Below are positions 1 to 51,501 of a stretch of DNA of 51,501 nt, one piece after another. The stretch is from contig CAIYLG010000059.1 of NCBI GenBank assembly GCA_903927025.1, positions 1 through 51,501 on the forward strand. Direction: 5' to 3'. The notes below the pieces were generated by a model. That model did no database searches, was not told the origin of the DNA, and saw only the letters and a list, made by a program, of their open reading frames with translations. This DNA comes from an uncultured Armatimonadota bacterium. GTDB taxonomy: Bacteria > Armatimonadota > Fimbriimonadia > Fimbriimonadales > Fimbriimonadaceae. Both the position numbers and the translations under genes were made by a program. The stretch's first letter is position 1; each line of letters starts with the position of its first letter.

Positions 1-1
1 C

Positions 2-151
2 AGCCTCTTCACGGCAAGCGGCCCCAACTTCCAGGTCGCTCAGACAGGCGGCATCATGAGACTTCAGCTAGGACGACAGATCGTTATCGATCCTACAGTA
101 GGACCTGGCGTCTATGAGAACGTGGGAACCATCACGGTGGTACGCAACTAA
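2..151 (+). CDS. C-terminal end of an unknown beta-rich protein (partial)
   Basis: An open frame enters from the left edge and stops at TAA 149-151, leaving 49 residues. The peptide is rich in alternating hydrophobic and polar residues and ends with the pattern GVYENVGTITVVRN. It loosely resembles the last strands of pilin or DUF4402-type beta sandwiches (a PG-Y-x-hydrophobic-V ending), but that is only a resemblance. A hairpin with a T-rich tail follows about 30 bases later, supporting a real gene end. The function cannot be assigned from this fragment. Confidence 0.55.
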   Translation, partial: SLFTASGPNFQVAQTGGIMRLQLGRQIVIDPTVGPGVYENVGTITVVRN

Positions 152-178
152 GGCTACAACAACCTAGAAACGAAACAG

Positions 179-210
179 CCCAGGCGAACCCGCCTGGGAT
201 GTTCTTGTTT
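179..210 (+). terminator. Intrinsic terminator after the left-edge gene
   Basis: A perfect 8-bp stem (CCCAGGCG 179-186, CGCCTGGG 191-198) with an AACC loop is followed by a T-rich stretch (ATGTTCTTGTTT). It lies 27 bases after the stop codon at 151. Confidence 0.75.
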
Positions 211-216
211 GGAGCG

Positions 217-340
217 TCCCGATGCATCGGGACTTGCAGCGTGATGCTTCAGCGTACGCTCCGGAAGCCTCGGAATCTTCAAAGCTTTTCTCGCGAGCTG
301 AAGCTTCGCTCGGCGCGCCGGGTGAACCCAGCGCTCCATT
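217..340. repeat. REP-like cluster of inverted repeats
   Basis: The gap between the left-edge gene and the esterase (152-384) holds the 16-base perfect palindrome TCCCGATGCATCGGGA (217-232). It also holds an inverted pair GCTTCAGC (246-253) and GCTGAAGC (297-304), in a GC-rich stretch up to about 340. It reads like a dispersed intergenic repeat rather than a promoter. I see no gene in it. Confidence 0.4.
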
Positions 341-384
341 AATTGTTCTCGAGCGGCGCATAATTGCGGAATGGAGCGTGCACA

Positions 385-1344
385 GTGCCTCTCGTAGATA
401 TGCCCCTTGCGGAGCTTGGCCTTTATCAGGGGCGGAACCCCAAGCCGGAGGATTTTGAGGAATTCTGGGATGCTGGGCTGGCGGAGATGCATGCCATCGA
501 CCCGCAGCTTGAACTCACCGCACACGATTTCAAACAGAACGTGGCCGACTGCTTCGAGCTTCGCTTTACTGGTGTCGGCGGCGCGAGAATCTTTGCCAAG
601 CTTTTGATCCCGAAGAAACTTGAGGGTAAGGCCCCCGCGATCGTAGGGTTCCACGGATACAGCATGCACAGCGGCGATTGGGCGGACAAGCTGGGCATGG
701 TCGCCAATGGCGCCGTGGTAGCTTTTATGGACTGCAGGGGCCAAGGCGGTCGGTCAGAAGATGTGGGCGGGGTCATCGGAACGACTCTCAATGGCCACAT
801 CATCCGAGGGCTTTCAGACACGCCAGACAAGTTGCTTTATCGGCAGATCTTCCTCGACGCGGCTCAGCTTGCAGGGATCGTCATGGACCTACCTCAGGTG
901 GATGCCACTCGCGTCGGGGCAACCGGTTTCTCCCAAGGCGGGGGACTCACTCTTGCCTGCGCCGCCCTCGAACCGCGAATCAAGCGGGCAGCTCCGGTAT
1001 ATCCCTTCCTCAGCGACTACCAACGGGTTTGGGAAATGGACCTCGCCACCGGTGCCTATGCTGAACTGAAGAACTACTTCCGAAACCATGACCCCAGACA
1101 TGAGCGCAAGGAGATGATCTTCACGCAGCTCGGCTACATCGATGTCCAGCACCTCGCCCCGCGCATCCAGGCAGAAGTCATGATGACAACGGGCCTAATG
1201 GATACCATCACGCCGCCCTCCACCCAGTTTGCAGCGTACAACAAAATTGTGTCCCCCAAGCGAAATGTGATCTACCCTGACTTTGGACACGAAGGCCTCC
1301 CGGGCCTCAACGACATCATCTTGGAGTTCTTAGGCGGAATGTAA
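385..1344 (+). CDS. Acetyl xylan esterase / cephalosporin-C deacetylase family hydrolase (CE7)
   Basis: An alpha/beta hydrolase of carbohydrate esterase family 7. Such enzymes remove acetyl groups from xylo-oligosaccharides or related small esters, usually in the cytoplasm, and I see no signal peptide. The N-terminus VPLVDMPLAELGLYQG matches the family opening. The nucleophile elbow GFSQGG places the serine near residue 183, followed by Asp near 273 (GLMDTITPP) and His near 302 (DFGHEG). The RGQGG stretch typical of CE7 is present. I chose GTG 385 because GGAG lies 8 bases upstream and because the family begins at this point; an in-frame TTG at 364 would add seven unconserved residues. The stop overlaps the next start by one base (TAATG), so the two are translationally coupled. 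The 319-residue length is normal. Confidence 0.88.
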   Translation: MPLVDMPLAELGLYQGRNPKPEDFEEFWDAGLAEMHAIDPQLELTAHDFKQNVADCFELRFTGVGGARIFAKLLIPKKLEGKAPAIVGFHGYSMHSGDWADKLGMVANGAVVAFMDCRGQGGRSEDVGGVIGTTLNGHIIRGLSDTPDKLLYRQIFLDAAQLAGIVMDLPQVDATRVGATGFSQGGGLTLACAALEPRIKRAAPVYPFLSDYQRVWEMDLATGAYAELKNYFRNHDPRHERKEMIFTQLGYIDVQHLAPRIQAEVMMTTGLMDTITPPSTQFAAYNKIVSPKRNVIYPDFGHEGLPGLNDIILEFLGGM

Positions 1345-2348
1345 TGGTGAACAACGACAGGCGGAATACCCTTGGCGGACGGATGGCGACTCCCGAGGTC
1401 GTCGTCAAGATTCGCACGCGACGGCCAATTGAAGGCATTTCCGCCGTCGTACTCCCTTTCCACGCCGATGGATCGATTGACTTCGACAGCTTCGCCGAAA
1501 ACCTTCTGCGAACTGCGGACTCGGGGCTATTGCCAGCAGTCAACGTGGAATTTGGCCATGTCGAGCGGCTCACCTCAACAGAGCGCGCAGAGGTCTTGGA
1601 CCTCGTCCGGGACGTTCTTGTCGCGCGACCGTACGTGGCCGGCGTCATCCCGATAAATGATCTCGGGGATGCGGCGGAGGAGTATGTCCGAGGAGCGGCA
1701 GAAATCGTTGCCGAAGGAGGCACACCCGTGCTCATGCCCTCTCCGATCCTCTCCGCCCTGGATCACAAATCAGTCATCAAAATGTTTGCCAGCGTCGCCA
1801 AAGAGTGCCCCGCAATCATTGCCTATGAAGCGGAACCGCAGGCCGTCCCGAACGGAAAGCTTTGGACCTCGGCAGTTGTCGCGGAGATCATGTCGATCCC
1901 ACAAGTGGTTGGGCTCCGACACACCTCCCTGAGTCGCCGCCTCGAATGGGAAAGGCTCAGCCTAAGAGACGAGGTTCGCCCAGGATTCAAAATCTATTCG
2001 GGCAACGATATCGCCCTCGACATGGTCACCTACGGCAGCGACTACTTCCTCTCAGTGTCTGCCTGTGCACCCGAGGCATTCGCCCTTAGGGACGAGCATT
2101 GGCGAAAGGGCGACAGCCGGTTCTATGAGTTGAACGATCTCCTACAGTCTTTAGGAATGCTCGCCTTCCGTCCACCCATCGCCGCCGCCCGGCACTCCGC
2201 CCTTCAGTTGCTAAAGCTTCGCGGCCGAATCGAAAGCGATTCGCCGGCAAGGGGGGAGCCTGCTCGACCAGCATCCGACATAGAGATCCTCTCAAAAATC
2301 CTAGTCCGGCTAGACCAGCTTCTCCACGCCGGCCATATTCACCTTTAG
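1344..2348 (+). CDS. DapA/NAL-family TIM-barrel protein lacking the Schiff-base lysine
   Basis: A 334-residue protein of the dihydrodipicolinate synthase / N-acetylneuraminate lyase superfamily. The strand 1 region (GISAVVLPFHADGSID), the LTSTER segment and the SGNDIALDMVTYGSDYFLS stretch fit the fold. Tyr161 (AIIAYEAEP) matches the family tyrosine. However, the position of the catalytic lysine (family GIK-D/E) reads VVGLRHTS with Arg192, and the usual G-T-T-G-E motif reads VEFGHVE. The normal class I aldolase chemistry is therefore doubtful. The gene starts inside the esterase stop codon, which suggests a shared sugar or sugar-acid pathway, but the substrate is unknown. It may be a repurposed or non-catalytic member. 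Confidence 0.8.
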   Translation: MVNNDRRNTLGGRMATPEVVVKIRTRRPIEGISAVVLPFHADGSIDFDSFAENLLRTADSGLLPAVNVEFGHVERLTSTERAEVLDLVRDVLVARPYVAGVIPINDLGDAAEEYVRGAAEIVAEGGTPVLMPSPILSALDHKSVIKMFASVAKECPAIIAYEAEPQAVPNGKLWTSAVVAEIMSIPQVVGLRHTSLSRRLEWERLSLRDEVRPGFKIYSGNDIALDMVTYGSDYFLSVSACAPEAFALRDEHWRKGDSRFYELNDLLQSLGMLAFRPPIAAARHSALQLLKLRGRIESDSPARGEPARPASDIEILSKILVRLDQLLHAGHIHL

Positions 2349-2390
2349 AGAGCTGAGCCGAGGTGGCTGCAAAGCTGGTCAAGGGAGGTT

Positions 2391-2422
2391 CCCTCTCCCG
2401 CCATGCTCGTGGCGGGAGAGGG
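2391..2422 (+). repeat. 12-bp perfect hairpin, REP-like or weak terminator
   Basis: CCCTCTCCCGCC (2391-2402) pairs perfectly with GGCGGGAGAGGG (2411-2422) around an 8-base loop. A second partial copy, AGGGAGAGGG, follows at once. No T-run follows, so this looks more like a dispersed palindromic repeat than a clean terminator. The rest of the gap (2349-2573), between the DapA-like gene and the convergent GIY-YIG gene, shows nothing else. Confidence 0.5.
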
Positions 2423-2573
2423 TCAGGGAGAGGGTGGCGACGGATCGCGCGCCCCTTGCTCCGAATCCGCACATTTCGGCCATGCAAAGCCCTTCAGAGC
2501 TTGCCCAACCGCAAACCACATAAATGAGCTCAATCGACAGCTCACACGAGCGTCTGGAAAACCTCCTAAAAAA

Positions 2574-2921
<348 letters not shown>

Positions 2922-3098
2922 TCACCTAGCGGCAGAAAGCATTGCATGTACTGCATTGGAGCTTAAGACGAACCATTCCCGGATGAATGTGGCAAGTCCG
3001 TTGAAAAGTTCATCGGACCGATTGAACTTGCACTGCAGTGTTGTTGCTCAACTAGGCGGCACGACTCAAAATCACCCAAAGGTATCCTTTAGGGCAAG

Positions 3099-4391
3099 AT
3101 GATTGACCGATATACGACTCCTGCCATGAACGCGATTTGGTCGCGACAAGCTAAATACCAGCGCTGGCAGGACGTGGAGGTCGCAATCGTAGAGGTCCAC
3201 GCGGAGATGGGAACCATCCCGGTCTCGGCGCTCGAAGAAGTCCAGTCAAAGTCCAAGTTTGATCTCAAGCGATGCGATGAGATTGAGCTTGAGACCCGCC
3301 ACGACCTGATGGCATTCGTCAGAAACCTCGCAGAGAATATTGGCGATTCGGGACGATATGTCCACCTCGGCGTCACCAGCTACGACGTCATCGACACCGC
3401 CCTTGGCATGATGCTGAGAGACTCCTGCGACGTGCTCCTTGCCAGCGCCCACGCGCTTGGCGCCGAAATCAAACGACTTGCGGTTGAGCACGAGCACACT
3501 GCAGAAATTGGTCGAACCCACGGCATTCACGCCGAGCCGATCACGTTTGGCTTCAAATGCGCCAACTGGTATGCCGAGTTGACGCGAAACATCGAAAGAC
3601 TCGAAGCGGCGCGCGTCAACATTGCGGTCGGAAAGGTTTCTGGCGCAGTTGGAATTCACGCCATCACCTCCCCAGAGATGGAGCGACGAGTTTGCGAGAA
3701 ACTCGGGCTGGGCGCAGATCCCGCAAGCACCCAGATTATCAATCGAGACCGACACGCCAACCTGCTGAACGTTCTTGCCCTGATGGGTGCTGGTCTTGAG
3801 CGAATCGCCACCGAACTCCGAAATCTGCAGCGAACAGAAATCCTGGAGGTTCAGGAGGCATTTGCCGCAGGGCAAACCGGTAGCAGCGCGATGCCCCACA
3901 AGCGCAATCCATGGAATTCAGAAACGGTCTGCGGATTGGCCCGACTATTGCGCGCTAATGCACACGCGATGCTGGAGAGCGTCGCCACTTGGCACGAGCG
4001 CGACCTTACGAACTCTTCCCTAGAGCGAATCATCTTCCCTGACTCGTTCCAGTTGGCTGACTTCATGCTCAAGCGAGTGACGTCGATCCTCAAGGGACTC
4101 AACGTCTTCTCGGACACAATGGAGACGAACCTCCGAAAGATGGGCGATCTCGTTTTCAGCGAGCATGTGATGATCGCGCTGATCCACTCCGGAATGTCGA
4201 GAGAAGCCGCCTATAAGGTTGCTCAGCGAAATGCGGCCAAGGCTTGGGACGGATTCGACTTCAAGACATCCGTATGTGAGGACGCCGACGTCAAGGAGCG
4301 CCTCACTCCAGCCCAGCTTGAGGAGATCTTCAGCTTAGAGCATCACCTTCGCTACGTTGGCCACACCCTGGACGCCACTGGCGTTCGGTAA
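3099..4391 (+). CDS. purB: Adenylosuccinate lyase
   Basis: A 430-residue fumarase/aspartase-superfamily lyase. It performs two steps of purine synthesis, splitting SAICAR to AICAR and adenylosuccinate to AMP, with release of fumarate. The signature loop SSAMPHKRNP is intact and carries the catalytic serine, and THGIHAEP contains a catalytic histidine. The N-terminus MIDRYTTPAMNAIWS is typical of PurB. The gene stands alone, preceded by a 195-base gap (2904-3098) in which I could not settle a promoter. It ends at a strong terminator shared with the convergent giant gene. Confidence 0.97.
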   Translation: MIDRYTTPAMNAIWSRQAKYQRWQDVEVAIVEVHAEMGTIPVSALEEVQSKSKFDLKRCDEIELETRHDLMAFVRNLAENIGDSGRYVHLGVTSYDVIDTALGMMLRDSCDVLLASAHALGAEIKRLAVEHEHTAEIGRTHGIHAEPITFGFKCANWYAELTRNIERLEAARVNIAVGKVSGAVGIHAITSPEMERRVCEKLGLGADPASTQIINRDRHANLLNVLALMGAGLERIATELRNLQRTEILEVQEAFAAGQTGSSAMPHKRNPWNSETVCGLARLLRANAHAMLESVATWHERDLTNSSLERIIFPDSFQLADFMLKRVTSILKGLNVFSDTMETNLRKMGDLVFSEHVMIALIHSGMSREAAYKVAQRNAAKAWDGFDFKTSVCEDADVKERLTPAQLEEIFSLEHHLRYVGHTLDATGVR

Positions 4392-4404
4392 GCCTGCATT
4401 TGAC

Positions 4405-4446
4405 ACAGAAAGAGGGGAGGCGATCACTCGCCTCCCCTCTTTCTGT
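4405..4446. terminator. Bidirectional terminator between purB and the giant gene
   Basis: A perfect 19-bp stem (4405-4423 with 4428-4446) closes on a TCAC loop. It sits between convergent genes, 13 bases after the purB stop and 18 bases after the giant gene's stop on the other strand. The A/T-rich base of the stem could serve both directions. Confidence 0.9.
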
Positions 4447-4464
4447 ATGTTCCCGACCTATCCG

Positions 4465-7400
4465 CTAAGGAACGTTGATGGTGAGGGCGCCGCCTACCGA
4501 CGATCCTCCACCTGAAACTGTAATGGTCGCCTTCGTTTGAATCACAACAGTCTTGGTGGCAATCACAAAAGTGCCGGTGATCGCCCCTGCAGCAACCGTC
4601 ACAGTTGCAGGCACCGTAGCGTATGGAGAACTCGACGTAATCTGAACCACAAACCCTCCCGAGGGGGCTGGTCCGCTTAGCGAAACAGTCGCGGTTGAGC
4701 TGCTGCCGCCATTAACCACGGTTGGATTTAGCGACATGCCAACTACTGAAGGCGGAGTCACCGTCAGCGGGGCATTTGCAGCACCGGCGCCGTAGGTTCC
4801 CAGGATCGTCACACTGGACGTAGTTGCCACCGCATAGCTGGTGACAGTAAACGTGGCACTGGTTTGACCCTGAGGAACTGTGACCGAAACGGGGACAGTG
4901 GCAAGCGATGTTGGGTTCGTTTGTAGCGCGACAGTAATGCCACCTACACTTGCAGGGCCGTTCAAGGTAACTGTTCCTATCGCGGTTTGACCTCCAACTA
5001 CCGTACCGGGAGCAACCCCAATGGTTGCGAGCGCCAGCGGATTCAGAGTCAGAAGTGCCGACTGAGAAACTCCCTTAAGCGTGGCCGTGATATTGGCCTT
5101 AACAATGCGCTGGACGAGGCTGGTTGGCAACTGGAATGTCGCTGAAGTTGCTCCACCCGGAATTGTCACCGATGTTGGCGGGGTTGCGTAGATGCTGTCC
5201 GAAGACAGAGTCGCGACAAACCCACTTGAAGGGGCAGCACCGTTCAGAAGGACGGTGCCGACGCATGTCGTTCCACCACCAGGCGAGTTCGGCGCTACCG
5301 TGAGGCTTTGAAGCGTTGCCGGAGCAATCGACAGCACAGCAGACTTGGTAATCGTCCCAAGGCTGCCGCTTATGGTGGCGCTCACTGTTGCTGCAACTCC
5401 AATGGTTGTCACGCTGAACGTGGTGGTGGAGGCTCCGGCGGGAACCGTAACATTCGTCGGAGCCGACGCTGAAGTGCTGTTGGAGCTGAGATTCACAATA
5501 GTTCCACTCGTACCCGCCGGTCCACTGAGGTTTACCGAACCGATGGACACCCCACCTCCCACGATCGACGCGGGCGAAAGCGCTACAGAAACCAGAGCCG
5601 CTGAATTGATTGTCAGCGTCGCCGATTGGACTGAAGCGCCTTCGGTTGCGGTGAGGGTCACCGAGACAGTGGAACCTACACCGATCGTAGTCGCCGTGAA
5701 CACACCTGAAGTACTGCCGGCGGCGATGGTTACGGATGCGGGCACCGTCGCACTGGTTGAGCTTGAGGTGAGCGAAATCACGTTGCCAGAAGGGCCCGCC
5801 GGTCCGTTTAGGGTCACAGTTCCTGTTGCCGAGGTTCCTCCTGTGACTGCCGTTGGCGAAATGGAGAGCCCTGAAACTTGGGCAGGGGTCACCGTCAGAG
5901 AAGCCGTCTGACTCAAGCTATTGAACTTGCCAGTGAGCGTGACCGAGGTGCTTGTCGAAACGGCTGAAGTCGATACCGTGAAGGTAGCCGAGCTCGCGCC
6001 AGAGGCGATGTTGACACTCGCAGGGACGGTTGCAGACGTGCTGGAGGATGACAAGGCAACCACAACTCCTGCTGGGCCCGCTGGGCCATTGAGAGTTGCC
6101 GTACCGGTTGCAGAATTTCCACCCATGACGGTCGTGGGGCTAACAGTCAGGCTCGTCAGGCTGAGTGGCCCAACAGTCAGGGTCGCAGTCTGCGTGAGGC
6201 CTGCCAAGGAGCCCGAGATGATCACCGATGTGCTCGTTGAGACCGGAGTCGTCGTCACCGTAAAGGTCCCCTTCGTGGCACCGGCCGCGAGCGTGACCGA
6301 TGCGGGCAACGTGGCGGAGGTGCTGCTTGAAGTGAGCGCAACCACCGAACCGCCGGTTGGTGCGGGTCCACTTAGAGTGACGGTGCCAGTTGAAGGATAG
6401 CCGCCTACTACCGATGTGGGACTTAGCGCTACCGAGGTGAGTGCGGAAGCGTTGATGGTCAAGGTTGCCGACTGGGATGTACCTGCAAGTGTGCCAGTGA
6501 TCTTTGCAGAGGCATTGGCGGCAACCGCCGACGTCGTGATGGTGAACGCTGCAGAAGTGGCGCCCGAAGCCACGGTAACAGATGCGGGAACCGTAGCGCT
6601 GGTCGTGGATGAAGCCAGCGTTACCGTGATCCCTGCCGTCGGAGCGGCACTGCTGAGAGTGACGGTTCCTGTAGCCGAAGTACCACCTGTTACCGCCGTT
6701 GGAGAAACGGACAGTGCGGTGAGTGTAGGCGCGGTTATCGTCAGGGTGGCTGTCTTTGAAGTGCCACCGAGGGTGCCCGTGAGGGTCGCTGTCACCGAGG
6801 CGGCCACCGAAGAAGTATTAACCGTGAATGTTGCCGTCGTAGCACCAGCCGCAACTGTCACTGAAGCAGGAACCGTCGCCGAAGTCGATGAAGAGGTCAG
6901 CGTCACATTGGAACCACTTGTAGGAGCAGGACCCGTCAGAGTGACCGTACCTGCTGAACTCGTGCCGCCTGCCACGGACGTGGGAGAAACCGCTAGACTG
7001 CTGAGCCCCGCCGCCGTCACAGTAAGTACAGCGGTCTTGGAAGAGCTTCCAAGCGTCGCAGTAATCGTCGCTGTGGTCGAGGAAGAAACTGCGACCGTTG
7101 AGACGGTGAAGGTCGCGGTTGTGGCGCCAGCCGCCACAACCACGCTTGCAGGCACAGTCGCAGACGTCGATGAAGAGGCGAGTGTCACTGTGGATCCGCC
7201 ACTAGGAGCAGGTCCAGTCAGCGTTACCGTACCCGTTGAAGTGGCACCGCCCTGAACGCTTGTCGGGTTTAGGCTCAGCGCGGAGATTCCCGCTGGAGTA
7301 ATCGTCAAGGTGGCTGACTGCGTCACGGAGCCCAACGTCGCAGAGATGGTGGAGGTCGTGGAGGCAGAGACAGCCGTCGTGCTGACGGTAAACGTTCCGG

Positions 7401-10101
7401 TGGTCGCCCCTGCCGCAACGCTGACCGTGGCAGGAACAGTGGCACTTGAGGACGTTGACGCCAGCTTCACACTAAGTCCGCCCGTCGGAGCCGCACCGCT
7501 GATCGTGACCGTGCCCGTCGAAGATGCGCCTCCCTGAACCGATGTCGGAGAAAGCGATAGCGCAGTCAACGCAGGAGGGTTCACGGTGAGGGTTGCGGTC
7601 TTGTTCGTGCCAGCAAGGGTGCCCGTTAGGGTCACAGTTGTGATCGCGGAGACTGGGTTCGTCTTAACCGTAAACGTCGCGGTTGTCGCGGCAGAAGGCA
7701 CCGTCACGCTGGCTGGCACAGTTGCACTGATCGAGCTAGACGTCAAAGTGACGACTACGCCGGCGGCAGGGGCTGCCGCATTGAGAGTCACAGTTCCAGT
7801 CGAGTTCGTTCCACCCGTTACGGATGTTGGTGACACCGATAGTCCGCTCAATCCTCCTGGCGTGATGGTCAGCGATGCGGTGCCGCTCTTGGTGCCGTTC
7901 TTCGCCGTGATCGTTGCCGTGGCGGAGGCTGTTACAGTCTTGGTGGTGACGGTGAACGTTGCTGTGGTTGCACCCGTTGCGACGGTAACCGAAGTCGGCA
8001 CAGTGGCATTGGTTGAGTTTGAGGAAAGGGTGACGATCACTCCAGCAGATGGGGCTGGCCCCGTCAGAGTCACCGTACCGGTCGAGGGAGAGCCGCCGAT
8101 CACTGATGTAGGGTTGAGGGCCAGCGCCGAGAGCGAAGGCGGATTCACTGTAAGATTCGCCGTCTTGGTGATGGTTCCAAGTTTCCCGGTGATGGTCGCA
8201 ATCGTAGCCGCGCTCACCGCACTGGTATTCACGGTAAATGTCGCTGACGTGGAACCCGCTGGAACGGTCACTGATACTGGGACAGTCGCAGAAACGCTGG
8301 ATGATGTCAGGGAAACAGTGACACCACCGGTTGGGGCAGCTGTTGACAATGTTGCCGTTCCGGTTGAGGCCGTCCCTCCGGTTACAGAGGTCGGGGAAAC
8401 CGTAATCGCACTGAGCGGAACCGCAGTAAGGGACAGAGTTGCCGTCTTGGTCGTCGTGCCCTGAGATGCCGTGATCGTCACTGAAGTTGTCGCCGACACC
8501 GCAGTCGTCGTGACAGTGAAGGTTGCAGAGGTCGCACCTGCTGGCACAGTGACTGAAGCAGGCACGGTTGCCGACGTCGAGTTCGACGAGACGCCAACTG
8601 GTGAACCTCCAGTGGGGGCAGCCGACTTGAGAGTGATCGTGCCAGTGCTGCTGTTTCCGCCAACAACCGAAGCAGGTGAAAGGCTAAGCGCGCTGAGAAG
8701 AACGGGCTGAATGCCGAGGCTTGCGGTTTTGGCAATCGATCCAACCGTAGCTGTGATGGTTGCAACAACGGGTGCTGTTACAGAAAGGGTTGAGATTTGG
8801 AAGGTGGCAGAAGAAGCATTCGCGGCAACTGTGACCGAGGAGGGCAGAGTTGCTGAAGTCGAATTGGAATAGAGCGAAACAACCGTACCGGCGGAAGGAG
8901 CGGGCGCAAGGAGCGTGACCGTTCCAGTTGAAGGTGAGCCACCAAAAACGGACGGAGGATTGAGCGTGAGACTTCCCAACCCAGTGGTCGGAACAGTGCC
9001 GATTGCAAAGAGTTCTCCACCGCCCGATCCGATATAGACGGTGCCGTCCGCGGCGATTGCAGGAGATGAGCTCGTACCGCTTTCTTCACCAAGCTTGAAG
9101 GACCAATTCAGGCTTCCAGTGCTGCTCAGTTCGTAAACGTGGCCATTCGCGGATCCAAAGACAATACTTCCGTCTGTCCCGATTGCGGGACAGGATCGGT
9201 TCACATAGACCCCAAGGTAAGTCCAGAGCAGCGAACCGGTAGACGAGAGGGCATAGAACTTGGAGTCATAAGATCCAATGTAGACATTCCCCTTTGCATC
9301 AACTGCAGGGGATGACTCGACGGATCCGAGGGTTGCGAAGCTCCACTTCAAAGCTCCCCCCGTCGTGACTGCATAAAGGCTCTTATCATCCGAGCCGATA
9401 TAGACAAGGCCGTTTGAACCAATCGCGGGCGAAGAATTGATCGGTCCTCCCGTTTGGAATTTCCACTTCAGACCACCCGTCGAGGATATGGCGTAAAGAT
9501 TGCCATCCAGCGCACCACAGTAGATGGTGCCATCGCTCCCGATTGCTGGGGATGAAATTTCAATCTTTGAGCCTGTCGCGTAGGCCCATTTCAGCGTTCC
9601 CATGTTGGAAATGGCGTAAAGCTGACCGTCCTGTGATCCGATGTAGACGGTGCCATCTTTACCGATGGTAGGGGATGAATTCACTGTCCCCGACGTCGTG
9701 TAGCACCACTTCTTTGTGCCTGCGCTGGACACGGCATAGATCAGGCCGTCTTCGCAGCCAAAGTAGATCGTTCCGTCCGACCCGACTGCCGGTGAAGAAT
9801 GAATCGCACCTCCCGACGTGAAAGACCACTTTTGAGTTCCGTTCGGATACACCGCATAGAGATTTGAATCGTTCGACCCAACATACGCAGTGCCATCTGT
9901 ACCGAAAGCGGGCGACGAGACAATGGAGTCATTCGCATAGAACCGCCACTTCTCGATACCGTTAGAGCCACTGCTGACGCCCAACCCCGTGCTAGCGACG
10001 TTTTGTCGAAACTTTGGCCAAGGTGAAGAAGCGAGCTGACCGAAAACGACCGCGAAGGCCACGAGCAGCGCAAAGCAAAGTACGGGGCGAAGGAATCTCA
10101 T
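4465..10101 (-). CDS. Giant secreted protein: PQQ-like beta-propeller plus 16 tandem repeats
   Basis: A 1878-residue protein. Residues 1-24 form a signal peptide (hydrophobic core [10 protein letters not shown]). Residues about 50-370 hold eight blades of roughly 40 residues built on SSPAxGxDGTxYxGSxDGxLYAxxxxGxxKW, the PQQ-like/quinoprotein propeller pattern. From residue 374 to the end run 16 consecutive repeats of 93-95 residues. Each opens with L-x-x-L-x-[VL]-x-P-T-S-V-x-G-G and contains [17 protein letters not shown] and a closing T-A-T-L-T-[IV] strand, as in Ig-like beta sandwiches. Few charged residues and abundant Ser/Thr fit an extracellular stalk. I see no sorting motif, dockerin or membrane anchor after the last repeat. 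Export and adhesion or matrix binding are inferred. It is transcribed alone, towards the purB terminator. Confidence 0.9.
4468..8982 (-). repeat. 16 tandem coding repeats of about 282 bp
   Basis: This stretch encodes the 16 Ig-like units of the giant protein. The units in the middle (about repeats 5-12) are most alike at protein level. The last three (encoded at 4468-5310) are more divergent. The opposite strand is open in several frames because of the repetitive codons; those open frames are not genes. Confidence 0.85.
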
Positions 10102-10321
10102 GGTAGGTGTTCTCTCTTTCGGCAGGCTCTATGAACTTCTTAGCTAACCAGGCAACTAATTCGCTTTTTCGAACTTACCGAGAATTCAACGCGGTTGAGG
10201 CATAGCTATGCCTGGCATGCTTGAACAACCACAAGAGAGTGTCCCAGTAATTCCTGATACATGAATTATCAAGAATTTCTCTGTGGAAAATATTTGAGCC
10301 GATTTTTGCGGGTCGGATGGC
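10102..10321 (-). promoter_or_regulatory. Upstream region of the giant gene, with a 16-base palindrome
   Basis: This 220-base gap must hold the promoter of the giant secreted-protein gene. The perfect palindrome AGGCATAGCTATGCCT lies at 10198-10213, about 97 bases before the start codon. It is a plausible operator for a dimeric regulator. I could not place -35/-10 boxes with confidence, and no other gene is visible. Confidence 0.4.
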
Positions 10322-11161
10322 CTACGGGGCGGAGACTTCGAAGATATTTCGAGCCGTCTCATGGAGGCGAATTCTCTGAAGCTTGGCAGGCAAATGATCT
10401 TTAAGGCGGTTAAAAATCTCGATGCTCACGACCTCAGATGTGGTGGTTCGATTGTCAAACTCGGGGATATCCTCGTTGAGGTTTTTGTGATCGTATCGAT
10501 CGACCACCAGCTCGTTCACAACTCGATCGACTTCACCGATATCCGCGAGCATCCCCGTCCTTGGGTCTGGCGTGCCGGTGACCGAAACCTCAAGCAGGTA
10601 GTTGTGACCATGGCCGGCTTTGTTGTTGCACTTGCCGAAGAGTTCGATGTTTTCTGCATCGCTCAGGGCTGGGCTGTGCAGGCGATGCGAAGCGGCAAAT
10701 TCGTAGGTCCTAGTCAGCGTAATCATATCGGAAGTCTTTGAGAGGTCAAGTTCGGCAAACAGCCGGGGCATTTCTTCGAGGCGGAGGTTCGTCAAGTTGG
10801 CGCCCGTCGGGAGGACACCAGGATGAGACAGAACCTCGGCGATGTACTGAATAAGGTTCTCTAGCGAGCTGGACTGCGATGCAAACGCGGGAATCTCATC
10901 GTTGATGCTCTTCTGATCAAACTGGCTCAAAATGTGTGCCTTAAGCGCATCGTCAACCCGCTTGATGTTCACCACCATCCCGGTAGACGCATCAACCAGT
11001 CCTTCAACCGTCACGTCCAGCACATAGTTGTGGCCGTGGTTGTAGCGGGAAGCCCACCTGCCAAAGAGCTCGCGGTTTTGGATTTCGTCCAGATCATTGA
11101 TCCAATAGCGGTGACCGCTTGAGAACGTCACTTTCCGGGTCATTCGAACGGTTCCGCTCAT
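10322..11161 (-). CDS. Tandem 6-pyruvoyl-tetrahydropterin synthase / QueD-like protein
   Basis: A 279-residue fusion of two PTPS-fold domains (about 6-135 and 145-279). PTPS and QueD act on 7,8-dihydroneopterin triphosphate to make tetrahydropterin or the queuosine precursor carboxy-tetrahydropterin. Both domains keep zinc histidines (FSSGHRYW with NHGHNY; FAASHRLH with GHGHNY) and the late glutamate (LRLEEMPRLF; RLHETARNIF). The second domain has the catalytic cysteine in FGKCNNKAGHGHNY. In the first domain that position reads FGRWASRYNHGHNY, so domain 1 lacks the cysteine. I chose ATG 11161, with AGGAG 5 bases upstream; a GTG three bases earlier is possible. The start overlaps the permease stop, placing the gene last in the transporter operon. 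Single-domain members have about 120-140 residues, so this is a true duplication. Confidence 0.87.
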   Translation of the reverse strand: MSGTVRMTRKVTFSSGHRYWINDLDEIQNRELFGRWASRYNHGHNYVLDVTVEGLVDASTGMVVNIKRVDDALKAHILSQFDQKSINDEIPAFASQSSSLENLIQYIAEVLSHPGVLPTGANLTNLRLEEMPRLFAELDLSKTSDMITLTRTYEFAASHRLHSPALSDAENIELFGKCNNKAGHGHNYLLEVSVTGTPDPRTGMLADIGEVDRVVNELVVDRYDHKNLNEDIPEFDNRTTTSEVVSIEIFNRLKDHLPAKLQRIRLHETARNIFEVSAP

Positions 11162-12021
11162 CACTTCTCCTTACGATACGGCTGTCCCAATGATCCCGGC
11201 GAGGATGCCCCTCTCCCAACCAAAACCAAGACTACGAGAGCAATCAGGTAGGGCAAGGCGATCATCAATTGGAAGGGCACCTTCCAACCATAGGTTTGGA
11301 ACTTATACTGCAGGCTCTCGGCAAAGCCAATCAGGAGTGCGGCGAGGAAGGCGAATTGGGGCTTCCACCGTCCGAACGTCACCATCGCAATCGCGACGAA
11401 CCCTCGCCCAGCGGTCATGTTCTCTGCAAATGACCCTGTGATCACCAGAGCTAGATAGCTCCCGGCGAGACCAGCATAGATTCCTCCGATGAGCAGGGCC
11501 TGCATCCGGAGTCGATTGACCGAGAACCCAGAGGCATCAGCCGCCTTTGGGTACTCGCCACACGCCCGCACCGCAAGACCCCAACCCGTCCGGCTGATGA
11601 GGAACCAAAGAGCTGGCACGCTGAGCAACATCAGAACCATAAGTGGGTCCACTCCGTGCCATGCAGGAATGCGACCAACACTGAGCAACTGACCGCTCTG
11701 GCCAAATTTCGACCGAAAGAGAGTGCCCGTCAAGCCGAGCGCAAGCAGGTTGACGGCGGTACCGACCACGACCTGGTCGGCGGCGAGGATAATTGCAAAG
11801 AATCCAAACAGACCCGCGGTCGCAACCCCGGTTCCAACTCCGGCCACCAACCCCAAGTACGGCGAATGAGTGGTGTAGCACACCAGCATCGCGAAGAAGG
11901 AGGCAATCAGCATCGCGCCCTCCAGACCGATGTTGATGACACCACCTCGCTGGGTGACCACCTCTCCCATCGCGGCCAAAGCCACCGGAGCGGCGTACTG
12001 GAGTAGGGAGATGAACTCCAT
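11161..12021 (-). CDS. BMP-type ABC transporter permease (NupQ-like)
   Basis: A 286-residue, highly hydrophobic permease of the branched-chain/ribose type (BPD_transp_2). The motif GEVVTQRGGVINIGLEGAM is characteristic of the second permease of nucleoside importers such as NupQ/YufQ. Eight or more membrane segments are visible. It lies directly after the other permease (stop at 12022) and its stop overlaps the start of the tandem PTPS gene, so all are in one operon. The substrate class, purine nucleosides or related bases, is inferred from the family. Confidence 0.88.
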   Translation of the reverse strand: MEFISLLQYAAPVALAAMGEVVTQRGGVINIGLEGAMLIASFFAMLVCYTTHSPYLGLVAGVGTGVATAGLFGFFAIILAADQVVVGTAVNLLALGLTGTLFRSKFGQSGQLLSVGRIPAWHGVDPLMVLMLLSVPALWFLISRTGWGLAVRACGEYPKAADASGFSVNRLRMQALLIGGIYAGLAGSYLALVITGSFAENMTAGRGFVAIAMVTFGRWKPQFAFLAALLIGFAESLQYKFQTYGWKVPFQLMIALPYLIALVVLVLVGRGASSPGSLGQPYRKEK

Positions 12022-13053
12022 TTAGCCCGCCTCCACGGCAACACGTCGATCCGAGTACGCCTTGATTCCCACGTACCCAAGCACCGCTACGGCCTGAATG
12101 ATATAGACGAGCGTAGCCCCCGCGCTTGTAAACCGAGCCAGGTTTTCAGACCCGGCGAACAGAGCCCCAAAGAACACGGAACTGCCCACGCACGCCAATG
12201 GGTGCAATGCTCCCAGCAGGGCGACAGGAATTCCTAGGAAACCCCACTGCTGCGAGAAGTCCGTTCCCAGTTGCCCGGCAATTCCGACGTACTCAATGCC
12301 GCCCGCCAGTCCGCAGAGGGCACCCGAAACCATCATCCCCTGAAGCTGATATCGGGATGCATCGATCCGGCTCGCCCTTGCCGCATTTGGATTTTCACCA
12401 ACAAGCCGGAGGCAGAACCCCGGCCTAGTTCTATATAGGTAGATAAACACTGCAACCGCCGCGATTAGGGGCAGCATCGTTCCGAGATGAACGTCCATCT
12501 GGCGGGACAGCTTCGGGAGCATCACCGCATCGGGAAGGGTCTCGGTGAGGGGCACCTGCATCTTGGATTGCTGAAGGGGTCCGCTCACGCAGTATCCCAA
12601 AAACTGCAGGGCGACGAAATTGAGAAGGATGGTGCTGATAACCACGGCAACGCCCCGGCGAACGTACAGCCATCCAGCTAACCATGCCCAGAACGCTCCA
12701 CCGATGCAACAGGACAGAAGGATCAGTGTCGTCGAGACCCAGGCTGGCGCAGGATGCGGTCCAAACGCAAGAAACTTCGCCGCGGCTGCGCCAAAGACTC
12801 CGCCGACGATGAACTGCCCTTCACCGCCAATGTTGTACATTCCTGACCGCCAAGCGACGACCATGCCAAGCCCCGTAAGCAAGAGGGGGCAAGCTTTAAC
12901 CGCCGTTCTTGAGATGGCAAACTTGTCGCCGAACGCTCCATCGGCAAGCATTTTGAGGCTCTCCCCAACCGGAAGCCGAAACGCCAGGAGCGTTAGCACG
13001 AGCACGACAATCAGCCCACCGATCATCACGACGGGTTTGACGAAATTCTTCAA
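12022..13053 (-). CDS. BMP-type ABC transporter permease (NupP-like)
   Basis: A 343-residue membrane protein with an N-terminal anchor helix (VVMIGGLIVVLVLTLLAF) and several further segments. The family sequence WRSGMYNIGGEGQF is the counterpart of the INIGLEGAM motif in the partner permease. It forms the heterodimeric channel with the product of 11161-12021. Its start overlaps the ATPase stop by 4 bases, and there is no spacer before the next permease. Confidence 0.88.
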   Translation of the reverse strand: MKNFVKPVVMIGGLIVVLVLTLLAFRLPVGESLKMLADGAFGDKFAISRTAVKACPLLLTGLGMVVAWRSGMYNIGGEGQFIVGGVFGAAAAKFLAFGPHPAPAWVSTTLILLSCCIGGAFWAWLAGWLYVRRGVAVVISTILLNFVALQFLGYCVSGPLQQSKMQVPLTETLPDAVMLPKLSRQMDVHLGTMLPLIAAVAVFIYLYRTRPGFCLRLVGENPNAARASRIDASRYQLQGMMVSGALCGLAGGIEYVGIAGQLGTDFSQQWGFLGIPVALLGALHPLACVGSSVFFGALFAGSENLARFTSAGATLVYIIQAVAVLGYVGIKAYSDRRVAVEAG

Positions 13054-14507
13054 GCTTCGCCACCCACCAACGCTGCGGCACCCGTGTCCTCAAGCAGTCT
13101 GCCCTTGCTAAGAAACATCGTTCGGTCTGAGAGAGCGTAAAGCTCATCGAGGTCTGCCGAAAACAGAAGAACCGCCGCTCCTCGCTGTCGAGCTTCCAGA
13201 ATTCGATCGTGGACGTACTGCGTGGCCTTGATGTCCAACCCTCGGGTTGGATTAACGACGATCAGCAGGTTGGGATCTCGATCCAGCGTGCGGCTAACCA
13301 CCACCTTCTGCTGATTTCCACCGCTCAAGCTCTTGGCCGAATCATTTGGACTGCCTGCCTTGATGGAGAACCGCGCTATTAGGTCTTGGGACCATTCACG
13401 AACGGCCCTCATCGCAAGAAATGGCCCTTTGAAAAGGCTTTTCCGCCGCAGCGCAGAAATCAGCATGTTGTCCTGAATAGACATTCCCAGCGCCAGTCCG
13501 TCTCGCTGACGGTCCTGTGGAACATATCCAATCACGGGGAATTCTGCGTCAAATGGCTTCGCTTGCCATGTCAGCTCGCCTCCTTTCACGGTGCGTACCT
13601 GCGCTACCGCTTCCGCGAGTTCCACTTGGCCGTTGCCATCAACTCCCCCAATTCCAAAGATTTCGCCACGACGAACGGAGAACTTCACGCCGTCGATGGC
13701 CGTTTCGCCCCTGTCACCGAGGACAACGAGGTCCCTTGCCTCAAATCCCTCTCCCTGCTCGCTGGGCCGTTCGAGTGTGTTGGCGGCTGGCAATTCTCCG
13801 ACCATCCACTCCGCAAGCTGTCGAGCCGTCACGTTTGCACGATCTGCGGTCTGGATGAGCTTTCCCAGTCTGAGGACACTGATCCGATCCGCCACGCTGA
13901 GCACTTCGCTGAGTTTGTGGGCGATGAGGACGACGATTTTGCCGGCGTCTCTAAGTCGAACGAGAACGCGGAAAAGCTCCTCCACCTCTAGGGGCGAAAG
14001 CACCGCCGTTGGTTCGTCAAAAATGAGCACGCGCGCATCACCGGAAATCGCTTTGAGGATCTCGATGCGCTGCTGGACGCCAACGGGGAGGGTGCCGGTC
14101 TTGGCTCCCGCATCTAGGTCCCAGCCGAAATCTTTCCCGGAAAGAATCGCCTGAGCGGAATTCTTCAGAGGGTCGATGGGGCTGTACAGCGAGTCCAGTC
14201 TCGCCAGGGAAAGGTTCTCAGCAACGGAGAACTCCGGCACCAGCGTGAAGTGCTGGTGGATCATTTCGATTCCCAAGTTCTTGCACTCAAAAGCGCTTCC
14301 AAGAGGGATGGGTTTACCGTCAAGCAGAACGGTCCCCGCATCAGGTGCGAGGAAACCGGACATCACATTCATGAGGGTGGACTTCCCCGCTCCATTCTCA
14401 CCGAGCACGGCGTGAATCTCGCCGGACCGAAAGGTGAGGGTGACGTCTTGAAGAGCGGTTAGTGCGCCAAATCGCTTGGCCACACCCTTAACCGCGAGTT
14501 CTGACAT
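13050..14507 (-). CDS. Sugar/nucleoside ABC transporter ATP-binding protein, two ATPase domains (NupO-like)
   Basis: A 485-residue protein with two fused ABC domains. The first has a clear Walker A (GENGAGKST) and a Walker B segment ending FDEPTAVL, with the atypical signature LPVGVQQRIEILKA usual for this family. The second has a degenerate Walker A (GVDGNGQVE) but a good signature (LSGGNQQKVVVSR) and NPTRGLDI. This asymmetric pattern is normal for BMP/ribose-type importers. It lies between the binding lipoprotein (upstream) and the permeases (downstream, 4-base overlap) and energises uptake. Confidence 0.92.
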   Translation of the reverse strand: MSELAVKGVAKRFGALTALQDVTLTFRSGEIHAVLGENGAGKSTLMNVMSGFLAPDAGTVLLDGKPIPLGSAFECKNLGIEMIHQHFTLVPEFSVAENLSLARLDSLYSPIDPLKNSAQAILSGKDFGWDLDAGAKTGTLPVGVQQRIEILKAISGDARVLIFDEPTAVLSPLEVEELFRVLVRLRDAGKIVVLIAHKLSEVLSVADRISVLRLGKLIQTADRANVTARQLAEWMVGELPAANTLERPSEQGEGFEARDLVVLGDRGETAIDGVKFSVRRGEIFGIGGVDGNGQVELAEAVAQVRTVKGGELTWQAKPFDAEFPVIGYVPQDRQRDGLALGMSIQDNMLISALRRKSLFKGPFLAMRAVREWSQDLIARFSIKAGSPNDSAKSLSGGNQQKVVVSRTLDRDPNLLIVVNPTRGLDIKATQYVHDRILEARQRGAAVLLFSADLDELYALSDRTMFLSKGRLLEDTGAAALVGGEA

Positions 14508-14527
14508 TTGATCTGATAGGTAGAGGT

Positions 14528-14552
14528 CTAGGCTCCCGATCTGGGAGCCTAG
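14528..14552 (-). terminator. Intercistronic hairpin between binding protein and ATPase genes
   Basis: CTAGGCTCCC (14528-14537) and GGGAGCCTAG (14543-14552) form a perfect 10-bp stem with a 5-base loop. It sits right after the lipoprotein stop and before the ATPase gene. No U-run follows on the minus strand. Partial termination or protection of the lipoprotein mRNA 3' end, raising binding protein over ATPase, is more likely than full termination. Confidence 0.6.
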
Positions 14553-14561
14553 AGTGGGTTC

Positions 14562-15581
14562 TTAGAATTTGTCCTTTGGAACTTTGACCTTGCCGCTCTT
14601 GATGTCAGAGGCGAGGTCCTTGATCTTAGTCTGAACGTCAGTTGGGACCTGCTTGAGGAGATCGGGGTTCAACACGAAGTCGATCGAATCGTTCGCCATT
14701 GCGTATTCGCCAATCGCGCCAGTGTAGACCTTTCGCTTCACAGCGTCGGCGAGTTCCTTGAACGGTGTCTTGGTGATGATGACGGCGCTTCCGATGACTA
14801 CACCCGACGAGTTGCTGTTCTGGTTGGCATTGGAGCCGAACGCATAAACCTTCTTCTCTTTACATGCATCGAACACGCCCTGCGCGGCCGAATTCGCCTG
14901 ATGAATCACGAAGTCCGCTCCCTGAGCGATCACCTGCTCCGTCGCACTCTTGGCGGCGGCGATGTTGCCTTCCACCCCGAAGTAGACGGGAGGAAGCACG
15001 CCAATGCTTGGCTTAGCGGCCTTCGCGCCAGCAGCATATGCCTTCAGCGTAGACACGATGGACGGATAGTTTTGAACGCTGACGCTTCCGATCGTTCCTG
15101 TTTTGCTCATCAGAGCGGCCATGTAGCCGGCGATATAAAAACCCTCTTCCAGATCGAAGCGGAAGGCTCCGACGTTCTTGGCAGTCCCGCCTCCAGACGA
15201 AGTGACAAACACGGTGTCCGGAAAATCTTTGGCCACCTTCATGGCTGGCTCGTTGTACTCAAAGCCGTGACCAAAAACCACATTGTAGTGCTGTTGAGCG
15301 TAGGTGCGCATGTCGTCCGCAATCTTGGTGCCGCTGGACTCCTTCTGGTCAACGGTGGCGCCCATTTCGGACTTAATTGCCTGGAGGCCATCAAAGGCGA
15401 GCGCGTTCCAACCTGAGTCAGATACGGGGCCAGGGGTTAGGAGCGCGACCTTGAATTTAGCCTTGTCCGAATCCGAGGAGACTGACTTAACATCATTCTT
15501 ATCGTTCGAAGACGAATCGCCGCTACCGCAGCCAGCTACAAACAAAACCGCCATCAGCGGAAGGAAGCGCTTCAAGTTCAT
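14562..15581 (-). CDS. BMP-family substrate-binding lipoprotein
   Basis: A 339-residue lipoprotein. The signal sequence ends in the lipobox VAGC (Cys18), followed by a Ser/Asp-rich linker. The mature part begins KFKVALLTPGPVSDSGWN, the standard opening of BMP/Med family receptors for purine nucleosides. Typical later elements are VFGHGFEYNEPAM, FVTSSGGG and FDLEEGFYIAGYMA. It would capture the solute outside the inner membrane and deliver it to the two permeases encoded downstream. It is the first gene of the importer operon. I found no purine, preQ1 or other riboswitch motif in the 110 bases upstream (15582-15691). Confidence 0.9.
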   Translation of the reverse strand: MNLKRFLPLMAVLFVAGCGSGDSSSNDKNDVKSVSSDSDKAKFKVALLTPGPVSDSGWNALAFDGLQAIKSEMGATVDQKESSGTKIADDMRTYAQQHYNVVFGHGFEYNEPAMKVAKDFPDTVFVTSSGGGTAKNVGAFRFDLEEGFYIAGYMAALMSKTGTIGSVSVQNYPSIVSTLKAYAAGAKAAKPSIGVLPPVYFGVEGNIAAAKSATEQVIAQGADFVIHQANSAAQGVFDACKEKKVYAFGSNANQNSNSSGVVIGSAVIITKTPFKELADAVKRKVYTGAIGEYAMANDSIDFVLNPDLLKQVPTDVQTKIKDLASDIKSGKVKVPKDKF

Positions 15582-15691
15582 AAGGGCACCATTTTACAGC
15601 TACGAGCTTCCAAAGATCGAACATTCGACCTAGACAAACCCGCTTCTGAGAGACCTACGAGACTCTGCTTCGATGCGTTAGCGCAGATTTC

Positions 15692-16141
15692 CTACGACTC
15701 GATCGGCATCGGCTCAAGAAGCATCTCTTTGGTGTAGATGAAGTTCTCGCGCCGGTAGTTTGCCAATTCGAAGTCGTTTCGAAGAACAATCGCGCCAGTT
15801 GGGCATGCTTCCTGGCAGTAGCCGCAGAAGATGCATCGGATCATGTTGATCTCGTATCGAACCGCGTATCGCTCGCCGGGTGAGTATCGCTCGGCGTCCG
15901 TGTTCTCTCCGGCCTGGACATAGATGCACCGTGCGGGACAGGCACCCGCGCAGAGAGAGCATCCAATACATCGCTCGAGGCCGCTTTCGTATCGGGTGAG
16001 GACGTGGCGCCAGCGAGTTCTTGGATACTGCGCGCGCTTCTCCTCCGGATACATGATCGTCACCTTCTGGTGAGAAAGGCGCTTTCGGGTAATCCCGAAG
16101 CCAGCGATCATCGGCTTGACGACGTCTTTCAGCAGTTCCAT
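15692..16141 (-). CDS. nuoI: NADH-quinone oxidoreductase subunit I
   Basis: A 149-residue ferredoxin-like subunit of respiratory complex I. Two complete 4Fe-4S motifs are visible, [12 protein letters not shown] and [12 protein letters not shown]. They hold clusters N6a and N6b, which pass electrons to NuoB. The start overlaps the nuoB stop (TAATG). Neither nuoH nor nuoJ follows, so this is part of a dispersed complex I gene set. Confidence 0.95.
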
Positions 16142-16722
16142 TAGGATTTCACCTGTTCGAGCTGGCGAGGCGTGGTTTCAATAATTCGGAGATCGTGGAA
16201 AGTCTTAGGTGACTGTCCCTTCTTGATCTTGTCCTGGAGCTTAAGAATGCCGTACAGCAACGCATCAGGAGATGGTGGGCAACCTGGGACGTAGACATCG
16301 ACGGGAACAACTTGGTCGGCCCCCTGAACGATGGCGTAGTTGTTGTACACGCCGCCCGAGGATGCACAGGCACCCATGGACAGCACCCATTTGGGTTCCG
16401 GCATCTGATCGTAAATCTGGCGAAGCACGGGAGCCATCTTCTTACTGAGCCGCCCGGCAATGATCATAAGGTCTGCCTGGCGCGGGCTGGCGCGGAACGC
16501 CTCCATGCCAAACCTGGCGAGATCAAAGCGGGAGCCGGCCGTCGACATCATTTCGATAGCGCAACAGGCGAGGCCGAAAGTCAGCGGCCAGAGGGAGTTG
16601 GCGCGCGCCTGATTGAGAACCGTATCCAGAGTGGTAACGATGACGTTGCCCCCCTTTTCGATGTCTCCAAAGACAGGCGTCGAAGAATCGTGCAGGACAA
16701 CGGTTTCAAGTCGCTTTGGCAT
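16141..16722 (-). CDS. nuoB: NADH-quinone oxidoreductase subunit B
   Basis: A 193-residue complex I subunit that carries the N2 iron-sulfur cluster next to the quinone site. The adjacent cysteines in [10 protein letters not shown], the cysteine in MGACASSGG and the one in [10 protein letters not shown] are the four N2 ligands. The N-terminal extension (about 25 residues before IVTTLD) is longer than in E. coli. The usual neighbours nuoA, nuoC and nuoD are absent; the gene upstream encodes only a 61-residue membrane protein. Confidence 0.96.
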
Positions 16723-16787
16723 GGCTTCCTACCCAGCAGTATACCGAGCAGTTCGCTCGATTCATCTGCGTTCAACGAACGCGAGCG

Positions 16788-16973
16788 CTAGGCTCGTTTC
16801 TTTCTTTCCGAGATCCAGTGGGTGCCGCTGAGAATTGCATCTGCAATGCAAAGCGCTGCTCCCGAATAACCAAGAATCATCGCCAAACCAGAGTTGGTTC
16901 TGCTTATCGCGAACATCGCGATCACGAGCAAGATGCCGAGAGGCACCAGCCACTTCTTCCAGGTAGGCGTCAC
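16788..16973 (-). CDS. Small two-helix membrane protein
   Basis: A 61-residue protein starting at GTG 16973 (VTPTWKKWLVPLG). It has two hydrophobic helices, about residues 9-25 (LVPLGILLVIAMFAI) and 30-50 (LAMILGYSGAALCIADAIL), and a basic tail ERKKRA. A longer upstream frame exists, but its extra 56 residues look non-coding and overlap the mfd leader. It precedes nuoB by 65 bases on the same strand and may be co-transcribed. It is too short for NuoA and lacks NuoA motifs. The family is not recognised. Confidence 0.6.
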   Translation of the reverse strand: MTPTWKKWLVPLGILLVIAMFAISRTNSGLAMILGYSGAALCIADAILSGTHWISERKKRA

Positions 16974-17054
16974 AGGGTCATTATACGGAAGGAGGCTCGA
17001 AGTTGGAGATAGAGATGAAAAGACTACGAAGCAAGAGACTCGTAGATCGAATGG

Positions 17055-17078
17055 TCCGCCGACACTCCCGTCGGCGGA
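17055..17078 (+). promoter_or_regulatory. Hairpin in the mfd leader
   Basis: TCCGCCGAC (17055-17063) pairs perfectly with GTCGGCGGA (17070-17078) around a 6-base loop, 16 bases before the mfd start. The sequence AAGG, the best ribosome-binding candidate, follows at once. The stem could influence mfd translation, or it may be a transcript-stabilising element. There is no T-run for termination. Confidence 0.4.
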
Positions 17079-17094
17079 AGGTAGACTTCTCCCA

Positions 17095-20000
17095 ATGCGC
17101 ACTGCCGACTGGGTACGGCGCCTAATCAGCCTCCCAGCCATTCAGAACACGCTTCTTGATACGCCTCGGTCGTGCGAATGGCAATCCATCGCTTACGAGG
17201 CGCGTCCGCTCCTGCTAGCCGCAGCATACTGCGCACGCCCGAGAAAGGTTCTGGTGGTTACCGCAAGCTACGATCGAGCGCTTGCCTGGCAGGCTAAATT
17301 GGCGCTTGGAGGGGTTAACCCCGAACAGATTTGCCAGCTTCACAGCGGTCAATCCCAACTCTTTGAAGATGCTTCTCCCGAACAGATCGCCCTGTCGGAT
17401 CGGTTAGGGGCCCTGCGTGCCCTTGCCGGAAATCAGCCTCGCATCATCCTCGCTTCTCCCGGCGCCGTTCTTGAGCGAACGCTGCCGAAGGATGTGCTGG
17501 ATGAAGTCGCAGTGGAACTTAGACCCGGCGGAGAGCTGGATTCCGACAAGTTCCTGGACACCCTCAACAAGCTTGGCTACGAATCCCAAGAGCCGGTTCG
17601 CCTTCCTGGACAGTACAGCCGACGTGGCGGCATCATTGATGTCTACGCCACAGGAAGGGACACTCCAGTACGTATTGAGCTGTTTGGAGACGAAATCGAG
17701 TCGATCCGGATGTTCGACCCGAATACTCAGCGCTCGGTAGGAAACGTCGCAACTCTGAACCTATCTCCATCCCGAGAGACGCTTTACACTGCTGATCCCG
17801 AGCAGATTCGCGCCCTCATTCTTGACTCACTTGAGCGAGAGTCCTCGATGCTGGAACCCGAGGCGGCAGCTCGTCTCGAAGAGTTGGTTCGAGGAGACGC
17901 CGATGCAATCGGCCGACACGTCTACTTCGACCGTCTAGACCTCTACCGCCCGATACTTCATTCCGACTCCGGCTGCGCGATAGACCTCCTAGGCGAAGAG
18001 GATCTCCTTGTCCTCGATGAGCCCCTCGAACTTGAAGCAATCGCCTCCCGAGCCGAAACAGAACTCGCCCAGGCGCTGGATGCGCGAACTCAGCGCGGAG
18101 AGATCCTCAGCAGTACTGCCCTCGACTTCATGCTCCCGCCCGAGCATCTGGCAAGCCACAAGCTGACCATCTCAATGAGCGCCATGAATGCGCTTCCGGA
18201 GTGGCTTGAGTTTCCGCTGAAGCTGGAGATCAATGCGATCTCGCTTGACCCGTATAGGGGTCGTGCCGACGCCCTCGCGCTGACTCTGCGCAACTATCAG
18301 AAGGAAGGGATGACGCTGGTCTTCCCCACCGACCAGCCTAACCGCGCCAAGGCGGTTTTGGGGCACGCGGAGATCTTCGCTTCAGAAGTTCCCCCATCTG
18401 ATGAACCCGGCGCCTATTTGGCCCACGGAAACCTCGGTGGCGGCTTCGTCCTTCTCGACCAAAAGATTGCCTTTGTTTCCGATGCCGAACTGTTCGGCGT
18501 AGCCCGCCTCAAGTTGCCCCAGAAGCGCTTTATGGAGGGTCAGCCGATTGCCACCGTGCTGGACCTCAAGCCGGGCGACTATGTGGTTCACATCAACTAC
18601 GGCATTGGGATCTTCCGCGGACTCACCAAGCGAGTGATCGAGGGAGTCGAGCGTGAGTTTCTGTATGTGGAGTACCAAGCTCCAGACAAGCTGTTTGTCC
18701 CTGCCGATCAGTTGGATCGAATCCAGAAGTATCTCAACCCCTCTGACACGAATCCCAAGCTCAACAAGCTGACTGGGGGTGAGTGGCAGCGCACGTTGGG
18801 AAAAGCCAAGGAGGAGGCGAAAGCCTTCGCAAGAGACCTGGTTAAGCTCTACGCAGAGCGCCAGCGCGTCCAGCGAAGACCCTACGGGCCCGACACGCCC
18901 TTCCAGGGTGAAATGGAATCCACCTTCCCATGGGTGGAGACTCCTAGCCAGCTTCAGGCAATCAAGGATGCCAAGCATGACCTTGAGATGGGCTATCCCA
19001 TGGATCGTCTCGTCTGCGGAGACGTAGGCTTCGGAAAGACCGAAGTCGCGATTCGAGCCGCGTTCAAGGCAGTTCAGTCTGGCCGTCAGGTTGCCGTGCT
19101 TTGTCCGACCACGATTCTCAGCGAACAGCACTTCCGCAACTTTAGCGAGCGCCTTGGAGGGTTCCAAACCAAGATTGAGCTGATGAATCGCTTTACCCAC
19201 ACACTGGCGAAGCGGGAGGCGATGGCCGGGCTCAAATCGGGCGAGGTGGAGATCGTGATCGGTACCCACTCCCTGCTCGGAGCCGGAATCGAGTTCAAGG
19301 ACCTTGGGCTTGTCATCATCGACGAAGAACAGAAATTCGGCGTGAAGCAAAAAGAGATGCTCAAGCACCTTCGGACGGAAGTGGACGTGCTCACCCTCAG
19401 TGCCACGCCGATTCCCCGAACCTTGAGCATGGCGCTCATGGACATCCGCCAGATGTCGCTGATCAACGATCCTCCCCCGGGACGACTCCCAATTCGCAGC
19501 TTCCTCCGCCCATTCAGTGCTGAAGTTGTTCGCGAGGCCATGCTCCGTGAGCTCGCCCGCGGTGGACAGATTTTCTATGTCTACAACCGAGTCGAGTCAA
19601 TCGGTCACGTTGCTGAAAAGCTCCGTAAGCTGGTCCCCACCGCCAGAATTGGCGTTGGCCACGGCCAGATGACGGAGAAGGAACTGGAACCGATCATGAT
19701 CGGCTTCATCAAAGGCGAGATCGACGTTCTCCTCAGCACCACGATAATTGAGAACGGCATCGACATCTCGAACGCCAACACCCTGATCATTGAGAATGCC
19801 GACCGATTGGGCCTCTCTCAGCTCTATCAGCTTAGGGGTCGCGTCGGTCGATCCGACCGTCAAGCTTACGCCTACTTCCTGTACGGCAAGGGCAAAGAGC
19901 TTTCGGAAGGGGCTATGGCCCGCCTTCAGGCACTTCAAGAGTTCAGTACGCTCGGTTCGGGATACTCCCTGGCCTTCCGAGACCTGCAAATTCGTGGCGC

Positions 20001-20622
20001 TGGCGAACTGTTGGGCGCCAAGCAGAGCGGCACGATGGTGACGGTCGGTTACGAACTGTACACCCAACTCATCAACGAAGCGGTTGCACAGCTAAAGAAC
20101 TCCGTCGACGGCAAACTGCCGGATGAGGGCGACGCAAAGGACCCGCTCGAGTCGATGGAGCCGCTGCCTCAATTCGAGGTTTCGGTGGTGGCACTCTTGC
20201 CCGATTCCTATATCAAGGATCAAGCACAGCGTCTCTACTACTACCAGCGCATGATGACGTCACGGTCGCAAGGAGTCTTGGGCGAGGTGCAGGCCGAAGT
20301 CGAAGACAGGTACGGTCATCCGCCGGCAGAGGTGAGCAACGCCTTCACCATCATGTCCCTAAGGATGCGCGCCAAGGAGCTTGGGATTGACAAGATCGAC
20401 GCAACTCAGGGTCGCCTCTCGATCAGCTTCAAGGATCGCTCTTCGGTACCGCCACGGGTCTTCACGATCCTCGCCAAAATAAATCGGAACGCTTACGTCA
20501 CGCGAGAGACCTACATCTGGCCACACGCGGGCGGGCCGCTTGTGGCGATTGATAACATGATGAACCAGTTCAATTCCGCACTGGAACAGCTAGAGCAGGC
20601 GCGCGCATCTCTGGGGATCTAA
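17095..20622 (+). CDS. mfd: Transcription-repair coupling factor
   Basis: A 1175-residue ATPase that removes stalled RNA polymerase and recruits UvrA to template-strand lesions. The N-terminal third is UvrB-like without ATPase motifs. The RNA polymerase-interacting (CarD-like) domain starts near residue 493 (KPGDYVVHINYGIGIF). The RecG-like motor has Walker A near 643 (GDVGFGKTE), DEEQ near 743 and motif VI near 915 (RGRVGRSDR). The C-terminal TRCF domain follows. I chose ATG 17095 because the further upstream frame encodes low-complexity residues unlike Mfd, although no strong Shine-Dalgarno is near. It is the first gene of a rightward run. Confidence 0.96.
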   Translation: MRTADWVRRLISLPAIQNTLLDTPRSCEWQSIAYEARPLLLAAAYCARPRKVLVVTASYDRALAWQAKLALGGVNPEQICQLHSGQSQLFEDASPEQIALSDRLGALRALAGNQPRIILASPGAVLERTLPKDVLDEVAVELRPGGELDSDKFLDTLNKLGYESQEPVRLPGQYSRRGGIIDVYATGRDTPVRIELFGDEIESIRMFDPNTQRSVGNVATLNLSPSRETLYTADPEQIRALILDSLERESSMLEPEAAARLEELVRGDADAIGRHVYFDRLDLYRPILHSDSGCAIDLLGEEDLLVLDEPLELEAIASRAETELAQALDARTQRGEILSSTALDFMLPPEHLASHKLTISMSAMNALPEWLEFPLKLEINAISLDPYRGRADALALTLRNYQKEGMTLVFPTDQPNRAKAVLGHAEIFASEVPPSDEPGAYLAHGNLGGGFVLLDQKIAFVSDAELFGVARLKLPQKRFMEGQPIATVLDLKPGDYVVHINYGIGIFRGLTKRVIEGVEREFLYVEYQAPDKLFVPADQLDRIQKYLNPSDTNPKLNKLTGGEWQRTLGKAKEEAKAFARDLVKLYAERQRVQRRPYGPDTPFQGEMESTFPWVETPSQLQAIKDAKHDLEMGYPMDRLVCGDVGFGKTEVAIRAAFKAVQSGRQVAVLCPTTILSEQHFRNFSERLGGFQTKIELMNRFTHTLAKREAMAGLKSGEVEIVIGTHSLLGAGIEFKDLGLVIIDEEQKFGVKQKEMLKHLRTEVDVLTLSATPIPRTLSMALMDIRQMSLINDPPPGRLPIRSFLRPFSAEVVREAMLRELARGGQIFYVYNRVESIGHVAEKLRKLVPTARIGVGHGQMTEKELEPIMIGFIKGEIDVLLSTTIIENGIDISNANTLIIENADRLGLSQLYQLRGRVGRSDRQAYAYFLYGKGKELSEGAMARLQALQEFSTLGSGYSLAFRDLQIRGAGELLGAKQSGTMVTVGYELYTQLINEAVAQLKNSVDGKLPDEGDAKDPLESMEPLPQFEVSVVALLPDSYIKDQAQRLYYYQRMMTSRSQGVLGEVQAEVEDRYGHPPAEVSNAFTIMSLRMRAKELGIDKIDATQGRLSISFKDRSSVPPRVFTILAKINRNAYVTRETYIWPHAGGPLVAIDNMMNQFNSALEQLEQARASLGI

Positions 20623-20631
20623 ATGGAGCGT

Positions 20632-20660
20632 CCAGGGCGGATGAATTTCATACCGCCTGG
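20632..20660 (+). terminator. Weak hairpin after mfd
   Basis: CCAGGGCGG (20632-20640) and CCGCCTGG (20653-20660) pair with one bulged G around a 12-base loop, just after the mfd stop. No T-run follows, so it may only attenuate read-through into the next gene. Confidence 0.4.
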
Positions 20661-20692
20661 CGAGCCCGTGTGCGATACTCTTTCCTCACGCT

Positions 20693-21478
20693 ATGAGGTT
20701 TGACGCCATCGTTCCCGCCGGCGGGCATATCGACGCAGAATTTGCCGCCAAGGTGGGTACCTCCAGCAAGGCGCTCATCAAGTTTGGTGAGGAGACCATC
20801 CTCGAACGAACCATTCGATCCCTCCAGGAGACTGGGAGGGTCGACAGAGTTTTCGTATCGGGCAGCCCCGAAGTTCAGGCCAGCGAGGCGGCCAAGATCG
20901 CGACCAAGGTCGTCCCGGCTGGCAACAGTGGGCCGGAGAGCATCCTGTTTGCCCTCAAAAGCCTAATGGCGGAGCCAAATCCTCCCAAGAAGGTGGTGGT
21001 AATCACCTGCGACCTTCCATTCCTGACTCCAGAACTGCTGACCCAGTTCATCGACGCATGCCCGAAGACTGTAGACGTCTGCATGCCGCTGATCACTCGG
21101 TCGCAATACCAAACCCGCTTTCCGCACTCTTCATCCACATTTATTCCCCTCCAAGACGACACCTGGACGGCCGGAAATGTGTACTTGATGGATGTGGCGG
21201 CGCTTGAGAAGGCGATGCCACATCTTGAAAAGGTGTTCAAGGTTCGCAAGAGCAAGCTGGGAATGGCAAAACTCCTCGGAGTCAGCTTCCTGATTCGTTT
21301 TATCCGAAAGACACTGACAGTGCCCATCGTGGAAGCCAAGCTGAAACAGATTTTGGGATGCTCCGGGGCTCCAGTTCTTAACTGCGCACCCGAACTCGCC
21401 TATGACATTGACGACTTTGAAGATTACGAATACGCGATGAAGTTCATCGGCGGGGAGATTCCGGATGCCAGAGCATAG
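20693..21478 (+). CDS. MobA-like nucleotidyltransferase domain protein
   Basis: A 261-residue protein of the NTP-transferase (GT-A-like) fold. The N-terminal FDAIVPAGGH corresponds to the L-A-A-G-x-G nucleotide loop in modified form. SSKALIKFGEETILERTI is the usual lysine-containing acceptor segment, and VVITCDLPFLTPELL carries the metal-binding Asp motif. MobA and MocA relatives and sugar-1-phosphate nucleotidyltransferases share these features. The C-terminal third, with DIDDFEDYEYA at the end, is typical of molybdenum-cofactor-type transferases. The loop differs from canonical GxGxRM, so the substrate is uncertain. Its end overlaps the MFS gene by 14 bases, implying coupled expression. Confidence 0.72.
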   Translation: MRFDAIVPAGGHIDAEFAAKVGTSSKALIKFGEETILERTIRSLQETGRVDRVFVSGSPEVQASEAAKIATKVVPAGNSGPESILFALKSLMAEPNPPKKVVVITCDLPFLTPELLTQFIDACPKTVDVCMPLITRSQYQTRFPHSSSTFIPLQDDTWTAGNVYLMDVAALEKAMPHLEKVFKVRKSKLGMAKLLGVSFLIRFIRKTLTVPIVEAKLKQILGCSGAPVLNCAPELAYDIDDFEDYEYAMKFIGGEIPDARA

Positions 21479-22871
21479 AGATGTCGTCTTCGAAGAGGCT
21501 GAGCACGTTCCAGCGGTGACCTCGCCATACGCTGGTAAGAGACTCACGATGTGGGACCACATCCACCTGAGTGCTTACTGGTTTGCGACCAATTTCCTAT
21601 GGGGAGCCCTTCTTGTGATCATGCTTCCGGGCGAGATCAAGAAGATGGTTCCAAGCGACCGGGTGGCCGCCGTTGGGCTCCTAACGGGCCTGGCCGCCAT
21701 TGTTGCCTTGGTAGTGCCACTGGTTGTGGGCGAGCTTAGCGACCGATGCGCGGCGAAACTGGGGCGACGTCGACCGTTTATGATTGTCGGCATCTCGGTC
21801 AACCTCATTGGCCTCTTGCTGATGTGTCTCGTTTACACATCCGCGAAGCCGGTGCCTCCGTCGGGAACCGACCAGTACTGGGGGACGATTGGATATCTGC
21901 TTTCCAACTCAACGTTTCTTGAATTCCTGTTTGCCTACATCATCGTCCAGCTAGGCAACAACATCGCTTCGGCAGCTTACAGCGGCGTGATCCCCGACTT
22001 GGTCCCGCTGGATCAGCGTGGCGTCGCAAGCGGCTATATGGCCCTGATGTCCCAGCTTGGAACGCTGTTTGGAGTTGTCATCTCAGGTCTAGTTCTTGGG
22101 TCCCTGCCGGAGATGATCAAGTACGCCGTGCTTGGAGCGGGGTTGGTCGGCCTGGCGTTGGTGACGCTCCTGGGAATCAAGGAAAATCCACTTCCCTCGG
22201 CGCCTCCGAAGATCAATTGGGGACTCTACATTCGGTCCTTGTGGATCGACCCGAAGCTGCATCCCGATTTCGCCTGGGTCTGGCTGACGCGCGCCCTCGT
22301 CATGCTCGGCTTTTACTCCGTGCTGCCGTTTGTAAACTACTACTTTGTGGATGTCATCCACATCGAAAAGCCAGATAAACCCGCTTCCATGATGACGGGC
22401 ATCCTGCTGATCGCTTCGTGTGTGAGTGGGGTCTACGGCGGAGCGATTTCCGACAAAATCGGCCGGAAATCAGTGGTCTACCGAGCCAACTTCATGATCG
22501 CGGTGGTCGCTCTCGCGTTCATCTTCTGCCGCTCTATTCCGCAGGTGCTGCTTGCGGGATCTATTTTTGGCCTGGGTTACGGTGCGTATATCAGCGTTGA
22601 CTGGGCACTGGGAACGGACGTGCTTCCCAATGCGAAGAGTGCCGGTAAGGAAATGGGAATCTGGCATATCGCGATGACGCTGCCGCAGACCATTGCCGCC
22701 CCTGTCGCGAGCAGCCTCATCGTTCTCTTCGGGTCGACTCCGTATACCGATTCTGACGGAAATCCCGCGGTTCACTACACGATTCTCGGCTACGCCTCGG
22801 TCTTCATCCTCTGCTCAGCATGCTTTGCGCTGGGCGCCTATCTCCTAAAGAACGTGCGCGGGGTCAAGTAA
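21465..22871 (+). CDS. MFS transporter, glycoside-pentoside-hexuronide / SLC45-like type
   Basis: A 468-residue integral membrane protein with about 12 hydrophobic segments. It carries MFS loop signatures GELSDRCAAKLGRRRPFM (loop 2-3) and GGAISDKIGRKSVVYR (loop 8-9). The WFATNFLWGALLVIMLP segment resembles sugar:cation symporters related to sucrose carriers. GGAG lies 7 bases before the ATG. The start lies inside the upstream nucleotidyltransferase gene and the stop is 3 bases before the GNAT gene, so the three form one unit. A sugar substrate is inferred from the subfamily only. Confidence 0.8.
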   Translation: MPEHRDVVFEEAEHVPAVTSPYAGKRLTMWDHIHLSAYWFATNFLWGALLVIMLPGEIKKMVPSDRVAAVGLLTGLAAIVALVVPLVVGELSDRCAAKLGRRRPFMIVGISVNLIGLLLMCLVYTSAKPVPPSGTDQYWGTIGYLLSNSTFLEFLFAYIIVQLGNNIASAAYSGVIPDLVPLDQRGVASGYMALMSQLGTLFGVVISGLVLGSLPEMIKYAVLGAGLVGLALVTLLGIKENPLPSAPPKINWGLYIRSLWIDPKLHPDFAWVWLTRALVMLGFYSVLPFVNYYFVDVIHIEKPDKPASMMTGILLIASCVSGVYGGAISDKIGRKSVVYRANFMIAVVALAFIFCRSIPQVLLAGSIFGLGYGAYISVDWALGTDVLPNAKSAGKEMGIWHIAMTLPQTIAAPVASSLIVLFGSTPYTDSDGNPAVHYTILGYASVFILCSACFALGAYLLKNVRGVK

Positions 22872-22874
22872 GGG

Positions 22875-23414
22875 ATGTCCCTTCAGATTCGAACGGCAAC
22901 CAATGCCGACTGTGAAGCCGTTGTGCGAGTCATCAGCGCCGTGTTCGACGAGTACAGCTTCACATGGGACGAAGGCGATTACCATGCCGACCTATACGAC
23001 CTTGAAGGCTACTATGCCGCCCAAGGGGACAGCTTCTTCGTCGCGGAGCAAGACGGTGTGGTCGTTGGCACAGTCGGACTTGCCCGCTATCCGCTTCTGG
23101 AAGGAGTCACTGGACAATTGGAGGAGCGAGAAGGATTCATCCGAGTTCTTGGCACGGACTGCTCCCTAGAGCGCCTCTACGTAGACCCCAACGCCCGAAG
23201 GTCCGGCATCGGCTTCCAACTGGTCCGCCACGTCGTCGACCTCGCCAAATCCGAAGCCCGCACGGGAATGGAGCTCTGGAGCGATAAGAAGTTTGTCGAC
23301 GCCCACCGCCTCTACGGCAAGTTCGGGGCCAAGGTCGTCGGAGACCGAATCTGCCACGACCCCGATCAGAGCCCCGAATGGGGATTGATCATCGAGTTGG
23401 CCGCTCATACATAG
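22875..23414 (+). CDS. GNAT family N-acetyltransferase
   Basis: A 179-residue acyl-CoA-dependent acetyltransferase. The opening LQIRTATNADCEAVVRVI and the acetyl-CoA loop VDPNARRSGIGFQLVRHV (the R-x-x-G-x-G/A motif) are clear. AHRLYGKFGAKVVG matches the late Tyr-containing helix. The acceptor substrate cannot be told from sequence. The gene follows the MFS carrier by 3 bases, probably by coupled translation. Confidence 0.85.
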   Translation: MSLQIRTATNADCEAVVRVISAVFDEYSFTWDEGDYHADLYDLEGYYAAQGDSFFVAEQDGVVVGTVGLARYPLLEGVTGQLEEREGFIRVLGTDCSLERLYVDPNARRSGIGFQLVRHVVDLAKSEARTGMELWSDKKFVDAHRLYGKFGAKVVGDRICHDPDQSPEWGLIIELAAHT

Positions 23415-23430
23415 AAGTTAGCCTCGCCTA

Positions 23431-23745
23431 GCCCCCAACCTCAATGAGGTTGCGTGTTCAAATCCCAATGGTTGCACGTGAGAAACGCGGGCTACCTTAG
23501 GTTCAGATGCGCGGAACATCTCCCCAACCTCTAAGAGGTTGCCTCTGCATAGCCCAATGGTTGCACGTGCAAAGCACGGGCTACCTTGGGTTGGGAGGCA
23601 CCCATTCCCTCCAACCCGGAAAGGGTTGACTTCCGGAATTAGTGGACATGAAGAACGTTCCCGGAGAAGCAACCCACGTTGGGGTTGTACGGTTTGGGCG
23701 CCCTTCCAACTCAAGGTAAGCCGCTCGAGAGGCTAACCTTGGTCT
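23431..23745. repeat. Intergenic array of 89-bp hairpin repeats
   Basis: Two near-identical units lie exactly 89 bases apart. Each has a CAACCTC-3 nt-GAGGTTG hairpin (23436-23452 and 23525-23541), then CCCAATGGTTGCACGTG (23464 and 23553), then GGGCTACCTT (23489 and 23578). A third, decayed unit starts with CAACCC-5 nt-GGGTTG (23612-23628). The array ends in an inverted counterpart: CAAGGTAAGCC (23712-23722) pairs with GGCTAACCTTG (23731-23741). The array lacks the short direct repeats with regular spacers of a CRISPR. The rest of the gap to 23872 should contain the glpK promoter, which I could not place. Confidence 0.8.
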
Positions 23746-23872
23746 ATACAGAGCGAAGCCCTTCAGGCTTCTGGGCAACAGTTCTCGCCTAATGTTGGCA
23801 TGGAATCAACCTCAAGAACCCGGGCAATTCGGAGTCTTGATAAGAGAGCAAGCAGTATCATGAGGCAACGCG

Positions 23873-25345
23873 ATGGGGCGATTTTTGCTTGCTTTGGACC
23901 AGGGGACGACGTCTTCTCGGGCGATTCTGTTTGATCGGTCTGGCCATCCCTGTGCGATGTCGCAGAAGGAGCTCACTCAGCACTATCCAGAACCCGGATG
24001 GGTGGAGCATGACCCAGAGGAGATCTGGCAGACTCAGCTGGCCGCAGCCAGGCAGGCGATGCAGATTGCCGATGCGACTGCTGCAGACATCGCCGCAATT
24101 GGGATCACAAACCAGCGTGAGACAACTCTTCTTTGGGACCGACGGACGGGCAAGGCGATCCAGCCGGCGATCGTTTGGCAAGACCGTCGCACGGCAGAAC
24201 GATGCACAGAACTGGCCAACCTCCACTGCGGAGAGCGTATCGCGCGGATCACCGGGCTGCTGCCCGATAGCTACTTCTCCGCCACCAAGCTGGAGTGGCT
24301 GCTGAAAAACGTTCCAAATGCACGGTCGCTGGCTGAGCAGGGGCATCTTGCCTTTGGAACGGTTGACAGCTTTCTCTTGTGGAGACTCACGGGAGGTCAG
24401 GTTCATGCGACAGACAAGACCAATGCGAGTCGAACGATGCTCTACGACATCCATCAGAGAGCTTGGTCGCAGGAGCTACTTGAGCTATTCAATATTCCCC
24501 TTGGGATCCTGCCCAACGTCTTCCCTTCAATTTCTGATTTCGGGTTCGCAGATCCCGACCTGTTCGGCGGAGACATTCCCGTCCTCGGCATCGCTGGAGA
24601 CCAGCAGGCGGCGCTCTACGGGCAAGAGTGCACCGAGCCCGGCATGGCGAAGTGCACCTATGGCACCGGATGCTTTCTCCTGATGCACACCGGAGAAGTG
24701 GCTCAGCCGTCCTCCAACCGACTCCTCACAACGATTGCGGCAGGCTCCGAGGAAGTTCCATCCTTTGCGCTCGAGGGCAGCGTCTTTGTGGGTGGAGCCG
24801 CCGTGCAATGGCTGAGAGACGAGCTAGGCATCATTCGCCATGCCTCCGAAATTGAAGAGCTTGCCCTCACCGTCCCCGATTCGGGCGGTGTTTACGTTGT
24901 TCCCGCATTCACCGGGCTCGGGGCACCCTACTGGAACCCGCACGCGCGCGGGGCAATTCTTGGTCTCACCCGCGGTGTGGGGCGCGCCCACATCGCACGG
25001 GCTACTTTAGAGAGCATCGCCTTTCAGTGTCAAGACGTGATGGAGGCCATGCAGCGCGACTATGGTCAACCTCTCACCGAATTGCGAGTGGATGGCGGCG
25101 CTTCCGCCAATGACTTCCTCATACAGTTTCAGGCGGATATTTCCGGTGTCCCGGTACGGCGTCCACAGTGCCTGGAAACCACTGCCCTGGGCGCCGCGAT
25201 GCTTGCTGGTCGGCAATCTGGCTTTTGGAGAGACGCTGAGTCTGCGTGGAAGCTGTCGGCAGAGTTCATCCCTCAAATGCAAACCAGCCAGCGAGAAAAG
25301 CTTCTCGCTGGCTGGAAAGATGCGGTGAATAGAGTCAACGGCTAG
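23873..25345 (+). CDS. glpK: Glycerol kinase
   Basis: A 490-residue FGGY-family kinase that phosphorylates glycerol to glycerol 3-phosphate with ATP. The phosphate-1 motif FLLALDQGTTSSRAILFD is canonical. Further family segments are WVEHDPEEIWQ, GITNQRETT, and DGGASANDFLIQFQADI near residue 405. GAGG lies 7 bases before the ATG. No glycerol facilitator or glycerol-3-phosphate dehydrogenase is adjacent. The last four bases overlap the convergent Spy-like gene. Confidence 0.96.
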   Translation: MGRFLLALDQGTTSSRAILFDRSGHPCAMSQKELTQHYPEPGWVEHDPEEIWQTQLAAARQAMQIADATAADIAAIGITNQRETTLLWDRRTGKAIQPAIVWQDRRTAERCTELANLHCGERIARITGLLPDSYFSATKLEWLLKNVPNARSLAEQGHLAFGTVDSFLLWRLTGGQVHATDKTNASRTMLYDIHQRAWSQELLELFNIPLGILPNVFPSISDFGFADPDLFGGDIPVLGIAGDQQAALYGQECTEPGMAKCTYGTGCFLLMHTGEVAQPSSNRLLTTIAAGSEEVPSFALEGSVFVGGAAVQWLRDELGIIRHASEIEELALTVPDSGGVYVVPAFTGLGAPYWNPHARGAILGLTRGVGRAHIARATLESIAFQCQDVMEAMQRDYGQPLTELRVDGGASANDFLIQFQADISGVPVRRPQCLETTALGAAMLAGRQSGFWRDAESAWKLSAEFIPQMQTSQREKLLAGWKDAVNRVNG

Positions 25346-25785
25346 AGGCCGCCTCCCTTCTTTGCGCTTTCTTCCTTCTCTTCCTTGGCTTTCTTGGTAG
25401 CAGCCTTCAGCGCCTCGTCAAATTCCTTAACCTGGGCAGGAGTGAGCACGCCCTTGATGGATTCCATGAGCGACTTGTGAAGCGCCTTCTGCTTCAACTT
25501 GGCATCGTCTTTGGTGACGGTACCAGCCTTCACGCCCCGGCGAAGTTCCAGAACTTCCTTGCCGTTTGCCTTGACGGCGTCCTTGATCTTCGTCTTCTGA
25601 TCCTCTGTGAGGTTCATTTTGGCGATGACATTCTGAAGGATTTTGGGGCCACCGGCATGCTTGCCCGGAGTTGGAACGGAGAGAGACTGCTGGGCTCCGG
25701 TTGAACTGGCTGCCTGGGCATGTGCCGTTACGGCGAGGCTCAGAGCTGCGACGAGGATGGCTGCGGATGCTAGGTACTTCTTCAT
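25342..25785 (-). CDS. Spy/LTXXQ-like periplasmic protein
   Basis: A 147-residue protein with a signal peptide (KKYLASAAILVAALSLAVTA, cleavage around AHA-QA). The mature part is helical and highly charged. It carries two LTxxQ motifs (MNLTEDQKTKI near residue 58 and VLTPAQVKEF near 113) like Spy/CpxP stress chaperones. A lysine/glutamate-rich tail ends KKGGGL. The stop codon overlaps the glpK stop region by four bases on the opposite strand. A chaperone or metal-stress role is suggested by the family but not proven. Confidence 0.72.
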   Translation of the reverse strand: MKKYLASAAILVAALSLAVTAHAQAASSTGAQQSLSVPTPGKHAGGPKILQNVIAKMNLTEDQKTKIKDAVKANGKEVLELRRGVKAGTVTKDDAKLKQKALHKSLMESIKGVLTPAQVKEFDEALKAATKKAKEEKEESAKKGGGL

Positions 25786-25879
25786 TCGATATCTTCAACC
25801 TCAAAGGAATTCGTGAGGCAGAGACGGAAGAAGGGGAGAAATGTTCAGTGGAAACGTGGAACAAAGTCGCAAGCGCTCC

Positions 25880-26617
25880 CTAGGCGTGGGGCTCTAGGAC
25901 GGAGGTTTGCGACTTGGTGATGAGTTCCTGAATGCTCTCCTCTTGGCAAGCGGCGAACTGTGCGGGAGTGCCGGTGAAGATCAACTCGCCGCCGTGCAGG
26001 AAAGCCACTCGATCCGCGACGCGGAAGACAGAGTTCAGGTCGTGGCTCACCACAACCGTCGTAACGTTGAGGTCCTTCCTAAGCTCAATCACCAACTGAT
26101 CGATGGTGTACGCCGTAATCGGATCCAGTCCCGTCGTGGGCTCATCGTAAAGCATCACCCGTGGATTGAGGGCGATGGCACGGGCAATGCCGACTCGCTT
26201 CCTCATGCCGCCGCTCAGTTCTGCCGGCATCTTGTACCGATCGTCCACAAGTCCAACTCTCTCAAGAGAGGATTCGGCCACTTTCATCTGCTCGGCGGGC
26301 TTGAGGCGAAGCTGACGCTTGATTCCGAATAGGACGTTCTCTTCGACGCTCATGTAGTCAAAAAGGGCGGCAGACTGAAAGACCATGCCCATGTGGCGGC
26401 GAGCCTCTTCAGGTTGCTTCTGGACGTCGATACCGTCTACCAGGATTTCTCCCTTGCTTGGATCGATCAGGCCGCTGATGCATCGCAGCAAGGTCGTTTT
26501 CCCTCCTCCGCTGCTTCCCATGATGGCAACCACCTCGCCCTGGGCAACTTCAAGATTAATATTTTTAAGCACCTCGCGGGCCTCAAAGCTTTTGAAAAGG
26601 CTCCGCACAGTTACCAT
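25880..26617 (-). CDS. MlaF-like ABC transporter ATP-binding protein
   Basis: A 245-residue single ABC ATPase. Walker A reads GSSGGGKTT, the signature LSGGMRKRVGIARAIA, and Walker B VMLYDEPTTGLDP. The GMRKR signature and overall length match MlaF/Ttg2A, the ATPase of retrograde phospholipid transport between outer and inner membranes. The MlaE-type permease and MCE-domain protein that should partner it are not in the window. It follows the AraC-type gene by 13 bases on the same strand, so the two may be co-transcribed. Confidence 0.85.
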   Translation of the reverse strand: MVTVRSLFKSFEAREVLKNINLEVAQGEVVAIMGSSGGGKTTLLRCISGLIDPSKGEILVDGIDVQKQPEEARRHMGMVFQSAALFDYMSVEENVLFGIKRQLRLKPAEQMKVAESSLERVGLVDDRYKMPAELSGGMRKRVGIARAIALNPRVMLYDEPTTGLDPITAYTIDQLVIELRKDLNVTTVVVSHDLNSVFRVADRVAFLHGGELIFTGTPAQFAACQEESIQELITKSQTSVLEPHA

Positions 26618-26630
26618 TCGCAGAGGTTAC

Positions 26631-27866
26631 CTACTCGATGCTTCGGCGGACGGAAGTGGGACTCACTTGGAATCGCTGGGTAAATGCACGGCTGAAGTGA
26701 GACAGTCCGGCGAAGCCCACTGCTTTTGCAACGGCCGACACTGCAATCTCCTGCTCTACCAGCATATGTCGCGCTTTCTCTAGCCGCAGGGAGACCAAGA
26801 ATTTGTGAAAAGGCTGGCCGGTAGCTTCCTTGAATAGGAACCGGAAGTGCGACGTACTCAGCCCGAGCGTCGCGGCAACGCTGGCGTCAGTAAGGTCTTT
26901 GGCGTAATTTCTTTCTACCATCGCGAGCGCACGCTCAACCAGGTAAGAGGAAGGGCCAGGGATCTCTTTAAATACAGCCGATGTGATCGCCTCCGCACGT
27001 CGCTTGACGGCGAGCGAGAGTTCAGGAATGGAATCAATCGAGTCAAATTCGCGCGCACTTTCTAGGAGGGCGCGATGCATTTCCCTGGAACCGCCAATTT
27101 CAATGGTTGCTGCCGTCACAACAGCCAGAAACGTTAGAGCTTCTCCCTTTGCCTCGTCCAGATCGTGGGTTGCCATCAGGGCCGCATCCATCTGCTCAAG
27201 CGCCTTTGCGTACTTGACGCGGTCACCGATTCGGATGCTGGAGCCGATCTCACCGAGCGAAATCCCTCCGCTATTGGCGTGGAAAGGGCAACCCTTGCTT
27301 ACGGCGTGCTCAACGATAATGTCAAAAATGACAAAAGAAGCAGGACTTCCGAGGTCTTTGATTCGCAACGATTCAGCGATGAAGCCTTGCGGAACATCAA
27401 TCGTCAGGAGGTCGACCCGGTGCGGGATTCCCGAGATCTCGCATGTGCCCACAGTTTGAACGCTAGTGCCATCCCCGTTGACCATCGAGAGGGACGTAAG
27501 GTCTCGGGCGTCCCGATAGTGCCGGCCATTGAGCAGGTCTTGACGAAAAACGGTCTCTCTCGTATTACCCAGTTGAATGCTGGCGCCCAAAGTTCCCGCC
27601 CCTTCCTCCGCCTTGCCGGCATGAAGTGCAAAGATGCCTAGCAGGTGAAGGCGCACAATTGCCCCCATCTCCTCACTTAGAGCCGCTTCAAGGGAAAAAG
27701 GCAGGGACCTCGCAGGGTGGCCCCGATGGGGCCCGCCGTTGCTCTGCCAAGCCGGAAGATTCGAGAATTGGCAGTCAAGATCGCGTTGCTCAGGCAAGAA
27801 TGTCGGCCCATGATCGGGCCGAACAAATATTGCCGTAGCGAATAGCGTCTGCAGGTTGCGAGGCAT
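26631..27866 (-). CDS. AraC-family transcriptional regulator with an unrecognised sensor region
   Basis: The last 100 residues of this 411-residue protein are an AraC DNA-binding domain. It has two helix-turn-helix units (LTDASVAATLGLSTSHFRFL and ISAVAKAVGFAGLSHFSRAF in outline) and the PxxxR end motif. Residues about 70-290 form a putative sensory region that I do not recognise; it contains GCPFHANSGG and a long helical segment. The first 60 residues look poorly conserved, and a start at a later Met (such as the one before GAIVRLHL) is possible. It lies upstream of the MlaF-like gene and downstream of the peptide-binding lipoprotein. The ligand and targets are unknown. Confidence 0.75.
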   Translation of the reverse strand: MPRNLQTLFATAIFVRPDHGPTFLPEQRDLDCQFSNLPAWQSNGGPHRGHPARSLPFSLEAALSEEMGAIVRLHLLGIFALHAGKAEEGAGTLGASIQLGNTRETVFRQDLLNGRHYRDARDLTSLSMVNGDGTSVQTVGTCEISGIPHRVDLLTIDVPQGFIAESLRIKDLGSPASFVIFDIIVEHAVSKGCPFHANSGGISLGEIGSSIRIGDRVKYAKALEQMDAALMATHDLDEAKGEALTFLAVVTAATIEIGGSREMHRALLESAREFDSIDSIPELSLAVKRRAEAITSAVFKEIPGPSSYLVERALAMVERNYAKDLTDASVAATLGLSTSHFRFLFKEATGQPFHKFLVSLRLEKARHMLVEQEIAVSAVAKAVGFAGLSHFSRAFTQRFQVSPTSVRRSIE

Positions 27867-27904
27867 TGGTTTAACCGGAAAGGGGCCACCAGACCCCGCT
27901 TTTA

Positions 27905-29521
27905 CTACTCCAGACTGACCGTATTGTGTGGCAAATGCCCGAAAACGGATTCCCGAAGTCCGTGTACTCGCGGACTGATCAGTTCAGCGTCCTTTTCAAT
28001 ATAAATCGGGATGAACGGCGCATCCTGGAGCACCATATCCTCTGCCTGCGCGTACAGCTTTAGCCGCTCAGCGTCGTTGCCAACCATCATGTCCGCCTTG
28101 GCGCACAGGGCGTCATAGGCAGGGTTCGAGTAGTTGATCTTGTTCTCGGCACCGGTGGTGCTCAGAAGCAGGCTCAAGAAGTTCTGGGGGTCAAGATAGT
28201 CGGCAGACCATCGCATATGGAAGAACTCCAAATCATGCTTGTTGTGCTTGTCCAGATACTGCCCCCAAGGCACCATCTTAGTGTTGCAGTCGATTCCGAG
28301 GTTCTGTCGCAGCTGAGTCACGATGGCGACGGCAACGCGCTCGACGTCGGTCTGTCCGTCACGGTGATAGAGTGTTAGCGTGGGTAGTCCCTTGCCATCG
28401 GGATAACCGGCAACGGCAAGAAGCTTCTTTGCCTCTGCGACATTGAACGGCAGCGCGGCGGCATTCGTTCGGAATCCGAGAACCGATGGAGGCAAGATGC
28501 TCTTTGCGACTGGGCACTTCGCATCGGCGGTCGTGCCGCCTAAAATGTCATCCACGATCTTCTGGGAGTCGATTGCCATCGCAAAAGCGCGGCGGACATC
28601 TCGATTCTTAAATGGAGCGTAGGTTGTGCAGTTGAGTCCAACGTAGTACAGCGCTGGTCTTTCGAAATACTTGACCTGGTCTTTGAATTTGGGGTCGCTC
28701 GCAAGTCCGGCAATATCCTGTCGCTCAATGCGAGTGAGGTCAAGCTGGCCTGACTTGAACATATTCAGCCGGGTAGGAGGATCCTTCACGATTGGGCGCT
28801 CGATACGATCAATCTTCGGACCGCCATCACGGTAATCCTTGTTGGAGATCAAATTCAACTGTTGCCGCTCACGATAGGTCTCCGCCTTGTAGGGGCCGGT
28901 ACCGATCATCTGCTTGACGTTGGTGATTTCCTTGCCCGGATCAAGTGCTTCCTTGCAGACGACCCAATAATTGGGATAGGTCACCAAGCCGAGGAAGTAG
29001 GGGCATGGCTTAACGGTCGTGATAGCCAGGTGAGTCGCATCGATCGCTTTGACTCCTCGGATTTCTTTAGCCTTCTTGGTGAACTTCTCGTCAAAGCCGT
29101 CGATAACGGACATATACGAAGAAGCGGTTTCAGAACCAAATAGTGGATCGGACTCTCGCTCAAGCGTGTACTTGAAGTCGTCCGCGGTCACGACTCGACC
29201 GTTGTGGAACTTGACGCCCGCCTTTAAAGTGAAGGTGTATGTCTTTCCATCAGGAGAGATTTCCCACTTCTCGGCGATGTTGGGAACCACCTGGTTCTTC
29301 TCATCCCACTTCACAAGACCCTCGAACACCTGTTGAAGGGCGTCGATGGTATCGCCATCCTGAACCTTTGAAGGATCCAGACTGGTGATCTCGGAGGAAA
29401 TAGGATATCGGAAGGTGTTGGATTTACCTTCAGAAGCCTTTTCCGAGAAATTGCCCTTGCCGCAACCCACGAGAACCGTGGCAGCAAGTGCAGGGAGGAG
29501 AATCAGGGACGCCCTTCGCAT
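27905..29521 (-). CDS. Oligopeptide/dipeptide ABC transporter substrate-binding lipoprotein
   Basis: A 538-residue SBP family 5 protein (OppA/DppA type). From ATG 29521 the signal peptide leads to the lipobox LVGC (near residue 20). Family landmarks are EITSLDPSKVQDGDTIDALQ, VVPNIAEKWEIS, KFHNGRVVTADDFKYTLE and a late LFLLSTTG-like hydrophobic stretch. An upstream in-frame ATG at 29680 would put 53 arginine-rich residues before the signal peptide and is rejected. No Shine-Dalgarno is obvious. No permease or ATPase gene is adjacent, so the binding protein must share a transporter encoded elsewhere. It is 49 bases after recO on the same strand. Confidence 0.88.
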   Translation of the reverse strand: MRRASLILLPALAATVLVGCGKGNFSEKASEGKSNTFRYPISSEITSLDPSKVQDGDTIDALQQVFEGLVKWDEKNQVVPNIAEKWEISPDGKTYTFTLKAGVKFHNGRVVTADDFKYTLERESDPLFGSETASSYMSVIDGFDEKFTKKAKEIRGVKAIDATHLAITTVKPCPYFLGLVTYPNYWVVCKEALDPGKEITNVKQMIGTGPYKAETYRERQQLNLISNKDYRDGGPKIDRIERPIVKDPPTRLNMFKSGQLDLTRIERQDIAGLASDPKFKDQVKYFERPALYYVGLNCTTYAPFKNRDVRRAFAMAIDSQKIVDDILGGTTADAKCPVAKSILPPSVLGFRTNAAALPFNVAEAKKLLAVAGYPDGKGLPTLTLYHRDGQTDVERVAVAIVTQLRQNLGIDCNTKMVPWGQYLDKHNKHDLEFFHMRWSADYLDPQNFLSLLLSTTGAENKINYSNPAYDALCAKADMMVGNDAERLKLYAQAEDMVLQDAPFIPIYIEKDAELISPRVHGLRESVFGHLPHNTVSLE

Positions 29522-29570
29522 AGGGCAAGATTCTACACCTAATGGTCTATAGGGAACGAGAACCGAGTTT

Positions 29571-30314
29571 TCAGGCCTCGCGGTGGCGGAACTCCTGAAC
29601 CGCAGAAGAGTTGGCTGGAAGCGGCGCTTCCGCAATATGAAACCAAAACGGCAACAAGTCTGCCAGCGCTTCTTCGACAAACTTCATGTTGCCGGGGGGC
29701 GCATCGAACTCTGGAAGCCTCACCAACCCATAGAGGACTTCTGCCCTCGTGCGAAACCGATCGGTATAGGTGACGGCGGCGGCATCGCTGATGTAGCCAC
29801 CCGCTCGTGGAGAAAGAAAGGGTTCTCCTTCCAAAATTTGCTGGTCGGTGGCGATGCAACGATCGAATTGGGGCAGAAAGCCGGAGATGGCAAGAAGGTG
29901 CACTTCTGCCCAAACGAGGGCAACCATCGGTTTCGGATGAGTTTCGAGATGGCGGAGAGACCGCGACAAGAGATCAAACGCCTCTGGAAATGGCTCGTCT
30001 ATTGGCAGGACTGCCGCGTAGAGCTCAACCAGTGCTAGGGCGTACGAAAGCCGTTCGAAGTCAGTTCGAAGGCCCCGGTAGGAAGCAAGCGGCTGGGCCT
30101 GGGTGACAAACGCGGTTCGCTTCCCTTCCGCCAGGGTCATCACGCAGGCAGAGAGGGGCTCGGAGATACCAGAAAGGCGAGATGCGCTCTTTCTGGCTCC
30201 CTTTGCAAGAACGTCCATCTTTCCCGATTCCACGGTGAGGACGGTGAGCCGACGATCCGATTCACCGGAATCGCGTCGTCTCAGCACAATGGCTTGGACA
30301 GTTCGTTCCGGCAT
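29571..30314 (-). CDS. recO: DNA repair protein RecO
   Basis: A 247-residue recombination mediator that helps RecA load on gaps coated with SSB, together with RecR. The OB-fold N-terminus (VQAIVLRRRDSGESDRRLTVLT) and the helical SYALALVELYAAVLP segment are typical. The C-terminal zinc site normally has four cysteines. Here only one (FDRCIATDQ) is kept, and the second pair is replaced (GGYISDAA), so zinc is probably not bound. It follows the six-gene membrane cluster after a hairpin. Confidence 0.88.
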   Translation of the reverse strand: MPERTVQAIVLRRRDSGESDRRLTVLTVESGKMDVLAKGARKSASRLSGISEPLSACVMTLAEGKRTAFVTQAQPLASYRGLRTDFERLSYALALVELYAAVLPIDEPFPEAFDLLSRSLRHLETHPKPMVALVWAEVHLLAISGFLPQFDRCIATDQQILEGEPFLSPRAGGYISDAAAVTYTDRFRTRAEVLYGLVRLPEFDAPPGNMKFVEEALADLLPFWFHIAEAPLPANSSAVQEFRHREA

Positions 30315-30325
30315 GCTAATCCCTG

Positions 30326-30349
30326 CAGGTTCCCCGAGAGGGGAACCTG
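30326..30349 (-). terminator. Hairpin between the membrane cluster and recO
   Basis: CAGGTTCCCC (30326-30335) and GGGGAACCTG (30340-30349) form a perfect 10-bp stem with a 4-base loop, directly after the last membrane gene's stop. No U-run follows on the minus strand, so partial termination or RNA stabilisation is likely. Confidence 0.55.
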
Positions 30350-30350
30350 A

Positions 30351-31061
30351 CTACTTCATGTGGAACAGGCCCTGCTTGATGAATTCGATCCAGATGAAGT
30401 ACATCCGGTCGATCAAGAGCGTGAATCGCATCATGACGGTGGAACCGAAGATCGCACCAAAGCCGATCATCAGCAGCCAGCGGCCCGTGGTCGAGCTCGC
30501 CTTGAGCAGCTTGCCCTTCACATCGAAGCTGAACAGGAAATACGTGAGAACCGTAAGAACCGTGATCAGCGAGATGATATTGGTGAGCGCTTCAGAGCCG
30601 TAGACGCTTCCTGCGGCGGCATCCGCCGGCTTGAAGAACCCACTCTGATTGGGAAGGATTGGCTTCATGGATGCTGTGAACAGCGGTCCGTAGTAGGTCA
30701 TCCATGCGCCGAACTGCTGTCCTGAGTAGAAACCAAGGATCATTCCGATTGGAATCTTGCTGATCCAGTTGTGCTTCTTACTGAACACCAAGTAGCCCAT
30801 GAGGCCAATTGGCAACAGAACGACGTACATCCAATAGCCCATCGAGGCAGTGTTGCCGTCGGAGGCAGATGCCCCGAGCATCTTGTCCCACCAGCCGGAC
30901 TTTAGAACTTCAGTCCAGAGGGCAACGAGAGCCCAACCAGATGCCAGCCCAAGGAACACGTGCTCCCAGAACCGATAGAACTTGTTCTCTTTGTACAGAA
31001 CGCTGTAAAGGCCCAAGGTGGCGGTGACGGCCACCAGCTGCTTAAGGAGATCGTAATTCAT
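30351..31061 (-). CDS. Uncharacterised polytopic membrane protein (cluster gene 6)
   Basis: A 236-residue protein with about six hydrophobic segments. They include VTATLGLYSVLY, WEHVFLGLASGWALVALW, WMYVVLLPIGLMGYLVF, IGMILGFYSGQQFGAW, IISLITVLTVLTYFLF and a late one from GFGAIFGSTVM onward. The loops carry KENKFYRFWEH and SKKHNWISK. I do not recognise the family. GGAG lies about 10 bases before the start, and the preceding gene stops 3 bases upstream. It is the last of six consecutive genes for membrane-associated proteins and probably a channel-like or scaffold subunit; that is inference. Confidence 0.8.
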   Translation of the reverse strand: MNYDLLKQLVAVTATLGLYSVLYKENKFYRFWEHVFLGLASGWALVALWTEVLKSGWWDKMLGASASDGNTASMGYWMYVVLLPIGLMGYLVFSKKHNWISKIPIGMILGFYSGQQFGAWMTYYGPLFTASMKPILPNQSGFFKPADAAAGSVYGSEALTNIISLITVLTVLTYFLFSFDVKGKLLKASSTTGRWLLMIGFGAIFGSTVMMRFTLLIDRMYFIWIEFIKQGLFHMK

Positions 31062-31064
31062 GAG

Positions 31065-32021
31065 TTATTTGCTCCCCTTTTTGCTCAGCAGCATTCCCAC
31101 ATTGCCCACAATGACGGCAATGATGAGCAAGGCGAGGGCGAAGTGCAGGGCAAGGTAGTAAGCCGTGCCTTTACCGGTGTTCCCTTTTCCGGGCCACCCG
31201 GGAATTTTCTCCCCACGGTACAAATCAGACTCGACCGAATCTGACCCGTTGTTGATGCCATTCTCCATGAGCGTCTCAAGGTCGTATACGCCCTTCACTC
31301 CACCGCAAAGGCCCTTAAGCTGCTTCGCTGCGTAGTAGGAATTGTTTTCCGGAACCATAACTCCGGAGACCATGAACATCAGTGGGCACTTCGTGATCCG
31401 CTCTAAGACCGTTCTATTCGTGCTGGATGCTGTGACCAGATAAAACATGTTGAAGTCCTCGACCGACTTCACGCCTTGGAACACTGGCGACTGAAGGGCA
31501 TCCTTGGGGCCAGCGCCCTCTGGGAAATCCTTCTTGCCTTGTGCAATCGAGAGGATCTTGTTGTTCACTGCGAGGATCGTTCCTTCACCTGCGGCAAAGT
31601 AGCCTAGGTTTACGTAGTCCTCAAATTCCTTGTAGGGAGTTCCGCCAGTGAGCTTCTCTAATGCGTTGACCTCGCGTATGGTGTCCTTAGCGACCTGAGG
31701 AGCCTGCACGTCTCCGATAGACATCAGCACAAACTTGATGTGCTTCCGCATCAGCAGCTTGAGCAAAACCTCCATCTCACCCTTACTCTCACCGCGGGTG
31801 CTGTTGGTCCAGTCGGAACAAATGATGACTCGGCCATTGTCTGGCAACTTCATGGTCTGACCGTAGAAGTCGATGCTCGCGTCAATCGGCTTGTTCGGAA
31901 GCTTGACCGAGAAGAAGAGAGGGACCGTACAAGTCACCAGCAGGATTCCGTAGATGACCTGCTTGGGCAGAGATTGAAGTTTCTCTGCCAGAGACGGCGC
32001 TTGGGATTCATTCATAGCCAT
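31065..32021 (-). CDS. Uncharacterised membrane-anchored protein with a large soluble domain (cluster gene 5)
   Basis: A 318-residue protein with one helix near residues 22-38 (VIYGILLVTCTVPLFF) and one near 288-308 (YYLALHFALALLIIAVIVG). The 250 residues between are soluble and probably extracytoplasmic. They begin NGRVIICSDWTNSTRGESKGE and contain KFVLMSIGDVQAPQVAKD, a layout that recalls Rossmann-like or periplasmic domains. Four cysteines are spread over it. The start overlaps the previous stop (TAATG). The family is not recognised. Confidence 0.8.
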   Translation of the reverse strand: MAMNESQAPSLAEKLQSLPKQVIYGILLVTCTVPLFFSVKLPNKPIDASIDFYGQTMKLPDNGRVIICSDWTNSTRGESKGEMEVLLKLLMRKHIKFVLMSIGDVQAPQVAKDTIREVNALEKLTGGTPYKEFEDYVNLGYFAAGEGTILAVNNKILSIAQGKKDFPEGAGPKDALQSPVFQGVKSVEDFNMFYLVTASSTNRTVLERITKCPLMFMVSGVMVPENNSYYAAKQLKGLCGGVKGVYDLETLMENGINNGSDSVESDLYRGEKIPGWPGKGNTGKGTAYYLALHFALALLIIAVIVGNVGMLLSKKGSK

Positions 32022-32941
32022 TAGCCTTCACCTCCCGTCTTCTCAAGGCTAAGCCAGAGGCGAAGTCCCATCGCAAGGAGTCCGATACCCACGCCGAAGT
32101 CGATACCTCGAATCGCAGGGGTTTGAACGTTTGAGCGAAGCCATCCTGACATCGCACTCAACTTGAAGCTCTGCACGAAAGCGTGCATTCCGAAATTGGT
32201 CGGGCTGATCTTGTCGATGAACCCGCTCCACAGGAACTCCACAACTCCCATAAGGCTCAAGATGACCAAGAGTGCTGTCAGGAGGAGAATTGTCGCTTCT
32301 ACCGATCTCGCTCGGAACGCGCGGTAGGCGGCTGAGAGGATGTAGAACGCGACGATGGAGAACATTCCAGCGTCCATGTTCTGCAACAGGCCGTCGAAGA
32401 GGAGATCCCGACCGTAGTTGATCAATCCCCAATTCTTCTGGTCTGCCAGGATGAAGTTCTTCGGATCTTGGTGCTGGATCCAGTCTCCAAATCCAAAGAA
32501 CACCATCACGACCATGCTTCCAACAAGAACTGCACTGAATGCCCAGTCTCGCTGCTGCTTGGCAATTCGTCCAAGGTGAACTCGAAGAAGAGAATAGATT
32601 CCAAGGCCAATCAAGAAGCCAGAGATCACGTTCGTCAAGCTGGCAACTACCAGCTGAGAATCAGAGACCCAGAAGCTGAAGGTTTCAACAGCATTGCGGG
32701 GAGCGCTCGTCGGCTGTCGGTCAATTGGGGCTGGGAACAGCCAGAACATGACGTAGAAGAGGCCTGAGCCAAACGTCACGAGTCTAATGATCCACTTTCT
32801 AAGCTGTGGCGGAGCATAGAGCATTCCCACCGTGGCTGCAACGGCAAGGATCAGTGCAATGAAGATTTTCGCGTAAAGCTCGAATGAGCCGTTGGGCGCA
32901 TTCCAGAATGTTTTAGGATCGATATCTAAAAGGAAGTTCAC
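32021..32941 (-). CDS. Uncharacterised polytopic membrane protein (cluster gene 4)
   Basis: A 306-residue protein with about eight hydrophobic segments. They include IFIALILAVAATVGMLY, LVTFGSGLFYVMFWLF, LTNVISGFLIGLGIYSLL, FSAVLVGSMVVMVFFGF and ILLLTALLVILSLMGVVEF. The N-terminus NFLLDIDPKTFWNAPNGSF is unusual and precedes the first helix. A conserved-looking cytoplasmic loop reads HLGRIAKQQRDW. Its start overlaps the upstream stop by four bases (ATGA). I do not recognise the family. Confidence 0.8.
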   Translation of the reverse strand: MNFLLDIDPKTFWNAPNGSFELYAKIFIALILAVAATVGMLYAPPQLRKWIIRLVTFGSGLFYVMFWLFPAPIDRQPTSAPRNAVETFSFWVSDSQLVVASLTNVISGFLIGLGIYSLLRVHLGRIAKQQRDWAFSAVLVGSMVVMVFFGFGDWIQHQDPKNFILADQKNWGLINYGRDLLFDGLLQNMDAGMFSIVAFYILSAAYRAFRARSVEATILLLTALLVILSLMGVVEFLWSGFIDKISPTNFGMHAFVQSFKLSAMSGWLRSNVQTPAIRGIDFGVGIGLLAMGLRLWLSLEKTGGEG

Positions 32942-33873
32942 TTCGAACCACCCCCTGATGGCGTCGGCAGCTCGCTTGCAGGAAGCTTCTCTCGCTCAAT
33001 TTTCACGTCAGCAGGATCTGCCTTGAGAAGGTGCGAGAAGAAGGTGTCGGACTGCTTAATCTGGCGCGGTTTGGGAAGGTCGACCATCTGTCCCTTCTTG
33101 AACTCCTTAGAGATCTCTCCTCGTTGCTGGATCGTATTGGCGATTGTGCCCATAACGACCAAGGCGATGATGGCGAGTTTGCACCAGTCCTGCCCGATGA
33201 GACTTCCAACCAGAACCGGCTGCCTCGTTAGGAACGCACTGGCGGCATAGAACTCGTCACCGATAAGGACATAGTCGCATGCAGCGATAAAGAATGGTGT
33301 CTGCGTCAACTCCGTCGAGCTGGCGACCTGGATGGCACCGACCGAGTTGGCAGTCTCAGCGAGAATCAGCGACTCCGCGTAGAACTCACCCATGAAGAAT
33401 GTGGCGGCCGCCTTCTCGCGGAGAATAAGGCCAGAGACGCCGGCGGCGAAAGCAAACTGTCTGTCGCTGATGAACCGGACCGAGTCCACATCAAACTGGT
33501 CCGCGAGTCCTTCCTGCTGATAAACGTCTCGAATGATTTCTTGGGCAACCGTGTAGGTTGAGGCGTTATAGCAACAGACGAGGATCGGGTTACCGAACCG
33601 AGCAGCAACGCGACTGACATAGGCAAAGATATTGATTGCCTGCATCGTCTTCGCATTGACGGTGGTATCGGTGAGTCCCGGAACCATCAGAACGGGACGC
33701 CCCATTTCTGTAGCGCGCCCTACGGCTTCGTCGATGGCGTTGAGACCGGCGATTCGGCGGATGTAGAGATCCTTGCCGCCATGCGCACGATAGATGTTGA
33801 TCAAGATGAACGTCACCATCAAAAGGGTGAGCGCAATCATGAACCAACCGGTGTCTTGATACTGGTTACCCAT
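32938..33873 (-). CDS. Membrane-anchored protein of unknown function, DUF6754-like (cluster gene 3)
   Basis: A 311-residue protein with an N-terminal helix (FMIALTLLMVTFILINIY) and a second helix near residues 230-250 (KLAIIALVVMGTIAN). The long domain between contains VLMVPGLTDTTVNAKTM, GNPILVCCYNASTYTVAQEI, RFISDRQFAFAAGVSGLI and FMGEFYAESLILAETAN. From memory these resemble the family called DUF6754, but I cannot verify that. The tail is charged and ends PTPSGGGSK. It is translationally coupled on both sides (TAATG and ATGA) and may be the most conserved member of the cluster. Confidence 0.8.
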   Translation of the reverse strand: MGNQYQDTGWFMIALTLLMVTFILINIYRAHGGKDLYIRRIAGLNAIDEAVGRATEMGRPVLMVPGLTDTTVNAKTMQAINIFAYVSRVAARFGNPILVCCYNASTYTVAQEIIRDVYQQEGLADQFDVDSVRFISDRQFAFAAGVSGLILREKAAATFFMGEFYAESLILAETANSVGAIQVASSTELTQTPFFIAACDYVLIGDEFYAASAFLTRQPVLVGSLIGQDWCKLAIIALVVMGTIANTIQQRGEISKEFKKGQMVDLPKPRQIKQSDTFFSHLLKADPADVKIEREKLPASELPTPSGGGSK

Positions 33874-34166
33874 TAACTGTCCTTTGCTTCCGCCAGCTTG
33901 GGCTTTTCTTCCAGCTTGCGGATGAGCCTTTCGACGTTGGCCCGGTCTGCCAACAGTCGACTGTAGTTGTTCACAAAATCGTAACCTAGAAATGGCACCG
34001 CAAACGGTGCAAAGACTAGCGATGCACTTGCGCCGATAAAGGCAAGGGGCTTGTGCATTTCGAAGAAGAGAATAGCGGGAGTTTCAAGCTTTCGCTTGCG
34101 AATTTCTTCAGTTGCCTTCTGGATCAGCGCCTCGGTCTCGTCCTCGGTCAGGTCCGTGGACCACAT
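33873..34166 (-). CDS. Small single-helix membrane protein (cluster gene 2)
   Basis: A 97-residue protein from ATG 34166. An acidic-basic helix (EDETEALIQKATEEIRKRK) is followed by a hydrophobic stretch (FIGASASLVFAPFAVPFLG) and a charged coiled helix (RANVERLIRKLEEKPKLAEA). A TTG at 34187 would add seven residues. Either start lies inside the upstream gene, which ends at 34108, so about 59-80 bases are read in two frames. The stop overlaps the next start by one base. The family is not recognised. Confidence 0.72.
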   Translation of the reverse strand: MWSTDLTEDETEALIQKATEEIRKRKLETPAILFFEMHKPLAFIGASASLVFAPFAVPFLGYDFVNNYSRLLADRANVERLIRKLEEKPKLAEAKDS

Positions 34167-34617
34167 GTTCGTCGCTAAGTTGTCCAAAAGCTAAAACCGC
34201 CCTCTCAACTTGCTCACGATTGTCTGCCCCGAATCGCAGGTAGACACCCCGAAACGCGTCCATGGTGCCCGCACTCTCCAGGGGAGAGAGCTTGACGCCT
34301 TCGGAGTCGAAAACAGCACGCTTAACATCTGTCCAATCTATTGTCGAAAAGCTGAAACCTGTTCGAACCGAAGCTCGTTTTTCATCAACAGCAAAGATGG
34401 TGCCAAGCCAGAACTCTGCAGTTGATCCGAAGATAATAGCAAACCCAACGACTCCAAGAACGAAATTTCGAAAAAGCGCCACTCCAATAACAAAAGCGAC
34501 GATGCCTGCGGCAAAAATGACCGCTGTTTTCTGGGGTGCTTTATCCGAAAGACGAACCTTCCAGCGGATCGCTTCAGGAATTTGCCCCTCTGTCGCAGAT
34601 GGTTCATCGCCAGCCAT
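34108..34617 (-). CDS. Membrane protein with a PH-like domain (cluster gene 1)
   Basis: A 169-residue protein. Two hydrophobic segments, about residues 31-50 (TAVIFAAGIVAFVIGVALF) and 53-73 (LGVVGFAIIFGSTAEFWLG), are followed by a beta-rich region. FSFSTIDWTDVKRAVFDSEG, FRGVYLRFG and VERAVLAFGQL resemble bacterial pleckstrin-homology (bPH) domains. The last 20 residues (from HVVHGPDRG) overlap the next gene in another frame and have a different, Arg/Gly/Asp-rich composition, so they may be a recent extension. It starts 14 bases inside prs and heads the six-gene cluster. Confidence 0.7.
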   Translation of the reverse strand: MAGDEPSATEGQIPEAIRWKVRLSDKAPQKTAVIFAAGIVAFVIGVALFRNFVLGVVGFAIIFGSTAEFWLGTIFAVDEKRASVRTGFSFSTIDWTDVKRAVFDSEGVKLSPLESAGTMDAFRGVYLRFGADNREQVERAVLAFGQLSDEHVVHGPDRGRDRGADPEGN

Positions 34618-35614
34618 GGAAGAGTTCGCTTACCGACTCGTTTAGGTGGATGCGGCGGATCGCATCGGCGATGAGCGGAGCCGATGGCAGAACCGTGAGT
34701 TTAGGAAAATCCTCTCCTGCCTGATTGGGGATCGTGTCCAAAACCACAATCTCAGAAAGACAGCTGTCCTGAAGCCGGGTCCGCGCGTCCTTGCTGAATA
34801 CGGCGTGGGTTGAGCAGGCAATCACCTCTCGAGCGCCTCGATCCATCAGTGCCTGAGCGCCCATGATGATGGATCCGCCAGTGTCGATCATGTCGTCAAT
34901 CATTACGCACTTCTTGCCGACAAAGTCGCCCACGATTTCCACAACCTCAACCACATTTGGGGCGGGCCGACGCTTGGCGATAACAACGAAGGGGCATCGG
35001 AGCATCTCTGCAAGAGATTTGGCTCGGCTCACTCCCGCGACATCCGGACTTACGACCACGATGTCCTCCTGCTCATGGAACCCTCGATCCACGAAGTACT
35101 GGCCTAAAATTGGCCCACCGTAGAGGTGATCTACCGGCACGTTGAAAAACCCCTGGATCTGCTCCGCGTGCAGGTCGATGGCTACAATTCGGTCGGCACC
35201 GCTCGCCTCAAGGAAGTTGGCGATCAGTCTCGCCGTAATCGGCTCGCGCGGCTTAATCTTCTTGTCCTGCCGCGCATACCCGTAGTACGGCATGACCACC
35301 GTGATGCGCCGAGCAGATGCCCTTCTGAATGCGTCGAGCATGATGAACAGCTCCATCGCATTGTCGTTCGTGGGGTTGCAGGTCGGCTGGAGAATGAATA
35401 TCTCATTTCCCCGAGCGCTCTCCTCAATCATGATGCGGATTTCGCCATCGGCAAACTTCGTGGTCGTCAGCTTTCCGAGTTCGACACCCAGCTCAGCCGC
35501 AACGCGCTTGCCAAGCTCAGGGTGTGCATTCCCCGAAAAGAGCTTCATCCCGTCCAGAGACCGCTCTTTCAACAACTTCCCGATTTTTTGATTTTGCGCC
35601 AACGTGCTGCCCAT
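34604..35614 (-). CDS. prs: Ribose-phosphate pyrophosphokinase
   Basis: A 336-residue enzyme that makes PRPP from ribose 5-phosphate and ATP. The FADGEI and YGYARQDKK segments, the catalytic flexible loop RRPAPN and the PRPP-binding CVMIDDMIDTGGS loop are all present. The start is uncertain. ATG 35614 has GAAGGAAGG directly upstream but overlaps glmU by 46 bases. An internal ATG at 35548 gives MKLFSGNAHPEL, exactly where E. coli-type Prs proteins begin. The stop overlaps the first membrane-cluster gene by 14 bases, so PRPP synthesis and the cluster share a transcript. Confidence 0.94.
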   Translation of the reverse strand: MGSTLAQNQKIGKLLKERSLDGMKLFSGNAHPELGKRVAAELGVELGKLTTTKFADGEIRIMIEESARGNEIFILQPTCNPTNDNAMELFIMLDAFRRASARRITVVMPYYGYARQDKKIKPREPITARLIANFLEASGADRIVAIDLHAEQIQGFFNVPVDHLYGGPILGQYFVDRGFHEQEDIVVVSPDVAGVSRAKSLAEMLRCPFVVIAKRRPAPNVVEVVEIVGDFVGKKCVMIDDMIDTGGSIIMGAQALMDRGAREVIACSTHAVFSKDARTRLQDSCLSEIVVLDTIPNQAGEDFPKLTVLPSAPLIADAIRRIHLNESVSELFHGWR

Positions 35615-36963
35615 CCTTCCTTCGTTTCCTGCCTGGCTCTTCCAAATGCTCCAGCCTCATCGGGCACGTCATGAGTGATGACTGAGCCCGCCGCAACTAT
35701 TGCTCCGGTTCCGATGCGCACCGGAGCCACCAAGGTGGAATGAGACCCGATGAACGCATTCGCGCCGATCTGGGTCTGGTGCTTGTGGTAGCCGTCGTAA
35801 TTGCAGGTGATGGTGCCGGCACCAATGTTGGTTTCTTCGCCAACAGTGGCGTCGCCGATATAGGAAAGATGATTGACCTTGGCGCCTGGGCCGAGGTTTG
35901 CGTTTTTGATCTCTACGAAGTTGCCAGCCTTGCTTCCGTCGGCCAGGTTCGCCTTAGGACGGAGGTGTGCATATGGGCCAACCCAGACTTCGGAGCCTAC
36001 TACAGCCCGATCAACGTAGCTCGCGATAATCGAAGATCGATCTCCGATTGAGGAGTTCTCAATTCGCGTGTACGGGCCAATCTTGCAGCCCGAGCCGATC
36101 GATGTGCTGCCAACGAGGAGAGTTGCAGAATCAATGACCGTATCTGGCCCGATGGTGACGTCCACACCGATTGATATCGTGTCGATATTGCCTAGCGTCA
36201 CTCCATTGAGGGCGTGCTTCTTCAGAATTCGAAGCCGCATCTCTCGATCTGCTAGAGCAAGTTGCCATCGGTCGTTGACTCCAACCGTGATCTCCGGATC
36301 GTCAAAAATCTTCGCGGCAAGAACGCCGCCCTGGTTCTTCACGACCTCAAGCACATCGGTGAGGTAGTACTCGCCCTGCGCGTTCGTGTTGCTTAGGCTA
36401 GGGAGGATCGAAAATAGCGTCGGACAATCGAAGCAGTAGAGCGCAACGTTGATCTCACGGATCGCCTTCTCCTCTGGAGAGGCATCTTTCTCTTCGACAA
36501 TCTTTGCAGGATTCCCCATATCGTCCCGGACGATTCGACCGTAGCCCTTAGGGTCCTCCAGGATGCTCGTGGACAGGGTCACTGTCGCTTTCGCGCTCTG
36601 ATGCGCTTCACATAGCTCGACGAACGTTTCCGCCTGCAGCAGAGGTGTATCGCCAGCGGCAACGATGACGGGTCCCTTGTGATCTACGAGGAAGTCCTTC
36701 GCCATCAGCGCCGCGTGACCGGTTCCGAGCTGCTCATGCTGCCAAGCGTAGTCGTAAGACTCGCCAAGTGCCTCCCGAATCAGATCGCCGCCATGACCGA
36801 TTACGATGATCGGTCGCTCCACACCGGCAGCCTTCATCGCTCGCGCCACGTGCTCAACCATCGGAATGCCACAGACGCGATGCAGACCCTTTGGCAGCTC
36901 TGATTTCATTCGCGTACCCTTGCCTGCCGCAAGGATGATGCCGGCGATTGAAGAGGAATTCAT
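35569..36963 (-). CDS. glmU: Bifunctional UDP-GlcNAc pyrophosphorylase / glucosamine-1-phosphate acetyltransferase
   Basis: A 464-residue enzyme making UDP-N-acetylglucosamine for peptidoglycan and lipopolysaccharide. The N-terminal uridylyltransferase begins GIILAAGKGTRMKSELPKGL. The C-terminal acetyltransferase is a left-handed beta-helix with hexapeptide repeats (VDVTIGPDTVIDSATLLVGS and after). I start at ATG 36963; an ATG at 37050 would add 29 unrelated residues. It is the likely first gene of the run to recO. An inverted repeat GAAATCCC/GGGATTTC (37036-37072) lies about 75 bases upstream, in the gap shared with upp, and could be an operator. Confidence 0.95.
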   Translation of the reverse strand: MNSSSIAGIILAAGKGTRMKSELPKGLHRVCGIPMVEHVARAMKAAGVERPIIVIGHGGDLIREALGESYDYAWQHEQLGTGHAALMAKDFLVDHKGPVIVAAGDTPLLQAETFVELCEAHQSAKATVTLSTSILEDPKGYGRIVRDDMGNPAKIVEEKDASPEEKAIREINVALYCFDCPTLFSILPSLSNTNAQGEYYLTDVLEVVKNQGGVLAAKIFDDPEITVGVNDRWQLALADREMRLRILKKHALNGVTLGNIDTISIGVDVTIGPDTVIDSATLLVGSTSIGSGCKIGPYTRIENSSIGDRSSIIASYVDRAVVGSEVWVGPYAHLRPKANLADGSKAGNFVEIKNANLGPGAKVNHLSYIGDATVGEETNIGAGTITCNYDGYHKHQTQIGANAFIGSHSTLVAPVRIGTGAIVAAGSVITHDVPDEAGAFGRARQETKEGWAARWRKIKKSGSC

Positions 36964-37159
36964 TTGTGGTTCTTGTCCGACAGTTGTTAAGAACCGGACG
37001 GAACATTTTGCCCCTTTTGGATGCACGAGGGCAATGAAATCCCCCGACATTGAGCGCCTATTGCGGGATTTCCGATTCTGAGCGAGATGAATCCGAACCG
37101 GAGCCCAACTCCTGTGAGCTTGCTTCGCGTGCTAGCGTCAAACGGATTAGAATAGGTGA

Positions 37160-37777
37160 ATGCCCCTGCAAGTTCTGGATCACCCGCTGGCCTTTCACCT
37201 GCTATCGCATCTTAGGGACAAGTCCACGCCTCCGGAACAATTTCGCGTTTTGGCTGAGAACCTCACAACGCTCTTGGTGCTCCAAGCGACTTACCCGATC
37301 CGCACACGTGAGGTCATGGTGGAAACGCCTCTTCAGACCACGCCTGGGAAGGTTCTGGGCGAGAGTCTGGCCGCAGTTCCCGTGCTTCGAGCAGGTCTAG
37401 GCATGCTCCAATCGGTGGTCCGACTCTTCCCGGACGTCGCTGTCGGATACATAGGTCTAGAGAGGCACGAAGATACGGCGATTGCCCGGAGCTACTACAG
37501 CAAGCTCCCCTGTATGGACAATCGGTTCACCCTGTGCCTTGACCCGATGTTGGCGACGGGAGGGTCCGCTGCACAGGCCATCAGCCTGATCAAGGCAGCT
37601 GGCGCGATGCACGTCACCATGGTGTCGGTCGTGTCTTCACCGGAGGGAGTTGCCCACCTTCAGGAGCGCCATCCGGATGTCAACATTGTTACCGGCGCCT
37701 TGGATGAGGGTCTCAATGACAAAAAATACATCCTTCCAGGTCTCGGAGACTTCGGAGACCGGCTGTACGGCACCTAG
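37160..37777 (+). CDS. upp: Uracil phosphoribosyltransferase
   Basis: A 205-residue pyrimidine-salvage enzyme that joins uracil to PRPP to give UMP. It shows the family opening (LQVLDHPLAFHLLSHLRDKS), AVPVLRAGLGM, the PRPP loop LDPMLATGGSA and the uracil-binding end segment KYILPGLGDFGDRLYGT. AGGTGA stands directly before the ATG. A TAGAAT -10-like box 7 bases earlier would make the transcript nearly leaderless; I see no convincing -35. It is divergent from glmU and ends at the terminator shared with the small riboswitch-controlled gene. Confidence 0.95.
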   Translation: MPLQVLDHPLAFHLLSHLRDKSTPPEQFRVLAENLTTLLVLQATYPIRTREVMVETPLQTTPGKVLGESLAAVPVLRAGLGMLQSVVRLFPDVAVGYIGLERHEDTAIARSYYSKLPCMDNRFTLCLDPMLATGGSAAQAISLIKAAGAMHVTMVSVVSSPEGVAHLQERHPDVNIVTGALDEGLNDKKYILPGLGDFGDRLYGT

Positions 37778-37787
37778 GGGGGGCCAC

Positions 37788-37818
37788 AAAGTAAAAGGGC
37801 CCCCTTGCGGGAGCCCTA
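37788..37818 (-). terminator. Intrinsic terminator of the riboswitch-controlled small gene
   Basis: On the minus strand AGGGCTCCC (37817-37809), the loop GCAA and GGGGGCCCT (37804-37796) form a 9-bp stem with one mismatch, followed by TTTTACTTT. The stem begins within the TAG stop of the 48-residue ORF, so it closes that transcript. Read the other way it lies 18 bases after upp. Confidence 0.85.
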
Positions 37819-37962
37819 CTCAACAGGAGGTGCTGACTCGAAAGGCACGATAACTTCTCCGGCGGTTGACACTGCCCCATTGCAGCCAAAGACCGTCTTC
37901 GAAGGGCACAATGCCCCTGGACCACAAATGCAAGTGTCTTGGCGCCCTGATAAGAACAACAT
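37816..37962 (-). CDS. 48-residue four-cysteine protein downstream of a c-di-AMP riboswitch
   Basis: ATG 37962 to TAG 37816 encodes 48 residues. It begins MLFLSGRQDTCICGPGALC and contains four cysteines at positions 11, 13, 19 and 27 (CxC-x5-C-x7-C). The rest is a neutral stretch ending FESAPPVE. GAGGG ends 4 bases before the ATG; a stronger GGAGG lies 13 bases upstream. It is the only ORF that fits between the aptamer and the terminator in a sensible place. A competing 87-residue frame starts within the Shine-Dalgarno and runs through the terminator stem. The cysteine pattern suggests a metal site or disulfides. The family is not recognised, and protein-coding status is inferred from the promoter-riboswitch-ORF-terminator layout. 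Confidence 0.55.
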   Translation of the reverse strand: MLFLSGRQDTCICGPGALCPSKTVFGCNGAVSTAGEVIVPFESAPPVE

Positions 37963-38014
37963 TGTTCCCTCTTCACCTCCGGCCTAAACCGGCGTCGTGC
38001 GCGCGCATCCGACT

Positions 38015-38140
38015 CATGCTACGTCTACGGGGTTAGCTGTCGGGTTCGGGCCAAGAGTTACCCTAGAGAATCAAACTGACTCTCATTCACCCCTAAGTTA
38101 CGGTTCCCCCGTTTTCCTTTTGGGAAATTCAACGCTGGCT
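38015..38140 (-). ncRNA. Cyclic-di-AMP riboswitch (ydaO/yuaA type)
   Basis: On the minus strand, three hallmark segments of the ydaO aptamer appear in the right order. These are ACGGGGGAACC (38112-38102), AGGGGTGAAT (38094-38085) and CCCGAACCCGACAGCTAAC (38050-38032). A variable stem GAGAGTC/GATTCTC (38084-38066) and TAGGGTAAC lie between them. The outer P1 stem pairs GCGTT (38135-38131) with GACGT (38025-38021) using two wobble pairs. A pseudo-two-fold arrangement of repeated GAA.CC and GGGG blocks is typical. Ligand binding usually shuts off expression. The expression platform is unclear: CCGG at 37989-37992 can pair with CCGG at 37979-37982, next to the GGAGG ribosome site, which hints at translational control. 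Confidence 0.93.
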
Positions 38141-38156
38141 TTGCAGCCACGAAAGT

Positions 38157-38185
38157 AGTGTAACACGATTCTCAGCTTTGGTCAG
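38157..38185 (-). promoter_or_regulatory. Promoter for the c-di-AMP riboswitch unit
   Basis: On the minus strand CTGACC (38185-38180) and TACACT (38162-38157) are separated by exactly 17 bases. They resemble sigma-70 -35 and -10 boxes. The predicted start near 38150 is about 15 bases before the aptamer's outer stem, as expected. Confidence 0.65.
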
Positions 38186-38297
38186 CCCAAGTGCCCAGCG
38201 ATTCTCAAAAAACTCCCGGTATTCTCCCGCGCTCGCGCCCATGGCCAGCGATACAAGGTCCGCAGAAACGAGAGCCATTCACGGTAACATTGAGCCT

Positions 38298-39179
38298 ATG
38301 GCAATCCTGGTGGATAAGAACACACGAGTGATCGTGTGCGGGATGACGGGTAAAGAAGGCGGATTTCACGCTTCTCAGATGATTGAGTACGGCACGCAGG
38401 TCGTGGCCGGCGTCACACCAGGCAAAGGTGGAACCGAGCACCTTGGCAAGCCGATCTTCGACACCGTCGAAGAGGCGTGCAAAGCCATGGAAGTCGATGC
38501 TTCCATCGTATTTGTTCCCGGCCCGTTTGCAGCTGACTCTGTTCTGGAGTGCGAAGCTGCCGGCATCCCATTTGTCACCCTCATCAGCGACTGGATCCCC
38601 ATCCATGATGAGATTCGGATGGTCAATCGAATTCGCGCGAACGGCACCACCCGCCTTCTTGGAGGCAACTGCGCTGGCATCATCACCCCTGGCGAGTGCA
38701 AGATGGGCATCATGCCCGGCAACATTTTCAAGCAGGGCAATGTGGGTCTCGTCTCTCGAAGTGGCACCCTAACCTACGAAATCGTATGGGAGATGACCCG
38801 GGCCGGCATCGGTCAGACGACCTGTGTCGGAATCGGCGGAGACCCGCTTCCAGGCACTCGCTTCATCGAGGTCATGGAGATGTTCGAGGCGGACCCTAAG
38901 ACTGAGGCTGTGGTTATGATTGGCGAGATCGGCGGATCGGACGAGGAGACAGCCTGTGAGTTCATCAAGACGATGTCCAAGCCGGTGGTCGGATTCATCT
39001 CCGGTCGAACGGCACCTCCTGGCAAGCGAATGGGCCACGCAGGCGCCATTATCTCCGGAAATACAGGCACACCGCAATCCAAAGTGGACGCATTCTTGAG
39101 CGCAGGAGCTTCGGTTGCCGATCGAACCAGCGATGTCCCCCAACTTGTGATTGACGCCCTCGCCGGCATCAAGGCTTAA
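38298..39179 (+). CDS. sucD: Succinyl-CoA synthetase alpha subunit
   Basis: A 293-residue subunit that binds CoA and carries the phospho-histidine in the conversion of succinyl-CoA to succinate with NTP formation. The start [21 protein letters not shown] and the CoA-binding fold ([10 protein letters not shown]) are typical. [11 protein letters not shown] lies mid-protein and [13 protein letters not shown] carries the active histidine. I reject an upstream in-frame start at 38178, whose 40 extra residues do not match SucD. The beta subunit gene sucC, usually adjacent, is not in the window. Confidence 0.96.
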
Positions 39180-39221
39180 TCGCCCCGCCCGGCTCACGGG
39201 CAGCGCAAAAAGAGGCTGAGA

Positions 39222-40304
39222 ATGTCATCAAGCAACGGATCACGCTCAGCCTTCTACTTTGACAATGCTGCCACCACTCCTCTGGACCCCCGGGTTTTCG
39301 AGGAAATGCTTCCCTACTTCCAAGACAGTTTTGGTAACCCCCACTCCCTCCACTCCTTCGGCAGAAGAGCTATGGCGGCCGTCGAATTGGCCAGGGAGAG
39401 GTTTGCGTCTGCCATAGGCGCGGAGGATCCATCGCAGATCCTGTTTACTTCGGGTGCCACTGAAGCAAACAACCAGGTCCTCAGCGGATTCTATTCTGCA
39501 GCGGTGAGTCCTTTTGAACACAGCGCCGTGCGAGAGCCGGCGCGGCATCGGAGTTTCTCAGTCTTGCCCAATCAGGGCACGACAATCCTTCCGCCAGCAG
39601 AGAGGGTCAATCTTGTCAGCGTGATGAGGGTGAACAACGAGATCGGCTCGGTATGGAACCCTGCGCAACTTGGGGCGTATGCCGATTTCATCCACTCAGA
39701 CATGAGTCAGGCACTTGGCAAGGTCGCGTTGGAACTTGAGAATGTTCACTTTGCAACGTTCAGCGGTCACAAGATCCATGGACCCAAGGGGGTTGGCGCA
39801 CTTTATTTCCAGAGTGAGCCGCCGTCGACATTCATGTTTGGAGGAGACCAGGAAAATGGACTTCGCGGCGGGACTCTAGACGTTCCCGAGATTGTGGGGA
39901 TGGGTCTTGCTGCAAGTTTAGCGATTGAGGAGCTTGATTCAGCAACGGAGCATGCTGAGACCTTGAAATCTGTGCTCCTTGACGAACTGCGCGGTTGTAC
40001 CGACGTCCAAATCAACGGTGGAGACCAGGTTTCTCCATTCATTTTGAGCCTCAGTTTTCTCGGCTTGGAGGGGGAAACACTCGTGATTGAAATGGACAGA
40101 TATGGCTATGCAATCAGTAGCGGAGCCGCATGCAGTTCTCGCTCTAATGAACCTAGCCACGTTCTATCCGCTCTAAAGATTGCCCGTGAATGGAGTCGAG
40201 GGACCGTGCGAATCAGCTTTGGCAGATTCAATCAGGTTGAGGAAGCACGAACGCTCGGAAAAGCACTGAGAGAGGCGGTAGAAAATCTACGTAGATTGTC
40301 TTAA
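39222..40304 (+). CDS. Cysteine desulfurase-like class V aminotransferase
   Basis: A 360-residue PLP enzyme of the NifS/IscS group, which removes sulfur from cysteine for iron-sulfur clusters, thiamine or tRNA thiolation. The opening FYFDNAATTPLDPRV is canonical. The PLP lysine lies in FSGHKIHGPKGVGALY. A catalytic cysteine is present in SSGAACSSRSNEPSH, with the short loop of group II-like or NifS-type members to be judged. It is about 30 residues shorter than E. coli IscS, mainly after FTSGATEANN. No iscU, sufU or thiI is adjacent. It follows sucD by 42 bases. Confidence 0.85.
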   Translation: MSSSNGSRSAFYFDNAATTPLDPRVFEEMLPYFQDSFGNPHSLHSFGRRAMAAVELARERFASAIGAEDPSQILFTSGATEANNQVLSGFYSAAVSPFEHSAVREPARHRSFSVLPNQGTTILPPAERVNLVSVMRVNNEIGSVWNPAQLGAYADFIHSDMSQALGKVALELENVHFATFSGHKIHGPKGVGALYFQSEPPSTFMFGGDQENGLRGGTLDVPEIVGMGLAASLAIEELDSATEHAETLKSVLLDELRGCTDVQINGGDQVSPFILSLSFLGLEGETLVIEMDRYGYAISSGAACSSRSNEPSHVLSALKIAREWSRGTVRISFGRFNQVEEARTLGKALREAVENLRRLS

Positions 40305-40428
40305 TTGATAAATGGGCGCAACAAAGAGGGCTTGAGATGACGTCATTACACTCTAGCGAACGTTGGTTTGGTCGCGCGTTTTGGTGCTGTACAGGTTGGT
40401 TTCTCCCCCGAGTGACACCTTTGCGTCC

Positions 40429-40457
40429 TTGACAGAAGAAGCCTACTGTGTTATTGT
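40429..40457 (+). promoter_or_regulatory. Sigma-70 promoter of the sigma factor gene
   Basis: A perfect TTGACA (40429-40434) and TATTGT (40452-40457) are separated by 17 bases. Transcription from about 40464 would give a leader of roughly 150 bases. This is the clearest promoter in the window. The whole gap 40305-40614 holds no other supported gene. Confidence 0.75.
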
Positions 40458-40579
40458 GGTTGGCTGGGCAGTGTCGCCATCAAACAGCGATATAGCGTTT
40501 TAAAGAAATTTTTTGACATTCAGACGTTTAGATCTTCAGTTCGAAGCCGAACATCGATCTAGCGGTCTCACGACGATTA

Positions 40580-40603
40580 GAAGTTCCCACAGAACTTCGG
40601 AGG
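40580..40603 (+). promoter_or_regulatory. Leader hairpin abutting the sigA ribosome-binding site
   Basis: GAAGTTC (40580-40586) pairs with GAACTTC (40592-40598) around a CCACA loop. The strong Shine-Dalgarno GGAGG follows without a gap (40599-40603), 11 bases before the ATG. The stem may expose the ribosome site or respond to conditions; this is not established. Confidence 0.45.
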
Positions 40604-40614
40604 TACCGAACATA

Positions 40615-41661
40615 ATGCCAGCAGAAAACGGGTTAGCCACACAACCAAGGCGAGGACGAGCCATCACGGTTCGCACGCCTGGCCGCCACTCCTATATGGA
40701 GGCCGGGGCTGCCCCTGTCGTGGATGACCCAACCGTGGAGCCAGCAGATGACGATTTGCTTGAGCTTGACGCCGCTGATGAAGAAGCGGATGAAGCAAGT
40801 GAGGAACGGCCGGTACCGGACGATTCTGAAGAGCTTGAAATGTGGATGCGGCAGACCCGCCGTGCCCAGCTCCTAACTCCGGAGCAAGAAGTTGACCTCG
40901 CCCGTAAGGTTCAGGCAGGCGACATGTACGCTAAGAAAGTGCTGATCGAATCCAATCTTCGACTGGTCGTCAGCATCGCCAAGAAGTACAACGCACGAGG
41001 CATCCCACTCGCCGACCTGATTCAGGAAGGCAATCTTGGTTTGATTCGCGCGGTTGAGAAGTTCGACTGGAGAAAGGGTTTCCGATTCAGCACGTACGCC
41101 ACCTGGTGGATTCGCCGAGCCATTGCTCGTGCGATCATCAATCAGGGACGCACCATCCGAATTCCGGTCTACGTTGCAGAGCTCATCAATAAGGTCGTCA
41201 AGACAGCTTCACGACTTCAGCAGGAACTGCAGCGAGAGCCAACGGAAGAGGAGATCAGCCGAGAGGTTGGACTGTCCATTGATCGCGTCCGAGAGATGAT
41301 GCGAGTTGCGGTTGAGCCGATCTCGCTGGAGACTCCGGTTGGTGAGAAGGACAACAGCAGCATCGGAGACTTCGTACAGAGCCAGAATATGCCGTCACCC
41401 GGCGACGTAACCTGGACCCTGATTCGACGCGAAGAGATCGATGGAATCCTCGGGCGACTGACATCGCGAGAGCGAGATGTCGTTCGACTCCGGTTCGGCT
41501 TGGACGACGGCCGCTCACGCACCCTTGAAGAGGTCGGAAGCGAACTCAACGTCACCCGAGAGCGAGTTCGACAAATCGAGCTCCGCGCGATGAAGAAGCT
41601 CCGCCACATCGGCCAGGAGCTTAGCTCCCAGGGCTTTACCATCACGCCGACGCCAGTCTAA
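40615..41661 (+). CDS. sigA: Primary RNA polymerase sigma factor (RpoD/SigA)
   Basis: A 348-residue sigma-70 factor starting at ATG 40615, supported by GGAGG 11 bases upstream; an upstream frame to 40513 has no such site. Residues 1-75 are a basic then strongly acidic linker without a typical region 1.1. Region 1.2 begins [20 protein letters not shown]. Region 2 contains [21 protein letters not shown] and [15 protein letters not shown]. Region 3 and region 4 follow, with the helix-turn-helix [20 protein letters not shown]. The intact regions 2.4 and 4.2 mark it as a housekeeping sigma. A 23-bp terminator follows. Confidence 0.95.
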
Positions 41662-41673
41662 GACAGGGCCATC

Positions 41674-41723
41674 AAACATAAAGAGAGGCGTTCCCTACTC
41701 AGGGAACGCCTCTCTTTATGTTT
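41674..41723. terminator. Bidirectional terminator between sigA and alr
   Basis: A perfect 23-bp stem (41674-41696 with 41701-41723) encloses the loop ACTC and ends in TTTT on the plus strand and AAA/TTT on the other. It separates the convergent sigA and alr genes. It closely resembles the purB terminator in design. Confidence 0.92.
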
Positions 41724-41746
41724 TGGGTCAGCCAGGGCTCCATTCT

Positions 41747-42859
41747 TTAGACCACGACGCGTGGAAGCAGAGGCGAGATGCGGGTTGTGATCTCGTAGTT
41801 GATGGTTCCGAGCCTGAGTGCCAGCTCTTCGGAGGTGATTTCCTCATCTCCCTGGCTTCCGAGCAGAACGACTTCGTCTTCTGCCTTGGCGTCCGGCACC
41901 GGTGTGAGGTCGATGGCAAACATGTTCATCGCAACGCGGCCGATGACGGCGCATCGCTTCCCCGCTACCAGAACCTCTCCTGAGTTCGACAGTCCCCGGT
42001 CATAGCCATCGGCATACCCTTGAGGCACGATCCCTATTCGCATCTCGCGAGGAGTGATGAACGTGAGTCCGTATCCAACCGGATGGCGCGGCGGCAGGAC
42101 CTTCACCTGTGCAAGGTGGGAAACCCAGCGAAGCACGGGGAGCAGTTGTGCTTCGCTGTCCTGCCTCGCCAATGCGGCAGACGGATAGAGACCGTAAAGG
42201 CCAAGGCCAACCCGAGCCAAACTGCTTCCGCTCTCAATGGTCATCACACCAGAGGTTGCGGACGAATGTATCTCTAGATTCGGCCATCCGGCCAAACGAA
42301 GTGCGGCGACCGTCCGCTCAAGGAGTTCCAACTGGAGTTGGGCATGACCCAGGTCAGTGGTGTCTTCAATGTTGGCAAAGTGGGCGTAGGCACTGACGAG
42401 CTCAAGGCCATCGAGCCCGGCGATGGCGGCGGCAATCTCTCCAACATCTGTTGGCAATACTCCCTGCCTGCCCAGGGCCGCGTCAATTTTCAGATGAAGT
42501 CTTGCGTTTCGACCCGCCTTAGTCGCAACGGCAGAGATGGCCTGCAATCTGGCCAGATCGTAGATCGCCAGCTCGGCGTTGAGGGTGACTGCCTCTTCTA
42601 TGTCGGCCAATCCGACGTAGCCAAGAACCAGCGCTCTGGCAGTTGTCAGCTTTCGAAGCGCGCGCAGCTCCTCAATATCATCCACCTGAAACCCATCTAC
42701 GTGCGGCTCCAATGCCGGGACCACCTGCTCTAGGCCGTGGCCGTAGGCATTCCCCTTCACGACAGCGATGAGCCGTGTGTCAGGCGAAAGGAGCGATCCC
42801 ATGGCCCTAACATTTGCCACGAGGCGCGCCACACTGACCTCCAGATACGAGAGACTCAC
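41747..42859 (-). CDS. alr: Alanine racemase
   Basis: A 370-residue PLP enzyme converting L-alanine to D-alanine for peptidoglycan. The PLP lysine is in LIAVVKGNAYGHG near residue 35, and GIVPQGYADGYDRG carries the catalytic tyrosine near residue 265. The length fits the family. Its start overlaps the murI stop by 4 bases, so D-Ala and D-Glu supply are coupled. It is the last gene of the gcvH-to-alr run and ends at the sigA terminator. Confidence 0.95.
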   Translation of the reverse strand: MSLSYLEVSVARLVANVRAMGSLLSPDTRLIAVVKGNAYGHGLEQVVPALEPHVDGFQVDDIEELRALRKLTTARALVLGYVGLADIEEAVTLNAELAIYDLARLQAISAVATKAGRNARLHLKIDAALGRQGVLPTDVGEIAAAIAGLDGLELVSAYAHFANIEDTTDLGHAQLQLELLERTVAALRLAGWPNLEIHSSATSGVMTIESGSSLARVGLGLYGLYPSAALARQDSEAQLLPVLRWVSHLAQVKVLPPRHPVGYGLTFITPREMRIGIVPQGYADGYDRGLSNSGEVLVAGKRCAVIGRVAMNMFAIDLTPVPDAKAEDEVVLLGSQGDEEITSEELALRLGTINYEITTRISPLLPRVVV

Positions 42860-43653
42860 GTTAAAACCACCTTAATGAGTTCAATCGCTTCACCCGACAT
42901 CTCTCTAGCAAGCTGCTGATACCCATTTGTAATATCCGTGACGTGGTACTCCCTGGAGCCGCGGCGTGAAAGCTGAGACTCGATTTCAGGGTGACGAGAC
43001 AGGTAGTCCGCCAGTTTGGCTGGCACAACTTCATCCTGAGAAATCACTTTCACGGTCGTCATTTCGCGGATATCTTCCTTGAGAAGGCAGTAGTGGGTAC
43101 AGCCCAGCACAATCTTGTTCACGCCATGCTCAAGCAAAGGCTTGATGTAATCCTCCAACACGGGCGCCAGATACTTCCGGCCTTGATTCTCCAGTAGCGG
43201 CACCAAGAGCGGCGCAGCCACCTGGCTTACCTCAGCGTCGGCGTTTTGCCGCTTGAGCTCTCTAAGGTAAGCGCCTGACTCAACGGTGCTTGCCGTCGCG
43301 AGCACACCGATATTCTCGCTTCCTCCTCCCTCACAGGCGGCTTCAGCGGTAGGGATGATAACGCCAAGCACACGGCGATCTGGATAGTGGCGAGGCAGAT
43401 ATTCCTGCTGGCTCTTCCGCAGAGATTCAGCCGAAGCAGTGTTGCAGGCAAGGATGATCAGTTGACAGTCGTGTGAGAAAAGGTACGTCAGCGCCTGCGA
43501 AGTGAACTCATGGATCGTTTCCTGAGATCGACCGCCGTACGGAACCCTCTTTGTGTCTCCCAGATACAAATAGTCGTATTGGGGCAGCCTCCGCATGATG
43601 GCTCCCGCTATGGCCAATCCCCCAAGACCGGAGTCAAACACGCCGATCTTCAT
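42856..43653 (-). CDS. murI: Glutamate racemase
   Basis: A 265-residue cofactor-independent racemase supplying D-glutamate to the peptidoglycan stem. It has the opening IGVFDSGLGGLAIAGAI and both catalytic cysteine motifs, LACNTAS and GCTHYCLL. VPYGGRSQETI is also typical. It overlaps the lipoyl transferase stop by 4 bases upstream and alr by 4 bases downstream. Confidence 0.96.
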   Translation of the reverse strand: MKIGVFDSGLGGLAIAGAIMRRLPQYDYLYLGDTKRVPYGGRSQETIHEFTSQALTYLFSHDCQLIILACNTASAESLRKSQQEYLPRHYPDRRVLGVIIPTAEAACEGGGSENIGVLATASTVESGAYLRELKRQNADAEVSQVAAPLLVPLLENQGRKYLAPVLEDYIKPLLEHGVNKIVLGCTHYCLLKEDIREMTTVKVISQDEVVPAKLADYLSRHPEIESQLSRRGSREYHVTDITNGYQQLAREMSGEAIELIKVVLT

Positions 43654-44327
43654 GGATGGCTCCAGCCCTGTGCCAAGGCTGCCTCAAGGGCATCGGCAAA
43701 TGAAGAGCTCTCCCAGGGTGCAACGGGAGTCGCCTTGGCTCCAACGATTACTGACTCTGGATCAATCTCCGGATTTGCTGCGGGAATACTCGCCTGAACC
43801 AGGACCGCAGTCTGGGTGAGCCGAAGCGCACAACCACATAGTTTTGCGCCAGTCGTCGCCTCGACGACGTCGTTTGGCGAAGCATAGGCGAAACAGTCAC
43901 CCGAATGGACTCCCGAGCCTCGGTAAGGAGAATCCGCGGCCAGAATTGCATCGACTCCGCAGGCTCTCAACGCGGCAACGATGGGCCGTACGGTTGATCG
44001 GTAGATAGGTTCGAGGTGCCTGGGTGTGGAAACTGGCAACTCGGCCAACGGAACCGCTAGTCCCACTGTCACGTCCCAGCCATGAAGCACGGCCTTGCCG
44101 CCACTTGGACGACGGACCCATGAAATGGCATTTGGGTCTATGAGACCCCGGTCGATCGATTGAAACCGGCCAACGGAAACACAGGGGACTTCCCAGGAGT
44201 AAACGCGGCATCCAGCAATTCCCTTCTCCGCCGCCAGCAGTAGATCAAGATCTCGCTGCATGTTGACGGTGCCCGAATGGGCACCGTCTCGAATCACGGA
44301 TATCGCGCCTGCATGGATGGCTCTCAT
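43650..44327 (-). CDS. lipM: Lipoate-protein ligase / octanoyltransferase family protein (LipM/LplA-like)
   Basis: A 225-residue member of the BPL/LPL cofactor-transferase fold. These proteins load octanoyl or lipoyl groups on carrier proteins such as GcvH. SWVRRPSGGKAVLHG corresponds to the RRxxGGxAVxH motif, and GAKLCGCALR carries the substrate lysine. DCFAYASPNDVVE contains a cysteine in the region where LipM has its catalytic cysteine, favouring octanoyl transfer over ATP-dependent ligation, but that is tentative. It sits directly after gcvPB on the same strand and overlaps murI by 4 bases. The location fits modification of the H protein encoded upstream. Confidence 0.78.
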   Translation of the reverse strand: MRAIHAGAISVIRDGAHSGTVNMQRDLDLLLAAEKGIAGCRVYSWEVPCVSVGRFQSIDRGLIDPNAISWVRRPSGGKAVLHGWDVTVGLAVPLAELPVSTPRHLEPIYRSTVRPIVAALRACGVDAILAADSPYRGSGVHSGDCFAYASPNDVVEATTGAKLCGCALRLTQTAVLVQASIPAANPEIDPESVIVGAKATPVAPWESSSFADALEAALAQGWSHP

Positions 44328-44375
44328 ACTCTCCGTCCGTCCTGATTCAGACGGATAAGTGCCCCTGCCCGCGTC

Positions 44376-45866
44376 TCAAACGCTGGTTGGCAGCCAACGG
44401 ACGTTGAGATTTTTCACCGCAAGCGTCTCATCCAGTCGGCCAACGATCTGTGTGGACGGGGCGTCGTGCAGCAGATCTGGAGTCTCTACCGCCTCTCGGC
44501 AGATTTCGATCAAAGCATCGCAGAATTCGTCCAGCGTTTCCTTGGTCTCAGTCTCGGTTGGCTCGATCATGAAGCACTCCGGAACGATGAGTGGGAAGTA
44601 GTTCGTTGGCGGGTGGAAACCGTAGTCGATCAATCGCTTACTGATATCCAGCGCACGGATCCCGTTCTCCTTCTTGTACTTCTCAGCAGTAAGAATGCAC
44701 TCGTGCATGCACGGGCGATCGTGGGCTGGTGGCAATACTTCCTTAAGGCGGGCACGAACGTAGTTGGCGTTCAACACCGAGAAGCGAGAGATGTCGGCCA
44801 TCTTCTGCTTGCCATAGGCTCTCAGGTACGTGTAGGCGCGAACCTCCATGAGGAACTGACCGTAGAAGCCGCTCACACGTCCGATGGACTGAGGACGATC
44901 GGAGTCTGCAATCACAGTTTCCCCTTCGTGCCGGATCACTGGACCGGGCAGGAACGGCTCTAGGTGGCTCTTGAGGCCAATCGCGCCGCATCCGGGTCCA
45001 CCGCCGCCGTGGGGGGTCGAGAACGTCTTGTGCAGGTTGAGGTGCATGCAGTCGAATCCATGGTCGCCCGGTCGGGTCGTGCCCACCATCGCGTTCATGT
45101 TGGCTCCATCGCAGAAGACCTGACCGCCAGCCGCATGGACCATTTCGCAGATCTTTTCGATGTTCGGTTCGAAGAGTCCAAGCGTGGAGGGGTTCGTCAG
45201 CATCAGTGCCGCAACTGAGCCATCTAGGGCAGCCGCGAGCGCTTCCATGTCTGTATTGCCTTCCTCGGTGGTTGGAATGGGCTTCACATCGTAGCCACAT
45301 CGCGCGGCAGAAGCTGGGTTCGTGCCGTGTGCGGAGTCAGGAACGAGAACAACGTGTCTCTGCTTGCCCTCGCCACGAGACTCGAAGTACGCCTTGATCA
45401 GCATGAGACAGGTCATCTCACCATGAGCACCCGCAAGCGGCTGAAGGGTGATCTCGTCGAAACCGGTGATCTCCTTGAGCATGTCCTGCACGCCGACAAG
45501 AATCTCGAGGGCTCCGGGGATTGTCGCGACCGGCTGCATCGGGTGAAGGTTGGCAAACCCAGGGAGGCCCGCGGTCTTCTCGTTGATCTTCGGGTTGTAC
45601 TTCATCGTGCAGCTTCCCAATGGGTAGAAGCCGGTTTCGATGCCGTAGTTGATATGGCTGAGCCGCGTAAAGTGTCGCAACAGTTCCAACTCGCCAATTT
45701 CGGGCAAGTTCAGATCTGATCTCGTCTCGCCTAGAATCGCAGCGAGGTTGACCTCAGGCGTGTCTGCTACCGGCACGTTGCAGCCAATTCGGCCCTTGTT
45801 TGACTGTTCGAATATCAGTCGCGGTTCAGGCATCCGCTTGGTTCGAAATCCTAGTGTGTTGCTCAT
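44376..45866 (-). CDS. gcvPB: Glycine dehydrogenase (decarboxylating) subunit 2
   Basis: A 496-residue PLP subunit of the glycine cleavage system P protein. PLP binds in HLNLHKTFSTPHGGGGPGCG, near residue 274. The sequence LGSCTMKYNPKINE and the C-terminal part PTNYFPLIVPE are typical. With GcvPA it decarboxylates glycine and passes the aminomethyl group to the lipoyl arm of GcvH. Its start overlaps the gcvPA stop by 4 bases. The two-subunit P protein is the form seen in many Gram-positives, thermophiles and deep-branching bacteria, in place of the fused GcvP. Confidence 0.95.
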   Translation of the reverse strand: MSNTLGFRTKRMPEPRLIFEQSNKGRIGCNVPVADTPEVNLAAILGETRSDLNLPEIGELELLRHFTRLSHINYGIETGFYPLGSCTMKYNPKINEKTAGLPGFANLHPMQPVATIPGALEILVGVQDMLKEITGFDEITLQPLAGAHGEMTCLMLIKAYFESRGEGKQRHVVLVPDSAHGTNPASAARCGYDVKPIPTTEEGNTDMEALAAALDGSVAALMLTNPSTLGLFEPNIEKICEMVHAAGGQVFCDGANMNAMVGTTRPGDHGFDCMHLNLHKTFSTPHGGGGPGCGAIGLKSHLEPFLPGPVIRHEGETVIADSDRPQSIGRVSGFYGQFLMEVRAYTYLRAYGKQKMADISRFSVLNANYVRARLKEVLPPAHDRPCMHECILTAEKYKKENGIRALDISKRLIDYGFHPPTNYFPLIVPECFMIEPTETETKETLDEFCDALIEICREAVETPDLLHDAPSTQIVGRLDETLAVKNLNVRWLPTSV

Positions 45867-47200
45867 GCCAGCACCTCCTTCAGCGCGGAGGCATACGTCT
45901 CAATTTCTTCCTTGGTCCTCAGCTCAGTCACGGCGACGAGAATGCTGTCTGCTAACTCCGGATAGAACTCACCTAGCGGCAATCCAGCGAGGATTCCCCT
46001 CTTCAATAGTGCATCCCGAACGACAGCTGGATCTTTAGGAAGTGAGAGCACGAATTCGCCGAAAACCTTAGAGGAATAGTGCAGAGTCGCACCCGCCTCG
46101 GTCAATTTTTGAATGGCGTACTGCGTGTTTTGGACGGTGGAGGTGGCCACCTTTCGCATTCCGTTCTTGCCCAAGGCAATCATGTAGACCGTAGCAGCGA
46201 GCGCCATCAGGGCTTCGTTGGTACAGATGTTGGATGTCGCCTTCTCGCGGCGAATATCCTGCTCGCGAGTGCGGAGCGTCATCACATAGCCCGGCTTGTC
46301 GCCATGCGCTTCTTTGGTTCGACCCACGATTCGACCGGGGATCTGACGGATAAACTCTTTTTTGCAGGTAAACAGTCCCACCACGGGACCGCCCAATCCC
46401 ATCGCGACTCCCATCGGCTGGCCCTCGCCCACAACGATGTCCGCTCCAAATGCTCCTGGTGGCTTAAGCAGCGCGCAGGCGACCGGGTCTGCAACCACAA
46501 CTAACAGCGCCCCGGCCTTGTCGGCGGCTTCCCTGGCGGCGGCAAGGTCTTCGATGCCTCCAAAGAAGTTTGGATACTGAATGATGATGCAGGACGTGCC
46601 CTCGCTGTTCGCGCTCAGGTCAGTGAGGCCACCCGAAACGGCGGGAAGGGTTTCAATCTCAATTCCCATCGACCAGCAGTAGGTTGCCAAAACTTGGCGA
46701 TAGTGCGGATGCACTGCTTCGCTGATGGTGACCTTCTCCCGATGCTTGATGCTGGTGGACATGATCGCAGCTTCCGCCATCGAAGTCGCCCCATCGTACA
46801 TTGACGCATTGGCCAGGTCCATGCCGTACAGTTCGGCGACCATCGTCTGAAACTCGTAAATCGCCTGAAGGTAGCCCTGGGAAGCTTCTGGCTGATACGG
46901 CGTGTAAGCCGTCAGGAATTCGCCGCGAGAGATGACCGCTCCAACGCTGGCAGGGATGTACCGATCGTAGATGCCGGCTCCCAAAAAGCAGGTGACGTCG
47001 GCCATGTTGACGTTTTTCTTGCTGATGCTCCAGAGGTGAGCCATCAGGCGTGGCTCATCGAGTGCGTCGGGCAGATTGAGTGCTCCGGGCTTGACTCTCA
47101 GCTTTTCTGGGATTTCACGAAACAGTTCGTCGATGGATGAGGCGCCGATGGTGGCGAGCATTTCGCTCACATCGGATTCTGTATGTGGGATATAGGGCAT
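45863..47200 (-). CDS. gcvPA: Glycine dehydrogenase (decarboxylating) subunit 1
   Basis: A 445-residue partner subunit of the P protein. It begins MPYIPHTESDVSEMLATIG and contains CFLGAGIYDRYIPASV, FLTAYTPYQPEASQG and SMYDGATSMAEAA, all standard for GcvPA. It lies 90 bases after gcvH, with a small hairpin between, and overlaps gcvPB. The T-protein gene gcvT is not in this window. Confidence 0.95.
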   Translation of the reverse strand: MPYIPHTESDVSEMLATIGASSIDELFREIPEKLRVKPGALNLPDALDEPRLMAHLWSISKKNVNMADVTCFLGAGIYDRYIPASVGAVISRGEFLTAYTPYQPEASQGYLQAIYEFQTMVAELYGMDLANASMYDGATSMAEAAIMSTSIKHREKVTISEAVHPHYRQVLATYCWSMGIEIETLPAVSGGLTDLSANSEGTSCIIIQYPNFFGGIEDLAAAREAADKAGALLVVVADPVACALLKPPGAFGADIVVGEGQPMGVAMGLGGPVVGLFTCKKEFIRQIPGRIVGRTKEAHGDKPGYVMTLRTREQDIRREKATSNICTNEALMALAATVYMIALGKNGMRKVATSTVQNTQYAIQKLTEAGATLHYSSKVFGEFVLSLPKDPAVVRDALLKRGILAGLPLGEFYPELADSILVAVTELRTKEEIETYASALKEVLA

Positions 47201-47240
47201 TCGAAAAAAGAACTACGCTCTGAACTTCAGAGAATCATGC

Positions 47241-47263
47241 AGGGTGCGAAAAATGCGCACCCT
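47241..47263 (-). promoter_or_regulatory. Intercistronic hairpin between gcvH and gcvPA
   Basis: AGGGTGCG (47241-47248) pairs with CGCACCCT (47256-47263) around a 7-base loop. No U-run follows on the minus strand, so it probably modulates the ratio of H protein to P protein mRNA rather than ending the transcript. Confidence 0.5.
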
Positions 47264-47290
47264 ATCCATTGAATTTAAGGGAAAAAGAGA

Positions 47291-47671
47291 TCAGGAGATC
47301 TCGGCGGCATAAGCCGCGGCGTCCAGCAGCGAATCCGCCGCTGAAGCATCAGCAACTTTCAGCTTCAACATAAAGCCAGCGCCATACGGATCTGAGTTGA
47401 TCAATTCGGACTGGGCACCGAGAGCGGCGTTGACTTCAACCACAGTTCCAGCAACGGGCGCGTAGACATCGCTGACCGTCTTCACGCTCTCTACGCTGCC
47501 AAAGATATCTCCGGCCTGCAGAACGCGGCCCACTTCGGGAAGGTCGACGTACACGACGTCTCCAAGCTCCGACTGCGCGAAATCCGTGATGCCGATGGTG
47601 GCGACATCGCCCTCAATCTTGACCCACTCGTGCGACTTTACGTACTTCAAATCTTCAGGAATATTTGACAT
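47291..47671 (-). CDS. gcvH: Glycine cleavage system H protein
   Basis: A 126-residue lipoyl carrier. The opening LKYVKSHEWVKIEGD and GITDFAQSELGDVVYVDLPEVG are typical. The lipoylated lysine lies in SVESVKTVSD near residue 64. I chose ATG 47671, with GGAG 5 bases upstream, over a longer frame to 47755. It is the first gene of the gcv-lipM-murI-alr run and is divergent from trmD. No glycine riboswitch pattern is seen in the 118-base upstream gap. Confidence 0.95.
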   Translation of the reverse strand: MSNIPEDLKYVKSHEWVKIEGDVATIGITDFAQSELGDVVYVDLPEVGRVLQAGDIFGSVESVKTVSDVYAPVAGTVVEVNAALGAQSELINSDPYGAGFMLKLKVADASAADSLLDAAAYAAEIS

Positions 47672-47789
47672 GATTTCTCCAGCTGTACAGACGGGAATGA
47701 AGCGAAGTCTACCCCCCGGCAAGCTTTTTGGGGCCGGTACAGTGGCCACCAGCACAGCACAAGAAACAACCCTAGTATTCTGTTGACCG

Positions 47790-48521
47790 ATGCTCAGGAT
47801 CGACTACATCACCTTGTTCCCAGAAGTCATCCTGGCGAGCGTCTCCCACAGCATCATGCGCCGAGCGGCTGAGGGGGGGCACGTAGAGTGGAATTGCACG
47901 AACCCTCGAGATTTTTGCTACGATCGCCATTCTAAAGTTGATGACACCCCGTTTGGTGGGGCCGCAGGCATGCTGATCCGCGCAGAACCAGTCGCACTCG
48001 CCCTCGAATCGATTGAAGTATTCGAGGGTGCCGGAGAAGAAGGCACGACCATCATCCTCACGGACCCAACCGGTGAAAGATTTGACCAGCGACTGGCCGA
48101 GGAGCTTGGATCGCAAAGCCGGCTGGTGTTCCTGTGCGGACACTACGAGGGGATCGACCATCGAATCTCCGAGAAGTTCACAACGCGTGCGGTGAGCATC
48201 GGAGACTTCGTCCTGACAAATGGCGAACTTCCTGCCCTGGTGATGTCAGACGCCATCGTGCGCCGACTCCCAGGAGTTTTAGGCAGTTCTGCAAGCTTGG
48301 ATGCTGACAGCCACAGTGACGGACTCCTTAGCGCGCCGAACTACACAAGGCCGGAAACTTGGCGCGAAATCCCTATCCCTGAGGTCCTTAAGAGCGGAGA
48401 CCACAAGGCGATCCAGAAGTGGCGCAGAGCAGAGGCGCTTAGGCTCACCAAGCTCCATCGGCCTGATCTGCTGGCCCGGGCGACCGTGGATAAGCGGGAC
48501 TTGGATGTGCTATCCTTTTGA
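47790..48521 (+). CDS. trmD: tRNA (guanine-37-N1)-methyltransferase
   Basis: A 243-residue SPOUT methyltransferase that methylates G37 of certain tRNAs and protects the reading frame. It begins LRIDYITLFPEVI. Further landmarks are DDTPFGGAAGM, LCGHYEGIDHRI and the knotted SAM site GDFVLTNGELPALVMSDA. The pairing trmD-rplS is conserved across bacteria; here the usual upstream rpsP and rimM are missing. Confidence 0.97.
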   Translation: MLRIDYITLFPEVILASVSHSIMRRAAEGGHVEWNCTNPRDFCYDRHSKVDDTPFGGAAGMLIRAEPVALALESIEVFEGAGEEGTTIILTDPTGERFDQRLAEELGSQSRLVFLCGHYEGIDHRISEKFTTRAVSIGDFVLTNGELPALVMSDAIVRRLPGVLGSSASLDADSHSDGLLSAPNYTRPETWREIPIPEVLKSGDHKAIQKWRRAEALRLTKLHRPDLLARATVDKRDLDVLSF

Positions 48522-48599
48522 ATTGCGCCCATGCACGGCCTTCCGTCGCGCCTCTGGGATACAAATGACCTGCGGCCAATCGGCTAAAGGATGAGAGAC

Positions 48600-48620
48600 T
48601 TGCCCCCAGAGATGGGGCAA
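48600..48620 (+). promoter_or_regulatory. Leader hairpin before rplS
   Basis: TTGCCCC (48600-48606) pairs with GGGGCAA (48614-48620) around a 7-base loop, 20 bases before the rplS start. Ribosomal protein leaders often regulate this gene, but whether this stem does so is unknown. The rest of the gap 48522-48640 shows nothing else. Confidence 0.45.
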
Positions 48621-48640
48621 ACCACGGAAGAAACGAAAAG

Positions 48641-48991
48641 ATGTCGAAAGCCGCGATTTTAGAAAGTGTAGTACAGCCGTATATCAAAACCGACCTGCCA
48701 AAGATTTGGCCAGGAGACACGGTTAAAGCATCCGTAAAGGTGCGTGAAGGCGGCAAAGAGCGAATTCAGGTTTATGAAGGCATTGTCATTGCCGTCAAGC
48801 ACGGTGGCATCGCTGAGACAGTAACGCTCCGCAAGATTTCCAGCGGCGTTGGCGTCGAGCGAACCTTCCCCCTTCACTCGCCAAACGTTGCCAAGTTTGA
48901 AGTAACCCGACGCGGTAAAGTTCGTCGCGCCAAGCTTTACTACCTCCGAGACAAGGTTGGTAAGGACGCGCGAATTAAAGAGCGCCGCTAA
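48641..48991 (+). CDS. rplS: 50S ribosomal protein L19
   Basis: A 116-residue ribosomal protein at the 30S-50S interface. The sequence [20 protein letters not shown], then [15 protein letters not shown], and the ending [19 protein letters not shown] are diagnostic. The length is normal. It follows trmD by 119 bases and precedes the first signal peptidase gene by 3 bases. Confidence 0.97.
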
Positions 48992-48994
48992 GTC

Positions 48995-49981
48995 GTGCCG
49001 CTTCTCGCATCTTGGCTCCCTCTGGCTCAAGCCCAGGCTGGGGGCGGAACTCGCGAACTCGTTGACACCCTTGCTCGCACGCCGCTGAGCAAGGTCGTCA
49101 TCTTTGTGGTCGTCCTATCGGTTTTCCGAGCGGCGATTTACCCTTACATGCACAAGACCCCGCCGCACAAGCGGTTGGGTACTTACGTGTTCGCCAGATT
49201 CATCAATGAGATGCTGGATGCGTTCATCTATGCGGGCGTATTCGTCTTTATGCTCATCCGCCCGTTTGCGGTTCAGGCCTTTCTGATCCCTTCTGGCTCG
49301 ATGTGGCCCACCCTTTACGTCAACGACTTTATTGTCGCCAACAAGGCCGTCTATCGCTACAGCGACCCGAAGGCAAACGACATCGTTGTGTTCCGTCCTC
49401 CGGCAACTGCCCGCCTTAGCCCAGACCAACTCGACGAGCAGGGCGAAATGAAGGTCGACTTCATCAAGCGCTGTATCGGAACTCCTGGCGACATCATCGA
49501 GATGAAGAAGGGTGTTCTCTATCGCAACGGCAAAATGGTGGACGAACCGTACAAGCGCATGTCGGTATGCACGGATACAACGCCGCAGCCTGAATGTCAA
49601 GAATTCAGAGAACTCAGCGCTGACGAACAAAAGCAGCTGACTCAGACAAGCTTCAAACTTGTGAACTACAAGGGACACTTGGTTCCCCTGAACTACTCCA
49701 GTCTGGATGCAAACGCGCCATCCCCTCGGGTTGAGCACTTTATTGAGACGACTGCCCCGTACCACGTTGCGGACGAATTTGCGATTGCCGACCCCGACGA
49801 AGAGAAGAAGGCAGAAAACCTTCCTGCCGAAAAGATTCCGCCTCACATGTATCTGATGATGGGTGACAACCGCAACAACTCATTTGATGGCCGCGGCTGG
49901 GGCCTAGTCCCACGCGAATGGATCATTGGGCGAGCCGAACTGGTCTGGTGGCCTCCGAAGCGGATTCATATTCCGCATTAG
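48995..49981 (+). CDS. lepB: Signal peptidase I, first paralogue
   Basis: A 328-residue membrane serine protease that removes signal peptides from exported proteins. It starts at GTG 48995, three bases after rplS. Two hydrophobic segments (about 33-48 and 78-98) precede the catalytic Ser102 (PSGSMWPT) and Lys158 (VDFIKRCIGTPGD). The box E motif GDNRNNSFDGRGWG is intact. About 130 residues between Lys158 and box E form an insert larger than in E. coli LepB, including MSVCTDTTPQPEC with two cysteines. It is followed by a close paralogue. Confidence 0.93.
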   Translation: MPLLASWLPLAQAQAGGGTRELVDTLARTPLSKVVIFVVVLSVFRAAIYPYMHKTPPHKRLGTYVFARFINEMLDAFIYAGVFVFMLIRPFAVQAFLIPSGSMWPTLYVNDFIVANKAVYRYSDPKANDIVVFRPPATARLSPDQLDEQGEMKVDFIKRCIGTPGDIIEMKKGVLYRNGKMVDEPYKRMSVCTDTTPQPECQEFRELSADEQKQLTQTSFKLVNYKGHLVPLNYSSLDANAPSPRVEHFIETTAPYHVADEFAIADPDEEKKAENLPAEKIPPHMYLMMGDNRNNSFDGRGWGLVPREWIIGRAELVWWPPKRIHIPH

Positions 49982-50069
49982 TTCATCGGTTCGCAACGGG
50001 AACTAGTGACCGCCCGTTTTCGCTAAAAGTCAAAGCAGCCTTCCCTAGAAGGTGCCAACGAGTTTGCTG

Positions 50070-51038
50070 ATGAATCAGAACTGGATACCGCTCGCACAGA
50101 TGCACCTTGGAGGCTCTCGCGAGCTGGTAGACACCCTTGCGCGTACTCCCCTCAGCCGAATTCTTGCGATTGTGGTGGTGCTCACGCTCTTGCGAGTGCT
50201 TGTGTATCCATTCCACAAGGCGGCCCGGAAGAACCGCGGATTTGCGTTCAAGTTCTACCAGTTCCTCAATGAGAGCTTCGACTCGTTGGCATTTGCCGGA
50301 GTCCTGGTCTTCATGCTTGTGCGCCCATACGTGCTTCAGACCTTCCTGATTCCCACCGGATCCATGTGGCCGGAACTGTACGTGAACAGCTTTATCGTCG
50401 CCAACAAGGCGATCTACCGCATATCGGACCCAAAGCCTGGAGACGTCGTGGTTTTCCATCCTCCCAAGCAGGCAGCTCTTGCCCCCGATGACCTAGACGC
50501 CGAAGGGGAGATGAAGGCTGACTTCATCAAGCGCTGTATAGGAACTCCCGGCGACCTCATTGAGATGAAGAATGGGATGCTCTATCGAAATGGCAAGCAT
50601 GTCGATGAGCCTTACACCGTCTTTTCTAAATGCATCGACCAAAACAAGCCTTGCCAGGATTACCAGAAGTTGTCTGATGCAGAGCGATCTCACGTGATGC
50701 CGGCAAGCTTTAAGCTCGTCAAGCTGAACGGCAAACTGATTCCCCTGAACTACACAAAGCTCGACGCAAACGCGCCCGTGCCGATGGTGAACGACCTCGC
50801 CGCAACCGAGGGTCCCTACTCCATCGCGGAGGACTACCAGATCGGCACTCGAGAAGAGCAGCAGCGAGCCGTCCAGCTACCGGCAGAGCGGTTGCCCGCT
50901 GGGATGTATCTGATGATGGGAGACAACCGAAACAACTCGTTCGACGGCCGAGGCTGGGGTCTTGTCAGCCGAGACCGAATCGTCGGCCGAGCCGAGTTCG
51001 TCTGGTGGCCCATTTCACAGGCTCACCGCACGCATTGA
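50070..51038 (+). CDS. lepB: Signal peptidase I, second paralogue
   Basis: A 322-residue paralogue of the preceding gene with the same plan. It has two N-terminal helices, catalytic Ser98 (PTGSMWPE), Lys154 (ADFIKRCIGTPGD), a matching insert with two cysteines (FSKCIDQNKPCQDY) and box E GDNRNNSFDGRGWG. The shared N-terminal motif ELVDTLARTPLS shows a recent tandem duplication. I chose ATG 50070; an in-frame GTG at 50052 would add six residues. An 88-base gap separates it from the first copy. Different substrate ranges are possible but not shown. Confidence 0.92.
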   Translation: MNQNWIPLAQMHLGGSRELVDTLARTPLSRILAIVVVLTLLRVLVYPFHKAARKNRGFAFKFYQFLNESFDSLAFAGVLVFMLVRPYVLQTFLIPTGSMWPELYVNSFIVANKAIYRISDPKPGDVVVFHPPKQAALAPDDLDAEGEMKADFIKRCIGTPGDLIEMKNGMLYRNGKHVDEPYTVFSKCIDQNKPCQDYQKLSDAERSHVMPASFKLVKLNGKLIPLNYTKLDANAPVPMVNDLAATEGPYSIAEDYQIGTREEQQRAVQLPAERLPAGMYLMMGDNRNNSFDGRGWGLVSRDRIVGRAEFVWWPISQAHRTH

Positions 51039-51091
51039 GACATTAATGGGAGCTACCTGGAGCAACTTTTATTCTGGTAGAGGATAAGCAA

Positions 51092-51313
51092 ATGACATTG
51101 CAACTGAAGTTAACGGAAGTCAAATTCGGGGAAGAGAGCCCGATAGGGTTCGAACCTGCCCACAGAGCCCTTATTGATAGGTTGCCGAACCTGAAAGGCG
51201 CTCGGCGTGAACACATCTTTTCCATTCCTACCCGGTTCAAGGCAGGATTCAGACCAGTCGAGTTCGCACCATTCCAACAGTTTCATCACCTCTGTCCTCG
51301 GACTCGAGACTAA
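51092..51313 (+). CDS. Doubtful 73-residue ORF after lepB
   Basis: ATG 51092 is preceded by AGAGGA at good spacing and reads 73 residues beginning MTLQLKLTEVKFGEESPIGF. The C-terminal half (FQQFHHLCPRTRD) looks random. There is no recognisable domain. It may be a decayed gene remnant between lepB and the insertion element. Nothing else is visible in the gap 51039-51362. Confidence 0.3.
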   Translation: MTLQLKLTEVKFGEESPIGFEPAHRALIDRLPNLKGARREHIFSIPTRFKAGFRPVEFAPFQQFHHLCPRTRD

Positions 51314-51362
51314 TTCTTCATAATTTAGTGTTAGCAGGTGCTGCTTGGGGAGCGTTTCACTC

Positions 51363-51501
51363 TGACCTGTTCCCCGTAGTTTGACCCACTTGAAGTGTGA
51401 AATCCGTCTGGAATCACATGAAGAAAACTGGCAAGCGCTACACCGAGGACGAGATCCTGAAGGTGTTGAAGGAAATCGAAGCTGGCGGCGCGATAGCGTC
51501 A
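51363..51501 (+). mobile_element. Left end of an IS3-family insertion sequence (partial)
   Basis: TGACCTGTTCCCCG (51363-51376) matches the general form of IS3-group terminal inverted repeats (TGA-C-TG-CCCC). It is followed 42 bases later by an OrfA-type transposase start. The element continues past the window, so the right end and target duplication cannot be checked. Confidence 0.65.
51418..51501 (+). CDS. IS3-family transposase OrfA, N-terminal part
   Basis: Twenty-eight residues are visible, beginning MKKTGKRYTEDEILKVLKEI and continuing EAGGAIAS. This matches the helix-turn-helix start of IS3-group OrfA (pattern R-[FY]-[ST]-E-[ED]-[EQ]-I-x-x-[VI]-L-K-E). The frame is open to the window edge. 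OrfB would follow with a programmed frameshift in a complete element. Confidence 0.8.
   Translation, partial: MKKTGKRYTEDEILKVLKEIEAGGAIAS

Follow-up and report, generated by a model that had tools for sequence, protein, structure and literature searches.

What do six consecutive genes for uncharacterised membrane proteins, packed between prs and recO in the genome of an uncultured member of the Fimbriimonadaceae (Armatimonadota), encode? The window, the whole 51,501-nucleotide stretch of DNA that was analysed (contig CAIYLG010000059.1, assembly GCA_903927025.1), carries these genes on the minus strand at 30351-34617. While the initial annotation suggested that they encode a fixed multisubunit membrane complex without a recognisable ATPase, protease or channel motif and with only weak family resemblance, comparison across the phylum indicates that the six are very likely the membrane part of an eight-component system, the other two components of which, an ATPase of the ASKHA superfamily and a soluble adaptor, are encoded elsewhere in this genome.

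The gene cluster and its conservation

All six open reading frames are located where they had been described, and the observation of a tightly coupled cluster is confirmed. The genes and the domains predicted within them are as follows.

34108-34617, minus strand: PH, a two-helix membrane protein with a C-terminal PH-like beta domain, an accessory subunit
33873-34187, minus strand: S104, a small protein with one hydrophobic stretch (PAILFLEMHKPLAF), an accessory subunit, for which the ATG at 34166 is a likely alternative start
32938-33873, minus strand: D6754, a DUF6754 protein and central core subunit, modelled as TM-Rossmann-TM
33226-33750, minus strand: Rossmann-like domain of D6754 (residues 42-216), predicted cytoplasmic
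32021-32941, minus strand: TM8, a polytopic core subunit (6 helices in outer families, up to 8 here) with the motif SAAYRAFRxRSxEA
31065-32021, minus strand: RosB, a core subunit, modelled as TM-Rossmann-TM
31260-31883, minus strand: Rossmann-like domain of RosB (residues 47-254), predicted extracytoplasmic
30351-31061, minus strand: TM6, a polytopic core subunit with the motif YRxxEHxFxGLA

PH and S104 overlap by about 60-80 nt; the listed TTG start of S104 at 34187 gives 80 nt, whereas the ATG at 34166, which matches the N-terminus of orthologues, gives about 59. S104 and D6754 share a TAATG, as do TM8 and RosB, D6754 and TM8 share GTGA, and RosB and TM6 are 3 nt apart. PH also overlaps prs by 14 nt, so the transcription unit probably starts upstream at glmU-prs. 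Helix counts agree roughly with those first proposed: two each for D6754, RosB and PH, 6-8 for TM8, 5-6 for TM6, and one hydrophobic stretch in S104.

Only one of the six belongs to a named family, and its resemblance is not weak. D6754 is a full-length match to Pfam PF20539 (DUF6754; E 1.2e-91), scoring 306.8 bits against a curated cut-off of 27 bits over profile positions 9-251 of 257, and 23 residues are invariant in 50 sequences. The family has no assigned function, and no paper on DUF6754 or on PF13941 (see below) was found in the open literature searched; here DUF6754 is placed in a defined multigene system. PH gave only sub-threshold Pfam hits, with DUF3040 (PF11239) at 21.1 bits against a cut-off of 24.7 bits, although it has conserved W..VK, SPL and FRGVYLRF motifs.

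Conservation excludes chance as the source of this arrangement. All six genes occur in the same order in 13 of 13 Fimbriimonadia loci, and the four-gene core D6754-TM8-RosB-TM6 occurs in all 20 loci from about 18 further families, 15 of them with all six genes. Thus, the core keeps its order in all 33 Armatimonadota loci first examined, and the full set is present in 28, although flanking genes differ. Several genomes carry a second copy of exactly the four-gene core, and because these second modules lack PH and S104, the latter two are accessory. Across the phylum, PF20539 is found in 173 of 201 genomes, in 128 of 141 good genomes and in 52 of 52 good close relatives, but in 0 of 14 controls. 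The genome searches did not extend to other phyla. Phage, plasmid and viral collections hold no D6754 relative, and plasmid and viral collections no BSH relative (BSH being the adaptor described below), so a mobile or phage origin is unlikely. Likewise, none of the six genes matched a PADLOC model of a known anti-phage defence system.

An ATPase and an adaptor encoded outside the cluster

The new result is that the set of six is incomplete. In outer families, two more genes sit inside the cluster, between S104 and D6754: one for a MutL/GlmL-type ASKHA ATPase of about 600 residues (hereafter MutL) and one for a cytoplasmic adaptor of about 372 residues, termed BSH. In one family (f15), both instead follow TM6. 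In L048, one of the numbered loci compared (L), BSH lies between MutL and D6754, and its stop overlaps the D6754 start. In most families, however, including this one, MutL and BSH are unlinked to the cluster; in this genome (G000), they lie on two other contigs, at C9:36366-37865 and C15:47874-48995, respectively.

The association is also evident by joint presence and absence. Of 201 genomes, 168 have both D6754 and MutL and 17 have neither (Fisher p 2e-13); of the 141 good genomes, 127 have both and 10 have neither (p 5e-12). These p-values ignore shared ancestry, and the stronger point is the independent losses within families f1, f9 and f11 in good genomes. BSH is absent from all 17 genomes that have neither, and RosB and TM6 are absent from the 16 of these that were tested and present in all 7 positive controls. 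Three good genomes (G023, G055 and G106) have MutL without D6754, but all three are fragmented assemblies (440-1060 contigs), and the MutL read in G055 is of the short GlmL type. Genomes with two core modules were not checked for a second MutL or BSH.

MutL matches PF13941 at E 4e-126, and at 1e-131 in this genome. The phosphate-1, phosphate-2 and adenosine motifs of the ASKHA ATPase superfamily (D14xG16S17T18xT20K21, D310xGGATTDV and G449xGG) are invariant in 16 sequences, although ATP hydrolysis was not measured here. MutL has the same ASKHA core and motifs as GlmL, the accessory protein of glutamate mutase, but it is about 600 rather than 460 residues long, with a C-terminal extension of about 110 residues absent from short GlmL, and it is tied to membrane genes instead. 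It also falls below both GlmL cut-offs: 225.6 bits against 475 for the NCBIfam equivalog NF040745 and 186 against 204.05 for the subfamily TIGR01319, whereas the true short GlmL of L089 scores 597 with the equivalog model. Moreover, the glutamate mutase E subunit (GlmE, PF06368) is absent from 92 of 92 good genomes searched, including this one, with one weak match in G063. 'Glutamate mutase L' is therefore a misleading name here.

The identity of the BSH fold is less evident. The L048 protein scores 24.2 bits with the biotin/lipoyl barrel-sandwich profile (PF00364; cut-off 22.1 bits), but no single stretch passes and this genome's copy gives no hit, which leaves the assignment undecided. Sequence searches against solved structures with D6754, RosB, TM8, TM6, BSH and MutL gave nothing meaningful.

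Predicted architecture of D6754 and RosB

AlphaFold models of D6754 (pLDDT 87.6, pTM 0.73) and RosB (pLDDT 93.3, pTM 0.89) both give TM-Rossmann-TM folds, with charge biases that suggest opposite orientations. In D6754, the net charge is -0.6 before and +3.0 after TM1, and in other families a signal or lipobox plus an fn3 or other N-terminal region precedes TM1, which places the Rossmann domain in the cytoplasm. In RosB, positive charge lies before TM1 (+1.4) and after the last TM (+2.6), which places the Rossmann domain outside.

Foldseek/VIA comparisons with the two models returned only generic Rossmann matches (best Z 8.8 for RosB and 11.8, to Sir2, for D6754), and no enzyme family is claimed. 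RCK/TrkA domains of K+ channels and transporters, in which a Rossmann lobe is likewise attached to membrane helices, match D6754 at Z about 10, but Sir2 and unrelated Rossmann proteins score equally or better, so that the comparison does not settle whether the lobe has this fold; D6754 has no GxGxxG motif, and its domain lies between two TM helices. Although D6754 and RosB share an identical order of elements, the sequence evidence for their homology is weak (hhalign p 0.0017, probability 16%); they were the best of 13 pairs compared, but the match is not significant.

Possible function of the system

The interpretation given in the initial annotation is partly supported. A fixed functional module of membrane proteins is well supported by conserved order, joint absence and the four-gene paralogous modules. 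Two outcomes had been named in advance as counting against it, and neither was observed: homologues of the members are not scattered without each other, and no known transporter or secretion system is matched. However, the six are not the whole system, the absence of an ATPase holds only for the six, and PH and S104 are accessory. What the comparative data establish is that the core is a fixed unit and that MutL and BSH belong to the same system, by gene linkage in two different arrangements and by joint absence; assembly into one complex and everything concerning mechanism are inferred, as no interaction, ATPase or localisation data exist.

The favoured explanation, which as a whole is about as likely as not, is that the six genes encode the membrane part of an ATP-dependent envelope complex. 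That the eight components form one system is very likely. In the proposed mechanism, MutL would bind and hydrolyse ATP in the cytoplasm, and BSH would link it to the cytoplasmic Rossmann domain of D6754. The conformational change would then be passed through the D6754, TM8 and TM6 helices to RosB, whose Rossmann domain would face outside, while PH and S104 would stabilise or localise the complex at the inner face. This coupling of ATP to the outside is tentative. The work done outside would most likely be assembly, turnover or presentation of an envelope component, but an envelope role is more tentative still; it rests only on membrane location and scattered glycan-gene neighbours, and nothing identifies a substrate. 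A works-like analogy is provided by PilM, GspL and FtsA, ASKHA proteins recruited to inner-membrane machines, in which a cytoplasmic actin-fold ATPase serves a polytopic envelope complex. There is no sequence membership, however, and PilM itself is present separately in genomes with and without this system.

Other functions are less likely. The system might be a transporter in which TM8 and TM6 form the pathway, RosB captures a solute outside, and MutL and BSH energise or gate it, a reading that draws on the two polytopic subunits, the exposed alpha/beta domain, second modules beside ABC sugar permeases in L093 and L094, and the RCK-type ligand-sensing domains among the structural matches of D6754. 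This is unlikely, as TM8 and TM6 gave no transporter family hit in Pfam, NCBIfam or the PDB (a sub-threshold Nramp hit aside), no invariant buried acidic residue is obvious in TM8, ASKHA ATPases are not known transport motors, and Sir2 and generic Rossmann proteins score as high as RCK. A signal-transducing complex, in which RosB senses a ligand outside, D6754 relays it, and MutL and BSH pass it to two-component regulators, appears less likely again. Rossmann domains are predicted on both sides, and OmpR-type regulators lie next to BSH in Fimbriimonadaceae (L079, L090 and L108-L110) and next to TM6 in L049, with histidine kinase/receiver genes in L045. This adjacency is real in Fimbriimonadaceae but not general, since BSH has unrelated neighbours in most other families; moreover, regulators are abundant genes, and an eight-part ATPase complex is large for a sensor.

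Two further readings are very unlikely. The genes could serve a known envelope machine, such as type IV pili or capsule export, as accessory factors, given that BSH lies next to Wza/Wzz-type genes in L083 and NAGPA genes in L083, L086 and L120. However, PilM, Poly_export and NAGPA are kept in most genomes that lack the system (9 of 10 for PilM), so those machines do not need it. Alternatively, MutL could be an ordinary GlmL-type accessory or reactivase of a B12 mutase, incidentally tied to the cluster. Although it belongs to the same superfamily and matches PF13941, its scores, its extension, the absence of GlmE, and its linkage and joint absence with the cluster argue against this. A more speculative possibility, unlikely but not excluded, is a new class of transmembrane energy-transducing machine, in which a pair of possibly homologous TM-Rossmann-TM subunits, inserted in opposite orientations with one Rossmann domain inside and one outside, is driven by an actin-fold ATPase through a soluble adaptor.

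A system kept in about nine tenths of good genomes across some 40 families of a phylum, yet with no assigned function for any part, is likely to be basic to how these cells build or run their envelope. Tying it to a specific ATPase that annotation pipelines call 'glutamate mutase L' corrects a misleading name and makes the system testable, with a soluble ATPase and adaptor as a biochemical handle to use as bait, and with genomes that have lost the whole set as natural knock-outs.

Organization and conservation of the cluster

The six genes are located on contig C59 of a 5.25-Mb genome whose relatives are Fimbriimonas-type Armatimonadota. In order of transcription, they are referred to here as PH, S104, D6754, TM8, RosB, and TM6, and their junctions are either overlaps or gaps of 3 bases. 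The first gene, PH, additionally overlaps prs by 14 nt, and prs and glmU overlap each other; the six genes are therefore probably co-transcribed with UDP-GlcNAc and PRPP synthesis in this class. The relevant features are as follows.

30351-34617, minus strand: the six ORFs PH, S104, D6754, TM8, RosB, and TM6
34604-37050, minus strand: prs and glmU
38008-38144, minus strand: a c-di-AMP (ydaO) riboswitch (88 bits)

The riboswitch points toward the glmU-prs-cluster operon about 1 kb downstream, with upp on the opposite strand between them. Locus L032, from a related genome, has the same arrangement, whereas in locus L033 the riboswitch precedes a different gene, and it was not found in seven other loci examined. 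Of the six proteins, Pfam names only one: D6754 is DUF6754, scoring 306.8 bits against a cut-off of 27. NCBIfam and PADLOC searches name none.

The cluster is conserved well beyond this genome. Thirteen loci from the genome collection (L032-L044, with 56-79% identity in D6754) all carry the six genes in the same order, next to prs and recO wherever the contig reaches. Moreover, 20 loci from about 18 other families, found with iterated profiles, all carry D6754-TM8-RosB-TM6 in the same order, and 15 of these carry all six genes, although one small contig starts too late to show PH and S104. Flanking genes differ between families and include glmU/prs-recO, dxs, ABC transporters, and many others, so it is the unit that is conserved rather than a large syntenic block. 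In the D6754 tree, sequences group by family (families f1, f7, f18, and f35), with the outer families forming one supported clade (100/99), which is consistent with mainly vertical descent.

Several genomes hold a second D6754-family module. In the six loci in which it was read (L093-L096, L098, and L100), this module is always D6754-TM8-RosB-TM6 without PH or S104, and L062 is similar. In L093-L095 the D6754 paralogue has lost parts of otherwise invariant motifs, and in L093 and L094 it neighbors ABC sugar permeases. Tandem duplicates of D6754 (L070 and L071) and of RosB (L051) also occur. The four genes are thus the core.

A predicted ATPase and a proposed adaptor belonging to the same system

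In families f21, f26, f27, f30, and f41, the cluster contains two more genes between S104 and D6754. The first encodes a ~600-residue protein of Pfam MutL, PF13941 (E 4e-126), and the second encodes a ~372-residue soluble protein with weak barrel-sandwich similarity, termed BSH here. In L048 the stop of BSH overlaps the start of D6754. In family f15 (locus L064), the same two genes lie after TM6 instead, a second and different linkage to the same cluster. Elsewhere, they form a MutL-BSH pair or are separate; in one f9 genome (L084 7828-8556) and one f25 genome (L085 7590-8312), a ~240-residue one-helix protein, the start of which was not confirmed, sits between MutL and BSH, and the L084 copy has no Pfam match. 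The genome studied here has one MutL gene (contig C9:36366-37865, near rplJ/rplL) and one BSH gene (contig C15:47874-48995).

The association is also evident by joint presence and absence over the same 201 Armatimonadota genomes, in which DUF6754 was found in 173, PF13941 in 183 (179 above the cut-off), and BSH in 182. Tallying D6754 against a strong MutL match gave 168 genomes with both, 17 with neither, and 11 and 5 discordant (Fisher p 2e-13); among 141 good genomes, the counts were 127, 10, 3, and 1 (p 5e-12). Most discordant genomes are incomplete assemblies. BSH is absent from all 17 genomes with neither, and RosB and TM6 are absent from the 16 of them that were tested and present in all 7 positive controls. 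While these p-values ignore shared ancestry, the stronger point is that good genomes lacking everything fall in separate lineages, namely f1 (genus g15), f9 (g26, g62, and g92), and f11 (g87), each with sister genera that keep everything, besides f6.

Despite its Pfam assignment, the long MutL scores 225.6 bits against the GlmL equivalog cut-off of 475 and 186 against the subfamily cut-off of 204, whereas a short GlmL from the same phylum (L089) scores 597. Additionally, the glutamate mutase E subunit is absent from 92 of 92 good genomes, and the long form has a ~110-residue C-terminal extension. All catalytic motifs of the ASKHA fold are invariant, so ATP binding is very likely, although hydrolysis was not assayed. 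Phage, plasmid, and viral collections have no D6754 relatives, and the plasmid and viral ones have no BSH relatives. Only Armatimonadota genomes were searched; similar TM6-like proteins occur in other phyla, but this was not tested here.

Predicted structure and topology

AlphaFold models are confident for RosB (pLDDT 93.3, pTM 0.89) and good for D6754 (pLDDT 87.6, pTM 0.73). Both models consist of a TM, a helix, a six-stranded alpha/beta Rossmann-like domain, and a second TM. Structure searches gave only generic Rossmann matches, with a best Z of 8.8 for RosB and, for D6754, a best Z of 11.8 to Sir2 and about 10 to RCK domains; the fold is therefore ordinary and does not reveal function. Charge bias places the D6754 domain in the cytoplasm (net -0.6 before and +3.0 after TM1) and the RosB domain outside (+1.4 before TM1 and +2.6 after the last TM). 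In outer families, D6754 has a signal-like N-terminus and an fn3 domain, and in family f44 it has a lipobox and a ~270-residue N-terminal region before TM1, which agrees with an outside N-terminus. Twenty-three D6754 residues are invariant over 50 sequences. Several of these follow strand ends (G66 after strand 1, Q139 after strand 3, G162/E167 after strand 4, and G205/E207 after strand 6), where Rossmann folds bind ligands, although this last step is inference.

Profile comparison aligns D6754 and RosB colinearly (p 0.0017, probability 16%). This was the best of 13 pairs tested but is not significant, and common ancestry with opposite insertion is treated as an open lead.

Possible function of the system

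Response-regulator genes, OmpR-type where checked, lie beside BSH in Fimbriimonadaceae (L079, L090, L108, L109, and L110), and a similar regulator or kinase gene lies after TM6 in some outer families (L049, L053, and L045). In three unrelated families (L083, L086, and L120), BSH lies next to a gene for a secreted NAGPA (phosphodiester glycosidase) protein with a Big_1-like C-terminus. Genomes lacking the system keep PilM, Poly_export, and NAGPA, apart from losses in the two 1.5-Mb ones, so it is not an accessory of those pathways. These two small, nearly complete Fimbriimonadaceae genomes (G181 and G185) lack the system and NAGPA and have almost lost PilM and Poly_export, representing a streamlined lineage useful as a natural knock-out.

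The data show the composition of the system, its gene linkage, the joint absence of its parts, the ATP motifs, and the predicted folds, whereas a physical complex, its topology, and the direction of coupling are inferences, and no substrate was identified. No known kind of system was matched in these tests; a later functional study may place it under a known kind. An envelope role is the most likely, but only by location and by glycan-gene neighbors of BSH in some families (L079, L083, L086, and L120). In the most likely view of how the system works, MutL would be the cytoplasmic energizer and BSH would bridge it to the D6754 Rossmann domain, while TM8 and TM6 would form the membrane body, RosB would act as the outside effector or receptor, and PH and S104 would be membrane-proximal helpers.

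Follow-up and report, generated by a model that had tools for sequence, protein, structure and literature searches.

On the minus strand of the window (the whole stretch of 51,501 nucleotides of Armatimonadota DNA that was analyzed), we found a c-di-AMP aptamer followed by a structured RNA that is almost surely noncoding and by a terminator. A copy of the anti-Shine-Dalgarno (anti-SD) tail of 16S rRNA lies close to the terminator and is conserved in many relatives. Based on these sequence features, we lean toward the view that the unit specifies a small RNA (sRNA) under c-di-AMP control that would act in trans by pairing with Shine-Dalgarno (SD) sites. The features of the unit are listed in Table 1.

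Table 1. Features of the aptamer-headed unit, in window coordinates.
Feature	Position	Strand	Evidence
Extended -10 promoter element (TG T TACACT)	38157-38165	-	TGnTAnAnT conserved in relatives
c-di-AMP aptamer (ydaO/yuaA, RF00379)	38008-38144	-	88.2 bits, E 2.4e-19; single match in the genome
Structured noncoding RNA domain (model R1), ~200 nt	37818-38015	-	12/38 double-compensatory pairs; behind aptamers in 16 genomes
Hairpin CCGGU...GCCGG, sharing bases with the SD-like GGAGG	37979-37992	-	Double changes in 3/5 pairs; pairing in 100% of cells
Hairpin with the apparent ORF start codon (37962-37960) in its tip	37949-37971	-	Double changes in 4/9 pairs
Internal-loop hairpin (arms GACGGU/ACCGCC, GCUGC/GCAGU)	37861-37897	-	Double changes in 5/11 pairs
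Hairpin UCAGCA-CCUCC-UGUUGA with anti-SD motif CACCUCCU at 37832-37825	37820-37836	-	Consensus fold; motif and terminator counts; 16S tail
48-codon open frame, judged not to be a gene	37816-37962	-	Start lost in 4/7 relatives; frame-breaking gaps; flat codon-position differences
Intrinsic terminator	37788-37817	-	9-pair stem, T-rich tail, conserved in relatives

The identity of the aptamer is virtually certain. The RF00379 covariance model matched the minus strand over its full length (model positions 1-134), with a score well above the gathering score of 38 bits and with all consensus blocks present, and binding of c-di-AMP is predicted. There was no other RF00379 match in the whole 5.25-Mb genome, and a diadenylate cyclase domain is encoded in the same genome.

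The unit lies between sucD (plus strand, divergent, upstream) and upp (plus strand, convergent, downstream). A plain sigma-70 scan detected no promoter at the unit. An extended -10 element, TGnTAnAnT, is located directly 5' of the aptamer and is kept in most of 11 aligned relatives, and the sequence farther upstream is unconserved among relatives. Transcription would start near 38150. The terminator (stem 37817-37796) was the only terminator-like site between 37500 and 38500. Because shuffled sequence gives 1.1 such sites on average, the support for the terminator comes from its conservation in relatives. These results bear out much of a first-pass annotation of this DNA, which had described a self-contained, terminated unit between sucD and upp with a ydaO-type aptamer (38140-38015), a promoter (38185-38157; upheld through the conserved extended -10 element, though the plain scan was empty) and a U-tailed terminator (37818-37788). 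We consider it quite probable that this is an independent, sRNA-like unit.

The segment between the aptamer and the terminator folds into a conserved structure. We retrieved aptamer loci from the genus, the family and part of the order for comparison, and derived a consensus fold with 38 retained pairs from a sequence-only alignment of eight relatives. Double compensatory changes were found in 12 of these pairs, and 91.8% of the cells in the alignment can pair. The observed value was reached in none of 500 shuffles for four of five measures and in five of 500 for the fifth, figures that are not to be read as probabilities given that the eight sequences are few and related; slid controls fell far below the observed values. 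A covariance model built from the domain (R1) had a single match in each of 16 genomes, out of 113 searched at the order level (E <= 0.01). By coordinates, all 16 matches begin at or within ~40 nt behind an RF00379 aptamer, and they are confined to the genus of the window and three other genera of the same family. The domain matched no known Rfam family at gathering score; a relaxed threshold gave nothing but sub-threshold matches, the best of them to ctRNA_p42d on the terminator hairpin (29.8 versus 50 bits). What follows the aptamer is, with high confidence from comparative sequence evidence, a noncoding structured RNA, and a noncoding payload behind an aptamer, with a terminator of its own, is the arrangement of a riboswitch-controlled sRNA.

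The last small hairpin of the domain contains the anti-SD motif. Two species of the genus, which served as the reference because 16S rRNA is missing from the source assembly, have GGAUCACCUCCUUA as the 3' tail of 16S rRNA, and the motif is an exact eight-nucleotide copy of this tail. Among 136 aptamer loci from the relatives examined, 50 (in 49 genomes) had RCCUCC within 240 nt of the aptamer and then a terminator-like hairpin. Permuted motifs put through this test gave 3 to 8 loci, and GGAGG gave 21, as is expected given that aptamers at other loci stand ahead of genes with SD sites. Of the 50 loci, a few appear spurious (G069, G070 and the second locus in G063) and the script missed a few plain cases of motif plus terminator (G031, G099 and G100), so we put the class at about 47 genomes, each with one locus, from families f1 and f5. 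Across the f1 and f5 loci, ACCUCCU persists while the payload varies widely in length and sequence. Both the excess over permuted motifs and the identity to the 16S tail are those of an ultraconserved CCUCC of the anti-SD sRNA type. Three of 20 members of the genus (G013, G014 and G010; loci L016, L017 and L029) still have the aptamer and some of the structured domain, with no ACCUCC behind the aptamer. They count against the anti-SD reading and are possible natural cases of motif loss.

Several other roles for CCUCC found little in their favor. Intramolecular pairing with GGAGG at 37980 is unsupported, as G004 and G011 have GGAAG with CCUCC unchanged. By eye, there was no conserved start codon on the opposite strand for which CCUCC could be the SD site of an antisense gene, and no covariation either for or against an alternative helix (UGACAC/GUGUCA) that would hide the CCUCC hairpin. 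A specific, extended target of 12 nt was also rejected: its complement, CAACAGGAGGTG, occurs in the source genome only at the locus itself.

We think the unit would be transcribed as one noncoding RNA of ~360 nt, from ~38150 to ~37788. Its 5' part would sense c-di-AMP, and the final small hairpin of its 3' domain would present CACCUCCU just before the terminator, so that the RNA could base-pair in trans with the SD sites of mRNAs and lower their translation. The ligand would switch either the production or the shape of the RNA. In the sister family f5, a terminator directly behind the aptamer has a 5' arm complementary to the 3' strand of P1. For seven f5 members, this pairing beat all 200 shuffles in three, was in the best 10% in three and was not special in one. 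Because this terminator can compete with P1, the arrangement suggests that in f5 the ligand turns the RNA off. An early terminator of this kind was sought in the genus of the window and none was found, which weighs against our preferred reading.

A less likely alternative is that the structured RNA is linked to c-di-AMP but works without pairing to SD sites. Its CCUCC hairpin could be bound by a protein or the ribosome, or could be a structural or processing element beside the terminator. The structure and its linkage to the aptamer are conserved whichever mechanism applies, and in many loci UGUUGAGC 3' of CCUCC is conserved beyond what pairing needs. The lack of an extended target is also consistent with this alternative, as is the predicted accessibility of CCUCC, which lies in the loop of the consensus hairpin: the motif is more accessible than other C residues, yet its margin over shuffled context is not significant (mean unpaired probability 0.43 versus 0.37, p 0.13). 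However, the best-conserved stretch over otherwise dissimilar payloads is precisely the 16S anti-SD octamer, and SD pairing explains this simply.

Regulation in cis is improbable. The RNA would then be a long leader controlling a downstream gene by attenuation at the final terminator, as cis action is typical of most c-di-AMP riboswitches. The candidate genes are hisB in most relatives, where it lies on the same strand about 185-380 nt behind the aptamer, and glmU at the source locus, beyond antisense upp. With regard to INDEPENDENCE of the unit from neighbours, the commonest setting is sucD - unit - hisB; in G000, G004 and G012, the unit is followed by convergent upp and then by glmU on the unit's strand. 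The downstream genes thus vary, and the domain is conserved even where hisB is absent. A -10-like box was found 3-14 nt before the ATG in 14 of 22 hisB starts (background 17%), and no GGAGG precedes the hisB starts examined. Because of this combination, the sequences suggest that hisB is expressed from its own promoter as a leaderless transcript, which argues against control by the unit. For glmU, the distance is more than 700 nt, with antisense upp in between, and a search for an alternative antiterminator to the last stem found none.

Two observations on these neighbors stand on their own. The hisB starts in L085, L046, L159, L147, L151 and others have GGTATAAC-like -10 boxes a few nucleotides before the ATG and lack an SD site, so that hisB looks leaderless in this group. 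In the window, glmU, a cell-wall precursor gene (35569-37050, minus strand), comes after upp (37160-37777, plus strand) on the strand of the riboswitch, and read-through beyond the terminator would yield antisense upp RNA leading into glmU.

The first-pass annotation had proposed a 48-residue cysteine protein as the target of the riboswitch, and was right that the target is unusual but not about what it is. The open frame exists, with cysteines spaced as described and an SD-like GGAGGUG upstream, and residues 1-34 are matched at 71% in G004. However, alignment across relatives revealed no conserved start codon, frame or third-position bias of the kind that marks a small-protein gene. The start position has ATG in G004, G007 and G016 and another codon in four of seven close relatives (ACG in G012 and G019, AAG in G017 and TAG in G011). 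Single-base and other frame-breaking gaps, which the annotation itself had named as a refutation, interrupt the alignment, and differences from the window are spread evenly over the first, second and third codon positions (9/10/8 in G004, 12/15/15 in G007, 15/17/15 in G012 and 15/13/11 in G019). The ATG lies inside a covarying hairpin, compensatory base-pair changes occur in the same nucleotides, and the matches at the protein level track conservation of the RNA; the predicted product matched no Pfam or NCBIfam family. We reject the open frame as a gene, and control of such a protein is hardly credible. The locus illustrates that an ORF can be small, plausible and preceded by an SD-like site and yet be RNA structure in disguise.

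Other RF00379 loci in relatives have different contents. Six of them (L070, L031, L052, L055, L066 and L053) precede short helical proteins (MLTEFEVRRR..., MKLLEKAESAF..., MSFVSQIMRKAS...) with no Pfam match above cutoff, which are possible new members of the c-di-AMP regulon. There is also a second kind of RNA that is linked to the aptamer and appears noncoding (L068 in G035, L138 in G070, L156 in G069, L165 in G071, L039 in G026 and L018 in G029), in which the aptamer is followed by a hairpin with GGAGGAGG, then by ...GAACCUCC... and a conserved TTTTGTCACCACTGGGGCC-like stretch. It occurs mostly in genomes without the ACCUCCU anti-SD class.

The broadest form of our preferred reading, SD pairing in trans, is tentative: an order-wide Armatimonadota regulatory RNA that mimics the 16S anti-SD tail under the control of a c-di-AMP riboswitch, through which the second messenger may tune translation of many SD-led mRNAs but leave leaderless mRNAs alone. 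The riboswitch of this class is the sole c-di-AMP riboswitch found in the source genome and in about half of the genus. A conserved unit with the sensor at the head of a noncoding RNA that bears a 16S-tail motif would bring post-transcriptional control into c-di-AMP signaling, supply one more ligand to the very few known for riboswitch-controlled sRNAs, and define a new RNA family in Armatimonadota. In the open-access literature, we found no paper in which a trans-acting sRNA is under the control of a c-di-AMP riboswitch, and none coupling riboswitches with Fimbriimonas or Armatimonadota.

The locus can be compared with three known systems. Described RF00379 riboswitches are reported to control protein genes for osmotic response, K+ transport and the cell wall (PMC7266159, PMC6488665, PMC9960051). 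The aptamer here resembles theirs in being full length with every consensus block, but is followed by a noncoding RNA and then a terminator. The functional precedents are EutX and Rli55, trans-acting sRNAs controlled by B12 riboswitches (PMC7602753). As in the unit described here, the riboswitch heads a noncoding RNA and not an mRNA, and premature termination is what we propose for f5. In contrast, they respond to B12 and titrate the EutV protein via ANTAR sites (PMC7602753), whereas the present unit has c-di-AMP as its predicted ligand and an anti-SD motif in its payload. The sRNAs alpha-r14 and NfeR1, the precedent on the anti-SD side, have an ultraconserved anti-SD motif, CCUCCUCCC (PMC10746234), and share with our class the placement of such a motif in hairpins with sequence-variable stems. 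They are rhizobial, with three motifs and no aptamer (PMC10746234), whereas the RNA described here is from Armatimonadota and has a single motif behind a c-di-AMP aptamer.
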